Source of the DNA: Lachnospiraceae bacterium
GTDB lineage: Bacteria > Bacillota > Clostridia > Lachnospirales > Lachnospiraceae
NCBI GenBank assembly: GCA_017480195.1
Contig: JAFVBE010000043.1
Span: forward strand, 1 to 45,013
Direction of reading: 5' to 3'
Length of the DNA: 45,013 nt
Of the stretch, positions 1 to 45,013 are shown one piece after another. Made by a program: the position numbers and the translations under genes. The notes beneath the pieces are model-generated. The model ran no database searches. It was not told the origin of the DNA and saw only the letters and a program-made list of their open reading frames with translations. How positions within the stretch are numbered: position 1 is the stretch's first letter; every line of letters begins with the position of its first letter.

Positions 1-57
1 TATCTTATTCCTAAAAATAAACGAATTGAAAAATATAAAGAGAAATGGTGTGCATAG
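1..57 (+). CDS. C-terminal tail of an upstream gene (partial)
   Basis: Frame 1 is open from the window edge to a TAG stop at 55-57 and encodes 18 residues rich in Lys, Glu and Ile that end in KWCA. A hairpin follows directly, which fits the end of a gene. The product cannot be identified from so short a piece, and the frame could also be open by chance. Confidence 0.4.
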   Translation, partial: YLIPKNKRIEKYKEKWCA

Positions 58-60
58 AAA

Positions 61-87
61 AACGACCGCACACTTTGTACGGTCGTT
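61..87 (+). terminator. hairpin, possible terminator
   Basis: AACGACCG (61-68) pairs perfectly with CGGTCGTT (80-87) across an 11-nt loop. The downstream tract is only moderately T-rich (TTCATTTT about 15 nt further on), so termination is plausible but not textbook. Confidence 0.4.
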
Positions 88-123
88 CATCAGCACTTCA
101 TTTTAGATATTTAACCTGTCTAC

Positions 124-315
124 TTGACAGGGGGCATATCAAATAATATAATAGGAATAATTATTTTCATTCCGTTTATTATAATGCTTATTTATTTTAG
201 TCCTTTTTATGCTGTATTTTGTGGTTCTATTTTTGTGGCTTTTGTATTTACATTTGGAATCAAAGAAATCAAGAGTTTACATAATAAAATCAAGGAAGAA
301 AAGGATAAAAGATGA
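124..315 (+). CDS. small membrane protein, unknown function
   Basis: This is a 63-residue hydrophobic protein with two probable membrane helices (about residues 7-25 and 28-46) and a charged Lys/Glu C-terminus. The only usable start is a TTG with no clear ribosome binding site, so the start is uncertain. Its stop overlaps the next start by 4 bases (ATGA at 312-315), which suggests translational coupling and makes it more credible as a gene. I recognise no family. Confidence 0.45.
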   Translation: MTGGISNNIIGIIIFIPFIIMLIYFSPFYAVFCGSIFVAFVFTFGIKEIKSLHNKIKEEKDKR

Positions 316-650
316 ATAAAAAAGATATTATTTTTATATTTGTAGTGATTATTATTTTATTTTGGGGGCTTTTATCAGATAAAATTTTCTTAAAAAAAAT
401 AAAGAAAATTATTGCATATATTATAGGATGTTTGGGAGTGATTTTATTATTTTCAATAATAAGAGGTGGATTATATATAATTATAATATTAGCAACTTTG
501 TTTTATTTAGGATTTTATATTTACTGGTGTAGTGTTGATAAAAGGCGTCAAAATATATCGTTTAATGATATTAAAAAATATGATTGTTTGAATTTTATTT
601 TTAATGTAGGAATTGTATATATTATGATTGCAATATTTGAAATGATTTAA
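312..650 (+). CDS. small membrane protein, unknown function
   Basis: A 112-residue protein with about four hydrophobic helices (near residues 7-22, 31-50, 52-70 and 95-111). It begins inside the stop codon of the preceding gene (ATGA overlap), so the two are probably coupled. The base composition is very AT-rich compared with the housekeeping genes downstream, as is the whole 1-1400 block, which hints at an accessory region. No family is recognised. Confidence 0.6.
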   Translation: MNKKDIIFIFVVIIILFWGLLSDKIFLKKIKKIIAYIIGCLGVILLFSIIRGGLYIIIILATLFYLGFYIYWCSVDKRRQNISFNDIKKYDCLNFIFNVGIVYIMIAIFEMI

Positions 651-691
651 AGAAAATAATAATAAATTTAGATATAAACGAGGGAGTAAAT

Positions 692-1399
692 GTGAAAAAA
701 ATAATAAAAAAATTAATATTAGTTCTTGTGAGCGTTATGATTTTAACTGCATGCTCAGATTCGAACAGGAAGACTGAGGATGATTATGAAAATGATAAAA
801 AGATAGCAGTTCAAATGGCAACGAATTATGTAGAAAGCAGATATTCGGGAATGTTTACATATGATAATCTGGAGGTATTGAAGACAGGAAAATATGCATC
901 ACAATATTATTATCTCGCACATTTTAAATCTGATGATGGAGAGGATTATTTTATAGAACTTGATTATAAAAATGATACAAAGGATAATTATTCTAAGGAT
1001 AATGAATTATATATTAGATGTGACCAGTTATATGGCAGGTATATGAATGAGGCAATAAGTGAGTGGTTTGATAATGAATTTGGAGAATTTATAAAATGTC
1101 CATATGTATTACAAAATCCTAGATACAAATTTAAACCTGATTTGGAATTACAAAATCCTGATATTCGTCAAATTATAAATAATTTAGGAGATAACAGTGG
1201 GTATTTATTTTTTATGATTTGGATTTCATCTGATTATGATGTGTCTGATGTAAATGTGAATCAAATAAAGAAAAAAGCAGAAGAAATATATGATAATCAA
1301 GATGTTGGCGGCTGGGGTATCGTTCTTTGTATTTATGATAAAAAAAAGGAACTTGATTTTGATTTGGGATATACAGAGCAAATTATTATATATGACTAA
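692..1399 (+). CDS. putative lipoprotein, unknown function
   Basis: A 235-residue protein with a GTG start behind a GAGGGAG ribosome binding site (679-685). The N-terminus is a lipoprotein signal: a Lys-rich start, a hydrophobic stretch, then the lipobox LTAC near residues 18-21. This predicts export and anchoring to the outer face of the membrane. The mature part is acidic and rich in Asp, Tyr and Asn, without a motif I can name. The segment around residues 115-135 contains two similar QNP-centred pieces. It follows two small membrane protein genes and could belong with them. Function unknown. Confidence 0.7.
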   Translation: MKKIIKKLILVLVSVMILTACSDSNRKTEDDYENDKKIAVQMATNYVESRYSGMFTYDNLEVLKTGKYASQYYYLAHFKSDDGEDYFIELDYKNDTKDNYSKDNELYIRCDQLYGRYMNEAISEWFDNEFGEFIKCPYVLQNPRYKFKPDLELQNPDIRQIINNLGDNSGYLFFMIWISSDYDVSDVNVNQIKKKAEEIYDNQDVGGWGIVLCIYDKKKELDFDLGYTEQIIIYD

Positions 1400-1422
1400 T
1401 TATAGGGAATAGATATATGCTT

Positions 1423-1510
1423 AGAGGTAAAATTAAAAAATGCTCCGGTGCATGTGCTGAAGTATGTTCAACAGTGATATTTTTTAATTTCATAGTTTAC
1501 TTAAACCTCT
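1423..1510. terminator. long hairpin in a gene-free stretch
   Basis: AAATTAAAAAAT (1430-1441) pairs perfectly with ATTTTTTAATTT (1479-1490), and the outer arms AGAGGT (1423-1428) and ACCTCT (1505-1510) extend it, followed by TTTTT. It can work as a terminator for the lipoprotein gene, possibly in both directions. The rest of 1511-1685 is AT-rich and shows no gene or other clear signal. Confidence 0.45.
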
Positions 1511-1700
1511 TTTTCTAATTGATAATTAGATATTATCTTTTAAAATATTTCTGAAAAATGTTTATTACTATTTTTCATATTGCATTAATCCTTCAATTAA
1601 ACTAAAATAAAATCAATAAGTCATAATGCGTTTATCATAAGCATTATGCTTATTAAAGTATTTGCAAGAGAAAATTAAATAACGTAAAGGAGGAGTGGGA

Positions 1701-2181
1701 ATGGCAGAGAAAGACATTGCCGAGAAACTACTTGAGGATTACAACGATGTTTTTGCCGACATCGTAAATGTACTTCTATTCGACGGACAAGAAAGAGTAA
1801 ATCCTGAATCTCTTACAAATACTAAAGATAAAAGCCAATATAAAGCAGATGACAGTACACTGCACGAACAGGAGAGAGGTTGTAAAGCACGTAGACGAGG
1901 TTTTAAAACTTATGCAGGCGCTTACGAAAGATACAGAGTGGGGCGACAGTATTAAAATGGAAAAGAAGGGAGAACCCTATATGGATCATTACTTTAGTGA
2001 TCGAGTTGCTGAAGCAAGAGCAGAAGGCAGAGCAGAAGCATGGATAGAAGCCACGGTAAATGCATATTTAGATTGTGGACTTTCTGTTTCAGAGATTGCA
2101 GGAAAGCTTAATATTTCAGAGGAAGAGGTTTCAAAGATAATTGAGAAACTTGAAACCGAGAATTTACAAAAGCAAAACTAA
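1701..2181 (+). pseudogene. internally deleted Rpn-family (PD-(D/E)XK) transposase-like gene
   Basis: The N-terminal piece (ATG at 1701 with AAAGGAGGAG seven bases upstream; a GTG at 1695 lies inside that binding site and is rejected) reads MAEKDIAEKLLEDYNDVFAD and continues to LHEQER. This is the usual start of Rpn/PD-(D/E)XK family recombination-promoting nucleases and putative transposases. Near 1875 the reading frame switches, and a second frame (to 2181) continues with EVVKHVDEVLKLMQALTKD and a C-terminal EARAEGRAEA helix plus an HTH-like segment. The catalytic middle, roughly 150-200 residues in intact relatives, is missing. I read this as a gene broken by one internal deletion that also shifted the frame. 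Two short peptides may still be made. Confidence 0.75.
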
Positions 2182-2201
2182 AGAGATAAGAAGTAGTAAG
2201 C

Positions 2202-2240
2202 AGGGCGGTTGCAATATCAATGCAATCGCCCTTTTATATT
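2202..2240 (+). terminator. intrinsic terminator
   Basis: AGGGCGGTTGCA (2202-2213) pairs with TGCAATCGCCCT (2221-2232), with one G-U pair and a 7-nt loop, followed by TTTTATATT. It separates the broken Rpn gene from the pyr operon. Confidence 0.85.
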
Positions 2241-2286
2241 AAATGTTTCTATGGCATTTGTAATGGTTTTCTGATAGAATAAATAT

Positions 2287-2292
2287 TATAAT
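2287..2292 (+). promoter_or_regulatory. probable -10 box of the pyr operon
   Basis: TATAAT lies 41 bases before the pyrF start codon and after the terminator at 2202-2240. No good -35 hexamer sits 17 bases upstream (TGGTTT at 2264-2269 is poor). No PyrR-type anti-terminator leader is visible in the short leader. Confidence 0.4.
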
Positions 2293-2332
2293 TGGGTAAA
2301 ATTGAAAATCAGATTGTACAAGGAGATTTATT

Positions 2333-3256
2333 ATGATTAACACACTTATCAAGAACATTCAGGAGAAGAACGCTCCTATAGTAGTAGGACTTGACCCTAT
2401 GATGAATTATATTCCGGAGCATATTAAGAAGGCTGCCTTTGAGGAATACGGAGAGACCTTAAAAGGTGCAGCCGAAGCTATATGGGTTTATAACAAAGGA
2501 ATAATAGATGCAACCTATGATTTGATTCCGGCTGTTAAGCCACAGATTGCAATGTATGAGCAATTCGGCATCGAGGGACTTATAGCATTTCATAGAACCT
2601 GTGCTTATGCGAAGGAGAAGGGCTTGGTCGTAATAGGAGATATAAAGCGTGGAGATATAGGCTCGACATCTGCTGCTTATGCAGTAGGACATCTTGGCAG
2701 GGTAGAGGTTGGCTCTAAGAGATATGTAGGCTTTGATGAAGACTTCGTTACAGTCAATCCTTATCTTGGTACGGATGGTGTAAAGCCTTTTGTGGATATA
2801 TGTAAGGAGGAGAACAAGGGTATATTTGTACTTGTTAAGACATCTAATCCGTCATCGGGTGAGTTCCAGGATAAGCTTGTAGACGGCAGACCGCTTTATG
2901 AGCTTGTGGCAGAGAAGGTTGTCGAGTGGGGCAATGAATGTATGGGTGATACATACAGTAATGTAGGCTGTGTGGTTGGTGCGACCTATCCTGAGATGGG
3001 CAAGGTGCTTCGTAAACTTATGCCTAAGACCTATATTCTTGTACCGGGATATGGGGCTCAAGGTGGTAAGGCAGAGGATTTGGTACATTACTTTAATGAT
3101 GACGGACTTGGCGCTATCGTTAATTCATCAAGAGGAATTATTGCGGCATATAAGCAGGAAAAGTATGCATCATTTGGAGAGGAAAACTACGCAGAGGCAA
3201 GTCGTCAGGCAGTGGTTGATATGATAGAAGATATTAACGGTGCGCTTGGTAAGTAA
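2333..3256 (+). CDS. pyrF: orotidine 5'-phosphate decarboxylase (PyrF, long type)
   Basis: This enzyme decarboxylates OMP to UMP, the last step of de novo pyrimidine synthesis in the cytoplasm. The 307-residue protein is of the longer type 2 family rather than the roughly 240-residue type found in Bacillus. The catalytic Asp-Lys-Asp signature is DIKRGDIGSTS at about residues 103-113, with a substrate loop VPGYGAQGG near residue 240. The start has AAGGAG eight bases upstream. It leads a run pyrF-pyrK-pyrD, with 26 bases to pyrK, which fixes the pathway. No pyrE is present in the window. Confidence 0.95.
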   Translation: MINTLIKNIQEKNAPIVVGLDPMMNYIPEHIKKAAFEEYGETLKGAAEAIWVYNKGIIDATYDLIPAVKPQIAMYEQFGIEGLIAFHRTCAYAKEKGLVVIGDIKRGDIGSTSAAYAVGHLGRVEVGSKRYVGFDEDFVTVNPYLGTDGVKPFVDICKEENKGIFVLVKTSNPSSGEFQDKLVDGRPLYELVAEKVVEWGNECMGDTYSNVGCVVGATYPEMGKVLRKLMPKTYILVPGYGAQGGKAEDLVHYFNDDGLGAIVNSSRGIIAAYKQEKYASFGEENYAEASRQAVVDMIEDINGALGK

Positions 3257-3282
3257 ATGATTAAAAAAGGAGCAGTAGGAAA

Positions 3283-4047
3283 ATGGGTAAAATTAAAATG
3301 ACTGCGAAGGTTTTAAGGCATGACATAATTGCGAGTGATATATATTCTCTTATATTATCCGCAAAGGATATAGCAGATGAGGCAAAGCCGGGACAGTTTG
3401 TAAGTCTTTATTCGGCAGATGGAAGCAGGCTTTTGCCAAGACCGATAAGCATATGTGAGATTGATAGAAATGCAGGTACTTTAAGACTTGTTTATAGAGT
3501 AGTTGGAGCCGGTACGAAGGAGTTCTCGACACTTAGCTCAGATGATACGATAGATATACTCGGACCTCTGGGTAATGGATTTAAACCTGAGGGAAGCAAA
3601 GCTATAATTATCGGTGGAGGTATAGGTATACCGCCTATGCTTGAGCTGTCCAAGCAGCTTGATTGTGAGAAACAGATAGTGCTTGGATTCAGAGACGAGG
3701 AATTCTTATCGGAGGAATTCGAGAAGCACGGCACCGTATATAAATCAAGTGATGCCGGCAATATAGGTGTCAAGGGAACAGTTATGGACGCGATAAAGGA
3801 GTATGGAATATCAGGAGATATAATCTATGCCTGTGGGCCTCTTCCTATGCTTCGCGCCATATCGGAATATGCACTTGCAAATGGTATAAAGGCACAGCTT
3901 TCCATGGAGGAGAAGATGGCTTGCGGTGTTGGTGCCTGTCTTGCGTGCGTATGTAACTCAACAGATATAGATGAACATTCGAAGGTTCACAATAAGAGGA
4001 TATGCAAGGATGGACCTGTATTTTATGCCGGGGAGGTGGAGTTCTGA
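3283..4047 (+). CDS. pyrK: dihydroorotate dehydrogenase electron transfer subunit (PyrK)
   Basis: PyrK passes electrons from dihydroorotate oxidation in PyrD through a [2Fe-2S] cluster and FAD to NAD+. The 254-residue protein shows the FAD-binding RPISI (53-57), the nucleotide-binding GGGIGIPPM (111-119), and the iron-sulfur cysteines C214, C219, C222 and C241 in the CGVGACLAC region. Its stop codon overlaps the pyrD start (TGATG at 4045-4049), so the two subunits are translationally coupled, as expected for a heterotetrameric class 1B enzyme. Start supported by AAGGAG upstream. Confidence 0.95.
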   Translation: MGKIKMTAKVLRHDIIASDIYSLILSAKDIADEAKPGQFVSLYSADGSRLLPRPISICEIDRNAGTLRLVYRVVGAGTKEFSTLSSDDTIDILGPLGNGFKPEGSKAIIIGGGIGIPPMLELSKQLDCEKQIVLGFRDEEFLSEEFEKHGTVYKSSDAGNIGVKGTVMDAIKEYGISGDIIYACGPLPMLRAISEYALANGIKAQLSMEEKMACGVGACLACVCNSTDIDEHSKVHNKRICKDGPVFYAGEVEF

Positions 4048-4949
4048 TGAATACTAAGGTTAATATTGCAGGAGTAGAATTAAAGAATCCAATTACAGTT
4101 GCCTCCGGCACCTTTGGCTCCGGTATGGAATATGATGAGTTTGTGGACTTATCATTGCTTGGTGCAGTTACGACGAAGGGAGTTGCCAATGTTCCGTGGG
4201 CGGGCAATCCTACGCCGCGTATAGCGGAAACTTATGGAGGAATGATGAATGCCATCGGACTTCAGAATCCCGGCATAGATACATTCTGTGAGAGGGACAT
4301 ACCATTCCTTAAGAAGAAGGACACGAAGATAATAGTAAATGTATGTGGCAAGAGCGAGAGTGATTATGTAGAGGTCGTGGAGCGTCTTGGCGACGAACCG
4401 GTTGACCTGCTTGAAATAAATGTATCCTGTCCGAACGTCAAGGAAGGCGGTATAGCTTTCGGTCAAGACCCAAAAGCGCTTTATGATATAACTAAGGCGG
4501 TGAAGGCGAAGGCAAAGCAGCCGATTATAATGAAACTTAGTCCGAATGTCACTGATATAACAGAGATGGCGAAGGCTGCTGAAGCGGCAGGCTCGGATGC
4601 GCTTTCTCTTATTAATACATTAACGGGTATGAAGATAGATGTTAAGAGGAGAGCATTTGCAGTTGCCAATAAGACTGCCGGTGTATCAGGACCTGCGATT
4701 AAACCGATTGCAGTGCGCATGGTATATCAGGTAGCAAATGTGGTAAAGCTTCCTATCATAGGTATGGGTGGTGTGGCTTGCGCAGAGGACGCACTTGAAT
4801 TTATTATGGCAGGTGCTACGGCGGTGGCTGTCGGTACGGCGAATTTCCATAATCCGTATGCTACGGTGGAGATTATAAAGGGTATAGAAGAATATATGAC
4901 GGCTAATAAGGTTGATGATATTAATGAACTGATAGGTTGTGTTAGATAG
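4047..4949 (+). CDS. pyrD: dihydroorotate dehydrogenase catalytic subunit, class 1B (PyrD)
   Basis: PyrD oxidises dihydroorotate to orotate with FMN and, with PyrK, uses NAD+ as the acceptor. I chose ATG 4047, giving 300 residues that begin MNTKVNIAGVELKNP. It has GGGGAGGTGGAG just upstream and overlaps the pyrK stop, whereas a longer frame to 4002 adds 15 residues read from pyrK sequence. The catalytic base is Cys128 in NVSCPNV, the hallmark of class 1 enzymes. The FMN-binding glycine-rich end (GMGGV, GTANFHNP) is intact. Confidence 0.95.
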   Translation: MNTKVNIAGVELKNPITVASGTFGSGMEYDEFVDLSLLGAVTTKGVANVPWAGNPTPRIAETYGGMMNAIGLQNPGIDTFCERDIPFLKKKDTKIIVNVCGKSESDYVEVVERLGDEPVDLLEINVSCPNVKEGGIAFGQDPKALYDITKAVKAKAKQPIIMKLSPNVTDITEMAKAAEAAGSDALSLINTLTGMKIDVKRRAFAVANKTAGVSGPAIKPIAVRMVYQVANVVKLPIIGMGGVACAEDALEFIMAGATAVAVGTANFHNPYATVEIIKGIEEYMTANKVDDINELIGCVR

Positions 4950-5014
4950 ATGCATTTAATTGACATTTATGATAATATTTTTACAATTAATTGATTGCGT
5001 AGGGTAAAGATAAG

Positions 5015-5347
5015 ATGTCGGTATTTAACAAAAAGAAAAAATATTATTTTTCTGATGACTCCATAGCGTCAGATACGGTTATAGCCTTTGTGCTAGGAGG
5101 CGTGGCACTTATTATGGAGTTTTCGGGAATTATTGCTTCGGTATATACTAAGGGGAATACTCCGAAGCTTTTTGCAATGCTTTATATGTGTGCATTCCTT
5201 TTGGCGTTATGCGGAGTGATATTTGCGGGACTTGGATTTAAGGCTCAGGAGGGCGGAGTTAAGAGCAAGAGGTGGTCGGTCTTTCTTAATGCCCTGACCT
5301 TGGCTTTGCCGGTAGTGGTCTTATTGCTTAATTATTTGAATATATAG
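5015..5347 (+). CDS. small membrane protein, unknown function
   Basis: A 110-residue protein with a charged N-terminus (residues 1-20, rich in Lys and Asp) and three probable membrane helices (about 22-44, 54-75 and 87-107). It lies between pyrD and an HD phosphohydrolase, all on the same strand, 65 bases after pyrD and 10 bases before the HD gene, so it is probably part of the operon. Similar proteins of this size occur widely in Lachnospiraceae as uncharacterised families. No catalytic motif is visible. Confidence 0.75.
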   Translation: MSVFNKKKKYYFSDDSIASDTVIAFVLGGVALIMEFSGIIASVYTKGNTPKLFAMLYMCAFLLALCGVIFAGLGFKAQEGGVKSKRWSVFLNALTLALPVVVLLLNYLNI

Positions 5348-5357
5348 TGGAGACGAT

Positions 5358-5948
5358 ATGGACGAGAGATTGAAAAAACAGATGGATTTTATATTAGAGA
5401 TAGACAAGTCTAAGGAGATAATCAGACAGACTTATATTTCAAATGGCTCACGGAAGGAAAATGATGCAGAGCACAGTTGGCATCTGGCGATTATGGCGCT
5501 TCTTCTTGCCGAGTATGCAAATGAGGAAATAGATGTATTAAGGACGATGTCGATGGTACTTATTCATGACTTGGTCGAGATAGACGCAGGCGATACATAT
5601 GCTTATGACACAGCCGGCTATAAAACTAAGCGTGAGAGGGAGCTTAAGGCGGCGGATAGGATATTTAATATATTACCGAAGGATCAGGCGGAATATATGC
5701 GCGGACTCTGGGATGAATTCGAGGCGTGCAAGACGCCCGAAGCAAGGTTTGCCAATTCCCTTGACAAGACGCAGCCACTTATGCTTAATGATGCGCAGGG
5801 CGGAAGGTCATGGAGAGAGCATGGAGTTTCAAGGAGCATGGTATCCAAGAGAAATGAGCATACGGCAGACGGCGCATCAGTGCTTGGAGAGTATGTGCAG
5901 GAAAAGATTGATAAGAATGTGAAGAACGGAAATCTGATTGATAATTGA
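5358..5948 (+). CDS. HD-domain phosphohydrolase (YfbR-like, possible 5'-nucleotidase)
   Basis: A 196-residue HD-superfamily protein. The metal-binding residues are readable: EHSWH (38-42) supplies the first His, and IHDLVE carries the HD pair at 70-71, followed by DAGDTYAYD. This order matches the YfbR/YGK1 group, whose characterised members remove phosphate from deoxynucleoside 5'-monophosphates. The position after pyrFKD and before nucleoside salvage genes fits a nucleotide role, but the substrate is inferred only. The start follows a GGAGACG site. Confidence 0.85.
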   Translation: MDERLKKQMDFILEIDKSKEIIRQTYISNGSRKENDAEHSWHLAIMALLLAEYANEEIDVLRTMSMVLIHDLVEIDAGDTYAYDTAGYKTKRERELKAADRIFNILPKDQAEYMRGLWDEFEACKTPEARFANSLDKTQPLMLNDAQGGRSWREHGVSRSMVSKRNEHTADGASVLGEYVQEKIDKNVKNGNLIDN

Positions 5949-6062
5949 GAGCAGGACATATTAATTACTTTAAAATGTAATTTACGATTTAAAGATAATA
6001 AGACGGATATGAAGAAAATTATTATAGATTGAGATTCATAGTGATTATAAGGAGATAATGAA

Positions 6063-8108
6063 ATGGACGAGGGAGTCAGAGAACGAATTGAGCTTAGTAT
6101 AGGGCGGATAAGATTTATAGGTCGTGACGGATGGAATTCAAGGTACAAAGCATTTTTCAAAGAGGTGGCAGAGTTCATACTCTACGCTTATGATAATATT
6201 TCCAAATCAAAGAAGGATACTACACTTAACTTTAATGAGCTATATGAGATAAACAGCCATTTGTATGAGGATATAGCGGATGATAATTATGCTACAAGCT
6301 TTGCGAATCCTGATTATGCAGTAGAATTCTTAGGAGAGGAATTCGGTGGGGTTTTATCCTATCTTTATTATGAGATACGCGGAATAATCGCATATCTTTA
6401 CGAGGACAAATATGAGGAATTTGCATCTGTCATCGAGCTTTTCCTTGAGGTATACAATATATTTACGGATGAGGAGACTCTGCAATACAAATTCGTGCGT
6501 GATGCCATTTATTACCATATGTATGACTATGCAGATGTAATGGTCCAAAGGCGTACATTAGAGACTATAAATCCTGATTATACATTTGCGACAGATATTA
6601 TTATGAACAGTGATTTGTCAGACTTAAGATATTTGTTTAAATACGGTGAGTATATAAGTGAGAATGAGACGAGGACGGCGGAATTCCTGAACAAATTAAC
6701 CGACAAAGAGGTTAAGGCTATGGCAAGAACCTATGTAGATGGTTTTGTCAATGGATTTAAGACTATGGGGATTGACATTACGCCTAAGAGGTCGGTCAAT
6801 ATCAGATATTCCATAGGACAGGAGAGGATGGTCAGGTATGCTATCAAGATGTTTGAGGAATATAATCTTAAGCCTGTTATATTCAGATATGCAGTAAGCA
6901 GAATTAACAGGAAGCTTACGATTAGAACCGGATTTATCTCAACCTTTGCTAACCAGCAGTATGAATACGACCACAGGATGGACGAGGCGGTATTTACAGA
7001 CAAGGCGTTTCTTGAGAGAAAGCTTGAGGTAATCGAGGATACCTACAGGAAGAATGCCAAGCTTGCAGAGGAGTATGCAGGACCGGCTGTCATCGAGACC
7101 TTTGGAGAGAAGCCATTTAAGCCTGAGATTAAGGACAGCGTTATAAAATTAAATGACAAGCAGCGTGATATAATGCTTGAATATCAGACGAAGTCTGCGA
7201 ATATAACCAATAAATATATCCCACGTGACAAATACAGCTTTACGATTATTGCTTATCCGATACCGGAGATAGGCGATAACTTCGAGGAGATATTTGCAGA
7301 GGTTGTTAAGGTTAATACTTTAGATAATGAACTCTATAAAGATATTCAGACACATATAATCGATGAGCTTAATAAAGCAGAATATGTGCATGTACTCGGT
7401 ACAAACGGCAATAAGACAGATATTAAGGTGCAGCTTCATAAATTAAATAATCCGGATAAGGAGACGAATTTTGAGAACTGTCTGGCAGATGTTAATATAC
7501 CTCTTGGAGAGGTATTTACATCACCTGTCTTAACCGGAACAAACGGTGTACTGAATGTAAGTCAGGTCTATTTGAATGATTTGAAATATATAAATCTCTG
7601 TATAGAATTCAAGGATGGCAGGATGTACAAATACACCTGTGACAATTTCGAGAATGAGGAGGATAATCAGAATTATATCAGGGAAAATCTTATGTTTAAC
7701 CATGAGACGCTTCCTATAGGAGAATTTGCGATAGGTACGAACACGGTGGCTTATGTTATGGCACACAAGTATGACATATTATACAAGCTTCCGATTCTCA
7801 TAGTTGAGAAGATGGGACCGCACTTTGCAGTAGGTGACACCTGCTACAGCTATAGCGAGGATATGAAACTTTATAATCCTGATGGTAAGGAGATAATTGC
7901 GAAGGATAATGAGTGCTCGATATTAAGAAATTCTGATGATGAGAGTGAGCGTGGGAAGGCTTATTTTAACTGCCACACGGATATAACCATTCCCTATGAG
8001 GAGATTGGAAGCATAGCTTCTGTTCACCCTGACGGAACAAGGGTTAATATAATAGAGAACGGAAGATTCGTGCTTCTCGGTACAGAGAAGCTTAATGAGG
8101 CTTTTTGA
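6063..8108 (+). CDS. large uncharacterised cytoplasmic protein
   Basis: A 681-residue protein without signal peptide or membrane helix. Residues 1-330 are rich in Tyr, Glu and Asp and probably mostly helical. The C-terminal half (from about residue 440) looks beta-rich and ends in a segment with NIPLGEVFTSPVLTGTNG and ITIPYEEIGSI. LGEVFTSPVLTGT resembles the substrate-proximal region of M29-type (AmpS/PepT) aminopeptidases, where Glu and Asp bind metals. The rest does not let me assign an activity with confidence. Start ATG 6063 has AAGGAG nine bases upstream. A possible divergent leucyl aminopeptidase-like enzyme; function otherwise unknown. Confidence 0.7.
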   Translation: MDEGVRERIELSIGRIRFIGRDGWNSRYKAFFKEVAEFILYAYDNISKSKKDTTLNFNELYEINSHLYEDIADDNYATSFANPDYAVEFLGEEFGGVLSYLYYEIRGIIAYLYEDKYEEFASVIELFLEVYNIFTDEETLQYKFVRDAIYYHMYDYADVMVQRRTLETINPDYTFATDIIMNSDLSDLRYLFKYGEYISENETRTAEFLNKLTDKEVKAMARTYVDGFVNGFKTMGIDITPKRSVNIRYSIGQERMVRYAIKMFEEYNLKPVIFRYAVSRINRKLTIRTGFISTFANQQYEYDHRMDEAVFTDKAFLERKLEVIEDTYRKNAKLAEEYAGPAVIETFGEKPFKPEIKDSVIKLNDKQRDIMLEYQTKSANITNKYIPRDKYSFTIIAYPIPEIGDNFEEIFAEVVKVNTLDNELYKDIQTHIIDELNKAEYVHVLGTNGNKTDIKVQLHKLNNPDKETNFENCLADVNIPLGEVFTSPVLTGTNGVLNVSQVYLNDLKYINLCIEFKDGRMYKYTCDNFENEEDNQNYIRENLMFNHETLPIGEFAIGTNTVAYVMAHKYDILYKLPILIVEKMGPHFAVGDTCYSYSEDMKLYNPDGKEIIAKDNECSILRNSDDESERGKAYFNCHTDITIPYEEIGSIASVHPDGTRVNIIENGRFVLLGTEKLNEAF

Positions 8109-8124
8109 TAAAGGAGGGTTACAA

Positions 8125-9507
8125 ATGGATAATAATAATCAGCAAGGATATAATCAACAAATTAATGGACAGCAGGTCTACGGACAACAGCAGGGATACA
8201 ATCCTCAAGCAAGTGGACAACAGGGCTATGTACAGCCACAGTATAATCAGCAGATGAATGGACAATATGTACAGTCGCAGTACAATACTCAAATGATTGG
8301 ACAACAGGGATATGAGCAACAGTATAATCAACAAGTGAATATGCAGCAGGGCTATGTACAGCAACAATATAACCCACAAATGGAACAGATGAGCAGACAA
8401 CTGCAATATAACTCACAGATGCAACAAGTTGGCGGACAGTCATATAATTCTCAGATGAATGTACAACAGAATTATTCACAGCCACAGAATCATCCACAGA
8501 TGAATATGCAGCAAGGTGTACAACAAAATGTTCAACCTGCCCAGCCTCCGAGACCGGAGAAGAAAAAGTCAGATAATAGCTCGACAGAAAAATCAAAGAA
8601 GAATAAAAAGTCAGGCAATGACTCTGGTAATAAAATATCAGCAGGTTGGATAGTTGCATTGTGTATCGCAATAATAGTAATAATTGTCGGACTTGCTTCT
8701 ATAGGTGCGGTTCTTCTTAACAAGAAGAAACAGATTGACAATGTGAAGAATGAGAGTATTAGATTAACAAGTGGTAGTTATTCGGTTACATATGGAGAAT
8801 TGTTTGACAAAGCATTGAGTAATACTGAGTGGACTTATTTTAAAGAAGATGGAGAAAAACTTATACAGGTAAGCGGAGATTATTCTGTAAAAATCAAGTC
8901 TGATGAAGATGCTGTTAATATGCCGTTTGTTGCACAGTTCAATGTAGATAATGGAATTAAATTATCATGTGTATCGGTAAATGGCAGTGTATATTCATTG
9001 AGAGATTCTGAAGCATTTATAGATTCTATGTATAATAGATTTTATTCAAGTGCTGATATCGGAAAGAAAGATGATTCTGTCACTAATGCCGTAACAGAGT
9101 ATCCGGAAGAAAATATAGAAGCAGCAAGTACGACAATCGAGCCTGCAACAGAAGCAACAACTGAAAAGACAACTGAAACCACAACAGAAACAACAACTGA
9201 AGCTACTACGGAAGCTCCAACCGATACAGAAAGTGAATATGTATTTAAAAACAGCAGTTCATCATATATAAACAAGTCGGATTTAAATGGATTTACATCG
9301 GAACAGTGTAGAATAGCAAGGAATGAAATATATGCAAGACATGGAAGACTTTTTGATGATGCAGAGCTTCAGGCATATTTTAATTCGTGTAGTTGGTATA
9401 GCGGATATATAGATCCGGCTGATTTTAGTGAGAGTGTACTTAACGAATATGAGAAGACTAATCTTGAGACAATCATAGATTACGAGAAAGAGATGGGTTA
9501 TAGATGA
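8125..9507 (+). CDS. Gln-rich membrane protein with an extracellular YARHG domain
   Basis: A 460-residue protein. I chose ATG 8125, with AAAGGAGGG at 8110-8118, over an upstream ATG at 8095 that would overlap the previous gene without a binding site. Order: a low-complexity Gln/Tyr/Asn region with repeated QQGY and YNQQ units (1-140), a basic stretch (144-170), one membrane helix (174-198), a domain of about 100 residues with TYGELFD (222-228), a Thr/Glu linker (330-370), and a C-terminal YARHG domain (EIYARHG at 401-407). The Gln-rich part would be cytoplasmic and YARHG outside. The central domain recurs in the gene at 12952. The stop overlaps the next start (ATGA), linking it to the amidase. 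Confidence 0.85.
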
Positions 9508-10358
9508 GAAGATGTCTTGTAGTACTATTGACCGCATTTCTTGTACTGACATTATTCGGTTGTGGGAAGGATAATTCTAAGAAGCTGAGTGTGCCGGAAG
9601 ATTCAACAGAAGAAATAACAGAGGAAATAACTGTTGAAGCTACAGAAGAGATAACAACAGAACAAATTACAGAAACGACAACGGAAATGACTATAGAATC
9701 CGTAACAGAGGAACCTGAGGAAACCTCGAATGGTTTTCTGGTCGTCATAGATGCAGGACATCAGGCACAGGGAAACTCTGAGCAGGAGCCGATTGGACCG
9801 GGAGCAAGTGAAATGAAGGCAAAGGTTTCGAGTGGAACAAGAGGCGTGGTATCGGGGCTTGCCGAATATGAGCTTAATCTTATAGTGGCGCTTAAGCTTC
9901 GTGACGAATTAGAGGACAGAGGCTACGAGGTTATTATGGTCAGAGAGACCAATGATGTGAATATAAGCAACAGTGAGAGGGCAGCGGTCGCAAATGATGC
10001 CGGGGCAGATGCATTTATCAGAATACATGCTAACGGCTCGGAGAATTCCTCAGTAAGCGGCGCCATGACTATATGTCAGTCAGCTTATAATCCGTATAAC
10101 AGCGAATATTATGAGCAAAGCCGTGCTTTGTCAGACAGTGTGCTTGATAATCTTGTTGCGTCAACGGGCTGCAATAAGGAGTATGTCTGGGAGACGGACA
10201 CCATGAGCGGTATAAACTGGTGTCAGGTACCGGTAACGATTGTTGAGATGGGCTATATGACTAATACTGATGAGGACGCGCTTATGGCTACAGATGAATA
10301 TCAGGATAAGATAGTAGAAGGAATTGCGAATGGAATAGATGAATTTTTGATTAAGTGA
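9504..10358 (+). CDS. N-acetylmuramoyl-L-alanine amidase lipoprotein (Amidase_3)
   Basis: This enzyme cleaves the bond between N-acetylmuramic acid and L-Ala in peptidoglycan and acts outside the cell membrane. The 284-residue precursor has a lipoprotein signal ending at the lipobox Cys20 (TLFGC), then a Thr/Glu-rich linker (about 30-72). The zinc amidase domain runs from 78 to the end. Zinc ligands and catalytic Glu are readable: H86 (VVIDAGHQ), a Glu in EYELNL (121-126), H175 (RIHANGS) and E248 (IVEMGYMTN). It overlaps the upstream YARHG gene by 4 bases; the similar linkers in both support a shared role at the cell wall. Confidence 0.92.
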
Positions 10359-10379
10359 TTTTATAAGGAGGTCTTTGCT

Positions 10380-11615
10380 ATGGGAAAAAGAGTCATATGG
10401 ATAGTACTTGACAGTGCCGGCGCAGGTGAGATGCCGGATGCAGATAAATATGGAGATATCGGTGCAGATACTTTTGGACATATATTGAAGGAATACCCTG
10501 ATGCGAACTTCTCCAATATGGCGAGGCTTGGACTTTACGATATAGACGGAACCGCCTTTAAGAGAGACAGTAATACACATAAGATATTAGATAATCCCGA
10601 TATAAACAAAAGCGGCGAAAGCATAATCGGTTGCTTCGGCAAGGCAAAGGAAATGTCCAACGGCAAGGACACTACGACAGGTCATTGGGAGATGATAGGC
10701 TTATATACCGAGATACCATTTCCGACTTATCCAAACGGCTTTCCTAAGGAGATAATAGATGAATTTATAGAAAAGACAGGCTGCGGCGGAATATATGGCA
10801 ATAAGACGGCATCGGGTGTTCCGATTATACAGGAATACGGTGACGAGCATATGAAGACGGGATATCCGATAGTATATACCTCGGCTGATTCTGTATTTCA
10901 GATAGCGGCATCGGAGGAGAAGGTTGGACTTGATAAGCTGTATGCCATGTGTGAGACGGCAAGAGAGATACTTCAGGGTGAGCATAATGTAGGCAGGGTT
11001 ATAGCCAGACCATTTGTGGCCGGAGAAAATGGCTATGAGCGTACATCGAACAGGCGCGACTATGCACTTGAACCTGACAGAGATAATATACTTGTACATC
11101 TTCAGGAACATAATGTAAAAACCTGCGGTGTGGGTAAGATTGGCGATATATTTGATAATGTTGGTATAGATGAGGGTATTCATACCAACGGTAATACTGA
11201 TGGTATGAATAAAACCATAGAATATATGGACGAGGTTTCCGAAGGACTAATATTTACTAATCTTGTTGACTTTGATATGAAGTATGGACACAGACGCGAC
11301 GCTCTCGGGTATAAAAATGCACTTGAGGAATTCGATGTATGGCTCGGTGATAAGCTGATGCCCAAGATGAAGGCTGATGATATAGTTATAATAAATGCGG
11401 ACCATGGCTGCGACCCGACATTTAAGGGGAGCGACCACACCAGAGAGTATATACCTGTTCTTATATATGGAGGAAAATTAAAACAGGGAGTAAATCTCGG
11501 GGTAATTAATTCTTTTGCGGATATAGGAAAGACTATCGAGGAGTATCTGATTGGAGAGGTTGTGACAGATACGAGCACGATAGGAGAGAGCTTCCTTGAG
11601 AAGATAGTGGGGTAA
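10380..11615 (+). CDS. deoB: phosphopentomutase
   Basis: DeoB interconverts (deoxy)ribose 1-phosphate and 5-phosphate in nucleoside salvage. The 411-residue protein is of the alkaline phosphatase-type metalloenzyme fold. The Mn-binding pieces are intact: LDSAGAGEMPDA near the N-terminus, DFDMKYGHRRD, and NADHGCDPTFKGSDHTRE near the C-terminus. A strong site (AAGGAGG) lies eight bases upstream. Only six bases separate it from pdp, so the two enzymes of pyrimidine nucleoside breakdown are co-expressed. Confidence 0.96.
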   Translation: MGKRVIWIVLDSAGAGEMPDADKYGDIGADTFGHILKEYPDANFSNMARLGLYDIDGTAFKRDSNTHKILDNPDINKSGESIIGCFGKAKEMSNGKDTTTGHWEMIGLYTEIPFPTYPNGFPKEIIDEFIEKTGCGGIYGNKTASGVPIIQEYGDEHMKTGYPIVYTSADSVFQIAASEEKVGLDKLYAMCETAREILQGEHNVGRVIARPFVAGENGYERTSNRRDYALEPDRDNILVHLQEHNVKTCGVGKIGDIFDNVGIDEGIHTNGNTDGMNKTIEYMDEVSEGLIFTNLVDFDMKYGHRRDALGYKNALEEFDVWLGDKLMPKMKADDIVIINADHGCDPTFKGSDHTREYIPVLIYGGKLKQGVNLGVINSFADIGKTIEEYLIGEVVTDTSTIGESFLEKIVG

Positions 11616-11621
11616 AGCTTT

Positions 11622-12944
11622 ATGAGAATGTATGACTTGATAATGAAAAAAAGAAACGGCGGTGTACATAGTAAAGACGAGATAAGATACATAGTTGACG
11701 GATTTACAAATGGGGATATACCGGATTATCAGATGTCTGCGTGGCTTATGTGTGTTTATTTCAATGGTATGAATAAGGAGGAAACCTTAGAGCTTACCAA
11801 TACCATGGCGGACAGTGGCGACAGGCTTGACTTGTCGCGTATAGATGGAATAAAGGTTGATAAGCACAGTACAGGCGGGGTAGGAGATAAGACTACTTTT
11901 ATAGTTGCACCGATACTTGCCTCCTTAGGCGTGCCGATAGCCAAGATGAGCGGCAGAGGACTCGGACATACGGGTGGCACGATAGATAAGCTGGAATCAA
12001 TCGAGGGTTTCAATGTGTCGATATCCGAAAATGAATTCATAGATAATGTAAATAATATTAAGCTGTCACTTGTCGGTCAGACAGGTAATCTTGCGCCTGC
12101 TGATAAGAAGATATATGCTCTTAGAGATGTGACGGCAGCAGTTGACAGCTTACCGCTTATTGCATCAAGTATAATGAGTAAGAAGCTTGCAGCGGGAGCA
12201 GATGTAATTGTGCTTGATGTAAAATGCGGTTCAGGTGCATTTATGAAGGATGAGAATTCCGCTTCGGCACTTGCGAAGACAATGGTCGATATTGGGAATG
12301 GTGCGGGCAGACGCACATATGGAATTATAACCGATATGAATGAGCCGCTTGGCTGTAAGGTTGGAAATGCGCTTGAGTTATATGAGGCTATAGAGGTGCT
12401 TAAGCTTAATAATTTGGATAATGTTGATTACGGTATAAAAAGACTTCTTGAGGTATCGCTTACACTTGCTGCATATATGCTGATGGGAGCTTCTTCCGTA
12501 TCATATGACGAAGCAAGGCGTACTTGTGAGGAAGCTATAACGAGCGGAAAGGCACTCGATAAATTCGCGGAATTCGTAGCTGCGCAGGGCGGTAATAAGG
12601 ACATGATATATAATCCGGACAAGCTTCCGAAGGCAAGGTATATAGTGCCTGTATATATGGAAAAAGAGGGATACATAGCTTCATGTAATACAAGTGAGGT
12701 CGGCATGGTTAATCTCATACTCGGCGGCGGCAGGGAGACTAAGGAAAGTAAGATAGACCTGGCTGTCGGTATAGATATAAGGAAGCATATTGGAGATTAT
12801 GTTAAGGTTGATGAAGTATTTGCATACATTCACGCTGATGATGAGAGTATAATTGAAGAAGCGAAGCAACGACTTATCAATGCGTATAAATTATCTGCTG
12901 AAAAGGTAGAACCTGAGAAGATAATCAAGGGAGTCGTGGAGTAG
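11622..12944 (+). CDS. pdp: pyrimidine-nucleoside phosphorylase
   Basis: It splits uridine or thymidine with phosphate into base and (deoxy)ribose 1-phosphate, which DeoB then isomerises. The 440-residue protein has the family signature KHSTGGVGDKTT (81-92) and SGRGLGHTGGT, and the usual length of about 435. The start could be ATG 11622 or the in-frame ATG at 11628; neither has a strong binding site, and translation is probably coupled to deoB. Whether it accepts both uridine and thymidine cannot be told from sequence alone. Confidence 0.94.
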   Translation: MRMYDLIMKKRNGGVHSKDEIRYIVDGFTNGDIPDYQMSAWLMCVYFNGMNKEETLELTNTMADSGDRLDLSRIDGIKVDKHSTGGVGDKTTFIVAPILASLGVPIAKMSGRGLGHTGGTIDKLESIEGFNVSISENEFIDNVNNIKLSLVGQTGNLAPADKKIYALRDVTAAVDSLPLIASSIMSKKLAAGADVIVLDVKCGSGAFMKDENSASALAKTMVDIGNGAGRRTYGIITDMNEPLGCKVGNALELYEAIEVLKLNNLDNVDYGIKRLLEVSLTLAAYMLMGASSVSYDEARRTCEEAITSGKALDKFAEFVAAQGGNKDMIYNPDKLPKARYIVPVYMEKEGYIASCNTSEVGMVNLILGGGRETKESKIDLAVGIDIRKHIGDYVKVDEVFAYIHADDESIIEEAKQRLINAYKLSAEKVEPEKIIKGVVE

Positions 12945-12951
12945 GTGCAAA

Positions 12952-13443
12952 ATGGAAGAAAAGAATAACCATCCGAATAAGAAGAAAACATTTGTAAAAT
13001 TATTCATTGTAATTTTTTTGTTTCTGCTTTTGGTAATAGTAATAGCGAGTTTGTATGCTGATAGAAAATACGAAGAGGTAAAAAGGCACAATGAAGAAAA
13101 TATTAATATAGCGAAAAACACTATTGTGGATATATTTAATATGCAGGCAAGCTATAAAATTCCTGATGATTTTAATATTACATATGGAGAGCTTTTTGAC
13201 AGGGCTATGGTGAGTGAATGGACATGCGTAAATCAAAATGGAACGGAGTATGTTGTTATATCTGGGGATTATGTGCGAGCTGCAGTTATTTCATGGATTG
13301 AAAGGGTAGAAGTATATCTTATTATTGAAAATAATAAATGCAGATTAGATTACATAAAAGTAGACGGAGAAAGATATCCAAAGAGTATGTCACAGACTTA
13401 TCTGTATTTTATGGTTAATATGCTGTATGATTTGTCCGATTAG
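12952..13443 (+). CDS. single-pass membrane protein with TYGELFD domain
   Basis: A 163-residue protein: a short basic N-terminus, one membrane helix (about 14-36), then an outer domain. That domain contains TYGELFDRAMVSEWT (77-91) and a later VISGDY. It aligns by eye with residues 220-310 of the YARHG protein at 8125-9507, which reads [16 protein letters not shown] and QVSGDYS. The two are therefore paralogous domains in the same neighbourhood. It starts 7 bases after pdp. I know no name for the domain. Confidence 0.75.
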   Translation: MEEKNNHPNKKKTFVKLFIVIFLFLLLVIVIASLYADRKYEEVKRHNEENINIAKNTIVDIFNMQASYKIPDDFNITYGELFDRAMVSEWTCVNQNGTEYVVISGDYVRAAVISWIERVEVYLIIENNKCRLDYIKVDGERYPKSMSQTYLYFMVNMLYDLSD

Positions 13444-13461
13444 CAGCAATGAATTATTTAC

Positions 13462-13490
13462 TACACAATTATCACGAAATATGCTAAAAT
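13462..13490 (+). promoter_or_regulatory. probable promoter of purE
   Basis: TACACA (13462-13467), 17-base spacer, TAAAAT (13485-13490) preceded by TG (extended -10 TGCTAAAAT). It lies just after the stop of the preceding gene and 54 bases before purE. Confidence 0.5.
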
Positions 13491-13543
13491 ACAAAAATAA
13501 TTTAAAAGAATTTACAAAATAGACATAAAGGAGAATATACAAT

Positions 13544-14032
13544 ATGAGAGCTGCAATTATAATGGGTTCAACCAGCGACCTACCTAAGATGGAGGCTGCT
13601 GTAGAGATACTTAAGGATTATGGAGTTAATGTTGATGTGAGATGTCTCTCGGCGCATAGAGCACATGCCGGGCTTTCAGCATTTATCGAGGAGGCTAATT
13701 CAAACGGAACAGAGGTTATCATAGCTGCTGCGGGTATGGCTGCTGCACTTCCGGGGGTGGTTGCATCGCAGACTGTACTTCCGGTAATCGGTGTACCGCT
13801 TTCGGGAGCGACGCTTGATGGTATGGACGCGCTTTATTCGATAGTTCAGATGCCGTCGGGAATACCTGTTGCGACGGTTGCCATAAACGGTGGGAAGAAC
13901 GCGGCATATCTTGCCTTACAGATTATGGCGGTAAAGCATGATGAGATTAAGGACAAGCTTCTTGATTACCGCAAGGAGATGGAAGAAGCAGCTATGAAGG
14001 CAAATGAAGAGGTTATTGCAAAATTTTCATAA
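13544..14032 (+). CDS. purE: 5-(carboxyamino)imidazole ribonucleotide mutase (PurE)
   Basis: PurE makes CAIR in purine synthesis, either from N5-CAIR (class I, with PurK) or directly from AIR and CO2 (class II). The 162-residue protein shows the substrate loop MGSTSDLPKM (residues 5-14), SAHRAH (about 38-43) and AAGMAAALPG. No purK lies nearby; the class is not decided here. AAAGGAG precedes the start by 10 bases. A terminator follows at 14061, so purE is probably transcribed alone. Confidence 0.94.
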   Translation: MRAAIIMGSTSDLPKMEAAVEILKDYGVNVDVRCLSAHRAHAGLSAFIEEANSNGTEVIIAAAGMAAALPGVVASQTVLPVIGVPLSGATLDGMDALYSIVQMPSGIPVATVAINGGKNAAYLALQIMAVKHDEIKDKLLDYRKEMEEAAMKANEEVIAKFS

Positions 14033-14060
14033 GCAGAATTAAGTTAGCAAAAGCACTTAT

Positions 14061-14094
14061 GCAGGTTAGTGTAAAAGCTAACCTGCCTTTTAAT
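14061..14094 (+). terminator. intrinsic terminator after purE
   Basis: GCAGGTTAG (14061-14069) pairs perfectly with CTAACCTGC (14078-14086) over an 8-base loop and is followed by CTTTTAATT. Confidence 0.85.
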
Positions 14095-14107
14095 TGAGGA
14101 GGAAAAA

Positions 14108-16417
14108 GTGAAAGGTTTAAATGACAGACAATCAGAGGCTTGCAGCTATACAGACGGACCGCTTCTTATATTGGCGGGAGCAGGCTCAGGCAAGACAAGG
14201 GTTATAACACACAGGATAGCATATCTTATAGATGAGATAGGGGTAAATCCATATAATATTCTTGCGATTACATTTACCAATAAGGCGGCAAATGAGATGC
14301 GTGAGAGAGTGGATAACCTCGTAGGCTATGGTGCAGAAAGTGTATGGGTGAGTACATTTCATTCAATGTGTGTAAGGATTCTCAGGAAGCATATTGACAA
14401 GATAGGCGGTACGAGGGATTTTTCTATATATGATACGGATGAGCAGAAGGTCGTTATGCGCGAGGTTATAAAGTATCTTAACCTTGATTCGAAGCTGTAT
14501 CCTGAGAGAGCGATGATAGCTGCCATATCTAAGGCTAAGGAGGACTATATGTCGCCGGATGATTACGAGAAGACTCATGCGACGAGTTTCCGTGACCAGC
14601 AGATTGCAGCGATTTACCGCGAATACCAGAAGAGACTTAAGAGCAATAATGCTCTTGATTTTGATGATTTAATCTATCAGACTATTTTTTTATTTGAGAC
14701 AAATCCTGATGCACTGGCTGAATATCAGGAGAGATTTAAGTACATAATGGTTGATGAGTATCAGGATACAAACCATTCGCAGTTCGTACTTGTCAAGCAG
14801 CTTGCTGCGAAGTACAGGAATCTGTGCGTGGTGGGTGATGACGACCAGAGTATATATAAATTCAGAGGGGCAAATATCTATAATATACTTAACTTTGAGA
14901 ATGAATATCCTGAGGCGAAGGTTGTTAAGTTAGAGCAGAATTACCGATCGACTTCAAATATACTAAATGCTGCCAACGGTGTAATATCTAACAACGAGGG
15001 CAGAAAGGATAAGAAGCTTTGGACTGACAAGGACAAGGGCGAGAAGGTAAAATTTACCAGATACGCCAATGAATACGACGAGGCTGAGAAGGTGGCTATG
15101 AAGATTCGTTCTCTGAACAGGCAGGGAGCAAGCTTCAACGATATTGCAGTCCTCTACCGTACGAATAATCAGTCGCGTGTATTCGAGGAAAAGCTGATAT
15201 ATGACAACATTCCGTATAAATTATATGGTGGAACTAATTTCTACTCGAGAAAGGAAATCCGTGATGTAGTAAGCTATCTCAAGATATTGGTGAATTCCAA
15301 TGATGACACTGCAGTAAAAAGAATTATAAATGTGCCAAAGCGCGGTATAGGTGATACCACTGTCGGTAAGATTAATGATTTTGCCATAGATAACGGTATT
15401 AATTTCTATGATGCTTTGCTTGATATAGAGGAAGTTCCGGGGATGTCACGCTCGGCAGAGAAGATTAGAAAATTCGTGTCTTTAATTGAAGGATTAAAGG
15501 ATATGCTTAATACCGAGGGAACATTTCTAAGTGAAGTGTACGATGCATTGCTTGAGAAGACAGGCTATGTGACAGAGCTTGAGGCAGAGGGCACTGATGA
15601 GGCAAGGGCGAGAATCGAGAATGTCGAGGAGCTTAAGAATAAAATAATAAAATATGAGGAAGAATCAGAATATCCTAACCTTACCGAGCTTTTGGAGGAT
15701 ATATCCTTAGTTGCAGATGTCGATGAGGGCGATGAAGATGGCGAGAAGGTCACTCTGATGACACTTCATAGTGCGAAGGGATTGGAGTTTCCTTATGTCT
15801 TTATCGGCGGTATGGAGGAAGGTTTATTCCCAAGTCAGATGTCGATTGATTCTGATGACCCTGATGCTGTCGAGGAGGAGAGAAGACTCTGCTATGTGGG
15901 TATAACCAGAGCTATCAATGAGCTTTATCTGTCGGGGGCTGCCCAAAGGATGATTAGGGGAAATACCTGTTATTCGGATGTATCAAGATTTATCAAGGAG
16001 ATACCCGAGGACTATATAGAATCTGACATGGGAAGAGGATTGGCAGAGACGGCAAGTCCTTACAGTATTAATGCCAATAAGTCTTATAATAAGTTGGGTG
16101 TTGGAAAGCAGGTAACTAATATCGGATTCGGAAGACCGAAGACCGTGCAGAATGATTACGGCAAAAATAATCCGTATTCCAAGGCTTATTCATCGGCAAA
16201 TCCATCGGCTAATCCGGGATTTGGCAAGGCATTTCCGATGGGAACCTCAGGTGGCAATACCTATGCAGTAGGAGATGAGGTCAGACATATAAAATTCGGT
16301 AAGGGAGTCGTTACAAAGGCTGTTCCTGCCGGAAACGATATGGAGATAACCGTTAATTTCGAGAGAGCGGGCGAGAAGCGGATGTTTGCATCTTTGGTCA
16401 AAATGAAAAAAATATAA
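14108..16417 (+). CDS. pcrA: UvrD/PcrA-type ATP-dependent DNA helicase
   Basis: A 769-residue superfamily 1A helicase acting in DNA repair and plasmid or replication fork processing. GTG start with GAGGAGG about 8 bases upstream. The motifs appear in order: Walker A GAGSGKT (24-30), VDEYQDTNHSQ near 216, GDDDQSIYKFRGA, QNYRSTSNIL, LMTLHSAKGLEFPYVF, and EERRLCYVGITRA. The last 60 residues form the Tudor-like tail of PcrA (VGDEVRHIKFGKGVV), which in Bacillus contacts RNA polymerase. Full length for the family. Confidence 0.96.
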   Translation: MKGLNDRQSEACSYTDGPLLILAGAGSGKTRVITHRIAYLIDEIGVNPYNILAITFTNKAANEMRERVDNLVGYGAESVWVSTFHSMCVRILRKHIDKIGGTRDFSIYDTDEQKVVMREVIKYLNLDSKLYPERAMIAAISKAKEDYMSPDDYEKTHATSFRDQQIAAIYREYQKRLKSNNALDFDDLIYQTIFLFETNPDALAEYQERFKYIMVDEYQDTNHSQFVLVKQLAAKYRNLCVVGDDDQSIYKFRGANIYNILNFENEYPEAKVVKLEQNYRSTSNILNAANGVISNNEGRKDKKLWTDKDKGEKVKFTRYANEYDEAEKVAMKIRSLNRQGASFNDIAVLYRTNNQSRVFEEKLIYDNIPYKLYGGTNFYSRKEIRDVVSYLKILVNSNDDTAVKRIINVPKRGIGDTTVGKINDFAIDNGINFYDALLDIEEVPGMSRSAEKIRKFVSLIEGLKDMLNTEGTFLSEVYDALLEKTGYVTELEAEGTDEARARIENVEELKNKIIKYEEESEYPNLTELLEDISLVADVDEGDEDGEKVTLMTLHSAKGLEFPYVFIGGMEEGLFPSQMSIDSDDPDAVEEERRLCYVGITRAINELYLSGAAQRMIRGNTCYSDVSRFIKEIPEDYIESDMGRGLAETASPYSINANKSYNKLGVGKQVTNIGFGRPKTVQNDYGKNNPYSKAYSSANPSANPGFGKAFPMGTSGGNTYAVGDEVRHIKFGKGVVTKAVPAGNDMEITVNFERAGEKRMFASLVKMKKI

Positions 16418-16432
16418 TAAGTGCTTTCGTGC

Positions 16433-16461
16433 TTGCTTGACATACTTATTTATGTTATAAT
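16433..16461 (+). promoter_or_regulatory. promoter of the small acidic membrane protein gene
   Basis: TTGCTT (16433-16438), 17-base spacer, TATAAT (16456-16461). A perfect TTGACA also sits at 16437-16442 but would leave only 13 bases to the -10 box. A hairpin (AAGCTTA 16472-16478 with TAAGCTT 16497-16503, plus inner AAGC/GCTT) lies in the leader. Confidence 0.55.
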
Positions 16462-16550
16462 ATGCGTTAGTAAGCTTAGGACAAGCATTGGCTGCTTAAG
16501 CTTGACGACGAATGGCGAGATTAAATTATATGAAAGGGTGGTATATCTTT

Positions 16551-16805
16551 ATGAGAAACTATGATGAGATTAAGGTAGTACAGAAGGATGAATGCGTAGA
16601 GGATGCTAAGAATGCATTTTTAGCTATCGCACTTATAGTTGGTATAGTTACTATAATAGTAGGTATCTGTGTAGCAGTTTACAAGTATCTTACACCGGAT
16701 TATCTTGATGATTTCGATGATTTCGATGATGATTTTGATGACAGCTTCTTTGATGATGATGACGAGGAGGAAGCTCCTGCTGAGGAGAAGAAGGAAGAGG
16801 AGTAA
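16551..16805 (+). CDS. small membrane protein with an acidic Asp/Glu tail
   Basis: I chose ATG 16551 (MRNYDEIKVVQ), with AAAGGGTGG nine bases upstream; two earlier in-frame ATGs at 16512 and 16530 lie before or over that site. This gives 84 residues: a charged N-terminus, one membrane helix (about 23-43), and a tail made almost entirely of Asp, Phe and Glu (51-84). It has its own promoter and terminator, so it is a one-gene unit. The tail may bind cations or basic partners, which is a guess. Confidence 0.8.
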   Translation: MRNYDEIKVVQKDECVEDAKNAFLAIALIVGIVTIIVGICVAVYKYLTPDYLDDFDDFDDDFDDSFFDDDDEEEAPAEEKKEEE

Positions 16806-16844
16806 TCCTATAAAAGATACTTTAATTTAATAAGGGCTTTACCG

Positions 16845-16875
16845 CAGGAAGATAAGAAATTATCTTCCTGTTTTT
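16845..16875 (+). terminator. intrinsic terminator
   Basis: CAGGAAGATAA (16845-16855), GAAA tetraloop, TTATCTTCCTG (16860-16870), then TTTTT. A textbook structure. Confidence 0.93.
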
Positions 16876-16911
16876 CCTTTATTCTGTAGTTAAAATTTTT
16901 TAAAAAAATTG

Positions 16912-16940
16912 TTGACAATAATATCCTATTATAATATAAT
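16912..16940 (+). promoter_or_regulatory. consensus promoter of the tRNA operon
   Basis: TTGACA (16912-16917), exactly 17 bases, TATAAT (16935-16940). Both boxes match the vegetative sigma factor consensus perfectly, as expected for stable RNA genes; the first tRNA starts 53 bases downstream. Confidence 0.9.
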
Positions 16941-16992
16941 ATGTCTTGCGTCAAGCGATGGGATACATAAATCGTTTAGCTAAAGATTCCAT

Positions 16993-17067
16993 CGGGGTGT
17001 GGCTCAGCTTGGCTAGAGCGCCTGATTTGGGATCAGGAGGTCGCAGGTTCGAATCCTGTCACCCCGA
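16993..17067 (+). tRNA. tRNA-Pro (TGG)
   Basis: Acceptor arms CGGGGTG and CACCCCG pair fully, the anticodon loop is TTTGGGA, and the T arm carries GGTTCGAATCC. Discriminator A at 17067; CCA is not encoded. Confidence 0.96.
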
Positions 17068-17096
17068 CTAACTTAACACTTATATGCATATAACAT

Positions 17097-17167
17097 GCGG
17101 GTGTAGTTCAATGGTAGAACACTAGCCTTCCAAGCTAGATACGTGGGTTCGATTCCCATCACCCGCT
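17097..17167 (+). tRNA. tRNA-Gly (TCC)
   Basis: Acceptor arms GCGGGTG and CACCCGC, anticodon stem CTAGC/GCTAG with loop CTTCCAA, T arm GGTTCGATTCC. Short D loop typical of tRNA-Gly. CCA is not encoded. Confidence 0.96.
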
Positions 17168-17204
17168 TTTTATTTTCGCAAATTAAATATTGTGAAAATC
17201 AAAT

Positions 17205-17278
<74 letters not shown>

Positions 17279-17340
17279 TTTTCTTTATAGGAAAAACACC
17301 TATAAAGACAACGCTAAGCTAAGGTTGCACGGCGTTTTAT

Positions 17341-17415
17341 GGTGGGTATGGCGCAGTTGGCTAGCGCGCCAGATTGTGGCTCTGGAGGCCGAGGGTTCGA
17401 GTCCCTCTATCCACC
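17341..17415 (+). tRNA. tRNA-His (GTG)
   Basis: Anticodon stem CCAGA/TCTGG with loop TTGTGGC. The extra G at position -1 (17341) is encoded and faces the discriminator C (17415), the identity element of tRNA-His. CCA is not encoded. Confidence 0.96.
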
Positions 17416-17470
17416 CTGTATATAAGTGGCATACTTATATATCCTCTCGGGATATCCCGATTATGAATAT

Positions 17471-17542
17471 TGGGCTATCGCCAAGCGGTAAGGCACAGGA
17501 CTTTGACTCCTGCACTCGTTGGTTCGAATCCAACTAGCCCAG
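17471..17542 (+). tRNA. tRNA-Gln (TTG)
   Basis: Acceptor arms TGGGCTA and TAGCCCA, anticodon stem CAGGA/TCCTG with loop CTTTGAC, discriminator G at 17542. CCA is not encoded. Confidence 0.96.
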
Positions 17543-17559
17543 CTAGTTAAAATAAATAC

Positions 17560-17632
17560 GGGCCACTAGCTCAGTCGGTAGAGCACTTGACTTTTAATCA
17601 AGTTGTCGGGGGTTCGATTCCCCCGTGGCTCA
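17560..17632 (+). tRNA. tRNA-Lys (TTT)
   Basis: Acceptor arms GGGCCAC and GTGGCTC (one G-U pair), anticodon stem CTTGA/TCAAG with loop CTTTTAA, discriminator A at 17632. Last of the six-gene cluster. CCA is not encoded. Confidence 0.96.
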
Positions 17633-17783
17633 CTAAAAGAAAATTATTCTTTTTATCAATATTCAATTTTTAATAAATGTAGAATATCCAAAAAAGTATT
17701 TTAATAGTATAATTAAGTTTTTCTTTTTTAATTCTCACTGTTGTTTTGCAAATTAGATTAGGTTATGTAAATGTAAAAATTGA

Positions 17784-17827
17784 TTTTTGTGTATAAAATA
17801 TGTATAGTATTGACTTATACACAAAAA
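17784..17827 (+). promoter_or_regulatory. inverted-repeat operator of hicAB
   Basis: TTTTTGTGTATAA (17784-17796) and TTATACACAAAAA (17815-17827) form a perfect 13-base inverted repeat with an 18-base spacer. The right arm overlaps the end of the -35 box and the spacer of the hicAB promoter. HicB antitoxins with a ribbon-helix-helix domain repress their own operons by binding such repeats, so this is the likely site. Confidence 0.7.
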
Positions 17828-17838
17828 ATGTGTATTAT
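17810..17838 (+). promoter_or_regulatory. promoter of hicAB
   Basis: TTGACT (17810-17815), 17-base spacer, TATTAT (17833-17838), about 26 bases before the hicA start codon and overlapped by the inverted repeat at 17784-17827. Confidence 0.75.
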
Positions 17839-17863
17839 AAATGTGAAGGAGGCTATAATACTT

Positions 17864-18034
17864 ATGAAGCGACGAGAGTTAATTAAAAAACTCGAAGCAA
17901 TAGGTTTTAAATTTGATAGACATGGTGGAAATCATGATATTTACAAGAGAGGTAAGGACGAAGAAAAAATTCCCAGACACAGAGATATTAATGAGAATCT
18001 TGCAAAGGGAATTATAAAAAAATGGAGTATTTGA
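17864..18034 (+). CDS. hicA: HicA-type mRNA interferase toxin
   Basis: A 56-residue HicA toxin with the double-stranded RNA-binding-like fold; family members cut mRNA. ATG 17864 (MKRRELIKKLEAIGFK) has AAGGAGG upstream; the longer frame from 17780 begins before the promoter and is rejected. The family core with catalytic His is GGNHDIYKR (residues 23-31), followed by IPRHRDINENLAKGI, a close match to the HicA C-terminal helix. It lies 37 bases before the hicB antitoxin gene under a shared promoter. Confidence 0.93.
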   Translation: MKRRELIKKLEAIGFKFDRHGGNHDIYKRGKDEEKIPRHRDINENLAKGIIKKWSI

Positions 18035-18071
18035 TAGGTTATTATATATAAATACCAGGAGGTGTATAATT

Positions 18072-18482
18072 ATGACTCTTATGTATCCGGTAATATTTAC
18101 GGCAACACATGATGATAAAGACACATATTTAGTATATATTCCTGACATTGATGGAATGACAGAAGGGTATGGATTGGAAAATGCATATCATATGGCACGT
18201 GATTATATGGGATGTACATTTTATGATAAGGATGACGATTTAATACCAAAAGCAAGTGATATTTCAAATATAGATGTATCCAAAGGAACATTTGCTGATG
18301 CAGGAGAATCATTTGTTTCTATTGTTGATTTTGATTTAGATGCGTATAGAAGGAAGATGAATAAAAAATCTGTAAGACGAAATGTAAGTATTCCTGAGTG
18401 GTTAAATAAAGCTGCTGATGATGCGAATATAAATGTATCAAGAGTGCTTCAGGAGGCATTGATAGAGAAACTCAAAATATAA
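18072..18482 (+). CDS. hicB: HicB-type antitoxin with ribbon-helix-helix domain
   Basis: A 136-residue antitoxin. The N-terminal HicB fold begins YPVIFTATHDDKDTYLVYIP with DIDGMTEGYGLENAYHMA, characteristic of the family, where it covers the HicA active site. The C-terminal part (about 100-136, VRRNVSIPEWLNKAADD and SRVLQEALIEKL) is a ribbon-helix-helix DNA-binding segment that would repress the operon through the inverted repeat at 17784-17827. ATG start with AGGAGGTG upstream. The pair sits between tRNA-Lys and tRNA-Leu, a typical place for acquired genes. Confidence 0.92.
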   Translation: MTLMYPVIFTATHDDKDTYLVYIPDIDGMTEGYGLENAYHMARDYMGCTFYDKDDDLIPKASDISNIDVSKGTFADAGESFVSIVDFDLDAYRRKMNKKSVRRNVSIPEWLNKAADDANINVSRVLQEALIEKLKI

Positions 18483-18490
18483 AATTATAG

Positions 18491-18519
18491 TTGATTTTTA
18501 TAATGAAATTTATTATAAT
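18491..18519 (+). promoter_or_regulatory. promoter of tRNA-Leu
   Basis: TTGATT (18491-18496), 17-base spacer, TATAAT (18514-18519), 22 bases before the tRNA. Confidence 0.8.
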
Positions 18520-18540
18520 GAGCCTTGCGTTGATAAAAAT

Positions 18541-18622
18541 GCGGATATGGCGGAATTGGCAGACGCGCTAGATTTAGGTTCTAGTGGGAACACCCGTGCA
18601 GGTTCAACTCCTGTTATCCGCA
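18541..18622 (+). tRNA. tRNA-Leu (TAG)
   Basis: Acceptor arms GCGGATA and TATCCGC, anticodon stem CTAGA/TCTAG with loop TTTAGGT, a long variable arm (TGGGAACACCCG region) typical of class II tRNAs, and T arm GGTTCAACTCC. CCA is not encoded. Confidence 0.96.
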
Positions 18623-18631
18623 TTATAAAAG

Positions 18632-18661
18632 AGGTCAAGGACAAAAGCCTTGGCCTTTTTT
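18632..18661 (+). terminator. intrinsic terminator after tRNA-Leu
   Basis: AGGTCAAGG (18632-18640) pairs with CCTTGGCCT (18648-18656) over a 7-base loop, with one G-U pair, followed by TTTTT. Confidence 0.9.
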
Positions 18662-18668
18662 AATACCT

Positions 18669-19328
18669 TTATAATCCGATATCCCCATAAAGAAATAACC
18701 AACAAATTTTCAGATGGGGGGGGGTAAGGTAGCCATTGGATATACAGTGTATAACAAGCTTGTTGAGGTTATCAAAGCCGGTTTTATCGTATATGGATGC
18801 AATATGTGTATTAAGTGTTCTTTGTGAGATTTCGGTGGCTTTTGCAACCTGCTCCCTGTCCAACAGCCTGCTGTATGATGTAAGAATCTCAAGCTCCTTA
18901 TCAGAAAGCCTTGTGAGGATATTTTTCTGAGAGATTGCGTTGTCCTTTATATTCGGATAGGTCGAATATCCCTGCATAGTAGTTCTTATAATCCTGTTCA
19001 GTGATTCCTTGTTTATATTCTTATATACAAGACTATCTATATTTGACTTTTTTGATTTATTAATTAATGTGATATCAGGTATATCCGTCATAATAATGAC
19101 CTTTATATCGGGATATTGTTCTTTGATGATTTCACCGTATGAAATTCCGTTAGAGTTATTCTCGGCAGCCATAAGAACAAGGTCCGGCTTTTTTCTTTCG
19201 CATAAGCTAAGTGCTTCCTTCGCATCGGAAGCATCGGCAATTACATTAAAATCCTTATCATTATTCAAAGCCTCGCATAACATATTCCGTAATAATTTTA
19301 AATTGTCTATTACTATAATATCTATCAT
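18669..19328 (-). CDS. LuxR/NarL-type regulator with a degenerate receiver domain
   Basis: A 219-residue protein with a receiver-like domain (1-120) and a LuxR-type helix-turn-helix (about 140-205, LSDKELEILTSYSRLLDREQ and ISQRTLNTHIASIY). The fold markers of the receiver are present, including the conserved Lys near residue 102 (SLVYKNI). The phosphate-accepting Asp, however, is replaced: the strand that normally reads DVVLMD reads DLVLMA, with Ala54. The N-terminal acidic pair is also reduced to ID-N (D8-N9). It therefore probably works without phosphorylation, and no kinase gene is nearby. A run of nine C in the coding strand (18716-18724) shortly before the stop can change the last residues by slippage. 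Confidence 0.88.
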   Translation of the reverse strand: MIDIIVIDNLKLLRNMLCEALNNDKDFNVIADASDAKEALSLCERKKPDLVLMAAENNSNGISYGEIIKEQYPDIKVIIMTDIPDITLINKSKKSNIDSLVYKNINKESLNRIIRTTMQGYSTYPNIKDNAISQKNILTRLSDKELEILTSYSRLLDREQVAKATEISQRTLNTHIASIYDKTGFDNLNKLVIHCISNGYLTPPHLKICWLFLYGDIGL

Positions 19329-19549
19329 AATATATCCTTTGTTCCTGATAATTTCTGCTTATTATAACTAAGATTATTTTTATTATCAAGCCTTTTAAGC
19401 AAGATATGTTAAAAATGTCCGACTTGTGCAAAAGTCTGCATAAATAGGACAATTTTGCTTGTAAAATTTGCCTTGTTCGGACGATACAAAACGAAAAAAT
19501 AATGTGATATATTGTATAAATCAAAATTATAAACAAAGGAGATATGGAT

Positions 19550-20536
19550 ATGAAAAAGAAAATTTTGACGCTTACACTTGCTTTTGCAATGTGTTTTGTT
19601 GGGCTTACAGCTTGTGGAAAGGATAATTCATCAAGTGACAGCAATGATACAACTAAGGAGCAGTCTGATAGCTCGGATAACAGTGACTCATCAGGAGGAA
19701 ACACAGTAAATGTAGATGTTGCTCTTACCGATGCGACAGGAAGTACATTTACTATTGGAGTGGCAGATGGATGGAAACTGATGACACCGGATGATATCGG
19801 AAGTTTTGTAGAAGGCGCAGACTTTATTGTAAAGGGTGACACTTACGATGCGATGGGAGAGTACATTCAGATTTCCCAGACGACAGGAAGTATTGATGAT
19901 TGGGTTGAGCAGACTAAGAATGATTCTTATGTAACATATGATGGTGAGTACAATATAAATGGAATTACATGGTATATGGCTGACAGAGTAGCCGGAGCAG
20001 AGATTGACGGTAAAATCGTGCTTGCATATCCTCAAAATGGTGTAAGTCTTAAAGATGATGCAGTAGAGGCTATGCTTGGAAGTATTCGTTGGGCAAATGG
20101 TTCCGGTGTCGATGATGCTTCAGATGATTCAGCAGACGATAGTGCTTCTGATGATGCTTCAGATGATGCGGCAGCAAAGAGTGAATATGAGCTTGATTAT
20201 GCTACTATAAAGATTGCAGATGGTTGGGAAGTGGATAATGATGGTACACCTACAAGCCTAACTGTAAAAAATGAAAACGGAGAAATAGAGTTTTTCTGTA
20301 TGTCGATGAAAACAGCAGATGAAGATGTTACATCAAAATTAGAGTATATATCCGGAGCAGAAAAGACCTCTTACACAATAGGAGGAATTGATTTTGTCGG
20401 ATATGATACATACGGAGACGGAACTAATTTTTACTTTTCTACAGATGCCGGCGAAGGACATATGGGAATTACAGTTACAAGAGTAAGCTATGATGATGTA
20501 GCGAAGTTTATTGAAGATAATGTTACTATGAAGTAA
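19550..20536 (+). CDS. lipoprotein with two similar domains
   Basis: I chose ATG 19550 (MKKKILTLTLAFAMC), with AAAGGAG eight bases upstream; the ATG at 19544 is too close to that site. The 328-residue precursor has a lipobox LTAC ending near Cys22, a Ser/Asp-rich linker, and two related domains separated by an Asp/Ser/Ala-rich linker (about 186-204). The first contains FTIGVADGWKLM and the second TIKIADGWEVD; both continue in beta-rich sequence. It is expected to sit on the outer face of the membrane. Function unknown. Confidence 0.8.
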   Translation: MKKKILTLTLAFAMCFVGLTACGKDNSSSDSNDTTKEQSDSSDNSDSSGGNTVNVDVALTDATGSTFTIGVADGWKLMTPDDIGSFVEGADFIVKGDTYDAMGEYIQISQTTGSIDDWVEQTKNDSYVTYDGEYNINGITWYMADRVAGAEIDGKIVLAYPQNGVSLKDDAVEAMLGSIRWANGSGVDDASDDSADDSASDDASDDAAAKSEYELDYATIKIADGWEVDNDGTPTSLTVKNENGEIEFFCMSMKTADEDVTSKLEYISGAEKTSYTIGGIDFVGYDTYGDGTNFYFSTDAGEGHMGITVTRVSYDDVAKFIEDNVTMK

Positions 20537-20560
20537 ATTTAATAAAGGAATAATATTGAT

Positions 20561-20595
20561 AATCCCCTGCGGTATTACTGCGGGGGATTTTACTT
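20561..20595 (+). terminator. intrinsic terminator
   Basis: AATCCCC (20561-20567) pairs with GGGGATT (20583-20589), with a partly paired interior, followed by TTTACTTATT. It ends the lipoprotein gene. Confidence 0.75.
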
Positions 20596-20630
20596 ATTAA
20601 GAAAACTCAATCATTATAAAGGTTGATTTC

Positions 20631-20659
20631 TTGACATAAATATTAATTTTAAATATAAT
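20631..20659 (+). promoter_or_regulatory. consensus promoter in front of a gene-free stretch
   Basis: TTGACA (20631-20636), 17 bases, TATAAT (20654-20659): a perfect vegetative promoter. Transcription from it would run into the ParE remnant and the hairpin at 20804-20851 before the MATE gene. Confidence 0.8.
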
Positions 20660-20700
20660 AATATCTGTATAAAGTTTTTTTCATATATTATTTTTATTAT

Positions 20701-20802
20701 ATTGATGAAGAAACAAAGAAGGTTTATATTATTCGTGTTCTTCGACATAAAAGAAATTGGCAGAAGATATTAAGGGATAGTATCAGCTATACATTTGATT
20801 AA
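20701..20802 (+). pseudogene. C-terminal remnant of a ParE/RelE-type toxin gene
   Basis: In one frame, 20701-20802 reads IDEETKKVYIIRVLRHKRNW followed by QKIL and then a stop. This matches the last strand and C-terminus of ParE/RelE-type toxins, where a similar E-x-x-x-VYIIR-hhxxxxDW-x-x-L pattern is conserved. The frame stays open upstream to at least 20662 but codes only for Tyr/Phe-rich sequence without a start or the N-terminal helices, so the first two thirds of the gene are gone. No antitoxin gene is beside it. Confidence 0.65.
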
Positions 20803-20803
20803 T

Positions 20804-20851
20804 AATAGATAAAAGCTTACAGAAATATGAATTCTGTGAGCTATTATTTTT
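20804..20851 (+). terminator. hairpin, probable terminator
   Basis: AGCTTACAGAA (20814-20824) pairs with TTCTGTGAGCT (20832-20842), with one G-U pair, and AATAATAG upstream can pair with CTATTATT across a bulge; TTTT follows. It probably ended the lost toxin operon. Confidence 0.65.
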
Positions 20852-20903
20852 AGAAAATATTAATACAGCTTATGAATTATGATTTGAGATATGTGAGGAA
20901 ACT

Positions 20904-22244
20904 ATGACGAAGACTCAGAACAGATTTGAATATATGACGACCACTCCGGTGCCAAAGCTTATAACCACGCTTGCCATACCGACTATAATCAGTATGCTTG
21001 TAACGGGTATATATAATACTGCTGACACCTTCTTCGTGGGTAAGATTTCCACACAGGCGACAGCAGCGGTAGGACTTGTATTTCCGGTTATGGCTATGAT
21101 ACAGGCGCTTGGATTTTTCTGTGGACACGGCTCGGGAAATTATCTCTCCCGTATGCTTGGTGCAGGGAAGAAGGATGAAGCTAACAATATGGCTTCCACA
21201 GGCTTTGCATTGTCTATAATATTGGGAGTGCTGGTTGCAGTATTGGGACTTTTGTTCTCGGATAAGATAGCTTTAACGATAGGTGCGACAGCCTCAACTC
21301 TTGAAGAGACAAAGAGCTATATGAATATTATCCTGCTTGGTGCGCCGTTTATGATGGGACAGTTTGTAATTAATAACCAGCTCAGATTTCAGGGCAGTGC
21401 AATGTTTGCCATGATTGGTCTTATGAGCGGTGCGGTGATTAATATTGTACTCGATCCGCTGCTTATACTTGGATTTGATATGAATGTGGCAGGTGCAGCG
21501 ATTGCGACGGTGTCAGGGCAGATAGTAAGCTTCATAGTTTTGATGATAGGAAGCAGGCGAGGAGAGAATATAAGGCTCAGTCTGCATAATATACATATAA
21601 ATGGGCATTATTTATTGGAGATATTAAATGGTGGCGCACCGTCACTGTTCAGGCAGGGGCTTGCTGCTGTAGCTACTATGCTCCTAAATCATGCAGCAGG
21701 CGGTCTCGGTGGTGATGCTGCGATAGCGGGAATGTCCGTTGTAACAAGGGTTATGATGCTTGTGTCATCGGCGCTTATCGGATTTGGACAGGGTTATCAG
21801 CCTGTATGTTCTTTTAACTATGGAGCCAATCTTAAGAAGCGTGTTCGTGAGGGATTTTTCTTTTGCGTAAAATACGGAACTATATTCTTATTTGCAGTAG
21901 GCGCGCTATGCTTTGCATTTGCGCCGCAGATTATAAGCTGGTTTAGGGATGATCCTGATGTTATAGCAGTTGGTGAGGTTGCGCTCAGATGGCAGGCGGC
22001 AGTGCTCCCACTTAATGCGACGACAGTTATAACGAATATGATGCTTCAGTCAATGGGCAAGGGCGTTAAGGCATCTGTTACGGCATCAGCCCGTAATGGT
22101 ATATTCTTTATACCTCTTATACTTATTCTGCCGAAGGCTTTTGGACTGCTCGGTGTGGAGATAACGCAATCCTGTGCGGATGTGTTGTCTATTGCCGTAT
22201 CTATACCACTGGCATATTCTGAGCTTAAGAAGATGAGGGAATAG
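20904..22244 (+). CDS. MATE family efflux transporter
   Basis: A 446-residue, 12-helix membrane transporter of the multidrug and toxic compound extrusion family, which exports organic compounds using a Na+ or H+ gradient. Typical features are the N-terminal PVPKLITTLAIPTIISMLV followed by GIYNTADTFFVGK, and the later GFGQGYQPVCSFNYGA and LQSMGKG segments. The length is standard. GTGAGGA lies about 8 bases upstream. The substrate cannot be predicted. It appears monocistronic. Confidence 0.94.
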   Translation: MTKTQNRFEYMTTTPVPKLITTLAIPTIISMLVTGIYNTADTFFVGKISTQATAAVGLVFPVMAMIQALGFFCGHGSGNYLSRMLGAGKKDEANNMASTGFALSIILGVLVAVLGLLFSDKIALTIGATASTLEETKSYMNIILLGAPFMMGQFVINNQLRFQGSAMFAMIGLMSGAVINIVLDPLLILGFDMNVAGAAIATVSGQIVSFIVLMIGSRRGENIRLSLHNIHINGHYLLEILNGGAPSLFRQGLAAVATMLLNHAAGGLGGDAAIAGMSVVTRVMMLVSSALIGFGQGYQPVCSFNYGANLKKRVREGFFFCVKYGTIFLFAVGALCFAFAPQIISWFRDDPDVIAVGEVALRWQAAVLPLNATTVITNMMLQSMGKGVKASVTASARNGIFFIPLILILPKAFGLLGVEITQSCADVLSIAVSIPLAYSELKKMRE

Positions 22245-22333
22245 GGTTTGTTGTCTGAAATTTTATTATAGGTCATATATAGGTTATTATGGATAGGAGA
22301 AAGGTTGTTTTAGAAAGAAAGTGAATTTTTTAC

Positions 22334-22362
22334 TTGACATTTCACTTAAAGACCATTATACT
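22334..22362 (+). promoter_or_regulatory. promoter of tRNA-Val and tRNA-Met
   Basis: TTGACA (22334-22339), 17 bases, TATACT (22357-22362), 22 bases before tRNA-Val. Confidence 0.87.
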
Positions 22363-22383
22363 AACTAAGGTGTTGAAACACAT

Positions 22384-22456
22384 GGGATCTTAGCTCAGCT
22401 GGGAGAGCATCTGCCTTACAAGCAGAGGGTCACAGGTTCGAGCCCTGTAGGTCCCA
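22384..22456 (+). tRNA. tRNA-Val (TAC)
   Basis: Acceptor arms GGGATCT and AGGTCCC (one G-U pair), anticodon stem TCTGC/GCAGA with loop CTTACAA, T arm GGTTCGAGCC, discriminator A at 22456. CCA is not encoded. Confidence 0.96.
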
Positions 22457-22473
22457 TTTTCCTAATTAAATAT

Positions 22474-22547
22474 GGCGGGATAGCTCAGTTGGCTAGAGCA
22501 CATGGTTCATACCCATGGTGTCGAGGGTTCAACTCCCCCTCCCGCTA
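22474..22547 (+). tRNA. elongator tRNA-Met (CAT)
   Basis: Anticodon stem CATGG/CCATG with loop TTCATAC. The acceptor begins GGCGGGA and ends TCCCGCT with a G1-U72 pair, as in elongator methionine tRNAs, and lacks the three G-C pairs of the initiator anticodon stem. An Ile-2 tRNA with lysidine is less likely but cannot be excluded. CCA is not encoded. Confidence 0.9.
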
Positions 22548-22554
22548 CTAAATG

Positions 22555-22584
22555 AAAAACCACTTTGACTTAAGTGGTTTTTTT
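22555..22584 (+). terminator. intrinsic terminator
   Basis: AAAAACCACTT (22555-22565) pairs perfectly with AAGTGGTTTTT (22572-22582) over TGACTT, with more T after it. It ends the tRNA unit just 20 bases before the ispF start, so some read-through may feed ispF. Confidence 0.92.
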
Positions 22585-22603
22585 GATAACAGGAGGATTC
22601 AAT

Positions 22604-23179
22604 ATGCGTATTGGAACAGGATATGATGTTCATAGATTGACAGAAGGCAGAAAGCTTATAATTGGTGGAGTGGATATTCCTTATGAAAAGGGTTTGCTTG
22701 GACATTCAGATGCAGATGTTTTGCTTCATGCAATTATGGATGCGATACTCGGAGCGGCGGCACTTGGAGATATAGGATTGCATTTCCCTGATACCGATGA
22801 GAAGTACAAAGGTGCTGACAGTATTGTACTTCTTAAAGAAGTGGCAAAATTGATAGACGAGAAGAATATGCTGGTCGGAAATATAGATGCAACCATAGTT
22901 GCACAGGCACCAAAGCTTAGACCTTATATAGAGGATATGAGGAAGAATATAGCTATGGCACTTAATATAGATATCACTCAGGTTAATGTTAAGGCAACGA
23001 CTGAGGAGAAACTCGGATTTACAGGTGAGGGACTTGGAATAAGTGCACAGGCTGTATGCCTGCTTGAAACTGTTGATAATTTTGATTACAGATTTAATAC
23101 TGATGTGAGTACTCAGGTGTTTCCGCAATGTGGAGCCTGCTGTGGAGGATGTCCTATTAATGGTAATAATAAGGCATAA
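22604..23179 (+). CDS. ispF: 2-C-methyl-D-erythritol 2,4-cyclodiphosphate synthase with a Cys-rich tail
   Basis: IspF cyclises CDP-ME 2-phosphate in the MEP pathway of isoprenoid synthesis. ATG 22604 has AGGAGG at 22591-22596; a longer frame would start inside the terminator. The zinc ligands D8 and H10 (YDVHRL) and H42 (SDADVLLH) are present, as is the C-terminal [12 protein letters not shown]. The enzyme domain ends near residue 155, the usual length. About 35 further residues follow, ending in [14 protein letters not shown] with four cysteines (C176, C179, C180, C183) that could bind metal or a cluster. This tail is unusual for IspF. Confidence 0.94.
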
Positions 23180-23222
23180 CAGTTAAAAGAAGAATTGTAT
23201 GTTCGCAATACGGAGGCATAAA

Positions 23223-24575
23223 ATGTCGAGGAAATCAAATAAGAGAACAAGAGGCTTTTTAATCGGTGTTGGAATTGTAGATGTAATTGCAATTATCGTT
23301 GTACTGGTTTTCTTTGTCAGACATATTAGACTTGAAAATAAAGATAAAAAAGATAATGCATCAGGTAACGAAGTAGAATATGATGTAAATAACGAAGAAG
23401 AATTAAGCTCTATATCCGATATATCCCGTGATAATCAAAAAGATAGTGATTATGTAACGGAAACATTGGCGGATAATATTACGGAAGCAGAGCCCATAGA
23501 TGAAGCTAAGACCTATGCTGATGAAATGATTGCAAAAATGTCCTTGCATGAAAAGGTATGTCAGATGTTTATAGTTACACCGGAGGCTGCAACAGGCTAC
23601 AGCATGGTGACAGAGGCAGGGGAGACATCCAAACAGGCTCTTATGGAGTATCCTGTATGCGGATATATATATTTCTCTCAGAATCTTGAATCGGCGGAAC
23701 AGACAAAAAATATGCTTGCTAATGTAAAGCAGTATGGTATGGAGTCAAATGGTATTCCTTTCTTTACAAGCGTTGATGAAGAAGGTGGAGCTGTGGCAAG
23801 ATGCGCGGACAAGCTGGGGACGACGACCTTTCTACCTATGTATAATTATCGTGAGGAAGGAGAAAAGACAGCGTACGATAATGCCTACACTATAGCAAGT
23901 GATATATCAGAGATTGGATTTAACCTTGACTTTGCTCCGGTTGCAGATACATGGTCGAACAGTGCTAATACCGTCATAGGAACAAGAGCTTACAGTACGG
24001 ATTATGAGGAAGCGGCAAAGCTTGTGGCATCTGCAACAAGAGGCTTTAATGACGGAGGAGTGGTAAGCTGTCTTAAGCATTTCCCCGGACATGGAGATAC
24101 ATCTGAGGACAGCCATAGAAGTGCCGCTTATATCCATAAACCGTTAGCTGAGCTTATGAATGAGGACTATCTTCCGTTCATTGCAGGAATAGATGCTGAC
24201 GCAGGCATGGTTATGGTTGGACATCTATATCTTTCCGATGAGGATATATTGTCGGAAGCAGATGAATATCCGGCATCACTTAATTACAAGGTTATTACGG
24301 AAGAATTAAGGGAGCGGCTTGGATATGATGGTGTGGTTATAACCGATGCACTTAATATGGGGGCAATATCTTATTATTATTCAAGTGGTGAAGCGGTTAA
24401 GCTCTCGGTTATGGCAGGTGCAGATATAATGCTTATGCCTGCGGATTTTAAATCTGCCGTATCAGCGCTTGAGGAAGCTGTTGAATCAGGTGAAATATCA
24501 GAAGAAAGAATTGATGAGAGTGTTAGAAGAATACTGATATTGAAATATAATAAGCTTATAAAAAAATTAATATAA
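23223..24575 (+). CDS. membrane-anchored family 3 glycoside hydrolase (NagZ-like)
   Basis: I chose ATG 23223 with CGGAGG six bases upstream, giving 450 residues. A membrane helix (12-33) anchors it, followed by an acidic linker (to about 90) and a GH3 catalytic domain. The NagZ-type signature KHFPGHGDTSEDSH starts at residue 285; its His and Asp form the acid/base pair of beta-N-acetylhexosaminidases. The nucleophile is Asp375 in VITDALNMGAI. The likely activity is removal of terminal beta-N-acetylglucosamine from cell-wall or other glycans outside the cell. Substrate is inferred from family. Confidence 0.92.
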   Translation: MSRKSNKRTRGFLIGVGIVDVIAIIVVLVFFVRHIRLENKDKKDNASGNEVEYDVNNEEELSSISDISRDNQKDSDYVTETLADNITEAEPIDEAKTYADEMIAKMSLHEKVCQMFIVTPEAATGYSMVTEAGETSKQALMEYPVCGYIYFSQNLESAEQTKNMLANVKQYGMESNGIPFFTSVDEEGGAVARCADKLGTTTFLPMYNYREEGEKTAYDNAYTIASDISEIGFNLDFAPVADTWSNSANTVIGTRAYSTDYEEAAKLVASATRGFNDGGVVSCLKHFPGHGDTSEDSHRSAAYIHKPLAELMNEDYLPFIAGIDADAGMVMVGHLYLSDEDILSEADEYPASLNYKVITEELRERLGYDGVVITDALNMGAISYYYSSGEAVKLSVMAGADIMLMPADFKSAVSALEEAVESGEISEERIDESVRRILILKYNKLIKKLI

Positions 24576-24639
24576 AAAACCTTAAATAGTGTAAATTTTG
24601 TTAAATGAAATTTTATTGTAATTTAAGGTTTTTATTTTT
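24576..24639. terminator. AT-rich terminator, possibly bidirectional
   Basis: AAAACCTTAAAT (24576-24587) pairs with ATTTAAGGTTTT (24621-24632) across an AT-rich 33-base interior, followed by TATTTTT. The stem begins right after the GH3 stop codon. Confidence 0.75.
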
Positions 24640-24648
24640 GTGGGGATA

Positions 24649-24657
24649 TGTTATAAT
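24649..24657 (+). promoter_or_regulatory. extended -10 promoter of nfnAB
   Basis: TGTTATAAT is an extended -10 element; the -35 position is only T-rich. It lies 83 bases before the nfnA start. Confidence 0.6.
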
Positions 24658-24670
24658 GTCGAATAGCGAG

Positions 24671-24695
24671 CCTGCGTAAGATAAATATACGCAGG
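24671..24695 (+). other. hairpin in the nfnA leader
   Basis: CCTGCGTA (24671-24678) pairs perfectly with TACGCAGG (24688-24695) around a 9-base loop, close to the predicted transcript start. No T run follows, so it may stabilise the mRNA or bind a protein rather than terminate. Confidence 0.5.
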
Positions 24696-24739
24696 ACAAG
24701 TTGATAAAAGGCAATATTTTTGAATGGAGGATGCTCTAA

Positions 24740-25564
24740 GTGTATAAGGTTGTTAAAAAGGAAATTTTGAACCGTGATGTTATCTTGTTAGAGGTTGAAG
24801 CACCTTATGTATCTGCAAGGTGTGAGGCCGGACAGTTCGTAATTGTAAGGCTTGATGAGGATGGAGAGAGAATTCCGCTTACCATAGCAGATTATGACAG
24901 AGAGAAAAATACGGTTACAGTTGTAATTCAGATGATAGGCTATTCCACAAAGCTTATGGGTAATCTCGAAGAGGGAGATTATTTCGAGGATTTTGTAGGA
25001 CCATTGGGTCAGCCTGCTCCTTTAAAGAAAGAATGGAACAGAGTTGTCGGTATAGCAGGTGGTCTTGGAGCAGCTCCTTTATATCCGCAGCTTAGAAAGC
25101 TCGCTGAAATGGGAATTAAGGTAGATGTCATAATCGGTGGACGCTCCGCTGAATATGTAATATTTGCAGATAAGTTTAAAGAGTTCTGTGACAATGTATA
25201 CATAATGACAGATGACGGAAGCTTAGGAGGCAAGGGCTTTGGTGTAGATAAGCTGAAAGAACTTGTGGCTAATGGTGAGAAGTACGACCATGCAATAGCT
25301 ATTGGACCGCTTATTATGATGAAGTTCGTTGTTCTTGCTACTAAAGAGCTTAACCTCCCTACAGCGGTTTCTCTTAACCCTATTATGATAGACGGAACAG
25401 GCATGTGTGGCGGTTGTAGAGTAACTGTCGGAGGAGAGACAAAGTTTGCCTGTGTAGACGGACCTGATTTCGACGGCTTTGAGGTCGACTTTGATGAGTG
25501 TATCAAAAGACAGGCTTTCTTCAAGGAAGAAGAGCATGAGTGTATGATGAAGATTGGAGAGTAA
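24740..25564 (+). CDS. nfnA: NfnA/SudB-type ferredoxin-NADP+ reductase subunit
   Basis: The small subunit of a GltA/SudAB/NfnAB-type flavin enzyme; it carries FAD and a [2Fe-2S] cluster and handles NADH in the electron-bifurcating transhydrogenase. GTG start (24740) with GGAGGATG upstream; 274 residues. Visible motifs: CEAGQFVIVRL, GIAGGLGAAPLYPQ for nucleotide binding, and the cluster cysteines in MCGGC (C223, C226) and FACVD (C238). PyrK in this window belongs to the same superfamily. nfnB begins 5 bases after the stop, so the subunits are co-translated. The exact reaction (Nfn against sulfide dehydrogenase) is inferred. Confidence 0.9.
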   Translation: MYKVVKKEILNRDVILLEVEAPYVSARCEAGQFVIVRLDEDGERIPLTIADYDREKNTVTVVIQMIGYSTKLMGNLEEGDYFEDFVGPLGQPAPLKKEWNRVVGIAGGLGAAPLYPQLRKLAEMGIKVDVIIGGRSAEYVIFADKFKEFCDNVYIMTDDGSLGGKGFGVDKLKELVANGEKYDHAIAIGPLIMMKFVVLATKELNLPTAVSLNPIMIDGTGMCGGCRVTVGGETKFACVDGPDFDGFEVDFDECIKRQAFFKEEEHECMMKIGE

Positions 25565-25568
25565 GAAT

Positions 25569-26957
25569 ATGCCAAATATGAGTATGACTAAGGTTCCTAT
25601 GCCTCAGCAGGAGCCTGATGTAAGAAATAAAAATTTTGAAGAAGTTGCAACCGGATATACTGCTGATATGGCTATTGAGGAAGCAACACGCTGCCTTAAC
25701 TGCAAGCATAAGCCTTGTGTAAACGGCTGTCCTGTCAATGTACCTATACCGGGCTTCATAGAGCAGGTTGCAGCAGGCGAGTTCGAGAAAGCTTACGAGA
25801 TTATAACAAGTGAGAATGCACTCCCTGCCATATGCGGTCGAGTATGTCCTCAGGAGAATCAGTGTGAGGGCAAGTGCGTAAGAGGTATAAAGGGCGAGCC
25901 TGTATCCATAGGCCGACTGGAAAGATTCGTAGCAGATTATCATATGGCACAGGGACTTAAGTCACATCCTGATATCAAGAAGAATGGCATACAGGTGGCT
26001 GTAGTCGGTTCCGGACCTTCCGGTATTACCTGTGCAGGGGAGCTTGCTAAGAAGGGCTATGATGTAACGATATTTGAGGCATTGCATAAGGCCGGTGGAG
26101 TATTAAGCTATGGTATACCTGAATTCAGACTTCCGAAGGCACTTGTCGCAAAGGAACTTGAAAATGTAACAGACTTAGGTGTTAAGATAGAGACTAATGT
26201 TGTCATCGGTCGTTCACTTACAGTAGATGATTTATTTGAAAGAGGCTTTAAGGCAGTATTTCTTGGAACAGGAGCAGGTCTTCCGAACTTCCTTAGGATA
26301 CCGGGAGAAAATCTCTTAGGAGTATATTCTGCGAATGAATTCCTTACCAGAGTTAATCTTATGAAGGGTTATAAGAAGGGGGAGGCTCCGACTCCTGTCA
26401 AGGTGGGAAAGAGAGTTGCTGTAGTAGGTGCAGGAAATGTCGCTATGGACGCTGCAAGAACAGCAAAGAGACTTGGTGCTGAGGAAGTATATATTATATA
26501 TAGAAGAAGTGAGGAAGAAATCCCTGCAAGAGCAGAAGAGGTTGAGCATGCTAAGGAAGAGGGGGTAATCTTCAAGCTTCTGAATAACCCTGCCAAAATC
26601 ATCGGCGAAGACGGATGGGTTAAGGGTATAGAGGTCATCAAGCAGCAGCTTGGCGAGCCTGATGCATCAGGCAGAAGAAGACCTGAACCGATTGAAAACT
26701 CAAATTATATAATAGATGTTGAGACGGTTGTCATAGCTATAGGACAGTCACCTAATCCGCTTATCAGACAGACTACTGAGGGGCTTGAGACGCAGAAGTG
26801 GGGTGGTATAATCGTCAATGAGGAAACTAATGAGAGTACCCGTAAGAATGTATATGCAGGCGGTGATGCCGTAACGGGTGCTGCAACGGTTATACTTGCA
26901 ATGGGTGCAGGCAAGAAGGCTGCCAAAGCCATAGACGAATCGTTTCAGAATGAATAA
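25569..26957 (+). CDS. nfnB: NfnB/GltA-type NADPH-binding flavoprotein subunit
   Basis: The large subunit of NfnAB, related to the small subunit of glutamate synthase. ATG 25569 (MPNMSMTKV) has GGAGAG just upstream; an alternative TTG at 25554 lies inside nfnA. The 462-residue protein has N-terminal iron-sulfur cysteines (C42, C45, C50 and C54, then ICGRVCPQENQCEGKC), an FAD-binding VVGSGPSGITCAGEL, and an NADPH-binding VVGAGNVAMDAARTAKRLG. No large glutamate synthase subunit accompanies it, which favours NfnAB over glutamate synthase. Nfn couples NADPH and ferredoxin/NADH pools and suits a butyrate fermenter. Confidence 0.92.
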   Translation: MPNMSMTKVPMPQQEPDVRNKNFEEVATGYTADMAIEEATRCLNCKHKPCVNGCPVNVPIPGFIEQVAAGEFEKAYEIITSENALPAICGRVCPQENQCEGKCVRGIKGEPVSIGRLERFVADYHMAQGLKSHPDIKKNGIQVAVVGSGPSGITCAGELAKKGYDVTIFEALHKAGGVLSYGIPEFRLPKALVAKELENVTDLGVKIETNVVIGRSLTVDDLFERGFKAVFLGTGAGLPNFLRIPGENLLGVYSANEFLTRVNLMKGYKKGEAPTPVKVGKRVAVVGAGNVAMDAARTAKRLGAEEVYIIYRRSEEEIPARAEEVEHAKEEGVIFKLLNNPAKIIGEDGWVKGIEVIKQQLGEPDASGRRRPEPIENSNYIIDVETVVIAIGQSPNPLIRQTTEGLETQKWGGIIVNEETNESTRKNVYAGGDAVTGAATVILAMGAGKKAAKAIDESFQNE

Positions 26958-26971
26958 CAGCAGGTGATAAT

Positions 26972-27481
26972 ATGGATAACTATACAGAACAGATTTTGCC
27001 AATAAAGCCTACTTACAAGGATTTTGCCTTATTTTCAGGCTCGATAACACTTGCAGTGATAGGATTAGCTTTGATGCTTTTTATGAATATTGGTATTGGT
27101 TTTTTACTGGTGATATTCGGTTGTGTGGCAACATACTTTACTAAAAAAGGTCTTGATTATGAGTACGAGTATATATTCACAAATGGAGATTTAGAGGTGG
27201 CAAAGATTGTTGCTAAGTCAAGTAGAAAGAATGTGTGCGAGGTCGGCGAGGAAGATATCCAGAGGATACTTCAATATAATTCTGATAAATTTCAGAATGA
27301 ACTTGATATTAATACCAAAATGTCAGTAAGGGACTATACAACCAAGGTATCGGATAACTCTGAAAATTGGTATGCCTTTATTTCAACCGGCAAAAATAAA
27401 GATACGGCAGTCATTCTTGAACTCAATGATAAGAACCGGGAATATATTAAAAGGATATTTAAGAATAAGATAGAGAAATAA
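26972..27481 (+). CDS. two-helix membrane protein, unknown function
   Basis: A 169-residue protein with two close membrane helices (about 22-39 and 41-58) and a cytoplasmic C-terminal domain containing EYEYIFTNGDLEVAKI, a pattern seen in small PH-like membrane-associated domains. It starts 14 bases after nfnB with CAGGTG upstream, so it is probably co-transcribed with nfnAB. I recognise no named family and see no catalytic motif. Confidence 0.78.
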   Translation: MDNYTEQILPIKPTYKDFALFSGSITLAVIGLALMLFMNIGIGFLLVIFGCVATYFTKKGLDYEYEYIFTNGDLEVAKIVAKSSRKNVCEVGEEDIQRILQYNSDKFQNELDINTKMSVRDYTTKVSDNSENWYAFISTGKNKDTAVILELNDKNREYIKRIFKNKIEK

Positions 27482-27488
27482 TTTAGAT

Positions 27489-27533
27489 AAGACTTATGAT
27501 TTGACTTTATAGTCAGGACATAAGTCTTATTTC
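27489..27533 (+). terminator. intrinsic terminator of the nfnAB unit
   Basis: AAGACTTATG (27489-27498) pairs perfectly with CATAAGTCTT (27519-27528); an inner TGACT/AGTCA pair (27502-27506 with 27511-27515) extends the structure; ATTTC follows. Confidence 0.75.
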
Positions 27534-27606
27534 TCCTATGCGATTGTATAATTAATTCAAAAATGTGCAGAATATATCTATAACATCAATGACAGGAAGC
27601 ATTAAC

Positions 27607-28062
27607 ATGAAGAAATTATATAAGAATATTAATTATAAAAGTATTATAGAAGACCTTATTATATGGTGTACGGGAGGACTTCTATATTTTTATCTTGAAA
27701 TATGGTTCAGAAATTATTCCCATTATTCCATGATTATCTGTGGAGGAGTGTGTTTTCTACTTGTTGGCAGAATAGGAAGAAGAATTATAAAAAATGAAAC
27801 CGGTATATTAAAAATGATTTTTAAGATTATGCTCTACGGAGGACTGATTATAACAAGTCTTGAATTTTTAACCGGAGTAGTGGTCAACATAATATTTGAT
27901 TTGAATGTATGGAGTTATTCGGGTTTAAGATATAATCTGTATGGACAGGTATGTCTTGTGTATTCACTTCTCTGGTCCCTCCTAAGTCTTGTGTGTGTCT
28001 ACCTCGAGGGCATAATAAGAAATTTTATCTTCACATCAAAAAACAAGCCAAGCCTGAAATGA
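27607..28062 (+). CDS. putative ABC-transporter type IV (CmpB-like) membrane protein
   Basis: I prefer ATG 27607 (MKKLYKNINYK; AGGAAG eight bases upstream) over a GTG at 27565, giving 151 residues. There are about four membrane helices. The segments IITSLEFLTGVVVN and VWSYSGLRYNLYGQVCLVYS match the pattern E-x-x-x-G-x-x-x-N and Y-S...N-x-x-G-Q typical of the CmpB-like integral membrane family (PF06541), which is common in Firmicutes and has no proven role. No ATPase subunit is adjacent. The stop lies inside the loop of a hairpin. Confidence 0.75.
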   Translation: MKKLYKNINYKSIIEDLIIWCTGGLLYFYLEIWFRNYSHYSMIICGGVCFLLVGRIGRRIIKNETGILKMIFKIMLYGGLIITSLEFLTGVVVNIIFDLNVWSYSGLRYNLYGQVCLVYSLLWSLLSLVCVYLEGIIRNFIFTSKNKPSLK

Positions 28063-28074
28063 CAGACTTGGCTT
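28045..28074. terminator. hairpin between convergent genes
   Basis: AAGCCAAG (28045-28052) pairs perfectly with CTTGGCTT (28067-28074). It overlaps the end of the upstream gene and lies between it and the convergent gene at 28100-28333; T runs are weak on both sides. Confidence 0.5.
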
Positions 28075-28099
28075 ATGTATATTCATTTATCTATAATTA

Positions 28100-28333
28100 C
28101 TATGGTTCCAATGGTGTCATCTTAAGTCCCTTATACATCTTTGTGTATAGGCTCTTCTCATCCTGATAAAGCATATATCCGCGAGCACCGTCTTTTACCA
28201 CATAAGCATACTTGTTTTTCTGAACATTCATATATAAAACCTCATCAACATTAAGCTCCTTGGCCTTGGCCTTAGCAGTATAAACATTGAGTGGCTCTAA
28301 TTTGAATTTCTTTACAGCCTGATCCACTGTCAT
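28100..28333 (-). CDS. small conserved-looking protein, unknown function
   Basis: A 77-residue basic protein (MTVDQAVKKFKLEPLNVYTA). A full AGGAGGT site precedes the start on the minus strand, with good spacing, and the composition is that of a real gene. The N-terminal 35 residues look like a small HTH-like or hexapeptide-free helical unit that may recognise a partner; the rest is Tyr/Lys-rich beta-like sequence. I know no family and see no motif. It is isolated, with an AT-rich 190-base gap upstream. Confidence 0.72.
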   Translation of the reverse strand: MTVDQAVKKFKLEPLNVYTAKAKAKELNVDEVLYMNVQKNKYAYVVKDGARGYMLYQDEKSLYTKMYKGLKMTPLEP

Positions 28334-28520
28334 TGTAATTACCTCCTATCGAAAATGGATTTTAATACTTGATAAGAATTATACAAATGAATATAATTGT
28401 TATTAAATACCACTATCCTTATTTCCTAAGAATAGTATATTGTATATTAATTATAAAGTCAATTCAAAAATGCAAATAAAAATGAAAAAATTATAATTTT
28501 TAATAAATTACAGGGAGAAA

Positions 28521-29093
28521 ATGATGAAAAAAGAAAAACTGCTGCTTCACGCCTGCTGCGCTCCGTGCAGCTCACATGTTCTTGAGTTTCTTGAAAATCA
28601 ATATGATATAACGATTTTTTATTATAATCCTAACATTACTGAGACAGAAGAATATCAAAAAAGAGTTAGTGAGATAAAAAGATTTGTGAGCGAGGCTCCG
28701 TTTGCCAAGGATGTAAAGATAGTCGAGGGAATATATAATCCGGAAGCTTTCTGGGATATTTCCAAGGGCTTGGAAGATGAACTGGAGAGGGGGGCAAGAT
28801 GCTATAAATGCTATGAGCTTCGTATGAGAGAGGCGGCAAAGTATGCAAAGGATAACGGATTTGATTTATTTACCACCACATTATCGATTAGCCCACATAA
28901 GAATGCTGAATGGTTGAATGAGATAGGAGCAAGGCTTTCAGAAGAATTAAATATTGATTATATGTACAGCGATTTTAAGAAAAAAAACGGATATGCAAGG
29001 TCTATAGAACTGTCGAAGGAATATAACCTTTACAGACAAAATTATTGTGGTTGTATATTTAGTAAAAAACAGAGAGAGAATGCGTCCGGCTGA
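28521..29093 (+). CDS. queH: epoxyqueuosine reductase QueH
   Basis: QueH carries out the last step of queuosine tRNA modification, reducing epoxyqueuosine to queuosine, and replaces the cobalamin enzyme QueG. The 190-residue protein has the expected cysteine pattern: LLHACCAPCSSH (H10, C12, C13, C16), GARCYKCYELR (C94, C97) and NYCGC (C176, C178), which bind a [4Fe-4S] cluster and a metal. SISPHKN is also typical. GGGAG lies just upstream; ATG 28521 and 28524 are both possible starts. The other que genes are not in the window. Confidence 0.94.
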   Translation: MMKKEKLLLHACCAPCSSHVLEFLENQYDITIFYYNPNITETEEYQKRVSEIKRFVSEAPFAKDVKIVEGIYNPEAFWDISKGLEDELERGARCYKCYELRMREAAKYAKDNGFDLFTTTLSISPHKNAEWLNEIGARLSEELNIDYMYSDFKKKNGYARSIELSKEYNLYRQNYCGCIFSKKQRENASG

Positions 29094-29157
29094 TAATTTC
29101 TTAGGACAAAAATAACTTGTAGATACAAAATATATATAGTAAAATAATATGTAGTAT

Positions 29158-29523
29158 TTAGAAAAATGAGTTGATAAGTGTATTAACCAGTTCCTTCTGC
29201 TGATTGTTGAGCTGGTTATAGTTGTAGAGCAACTGCTGGTCCTGCTGGGTAAGACTGTCGTCACCATAGCATTTAAAATTTTTATATCGAGGATCAGTCG
29301 TCAGCTTGCTTTTTGGAATAAAAGTGCATAACAGCTCCATAGGGTTAATCTGATATAATGTTGAAATATTTAATATTGTTTCTACAGAAGGCATGCGTCC
29401 GGCGGTCTCATAGAATGTATATGAGGTGCGCGAAATATTAATTGCATCTGCTACTTCGTACTGAGTAAGACCTGCATTTTCGCGTTTTTGTCTGAGTAGA
29501 TTGGCAAATTTTTTGTTTTGCAT
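29158..29523 (-). CDS. XRE-family transcriptional regulator
   Basis: A 121-residue protein with an N-terminal Cro/C1-type helix-turn-helix (residues 7-62: LRQKRENAGLTQYEVADAI, then SRTSYTFYETAGRMPSVETI). The C-terminal 40 residues are Gln/Asn-rich and probably helical (QLNNQQKELVNTLINSF), which may serve dimerisation. It starts one base after the stop of the upstream XRE gene with GGAGAG as its binding site, so translation is coupled. Target unknown; autoregulation is likely. Confidence 0.9.
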   Translation of the reverse strand: MQNKKFANLLRQKRENAGLTQYEVADAINISRTSYTFYETAGRMPSVETILNISTLYQINPMELLCTFIPKSKLTTDPRYKNFKCYGDDSLTQQDQQLLYNYNQLNNQQKELVNTLINSFF

Positions 29524-29524
29524 T

Positions 29525-29878
29525 TTAACTCTCCTTTTCTGATTTGTTGGGCAGCATATTACTTAACAGATGAAATCTTTCCGGTAAGGAAAGATTGGAA
29601 TAAATATTAATCAGTGATGAATATTCCTCGAGTGGGATGTCATTTTCACTGCCGGTACTGTATGTGTTGATGGCAGATTCCATAAAATATATAAAAAGGT
29701 TAGCATCTAATATGATTGAAAGTGATGCCAGAGTATCAGGGTCAGGAACCCGTATACCTTGTTCATAGTTACAATATGCCTGTCGGGATATACCTAACTT
29801 TTTCGATACATCTAATTGGGTTAAATTACGGTGCTTCCGGATTCTTTTAAGATGTAAACCGAATTTATTATATGACAT
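29525..29878 (-). CDS. XRE-family transcriptional regulator
   Basis: A 117-residue protein beginning MSYNKFGLHLKRIRKHRNLT. I chose ATG 29878 because the further GTG at 29890 overlaps the GGAGGTGA binding site that serves it. The helix-turn-helix lies in residues 7-62 (TQLDVSKKLGISRQAYCNYE). The C-terminal part (70-117) ends in a leucine-rich segment similar in layout to its downstream neighbour. The two regulators form one operon that is divergent from thyA. An inverted repeat in its promoter region (29896-29915) is a likely operator. Confidence 0.9.
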   Translation of the reverse strand: MSYNKFGLHLKRIRKHRNLTQLDVSKKLGISRQAYCNYEQGIRVPDPDTLASLSIILDANLFIYFMESAINTYSTGSENDIPLEEYSSLINIYSNLSLPERFHLLSNMLPNKSEKES

Positions 29879-29895
29879 GGTGAAAGTCACCTCCG

Positions 29896-29915
29896 TGCTA
29901 CATAAAATGGTAGCA
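29896..29915 (-). promoter_or_regulatory. inverted-repeat operator at the XRE operon promoter
   Basis: TGCTAC (29896-29901) and GTAGCA (29910-29915) are a perfect inverted repeat 8 bases apart. On the minus strand they overlap a possible promoter: TTGAAA (29934-29929), 16 bases, TACCAT (29912-29907). The layout fits self-repression. Confidence 0.55.
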
Positions 29916-29988
29916 TATTTAGAATGATTTTCAAAGGATAATTTTGTTGCACCAAAAGTATAAAATAATTAAACGAAAGGAATAAAAA

Positions 29989-30819
29989 ATGAGTAAAGCA
30001 GATGATTTATTTATCAAAATGTGTACAGACATTATTGAAAACGGATATAGTACAGAAGGTGAGAAGGTAAGACCGAAATGGGAGGATGGCAGCTTTGCAT
30101 ACACCATTAAACGCTTTGGGGTAGTCAACAGATATAATCTGGCTGAGGAATTCCCTGCCATTACCTTAAGAAAAACCTATATCAAGTCGGCGGTTGATGA
30201 GATGCTTTGGATATGGCAGAAAAAATCTAACAATGTCAATGACTTAAAAAGTCATATATGGGATGCTTGGGCAGATGAGGATGGCTCAATAGGCAAGGCG
30301 TACGGCTATCAGATGAGTGTAAAGCATAAATATAAGGAGGGAATGATGGATCAGGTTGACAGGGTTATATTTGAACTGAAAAACAACCCTTACAGCAGAA
30401 GAATAATGACGAATTTATATGTTCATCAGGATCTTAGCGAGATGAATCTGTATCCATGTGCATATAGTGTAACCTTCAATGTAACAGGGGACAAGCTTAA
30501 TGCTGTACTGAATCAGCGTTCTCAGGATGTACTTGCTGCAAATAACTGGAATGTAGTTCAGTATGCCGTACTCGTTTATATGATGGCACAGGTGACGGGC
30601 TTCAAGCCGGGAGAATTGGTTCATGTCATAGCGGATGCACATATCTATGACAGACACATTGATATAGTGAAAGAGCTTATAGCAAGACCGACTTATCCGG
30701 CGCCGAAATTCACGCTTAATCCTGACATAAAGGATTTTTATGATTTTACAACTGATGATATAACTATAGAGGACTACAAGACAGGACCTCAGATAGAGAA
30801 TATACCTATAGCAGTATAG
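29989..30819 (+). CDS. thyA: thymidylate synthase (ThyA)
   Basis: ThyA methylates dUMP to dTMP using methylene-tetrahydrofolate and releases dihydrofolate. The 276-residue protein has the catalytic Cys157 in LYPCAYS, the phosphate-binding RSQDVLAANNWN and the C-terminal DIKDFYDFTTDD. GAAAGGA lies upstream of the start. folA follows 20 bases later and regenerates the folate, the classical pairing. It is transcribed away from the XRE pair. Confidence 0.96.
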   Translation: MSKADDLFIKMCTDIIENGYSTEGEKVRPKWEDGSFAYTIKRFGVVNRYNLAEEFPAITLRKTYIKSAVDEMLWIWQKKSNNVNDLKSHIWDAWADEDGSIGKAYGYQMSVKHKYKEGMMDQVDRVIFELKNNPYSRRIMTNLYVHQDLSEMNLYPCAYSVTFNVTGDKLNAVLNQRSQDVLAANNWNVVQYAVLVYMMAQVTGFKPGELVHVIADAHIYDRHIDIVKELIARPTYPAPKFTLNPDIKDFYDFTTDDITIEDYKTGPQIENIPIAV

Positions 30820-30839
30820 TGTAAAGGAGAAGATACATT

Positions 30840-31346
30840 ATGGATTTGATAGTTGCAGTAGATAATAATTGGGCGATAGGCAGCAAGGGAGATTTGTTGG
30901 TTTCAATACCTGAGGATCACAAGTTTTTTAGAAATATAACTATGGGTGGTGTGGTTATACTTGGAAGAAAAACACTTGCTACATTCCCGAACGGACTGCC
31001 GCTTAAGGGCAGGGATAATATAATATTTTCAAAAAATCCGGATTATAATGTGGATGGTGCGACAGTTGTTCATTCTAAGGAGGAACTCTTTGAATGCCTT
31101 AAGAAGTATGAGAACAGAGAAATATTTGTAATAGGTGGGGGCAGCATATATGACATGCTTTTTGATTATTGCAAATATGCACATGTGACAAAGATTAATT
31201 ATAATTACGAGGCGGATACATATTTTCCTAATCTTGACAAACTGGATAACTGGAGGGTGGTTGCAGACAGTGAGGAGCATACATATTTCAGCGTTGAATA
31301 TTATTTTTATAAATATGAGAACACGAATCCTAAGAACTTTGAATAA
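30840..31346 (+). CDS. folA: dihydrofolate reductase (FolA)
   Basis: FolA reduces dihydrofolate to tetrahydrofolate with NADPH and is the target of trimethoprim. The 168-residue protein shows AVDNNWAIGSKGDLL at the N-terminus, the active-site acidic residue in IPEDHKFFRN, the NADPH-binding MGRKT-like ILGRKTLATFP, and FVIGGGSIYD. Length is typical. AAAGGAG precedes ATG 30840. It forms an operon with thyA. Confidence 0.95.
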   Translation: MDLIVAVDNNWAIGSKGDLLVSIPEDHKFFRNITMGGVVILGRKTLATFPNGLPLKGRDNIIFSKNPDYNVDGATVVHSKEELFECLKKYENREIFVIGGGSIYDMLFDYCKYAHVTKINYNYEADTYFPNLDKLDNWRVVADSEEHTYFSVEYYFYKYENTNPKNFE

Positions 31347-31496
31347 CTTATATGCAACCACAAATAAAATCAACGAAATTGTGACATATGTGTAAGCAGA
31401 AGATTTGCGGCTTATATTTGTGAAGTTATATGAATGATGACATAAGAAAAAATTTGTATAAAATAAACAAAAATACTTTTAAAAAGCATTTATGTG

Positions 31497-31505
31497 TGAT
31501 ATAAT
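31497..31505 (+). promoter_or_regulatory. extended -10 promoter of the 31.5-38.1 kb operon
   Basis: TGATATAAT is an extended -10 element, 47 bases before the YbjQ-type gene; no clear -35 box is seen (TTTTAA at the expected place). Confidence 0.55.
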
Positions 31506-31552
31506 TTTACGAGGATTTTTTATTATCATTTTATTCAGGGAGGTATTCTATT

Positions 31553-32650
31553 ATGGGAGATATATTAGTTACGACAGGTTCAGTTATTGAGGGGTATGAG
31601 ATTACAGAGTATCTGGGCTTTGTAAGTGGTGAGACGGTTTTAGGTTCTAATTTTCTTAAAGGCTTTGTAGCTGGTGTTACAGAGGCGTCAGATTCTGAAA
31701 GTGAGAAGCTCACAGCCAATCTTGAACAGGTAAATGGAATTGCTTTAGAGAAATTAAAGAGGGTTGCAGCTAAGAAGGGTGCAGACGCTATTGTTGGATT
31801 GCAGCTTAATTATACTCAGTTTGCCAACTATTCTGTCGGAACAATTGCATCCGGTACAGCAGTAAAGCTGATTAAAAAGGAGAATGTTGAGCAGGTTGTA
31901 TCCAAGGATTTATATGTAATGAATTACTATAACAGACTGGTGCCAAGACCTGTGAAAGTTTTATTGAACGGTACTAACAAGGGTGTTACCATATCGGCAT
32001 GGTTCTATAATTATAACATGGATGACATCAAGGCTATTCGTGCAGATGTTGAGCTGACTAATCTTTATGAAGAGAAGCTGTTACTTAAAAACCTTGATTT
32101 CGTATTTGAAAAGGGAAATATAACTCAGATAGAATCAAATGAAATTGAATGTAAATTGCCTGCTAAGGACATATTATTGATAAAGGATTCAAAGGTAACA
32201 ATATCGAAATATGTTACAAGCAGAGGCGTTTTCGCGGTAAATGATATACCGGTCAATGTTACGATGCCTATGCACAGACTTATTGCTCTTAAGGAGAAGA
32301 GAGGTATAGATGCTGTAGAGAAATATAAGACTGATGGTATGATATGGACTTGTAACTGTGGTTATGTCAATGAGGCTGGTGCTGATGAATGTATTATCTG
32401 TTCGCGTAAGCAGGAGGATATGAAGAGTACATCCAAGTTCAATCCTGATGAAATGATTGCTAAGATGCAGACTAAGGAATATGTAATTGAGATTAAGGAT
32501 GTTCTTATGGAATACATAAAGGATATTGACAGCGAGTACAGAATGGAGCTTCTGGAGATTATGGAATCCGGATTGCAGTACGAAAAAACTCGTGGCAATA
32601 TGAAAGATACCGTTATTGAAAAGGTTGAAAAAGTCTTTGAAGGACATTAA
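31553..32650 (+). CDS. YbjQ-like domain protein with a C-terminal zinc ribbon
   Basis: A 365-residue cytoplasmic protein in three parts. Residues 1-105 form a YbjQ (UPF0145) domain, recognisable by TTGSVIEGYEITEYLGFVSG and KKGADAIVGLQLNY. The middle (110-255) is beta-rich and has no known family. Residues 265-285 form a short zinc ribbon with C267, C269, C280 and C283 (WTCNCGYVNEAGADECIIC), of the type used to bind proteins or nucleic acid. YbjQ proteins form pentamers; their role is not known. It starts an operon with the two following genes (30-base gap). Confidence 0.82.
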   Translation: MGDILVTTGSVIEGYEITEYLGFVSGETVLGSNFLKGFVAGVTEASDSESEKLTANLEQVNGIALEKLKRVAAKKGADAIVGLQLNYTQFANYSVGTIASGTAVKLIKKENVEQVVSKDLYVMNYYNRLVPRPVKVLLNGTNKGVTISAWFYNYNMDDIKAIRADVELTNLYEEKLLLKNLDFVFEKGNITQIESNEIECKLPAKDILLIKDSKVTISKYVTSRGVFAVNDIPVNVTMPMHRLIALKEKRGIDAVEKYKTDGMIWTCNCGYVNEAGADECIICSRKQEDMKSTSKFNPDEMIAKMQTKEYVIEIKDVLMEYIKDIDSEYRMELLEIMESGLQYEKTRGNMKDTVIEKVEKVFEGH

Positions 32651-32680
32651 AAGTTAGATTAGGTTTGGGGTGAGATTTAC

Positions 32681-35167
32681 ATGGGTTCCGGTCTTAGTAT
32701 GGCTAGTGTTAATAAAATTAAAGAATTAGCAGCTCAGAGAGAATACAGCTTGGCTTTGGATATTATTGACAGTCAGGACCTATCAAAATCTCTTAATCCA
32801 CAGTTTTTACGACTTTGCGGCGAGGTTTTTATTAAGTCAAAAAGGTATGAGGATGCAAGAAAAACTTTACTCATGGCGCGTAGACTTACACCTGCAGCAA
32901 AGAGAATAATATTCTCATTAGTTGATTTATATATGAGAATGGGATATAAATCCCTGGTTGAAAAATATTATGAGCTCTATATGTTTGATGCAGATGAGAA
33001 CAATGAGGAGACCAAACAGTTAAATTATATCTATGACAAATATTGTGGTAAGTCACCTAAGGAATTAGAAGAATATCTTATCCCGTATTATATTAATAAT
33101 ATGGAATATGATTGGAGCTTTGAAACTTTTCTGCTTCTTTGCATGGAAGATAAGGATGATGTTGACGAGGTTACTAAGAAATCATTAACAGGTGAATATC
33201 TTGCAACATTTAAAAATAGCAAGAATAGTCAGATAATTGCTTCAATAACAGATGATGAGAGCATAGCAGAAAACCTCTTCTATAATTTTAGTAAGACAGT
33301 GGAGGAGGACAATGATCCTAAGCAGGAGAAGCTTCGTAAGGAAGAGAATAAATTATTTGAAGCGGATGAGCTTAGAATTCATCCACAGGAAGCAGAGATT
33401 ATAGATATTATTGATGACGAGGAAGAAACAAAGGATGACCTTTCGCCTGAGGATGCTTCCGAAGAGAAGGAGAAAAAGCCGGGATTTTTCAAGAAGCTAT
33501 TTGTAAGGGGGAAGAATAAAGAAGCGTCTGAGACAGAGGAAGAAGCTACAGATGGTGAGGAAAAATCTGAGGATGAAACTGAGCCTGTTGAGAAAGCTGC
33601 TGTGCCTGAGGCAGAGGCAAAGCCTGAGACAAAGTCGGATATAGAGGACAAGTCTGAGGAAACTACGGAGACTATTAATGAAGATGTTCAAGCTGTAGAT
33701 AATTTATCTGAGGTTGAAACTGAAGAAGAAGCTGATGAAGAAACTTCCGAGCCTGTAGAAAATATAACAGAGACTGAGTCAGAAGTTTCTGATAATGAGG
33801 ATTTTGAAATGCATAAGAATGTTGATGAAATAAATATGAATATGGAGAAATTCTCTGATGATGATTTTTCAGAAGAAGAAATCGGTGATGAATTTGCGGC
33901 TGAATCTGATACTATTGAGGACTTACATTTAAAGGAAGATGTTTCTGATGAAGATAATGAGCAGACAGATGAAGAACAGACAGATAAAAAATCCGGAGTT
34001 TTATTTGAGTCTGCTGACATATCTATTGATGCTGACGAAGATGAAAATTATGATATAGATGATTTTTCAACTACTGTAAATGATGAATTTGGCTCAATGG
34101 ATACACCGATTGAAAATGATGTTGAAGAGCAAGAGGATACGGAAGCGGTTACAGAGGAGAAAGATGACGAGATATATGAAGATGCAGGAAATGAATTTGA
34201 AGAATCTGTAGAAACTGAAGAGGAAATAAAAACTGCGTCTGAGATAGAAGAAGCTGTTGAGACAGAGATTGAGGAAGAAGTCAGGGAAGCAATCGAAGTT
34301 GAGACAGAAACTGAAGAAGCAATTGAAGATGAGGTAGGAGACGAGGCTGCATTTGAAGAGATAACCGAGGCTGAACCGGATACTGAGCAGATTGTTGAGG
34401 AAGCAGCCGAGGCAGAGCCGGAGATTGAAGAAGCAGTAGAAGAAATACCTGAGGAAGCAGCCGAGAACGAGGTAGGAGACGAGGCTGTATTTGAAGAGAT
34501 AATCGAGGCTGAACAGGATACTGAGCAGATTGTTGAGGAAGCAGCCGAGGCAGAGCCGGAGATTGAAGAAGCAGTTGAAGAAATACCTGAGGAAGCTACT
34601 GATACAGAACTTAAAATTGAAGAAGCAGTTGAGACAGAGTCTGATAATATATTTGAAGAAATAACCGAGATTGAACCGAAAGTTGAGGCTGAGGCGGAAG
34701 CAGAAGCAAGAGCCGAGACGGAGCCGGAGGTTGAGGAAACAGTCGAAGAAGAATATGAAGAGGAAGATTTAAGCGAGCTTTTCAGACTTGAAAAGGAAAA
34801 AATCAAGAATGAGAACAGGGAGAAGAAGCTTGAATTTCCGGTGTTCCGTTCGTCGTTATTCCCGAATTATCATAATGACAAGCCTGAGGTTGAGAATAAT
34901 TTCAATGAGATTATGAGCGATAGTCAAAGCAAGATAAGTGAAAACTTTGAGAAGGAAGCGCAGTTACAAAAGGAAACTGAGGCACTTTTGGCATCACTTG
35001 GAATTGACTTAGGAAGTACAAAGAGTACAGTAACATCAACTTCAAGTATTAAGATAGATAGAAGTGAAGAAAAGGCAAATTCTATTTCACGAAAGGAATT
35101 AAAAAATTCCTTAAAGATAGGTGAAGATAAGAAAATAATTTTAAGGAAAATGAAAGAATATAGATAA
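32681..35167 (+). CDS. very acidic TPR-like scaffold protein
   Basis: An 828-residue cytoplasmic protein. Residues 1-200 are helical and TPR-like (EYSLALDIIDSQDLSKSL, KRYEDARKTLLMARRLTP). From about 215 to 715 the sequence is extremely rich in Glu, Asp, Ala, Ser and Thr and probably disordered; two tandem copies of a 46-residue unit lie at 34331-34606. The C-terminal 110 residues become basic again. GGGGTGAG precedes ATG 32681. It sits between a YbjQ-type protein and a Lys/Ala/Glu coiled-coil protein. A scaffold role is inferred, not shown. Confidence 0.8.
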   Translation: MGSGLSMASVNKIKELAAQREYSLALDIIDSQDLSKSLNPQFLRLCGEVFIKSKRYEDARKTLLMARRLTPAAKRIIFSLVDLYMRMGYKSLVEKYYELYMFDADENNEETKQLNYIYDKYCGKSPKELEEYLIPYYINNMEYDWSFETFLLLCMEDKDDVDEVTKKSLTGEYLATFKNSKNSQIIASITDDESIAENLFYNFSKTVEEDNDPKQEKLRKEENKLFEADELRIHPQEAEIIDIIDDEEETKDDLSPEDASEEKEKKPGFFKKLFVRGKNKEASETEEEATDGEEKSEDETEPVEKAAVPEAEAKPETKSDIEDKSEETTETINEDVQAVDNLSEVETEEEADEETSEPVENITETESEVSDNEDFEMHKNVDEINMNMEKFSDDDFSEEEIGDEFAAESDTIEDLHLKEDVSDEDNEQTDEEQTDKKSGVLFESADISIDADEDENYDIDDFSTTVNDEFGSMDTPIENDVEEQEDTEAVTEEKDDEIYEDAGNEFEESVETEEEIKTASEIEEAVETEIEEEVREAIEVETETEEAIEDEVGDEAAFEEITEAEPDTEQIVEEAAEAEPEIEEAVEEIPEEAAENEVGDEAVFEEIIEAEQDTEQIVEEAAEAEPEIEEAVEEIPEEATDTELKIEEAVETESDNIFEEITEIEPKVEAEAEAEARAETEPEVEETVEEEYEEEDLSELFRLEKEKIKNENREKKLEFPVFRSSLFPNYHNDKPEVENNFNEIMSDSQSKISENFEKEAQLQKETEALLASLGIDLGSTKSTVTSTSSIKIDRSEEKANSISRKELKNSLKIGEDKKIILRKMKEYR
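34331..34606 (+). repeat. tandem 138-bp repeat inside the acidic gene
   Basis: Copies at 34331-34468 and 34469-34606 encode two 46-residue units starting EVGDEAAFEEI and EVGDEAVFEEI, with only a few base changes. The unit is a multiple of three, so copy number can change without breaking the frame. Confidence 0.9.
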
Positions 35168-35203
35168 TATGTCGGATGATGTTTCTGAAAGGGGGAAAAC
35201 ATA

Positions 35204-38128
35204 GTGGCTGTTGATCAAAGAGAAGCATTAATTGCTGCTGTTAGAGCACAGGTGGAAAAAGAAAAGGCGGCTAAGGCCGCAAAGCTAAAGAAAGAGCAGG
35301 AAGCTGCCAGAATGGCAGGGGTTGACATTTCTGATTCGTCTGACTCTGACGATAAGCCAAAATATAAGACATTATCAGCCGAAGATTTAGCTAAAATTGA
35401 GGAGAAGAAAAGGCGTAAATATGCTGCTGAACATGGACTCGAGTACGAGGAGCCAAAGGCAGAAGAACCTGAGCCTGAGACGCCAAAGGCAGAGGCACCG
35501 AAAGCTGAAGAGAAGAAAGCTGAGACTAAGGTAGAGGAGAAGGCTGAAAAAGAAGCTGAGGGACTTGGCTTAAGTGTTGGTATTCAACCTGATAAATCAG
35601 GTAAAACTTTATCAGGTGCCGATTCTAAGGATGGCGGCCTTGGAGGTAAGAAGACCGATAGCAAGAGTGGTCTTGGCTTAAAGCTTAATATGGGTGATAC
35701 CAAGAAGACAGAAGTTAAGTCTGAGGAGGACAATGCTGCAGAAGCTAAAGCTGCAGAGGATAAGGCTAAAGCTGAGGCAGAAGCGAAGGCTGCTGCTGAG
35801 AAAGCTGCTGCAGAAAAAGCTAAAGCTGAGGAGAAGGCTAAACTTCGTCCGGAGAAGGTTGTCGGAGGTTCTGCTTCAGTCAAGATTATAGGTGATGATG
35901 CTTCTGACGACGAGGGCGTAAGCTTCACTAAGGATGGCAATACAACTGTTATATCTGATGAGGCAGGCTGGCAGGCATCCAAGGCAGAAGATAAGAAAGC
36001 TAAGGGAGACGATTCCATAGATATCGTGCCTGATAGAGCTAAGGCTGTCAAAGCAGGCGGAAGCATGTATGATATTGATGAGGACGATGATTCTTTAGGT
36101 GCAGAGATATCCAAGTTTGCTGATTATGATGATAAATCCTCTGACAAACAGACTGAACAGACTGAGGAAGTTAAGCAGAGCAAGACGGATATAGCTAATC
36201 AGAAACTCGCAGAGGAAGAGGCGCGCAAGAAGGCTGCAACAGAGGCAGCTAAGAAGAAGGCAGAGGAAGCTTCAGGTAAGAAGGTATCTGCTGCAGAAGA
36301 AGCAGTTAAGAAGTCTGAGGCTCAGAGAAATAAATTAAAGGCGGCTGAGCAGAGTGCTAATGAGAGAGAAAGACGTATAGCTGAAGCTCAGGCAAAGCAG
36401 CGTGCAGAAGCGGCAGCTAAGAAGAAAGCAGAAGAAGCTGCCAAGAAGAAAGCTGAAGAGGAAGCTAAGCGTAAAGCTCTTGAGGAAGAGCGTAAGAAAG
36501 CTGCTGAGGAAGCAAGGCGTAAGGCTGAGGAGGAAGCAAGAGCAAAGGCTAAGGCTGAGGCTCAGAAGGAAGTTGATGCAGCTAAGAAAAAATCAGATGA
36601 AATTGAGAAGAAGCTTGCGGATGCCAAGAAAGCCGAAGAGGAAGCAGCTAAGAACAGCGAAGCTTTGAAGAAGACTCTTGAGGAGAATAAGAAGAAGCGT
36701 TTTGATGAAGCTGTAAAAGAAAATGAAAAAGAAGAGGCTTTGAAGAAAGCGGAGGCTGAGGCTAAGGGTAAGGCTGAAGAGGCAGCTAAGAAGAAAGCTG
36801 ACGAACGCGCAAAGAAGAGGGCGGAATTTGAGGCTAAGGCTAAGGCTGATGCAGACGAAAGAGCTAAGCTTTTGGATGATGCCAAGAAAGCAGAGGAAGC
36901 AGCTAAGAAGGCTGTAGCTGCAGCACAAAAGGCTGTAGAAGCAGCTAAAAATGCAGTTGAGGAGGCAGCTAAGAAGCTTGAAGAAGCTAAGTCTAATGAG
37001 ACTGCTGCTGCTAAGAGCGTAGAGGAAGCTAATAAAAAGGTTGAGGCAGAGACTAAGAATGTTGAAGAGATAGGCAAGAAGATTGAGGCAGAGACAAAGA
37101 AAGCAGAAGAAGCTGCTAATAAGTTAAAAGCTGAGGAGGAGGCTGCAGCTAAGGTTGATGCAGCGGATATTGAGAAGGCTGTATCTGCGGCAAAGGCGGA
37201 GCTTGATGAATTTGTAAAGGGCAAGACAGATGCAGAGAAGCTTAGAAAAGAAGCTGAAACTGCTGATAATAAAGCATTAGAAGAAGCACAGAGTGCTCTT
37301 GATAAGGCAAAGAAGAGTACAGAAGATATAGCTAAGGAAGCTGAAGAAGCAAAGAAAGCTATAGCAGAAGCAGAGAAGGCTGTCAAGGCTGCTGATACAT
37401 TGAAGCTTGATGTCAAGACATTTAATGCAGGCAGACTTCCTATAGCAGCATCATATCTTGTAAAATACACTAATGTTGATGTACTTGGTGATAAGATTGT
37501 ATCAACCTTTGAGGATGTATCTAAAAAGACCGGAGCCGATAGAAATATGCTTTTAATGGGTGAGCATGGATTTGGTCTTACAAGCGTAGGTGAGGACTTT
37601 GCAAGAAGCTTCTATGATATGGGGGTATGTAAGGCAAAGACCATAGCTAAGATTAAGGCTTCTGCACTTAACAAGGTTAAGCTTGCAGATGCTATGAATA
37701 AGCTTAAAGGCGGCTGTCTCGTAGTAGAAAGCTCAGGACTTATAGCTGCTGACAGACTTAGAGAATTACTTACACTTACGGCTCCTGAGAATAATGATAT
37801 TATAATGATACTTACGGGTGAGCAGGATTCCATCAAGAGACTTTTAAGAGATGTTAAGGAAAGCACAGGAAAGTTCGAGAATACCATCAAGATTAACAGT
37901 CTTAAGGAGAAGGATATGGTTGGTATTGCCAAGGGCTATATCGAGCAGAGAGGCTTCAAGGCTGATAATGACTTAGATGGAACATTGAAGAACATGCTTA
38001 TGGCTATGGAATCCGGCAATATCGACAGGATGTTAAAGGCTGTTGATGATGCCATAACAAAATGTGAAGAAAGAGAGAAATCAAAGGGCAGCAACGATAA
38101 AAAGTTGTTAGCCGCTGATTTCAAATAA
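35204..38128 (+). CDS. giant Lys/Ala/Glu coiled-coil protein with a degenerate AAA+ domain
   Basis: A 974-residue protein, GTG start with AAGGGGG upstream. Residues 1-180 mix charged and Pro/Glu segments; about 320-740 is almost pure Ala, Lys and Glu (AAKKKAEEAAKKKAEEEAKR style), forming long alpha-helical coiled coil. The C-terminal 230 residues resemble CbxX/SpoVK-type AAA+ ATPases. The Walker A region reads GEHGFGLTS (786-794), with Leu where the invariant Lys should be, and the Walker B strand reads CLVVESS (838-844), without the usual Asp-Glu. ATP hydrolysis is therefore unlikely. A terminator ends the operon 24 bases later. Confidence 0.82.
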   Translation: MAVDQREALIAAVRAQVEKEKAAKAAKLKKEQEAARMAGVDISDSSDSDDKPKYKTLSAEDLAKIEEKKRRKYAAEHGLEYEEPKAEEPEPETPKAEAPKAEEKKAETKVEEKAEKEAEGLGLSVGIQPDKSGKTLSGADSKDGGLGGKKTDSKSGLGLKLNMGDTKKTEVKSEEDNAAEAKAAEDKAKAEAEAKAAAEKAAAEKAKAEEKAKLRPEKVVGGSASVKIIGDDASDDEGVSFTKDGNTTVISDEAGWQASKAEDKKAKGDDSIDIVPDRAKAVKAGGSMYDIDEDDDSLGAEISKFADYDDKSSDKQTEQTEEVKQSKTDIANQKLAEEEARKKAATEAAKKKAEEASGKKVSAAEEAVKKSEAQRNKLKAAEQSANERERRIAEAQAKQRAEAAAKKKAEEAAKKKAEEEAKRKALEEERKKAAEEARRKAEEEARAKAKAEAQKEVDAAKKKSDEIEKKLADAKKAEEEAAKNSEALKKTLEENKKKRFDEAVKENEKEEALKKAEAEAKGKAEEAAKKKADERAKKRAEFEAKAKADADERAKLLDDAKKAEEAAKKAVAAAQKAVEAAKNAVEEAAKKLEEAKSNETAAAKSVEEANKKVEAETKNVEEIGKKIEAETKKAEEAANKLKAEEEAAAKVDAADIEKAVSAAKAELDEFVKGKTDAEKLRKEAETADNKALEEAQSALDKAKKSTEDIAKEAEEAKKAIAEAEKAVKAADTLKLDVKTFNAGRLPIAASYLVKYTNVDVLGDKIVSTFEDVSKKTGADRNMLLMGEHGFGLTSVGEDFARSFYDMGVCKAKTIAKIKASALNKVKLADAMNKLKGGCLVVESSGLIAADRLRELLTLTAPENNDIIMILTGEQDSIKRLLRDVKESTGKFENTIKINSLKEKDMVGIAKGYIEQRGFKADNDLDGTLKNMLMAMESGNIDRMLKAVDDAITKCEEREKSKGSNDKKLLAADFK

Positions 38129-38151
38129 CATTAATTAGTAATTGAAAAAAG

Positions 38152-38200
38152 ATGTGCTGATGTTTATAATGATTATGTTATGAATATCGGCACATTTTTA
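38152..38200 (+). terminator. intrinsic terminator of the 31.5-38.1 kb operon
   Basis: ATGTGCTGAT (38152-38161) pairs with ATCGGCACAT (38186-38195), with one G-U pair and a 24-base interior, followed by TTTTTATTT. Confidence 0.8.
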
Positions 38201-38305
38201 TTTGTATTAAAATATAATGTTTTTGTCAGTTTCAGTTGATTTGAAAGATGCTAATTAATTGATATTAAATTGATTACATAGAGATAAAAGATTAGGAGTA
38301 CGAGT

Positions 38306-39313
38306 ATGGTTAATATTGATATAGGAATTGATTTGGGAACCTGCAATACCGTAATATACATAAAGGATAAGGGTATAGTTGTAAATCAGCCGTCTGTAGT
38401 TGCATATGAAGTAAAGACCAAGAAGATAATTGCGGTCGGTACCAAGGCTAAGAAGATGATTGGAAAAACTCCTGAGGAGATAGAGGTGGTAAGACCTATT
38501 ACCAAGGGAGTTATATCCGATTACACGCTGACCGAGCGAATGATTAAGGCATATGTAAGAAATGCCATAGAGCAAAGAAAGATATGGGGCAAGCCTACCA
38601 TATGTGTCTGCGTGCCAAGCGGTGTAACACAGGTTGAGAAAAAAGCAGCTTGTGACGCGGTATATCGTACAGGTGCAAAGAAGGTCTATGTACTTGAGGA
38701 GCCTTTTGCGGCAGCTATAGGAACTAATGTTGATATTGATAGTCCTAAGGGGCATATGTTTGTGGATATAGGTGGTGGAACTACTGATATAGCTGTAGTG
38801 TCAAAAGGCGCAATAAGCAGCAGTAAGTCTATAAGGGTGGCAAGCTGTGACTTTGATGAGGCAATAATTAAATATCTTCGTAAAAAATACAGAGTTGAAG
38901 TGGGGGATGTATCGGCTGAACAGCTAAAGATTGAAATCGGTTCAGTATATCCGCGAGCTCAGGATGCACTTGGATATGCGAAGGGTAAGGAGCTTATGAA
39001 GGGACTTCCCGTGAAGCTTCCGGTTCATTCCTCCGAGATAGAAGAGGCTACAGGTGAAGTGGCAGACCAGATAGTTGATGCAATCAAAAATGTGCTTGAG
39101 GTTACTCCGCCTGAGCTGGTTAATGATATAGCCGAATTTGGAATTGTTTTATCCGGCGGAGGCAGTAAGATATACGGTATGGATATACTTATTGAAGAAA
39201 AAACAGGCGTAAGGGTAAGGAAGATGGAGAAACCTGAGCTTGTTGTCGCAACCGGAGCAGGTACCGCAAGAAAATATGTGGCGGAAGAGGTTGTGATTAC
39301 CTCGGATGTGTAA
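38306..39313 (+). CDS. MreB/Mbl-like bacterial actin
   Basis: A 335-residue actin-family protein that forms filaments under the membrane and guides cell-wall synthesis in rod-shaped cells. The phosphate-1 loop is DLGTCNTVIYI (9-19; Cys replaces the common Ala), the phosphate-2 loop is DIGGGTTDIAV (from residue 154), and the adenosine motif is VLSGGGSKIYGMD. All ATP-binding parts are intact. There are no mreC or mreD genes beside it, which fits a separate Mbl-type paralogue. It follows the coiled-coil operon but behind a terminator, so it probably has its own promoter. The membrane-binding loop cannot be judged by eye. Confidence 0.92.
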   Translation: MVNIDIGIDLGTCNTVIYIKDKGIVVNQPSVVAYEVKTKKIIAVGTKAKKMIGKTPEEIEVVRPITKGVISDYTLTERMIKAYVRNAIEQRKIWGKPTICVCVPSGVTQVEKKAACDAVYRTGAKKVYVLEEPFAAAIGTNVDIDSPKGHMFVDIGGGTTDIAVVSKGAISSSKSIRVASCDFDEAIIKYLRKKYRVEVGDVSAEQLKIEIGSVYPRAQDALGYAKGKELMKGLPVKLPVHSSEIEEATGEVADQIVDAIKNVLEVTPPELVNDIAEFGIVLSGGGSKIYGMDILIEEKTGVRVRKMEKPELVVATGAGTARKYVAEEVVITSDV

Positions 39314-39314
39314 A

Positions 39315-39661
39315 TTTTATATATCAAAAGGTCGGTTAGGCGGAGAGGTATACTCTAATTGAGGTATCGCACCAAGCAGGTGGCAGACAGGAAGCAGGCA
39401 GTTACGCAACACGCAATCAATTTGCTAAATCAGTCAACTCGGATTCTATTGAATTTGCACGAAATCGTGAACTCGCTTCGCTCAGACAGCACGATTTCTG
39501 AGCAATTCAATATGAACCACTCTTTGCTGATTTTAAGCAAATTGTGCGAATCGTTACTATAACTGCCTGCTTCCTGTCTGCCACCTGCCTGGTGCGATAC
39601 CTCATTACAGCATACCCGCCTAACCGACACGCTGCGCGTATTTGAGGCATGATATATAAAA
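39315..39661. repeat. 347-bp long-hairpin (palindromic) element
   Basis: The stretch folds back on itself over most of its length. Arms: 39315-39326 with 39650-39661 (12 of 12), 39331-39343 with 39616-39628 (13 of 13), 39361-39404 with 39560-39603 (43 of 44), and 39461-39469 with 39490-39498 (9 of 9), plus weaker pairing between. The loop is near 39470-39489. It starts right after the mreB-like stop codon. There is no credible gene inside. The form is that of a MITE-like or REP-like palindromic element. Confidence 0.85.
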
Positions 39662-39663
39662 GT

Positions 39664-39691
39664 AATGGCTATGTGTTTCCACATAGCCATT
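39664..39691. terminator. perfect hairpin, likely terminator
   Basis: AATGGCTATGTG (39664-39675), TTTC loop, CACATAGCCATT (39680-39691). A second hairpin, GTTATTTC with GAAATAAC (39694-39701 and 39711-39718), follows. On the minus strand the first is followed by ACTTTTATAT. They may terminate transcription into or out of the IS110 remnant. Confidence 0.6.
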
Positions 39692-39754
39692 ATGTTATTT
39701 CCCAAGAAGCGAAATAACGCTGTTAAAACTTCCACTTATGGTAGGACTCACCGT

Positions 39755-40000
39755 CTATATATAGAGTAGCTTATACAGATAGTTTGTAATGTTTGTGCTG
39801 TAATGACCTGTTGATTCAAGTCCTATTTTTACTTTTGTAAAATCATTTGAATCAAGAGATGAAAGGATTGTGGTGTAAAGTGTTTCAAATCCTTCTTTTG
39901 TGTTTGGAATACGAAGGGAATCAGTAATGATAACCCCATCAGAATCAATGATACAGCAATCATGTTTTGATTTGGCTACATCAATGCCAACAAATAACAT
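39755..40000 (-). pseudogene. IS110-family transposase, N-terminal fragment
   Basis: The 81 residues begin MLFVGIDVAKSKHDCCIIDS, the standard start of IS110 transposases, whose RuvC-like DEDD domain uses the Asp of GIDVAK (D7) and the Glu in GLESTGHYS (E62). Full-length members have about 400 residues, so about 80 percent is missing, including the C-terminal Tnp domain with the catalytic Ser. The start has AAAGGAGTGA upstream on the minus strand and looks intact; the break is at the 3' end near 39755, next to the hairpins. It is not active by itself. Confidence 0.88.
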
Positions 40001-40039
40001 AAAGAATCACTCCTTTAAAATTTATTTATGCTGTGTTTC

Positions 40040-40205
40040 CGCAAACTCTATGTTGAATGTATCCTTGCTATATATAAAACATCATGCGTTATCTAACTAA
40101 TTAACAAATAAACATAGAGCTGTGGTTAGAGCCTCCAAAGGAAACAGTCAGCTTATAGGGAAGCTGTCGTAGGAATAATAACTAATCCACAGCGTCTACA
40201 AATGA
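40040..40205 (-). ncRNA. candidate IS110 bridge RNA
   Basis: In IS110-group elements the non-coding end upstream of the transposase encodes a bridge (seek) RNA that pairs with donor and target DNA. This stretch is exactly there and is highly structured. CTGTGGTTAG (40120-40129) pairs with CTAATCCACAG (40192-40202; one bulge), enclosing CAGCTT/AAGCTG (40149-40154 with 40161-40166). Directly next to it, CTCTATGTT (40046-40054) pairs perfectly with AACATAGAG (40111-40119). Two neighbouring stem-loop domains over about 165 bases match the expected size. The exact ends and loops are not determined. Confidence 0.55.
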
Positions 40206-40278
40206 TTATATAGAAAATAATCAAGAAAGGAAAATGTGTAGTGAATTTCCCTATGAGTTCATTATACAAGGAATTATT

Positions 40279-40560
40279 ATGAATGGTATAGATATAGAAA
40301 TAGACAAGAAAACAGGTTTACCTTTAGATAAAAGTTATATGGAGTATGATTTACCGCCTTTTCTTGAAACTTCACTTAATCAGATGAAGGAAACATGGAA
40401 AAAGCTTGATTTAGGAATTGATTGTGATGATTGGGATTGTGATTATTGTGATTTACAATCAAGTATTAATGTTGCAGAAGTCGAAAATCTTATCACAAGT
40501 CAACAGGCGTGGTATTTAAGAGAACGGTATTTGAAGATTGAGAGGAGAGAAGTTATATGA
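40279..40560 (+). CDS. small acidic protein, unknown function
   Basis: ATG 40279 (MNGIDIEIDKKTGLPLDKSY) has AAGGA six bases upstream; a longer frame from 40234 lacks a binding site. The 93-residue acidic protein contains DCDDWDCDYCDLQSSINVAE with three cysteines and ends SQQAWYLRERYLKIERREVI. The DWDCxYC segment could bind metal. No family is recognised. It lies between the IS110 remnant and a palindromic element, so it is probably accessory DNA. Confidence 0.65.
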   Translation: MNGIDIEIDKKTGLPLDKSYMEYDLPPFLETSLNQMKETWKKLDLGIDCDDWDCDYCDLQSSINVAEVENLITSQQAWYLRERYLKIERREVI

Positions 40561-40573
40561 TGTATGTTAATAG

Positions 40574-40701
40574 ACGAAGGGGTTATGAGTCGCCGAAGGC
40601 GGCTTGCCTACTTGCCGCCGCGCACGAAGTGCCTTTTAATTGGCGGCAATCATTGCAGAGCGAGAGCGTGTTCTTACGCAAACCCTTATAACACCGAAGT
40701 C
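40574..40701. repeat. second palindromic element
   Basis: GC-rich inverted repeats in otherwise AT-rich DNA: TTGCCGCC (40612-40619) with GGCGGCAA (40642-40649), a nested GCAC-GAA-GTGC, a neighbouring CGCC-GAA-GGCG, and imperfect outer arms around 40574-40588 and 40688-40701. A 44-codon open frame starting at 40557 runs through it but is unlikely to be a gene. The rest of 40702-40799 shows no gene. Confidence 0.6.
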
Positions 40702-40799
40702 TTATACATACATCATACATTATAAAAATCATAATGCCCAAGAGCCAAATCCGCCATACCCCTAATGGGATAAACATTAAAAAATCAAAGTATATGGTG

Positions 40800-40828
40800 T
40801 TGCTTTAGAACTTCAAATATGATATTAT
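40800..40828 (+). promoter_or_regulatory. promoter of the butyrate operon
   Basis: TTGCTT (40800-40805), 17-base spacer, TATTAT (40823-40828), 61 bases before thl. Confidence 0.6.
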
Positions 40829-40841
40829 ATTGTTATCGGTG

Positions 40842-40861
40842 TCAAGAGATATCTCTCTTGA
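40842..40861 (+). promoter_or_regulatory. perfect palindrome in the thl leader
   Basis: TCAAGAGA (40842-40849), TATC, TCTCTTGA (40854-40861). It lies just after the predicted transcript start and 28 bases before the thl start. It could be an operator or an mRNA-stabilising hairpin; it does not match the Rex box. Confidence 0.55.
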
Positions 40862-40888
40862 TAAAAAAGATAAACGGAGGAATAGAAA

Positions 40889-42088
40889 ATGGCAAAAAAA
40901 GTAGTTTTAGCAGGCGCATGTCGTACAGCAATCGGTACTATGGGCGGTTCATTAAGTACAACACCGGCATCAGAGCTTGGTGCAATCGTAATTAAGGAAG
41001 CACTTAATAGAGCAGGTGTTGCTCCTGAGAAGGTAGACCAGGTTTACATGGGCTGTGTAATTCAGGCAGGACAGGGACAGAATGTAGCTCGTCAGGCATC
41101 AATTAAGGCAGGTCTTCCTATTGAGGTTCCTGCAGTTACCATCAATGTAGTCTGTGGTTCAGGTCTTAACTGTGTAAATATGGCTGCTCAGATGATACAG
41201 GCAGGAGATGCAGATATCGTCGTAGCAGGTGGTATGGAGAATATGTCAATGGCTCCATTTGCACTTCCACAGGGACGTTACGGATATAGAATGACTTGGC
41301 CAAGCCAGAGCCAGGGCGCTCTTGTTGATACAATGGTTAAGGATGCTCTTTGGGATGCATTCAATGACTATCATATGATAAAGACTGCTGATAATGTAGC
41401 AGAGCAGTGGGGACTTACAAGAGAAGAGCTTGATGTATTCGCTGCAAACAGCCAGCAGAAGGCAAGCAAGGCTATCAAAGACGGTGCATTCAAGAAAGAA
41501 ATCGTACCTGTAGAGATTAAGAAGAAGAAGGAGACAGTTGTATTTGATACAGACGAGGGAGTTCGTGATGGCGTTACACCTGAGTCACTTGCTAAGCTTC
41601 GTCCACTTAATCCTGATGGATATGTTACTGCAGGTAACGCTTCAGGTATCAATGATGGTGCAGCAGCAGTTGTTGTAATGTCAGAGGAGAAGGCTAAAGA
41701 GCTTGGCGTTAAGCCTATGGCTACATTTGTAGCAGGTGCTCTTGCAGGTGTTGCTCCTGAGATTATGGGTATCGGTCCTGTAGCTGCAACTAAGAAGGCT
41801 ATGGCTAAGGCTGATATGAAGATTGAAGACTTCGATATTATCGAGGCAAACGAGGCTTTCGCTGCACAGTCAGTAGCAGTTGGAAAGGACCTCGGAATAG
41901 ATGTAGACAAGCAGCTTAATCCAAATGGTGGTGCTATCGCATTAGGACATCCTGTTGGAGCTTCAGGCTGCCGTATCCTTGTTACACTTCTTCACGAGAT
42001 GGAAGCAAAAGGTGCTAAGACAGGTCTTGCTACACTGTGTATCGGTGGTGGTATGGGCTGTGCAACCATCGTAAAGAGGGAGGACTAA
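40889..42088 (+). CDS. thl: acetyl-CoA acetyltransferase (thiolase)
   Basis: Thiolase joins two acetyl-CoA to acetoacetyl-CoA, the entry step of butyrate formation. The 399-residue protein has the acyl-accepting Cys89 in [16 protein letters not shown], the His of GHPVGASG, and the C-terminal catalytic Cys in [15 protein letters not shown] lies upstream. It opens the operon thl-crt-hbd-bcd, with crt only one base downstream. Codon usage is smoother (GC-richer third positions) than in accessory genes, which fits high expression. Confidence 0.96.
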
Positions 42089-42089
42089 T

Positions 42090-42881
42090 ATGGAATTCAT
42101 AACATATGAGCAGGATGGATTTGTAGGTATTGTTACGATTAACAGACCTAAGGCACTTAATGCTTTGAATAGTCAGGTGCTTGAAGAAATCGAAGCTACT
42201 TTCGATGCCATTGATTTAGAAAATACAAGAGCGGTTGTTCTTACAGGTGCAGGTGAGAAATCATTTGTAGCAGGTGCAGATATAGGAGAGATGTCAACAC
42301 TTACTAAGGCTGAGGGTGAGGCATTCGGTAAAAAGGGTAATGATGTGTTCAGAAAGATTGAGACCTTCCCTATCCCTGTTATAGCAGCTATAAACGGCTT
42401 TGCTTTAGGCGGTGGCTGTGAGATATCAATGAGCTGTGATATCAGAATCTGCTCTGATAATGCCGTATTTGGACAACCTGAAGTTGGACTTGGTATTACA
42501 CCGGGATTTGGTGGAACACAGAGACTTGCGCGCTTAGTTGGTGCAGGTATGGCTAAGCAGATGATTTATTCTGCAAGAAATATCAAGGCTGACGAGGCAT
42601 ATCGTATCGGACTTGTTAATGCAGTCTACACTCAGGAGGAATTACTTCCACAGGCTAAGAAACTTGCAGCAACTATCGCTGCAAATGCTCCGATAGCAGT
42701 ACGTAACTGCAAGAAGGCTATCAATGATGGTCTTGAGGTTGATATGGATGCCGCAATCGTTATCGAGGAGAAATTATTCGGTGACTGCTTCGAGACAGAA
42801 GACCAGAAGGCAGGTATGGGTAATTTCTTAGAGAAGGACAAGGAAAAGAAGCTTAAGGTAGTTCCTTTCCAGAACAAGTAA
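42090..42881 (+). CDS. crt: 3-hydroxybutyryl-CoA dehydratase (crotonase)
   Basis: Crotonase removes water from 3-hydroxybutyryl-CoA to give crotonyl-CoA. The 263-residue protein shows the CoA-binding FVAGADIGEM, the oxyanion-hole GFALGGGCEISMSCD with a catalytic Glu, and FGQPEVGLGITPGFGGTQRL with the second Glu. GGGAGGA precedes the start inside the end of thl. The start lies one base after the thl stop, so the two are coupled. Confidence 0.95.
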   Translation: MEFITYEQDGFVGIVTINRPKALNALNSQVLEEIEATFDAIDLENTRAVVLTGAGEKSFVAGADIGEMSTLTKAEGEAFGKKGNDVFRKIETFPIPVIAAINGFALGGGCEISMSCDIRICSDNAVFGQPEVGLGITPGFGGTQRLARLVGAGMAKQMIYSARNIKADEAYRIGLVNAVYTQEELLPQAKKLAATIAANAPIAVRNCKKAINDGLEVDMDAAIVIEEKLFGDCFETEDQKAGMGNFLEKDKEKKLKVVPFQNK

Positions 42882-42894
42882 ATATTGAAATTAA

Positions 42895-42928
42895 TTAGGA
42901 AAGGGGCATTAATTTGCTTCTTTCCTAA
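42895..42928 (+). other. intercistronic hairpin between crt and hbd
   Basis: TTAGGAAAG (42895-42903) pairs perfectly with CTTTCCTAA (42920-42928) over a 16-base loop. No T run follows, so it probably protects or processes the mRNA, or weakens read-through, rather than stops transcription. Confidence 0.6.
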
Positions 42929-42972
42929 TGTAAGTTTAGCTTATAATTAAATATTTTATAGGAGGAAGAAAA

Positions 42973-43812
42973 ATGAAAGTAGGAGTTATTGGTGCCGGAA
43001 CAATGGGTTCAGGTATTGCACAGGCTTTCGCCATGACTGATGGTTATGAGGTAAGACTTTGCGACATTAAGGAAGAATATGCTGAGGGTGGAAAGGCTAA
43101 GATTCAGAAGAATATAGATTTCCTCGTTGGTAAAGAGAAGATTACAGCAGAAAAAGGTGCTGAGATTATGGGTAAGATTACAACTGGTCTTAACAATATC
43201 TGTGCTGATTGTGATCTTATTATAGAGGTTGCTCTCGAGAAGCTTGAGATTAAGCAGAATATCTTTAAGGAGCTTTCAGCTATGGTTAGCAAGGATTGTA
43301 TCTTTGCTTCAAATACTTCATCACTTTCTATAACTAAGATTGGTGAGGGCTTAGACAGACCTCTTATAGGTATGCACTTCTTCAATCCTGCTGACAGAAT
43401 GAAGCTTGTTGAGGTTATCAAGGCTGAGAATACTCCACAGGAGATGGTTGATAAGATTAAGGCTATCGCTGTTGAGATAGGCAAGACTCCTGTTGAGGTT
43501 AAGGAAGCTCCGGGATTTGTTGTAAACAGAATCTTAATCCCTATGATTAATGAAGCTATCGGCGTTCTTGATGCAGGTACTGCTTCAGCAGAGGACATTG
43601 ATATAGCTATGCAGCTTGGTGCTTCACATCCGATGGGACCTCTTCATCTCGGTGATTTAATCGGACTTGATATCTGTCTCGCTATCATGGAGGTTCTTTA
43701 CACTGAGACTAAGGACGAGAAGTATGCTCCACAGCCACTCCTTAAGAAGATGGTTGCTGACGGCAAGCTTGGAAGAAAGACAGGCGAAGGTTTCTTTAAC
43801 TACGCAAAATAG
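42973..43812 (+). CDS. hbd: 3-hydroxybutyryl-CoA dehydrogenase
   Basis: Hbd reduces acetoacetyl-CoA to 3-hydroxybutyryl-CoA with NAD(P)H. The 279-residue protein has the Rossmann motif GAGTMGSGIAQAFA (7-20), the catalytic His and Glu in IGMHFFNPADRMKLVEV, and PGFVVNRIL. A GGAGG site lies upstream. It stands between crt and bcd with gaps of 91 and 39 bases, and is part of the butyrate operon. Confidence 0.96.
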   Translation: MKVGVIGAGTMGSGIAQAFAMTDGYEVRLCDIKEEYAEGGKAKIQKNIDFLVGKEKITAEKGAEIMGKITTGLNNICADCDLIIEVALEKLEIKQNIFKELSAMVSKDCIFASNTSSLSITKIGEGLDRPLIGMHFFNPADRMKLVEVIKAENTPQEMVDKIKAIAVEIGKTPVEVKEAPGFVVNRILIPMINEAIGVLDAGTASAEDIDIAMQLGASHPMGPLHLGDLIGLDICLAIMEVLYTETKDEKYAPQPLLKKMVADGKLGRKTGEGFFNYAK

Positions 43813-43851
43813 TATATAAACTATAATTAAATAAATGGAGGAACAAAAATC

Positions 43852-45013
43852 ATGGATTTTACATTGAGCAAAGAACATGAGATGGCAAGAACTCTTTTCA
43901 AGGACTTCGCTGAAAATGAGGTTAAGCCACTTGCTCAGGAAATCGACGAGCAGCACAGATTTCCAAGAGAAACAGTAGAAAAGATGGCTAAGTACGGATT
44001 CTTAGGAATTCCTGTACCAAAGGAAATGGGCGGACAGGGATGCGATCCTTTGACATATGTTATGTGTGTTGAGGAGCTTTCTAAGGTTTGCGGTACTACA
44101 GGCGTTATCGTATCAGCACATACTTCACTTTGTGTTGACCCTATTCAGACCTATGGTACTCCTGCACAGAAGGAGAAATATCTTCCTGACCTTGCTTCAG
44201 GTAAGAAGTTAGGTGCTTTTGGTCTTACTGAGCCGGGAGCAGGTACTGATGCTCAGGGACAGCAGACTAAGGCTGTACTTGACGGAGATGAGTGGGTACT
44301 TAATGGTTCAAAGTGTTTCATTACCAATGGTAAGGAAGCTGATGTATATATCGTTATCGCAGTTACAGGTACTGTAGAGAAGCGTGGCAAGAAGATGAAG
44401 GAAATTTCAGCATTTATCGTTGAGAAGGGAACTCCGGGATTCACATTTGGTACTAAGGAGAACAAGATGGGTATCTGCGGTTCATCAACATATGAGCTTA
44501 TCTTTACTGATTGCCGTATCCCTAAGGATGCACTTCTCGGACAGAAGGGTAAGGGCTTCAATATAGCAATGCATACACTTGACGGTGGTCGTATCGGTAT
44601 TGCCGCTCAGGCACTCGGTATTGCAGAGGGCGCTCTTGAGACTACAATTAACTATGTTAAGGAGAGAAAGCAGTTTGGCAGAAGCATAGCACAGTTCCAG
44701 AATACTCAGTTTGTATTGGCTGACCTTGCTACTAAGGTTGAGGCTGCTAAGCTTCTTGTATATAAGGCTGCTATGAAGAAGGCTGAGTTTGCTGCTAATC
44801 CAAAGACTTCATACTCAGTTGAGGCTGCTATGGCTAAGCTTTGTGCAGCAGAGGTAGCTATGGAAGTAACTACTAAGTGCGTTCAGTTACATGGTGGTTA
44901 CGGATACATCAAGGAGTATGATGTAGAGCGTATGATGCGTGATGCTAAGATTACTGAAATCTACGAAGGAACTTCTGAGGTTCAGCGTATGGTTATCAGC
45001 GCAAACTTATTAA
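43852..45013 (+). CDS. bcd: butyryl-CoA dehydrogenase (partial at the window end)
   Basis: Bcd reduces crotonyl-CoA to butyryl-CoA and, with the electron-transfer flavoprotein, couples this to ferredoxin reduction. ATG 43852 has GGAGG 10 bases upstream. 387 codons are visible and end in VISANLL, close to the normal family end, so only a few residues are missing. Motifs: FGLTEPGAGTDA, the FAD-binding MGICGSSTYELIF, RKQFGRSIAQFQ, and the catalytic Glu in ITEIYEGTSE (about residue 372). etfB and etfA probably follow beyond the window. Confidence 0.95.
   Translation, partial: MDFTLSKEHEMARTLFKDFAENEVKPLAQEIDEQHRFPRETVEKMAKYGFLGIPVPKEMGGQGCDPLTYVMCVEELSKVCGTTGVIVSAHTSLCVDPIQTYGTPAQKEKYLPDLASGKKLGAFGLTEPGAGTDAQGQQTKAVLDGDEWVLNGSKCFITNGKEADVYIVIAVTGTVEKRGKKMKEISAFIVEKGTPGFTFGTKENKMGICGSSTYELIFTDCRIPKDALLGQKGKGFNIAMHTLDGGRIGIAAQALGIAEGALETTINYVKERKQFGRSIAQFQNTQFVLADLATKVEAAKLLVYKAAMKKAEFAANPKTSYSVEAAMAKLCAAEVAMEVTTKCVQLHGGYGYIKEYDVERMMRDAKITEIYEGTSEVQRMVISANLL

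Follow-up and report, generated by a model that had tools for sequence, protein, structure and literature searches.

The usual MreB operon has the order radC-mreBCD-minCD (excerpts of PMC6827917), and mbl occurs in the order mbl-flhO-flhP or mbl-flgF-flgG-flgJ in Bacillus, Eubacterium and Roseburia (excerpts of PMC3720852). The magnetosome set, as far as excerpts of PMC3905215 describe it, includes the actin MamK, which together with the acidic tether MamJ aligns magnetosomes, and the TPR scaffold MamA. We analysed a 45,013-nucleotide stretch of DNA from a Lachnospiraceae bacterium (contig JAFVBE010000043.1 of assembly GCA_017480195.1; hereafter the window), in which three genes, A, B and C, precede a gene for an MreB-family actin, D. 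The D product is of the same family as the MreB of radC-mreBCD-minCD, and it likely has the same role with MreCD, but it is not encoded beside mreC, belongs to a separate clade and has A, B and C as neighbours. Mbl is the nearest clade to D, with the same family assignment and nucleotide motifs, although D lies at another locus, shares only about 50% identity with the Mbl of its own genus and often coexists with it. The magnetosome set would be the nearest functional analogy, since there too an actin occurs together with acidic and TPR proteins, but the likeness is one of analogy only, and D scores far under the MamK cut-off.

The four genes are all on the forward strand: A at 31553..32650 (365 aa), B at 32681..35167 (828 aa), C at 35204..38128 (974 aa, with a GTG start) and D at 38306..39313 (335 aa), separated by 30, 36 and 177 bases, respectively. 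Upstream of A are thyA and folA (29989..31346, forward strand), which are conserved there and were used as controls. The genome to which the window belongs is a 2.4 Mb assembly in 63 contigs, 85% complete and with 5.5% contamination. We found no description of the A-B-C-D set in the open-licence full-text literature, among the matches listed.

Membrane-bound antiparallel filaments and a role in rod shape characterise the MreB/Mbl family. The D protein matched Pfam MreB_Mbl (PF06723) over its whole length (E 3.3e-117, 391.4 bits against a cut-off of 27) and passed the curated cut-off of TIGR00904 (370.2 against 365.75 bits). Its phosphate-binding motifs were well kept among relatives, with DLG[TS] in 33/33, the phosphate-2 motif in 32/33, and two looser patterns in 31/33 and 27/33. 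In a tree of 70 proteins rooted with E. coli MreB, D proteins formed a single clade (support 100/99), which was sister to, and outside, the Mbl clade (100/98 for D plus Mbl). With a subset of 36 proteins, topologies uniting D with all mreC-linked MreB proteins were rejected (32 log units worse, p-AU 3e-5), as were those uniting it with only the less diverged of them (44 log units, p 2e-4), whereas grouping with only the fast-evolving ones was weakly rejected (16 log units, p 0.035). The tree and these constrained topologies indicate that D, being neither Mbl nor mreC-linked MreB, represents an additional lineage within the MreB family rather than an old mreB that has moved. We discarded D as an ortholog of mreC-linked mreB, since it is not beside mreC and does not group with it in the tree, as Mbl, since it is outside the Mbl clade and not beside flhO/flhP, and as MamK, since its NCBIfam score was 85.1 bits against a cut-off of 400. 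The mreC-linked MreB proteins of Lachnospiraceae (L103-L117, L190) were on long branches, with 29-39% identity to whichever Mbl or D query matched them best, as if they were under relaxed or changed constraint.

The original prediction proposed conservation of the gene order across genera as its own check. We surveyed loci with profiles of A and D, of the N-terminal part of B and of the C-terminal part of C; in all 35 whose sequence runs for 7 kb or more beyond A, A-B-C-D were present on the same strand and in the same order, as they were in 28/28 loci at a stricter limit of at least 9.5 kb. These 35 loci comprise the window, 25 from a search of GTDB representatives and nine others, two of which repeat contigs already counted; the remaining A-bearing loci end too soon to show the order. 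With A as the query, contigs of GTDB representatives yielded 47 loci, three of them matching the YbjQ domain only. Full-length A was present in 9 of 200 Lachnospiraceae genomes, corresponding to 8 of 199 genera, and the other 64 genomes matching A did so more weakly, mostly through the YbjQ domain and including a few distant stand-alone relatives. Seven of the eight sampled genera with full-length A contained the complete cluster (at least seven genera overall, to which the loci from named genomes may add more). In the eighth, G062, the contig stops 136 bases after A, and B and C were not seen; a D-type gene, whose product falls in the D clade of the tree, is found apart from A, where it follows a yebC-like gene rather than C and precedes a ygiQ-like one. 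Genomes G247 and G166 have other genes between A and B, with the B-C-D order intact. Among what was sampled, full-length A was seen only in Lachnospiraceae; because the order was retained and A was confined in this way, the descriptions of the locus as lineage-specific and of D as an MreB-like actin without mreC or mreD beside it both hold, and in the window's genome mreC was located on a contig other than that of D.

We then compared the mreC loci. All 11 of those from genomes with A-B-C-D lacked mreB, as in the window's genome, but contained mreC, mreD and mrdA, usually flanked by radC upstream and by min and rodA genes downstream, whereas mreB preceded mreC in 16 of 18 hand-chosen loci from other Lachnospiraceae. 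Because mreB is missing from all 11, it is plausible that D stands in for it. Among the 200 Lachnospiraceae genomes, 152 had two MreB matches, 44 had one and four had none. Mbl is also present in many of the genomes with A-B-C-D, and the gene beside flhO in them is Mbl, not D. Conversely, G005 and G062, two well-covered assemblies in which mreC is present, yielded no MreB at E 1e-30 other than a D-type gene; in the one-contig assembly of G005 (L094, L144) neither mbl nor a close flhO, its usual neighbour, was found. The Mbl proteins of the genera with A-B-C-D formed one clade (99/91), with those of G244 and G238 beside it. These two genomes (L118, L119, L162, L163) have mreC, mreD and mrdA with no mreB beside them, and Mbl was the only MreB found, suggesting that Mbl alone could serve the Rod complex where present, as may occur there, which is a point against D filling the MreB role. 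A simple history, judging from the gene tree, may be that mreB was lost first and D was gained later with A, B and C; alternatively, D may have been lost in G244 and G238.

Gene A encodes, in order, a YbjQ domain (31562-31870, forward strand), supported by its fold and by a Pfam score above the cut-off (YbjQ_1, E 5.6e-23), a beta domain, a zinc ribbon of the form W-x-C-x-C...C-x2-C (32345-32410, forward strand) and a helical C-terminal domain, agreeing with the earlier description of a YbjQ-like protein with a zinc ribbon. Compared with YbjQ proteins (DUF74; PF01906), A has approximately 260 extra residues, corresponding to the beta domain, the ribbon and the helical tail. Stand-alone relatives of similar length, with 26-27% identity, occur in G087, G203, G217 and G534 (L080-L082, L185), the last having two near each other, and within the stretches read no MreB was found beside any of them. 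The B protein likewise proved to be acidic and TPR-like: it has a TPR-like N-terminal domain (32681-33388, forward strand), an acidic linker with a net charge of -174 and a C-terminal motif, LASLGI (34988-35005, forward strand). A profile of 17 B sequences matched consensus TPR chains at 3.8e-8, and Pfam TPR_14 was found in 14 of the 17 members, all matches being weak (best 4.5e-5). As whole proteins, neither B nor C matched a Pfam family at E 0.1.

The C protein starts with a conserved N-terminal tip, DQREALIAAVRAQVEK (35213-35260, forward strand), whose pattern was present in 28 of 32 copies, and continues as a coil rich in K, E and A. This coil is charge-neutral and so does not support the charge complementarity that had been proposed between B and C. 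The predicted C-terminal AAA+ fold was present, as a CbbX-type domain (37394-38125, forward strand), but its nucleotide motifs are degenerate. The Walker A sequence, GEHGFGLT (37559..37582, forward strand), has no lysine, and this residue was absent in all 33 aligned copies, whereas GxxxxGK[ST] was present in four of five distant relatives. In Walker B, GGCLVVES (37709..37732, forward strand; compare GGVLFIDEA in relatives), the first place of the acidic pair is E, or D in one copy, and the second is N or S in 33/33. With the lysine of Walker A and the glutamate of Walker B both absent in 33/33 copies, this is probably an inactive binding domain; C thus differs from CbbX-type AAA+ ATPases in lacking these residues and in being fused to a long coil.

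We examined whether the four genes evolve at correlated rates. Across 28 loci, the distances of any two of the four genes showed partial correlations of 0.47-0.70 once thyA and folA had been accounted for, with 0/1000 permutations as high for each pair; for folA, with thyA and D accounted for, the values were 0.28 with A, -0.28 with B and 0.03 with C. Because the correlations among A-D exceed those with the folA and thyA controls, they favour a shared constraint, although the 28 loci are not independent.

Our leading reading, which we put forward tentatively and at somewhat below even chances, is that A-B-C-D is a vertically inherited cluster of one clade of related gut and rumen Lachnospiraceae, in which D stands in for MreB and is co-expressed with its partners A, B and C. 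Since the genomes read keep mreC, mreD and mrdA without mreB beside mreC, D would most likely act as the MreB of the Rod complex, polymerising with ATP at the membrane, and would thereby have a part in cell shape. The A, B and C products would most likely be cytosolic partners of D, with putative contacts among the four proteins. In C, an extended helical rod would join a conserved, sticky N-terminal tip to an ATP-dead AAA+ domain that serves in binding or in assembling a ring. B would act as a hub through its TPR domain, its long acidic tether carrying a short conserved motif for binding at the end, and A would be a YbjQ-type adaptor with a zinc ribbon, perhaps oligomeric. The joint task of the three would be to bundle, position or tune the filament of D, and we infer that A-B-C is a scaffold on it. 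A more specific proposal, that this is a separate MreB-family cytoskeletal system in which D took over cell shape with a purpose-made A-B-C scaffold within one clade, is one that we hold more doubtfully. The original prediction of a scaffold-like cluster beside an MreB actin is therefore partly confirmed as an observation and partly supported in its interpretation.

It is also conceivable, if on the unlikely side, that A, B and C form a complex of their own, for instance a stress or protein-handling scaffold, and that D is a shape actin with its own promoter that merely lies next to them. The claim that the neighbours are kept together stood in the 35 long loci, but most loci also retain thyA and folA upstream as well as thl, the downstream neighbours (ygiQ-like or thl-crt-hbd genes) being conserved too, and shared descent thus accounts for part of the A-D linkage; in G062, moreover, the D type adjoins a ygiQ-like gene away from A, and the distant A-like proteins of G087, G203, G217 and G534 had no MreB in the stretches read. 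The 177-base C-D gap contains a promoter-like site and a terminator-like hairpin (38142..38197), both as consensus matches only, and the shared terminator that had been suggested was not clearly supported. Against such a passive neighbourhood, the C-D gap is only -1 to 45 bases in 9 of 35 loci (by longest open frame), B-C-D remain in order in G247 and G166 despite the genes between A and B, and the rate correlations with D are higher than those with folA.

A filament of D with A-B-C that positions cargo unrelated to the wall, by analogy with the alignment of magnetosomes by MamK and MamJ, appears improbable to us. The combination of an actin with TPR and acidic proteins resembles the make-up of MamK, MamA and MamJ in the excerpts of PMC3905215, and in many of these genomes Mbl could take care of the wall, but no MreB other than the D type was found in G005 and G062, both of which have mreC, and D passes TIGR00904 while failing the MamK model. 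Least credible by far is that D is the ordinary mreC-linked mreB, relocated, with accidental neighbours. The lack of mreB at all 11 mreC loci would fit such a move; however, D groups with Mbl, its union with all mreC-linked MreB was rejected, although less decisively so for the fast-evolving rows, and G244 and G238, whose Mbl proteins branch beside those of the A-B-C-D genera, have neither mreB at mreC nor D.

Under our leading reading of D as the MreB of the Rod complex, A-B-C-D may be a lineage-specific addition to the cell-shaping machinery. If so, it would show that a single lineage can refashion the partners of a bacterial actin: the mreB beside mreC would be gone, with a sister lineage of Mbl in place and three partners of its own, one of them a retired AAA+ machine. 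The cluster would then offer, in uncharacterised bacteria of the gut and rumen, a delimited set of genes with which to test what MreB requires for shaping a cell.

Downstream of D, the window contains a 45-base inverted repeat (98% identity, arms separated by 155 bases) and the remains of an IS110 transposase (39360-39604 and 39755-40000). Of the 196 loci compared, two, both from the window's own genome, contained an exact copy of a 23-base core of the repeat. Further on, 40889-43812 contains thl, crt and hbd, which we take to be a butyrate-type gene cluster and whose downstream position is kept in many relatives; in several relatives, a ygiQ-like radical SAM gene is directly 3' of D. Six tRNA genes are clustered at 16993-17633.
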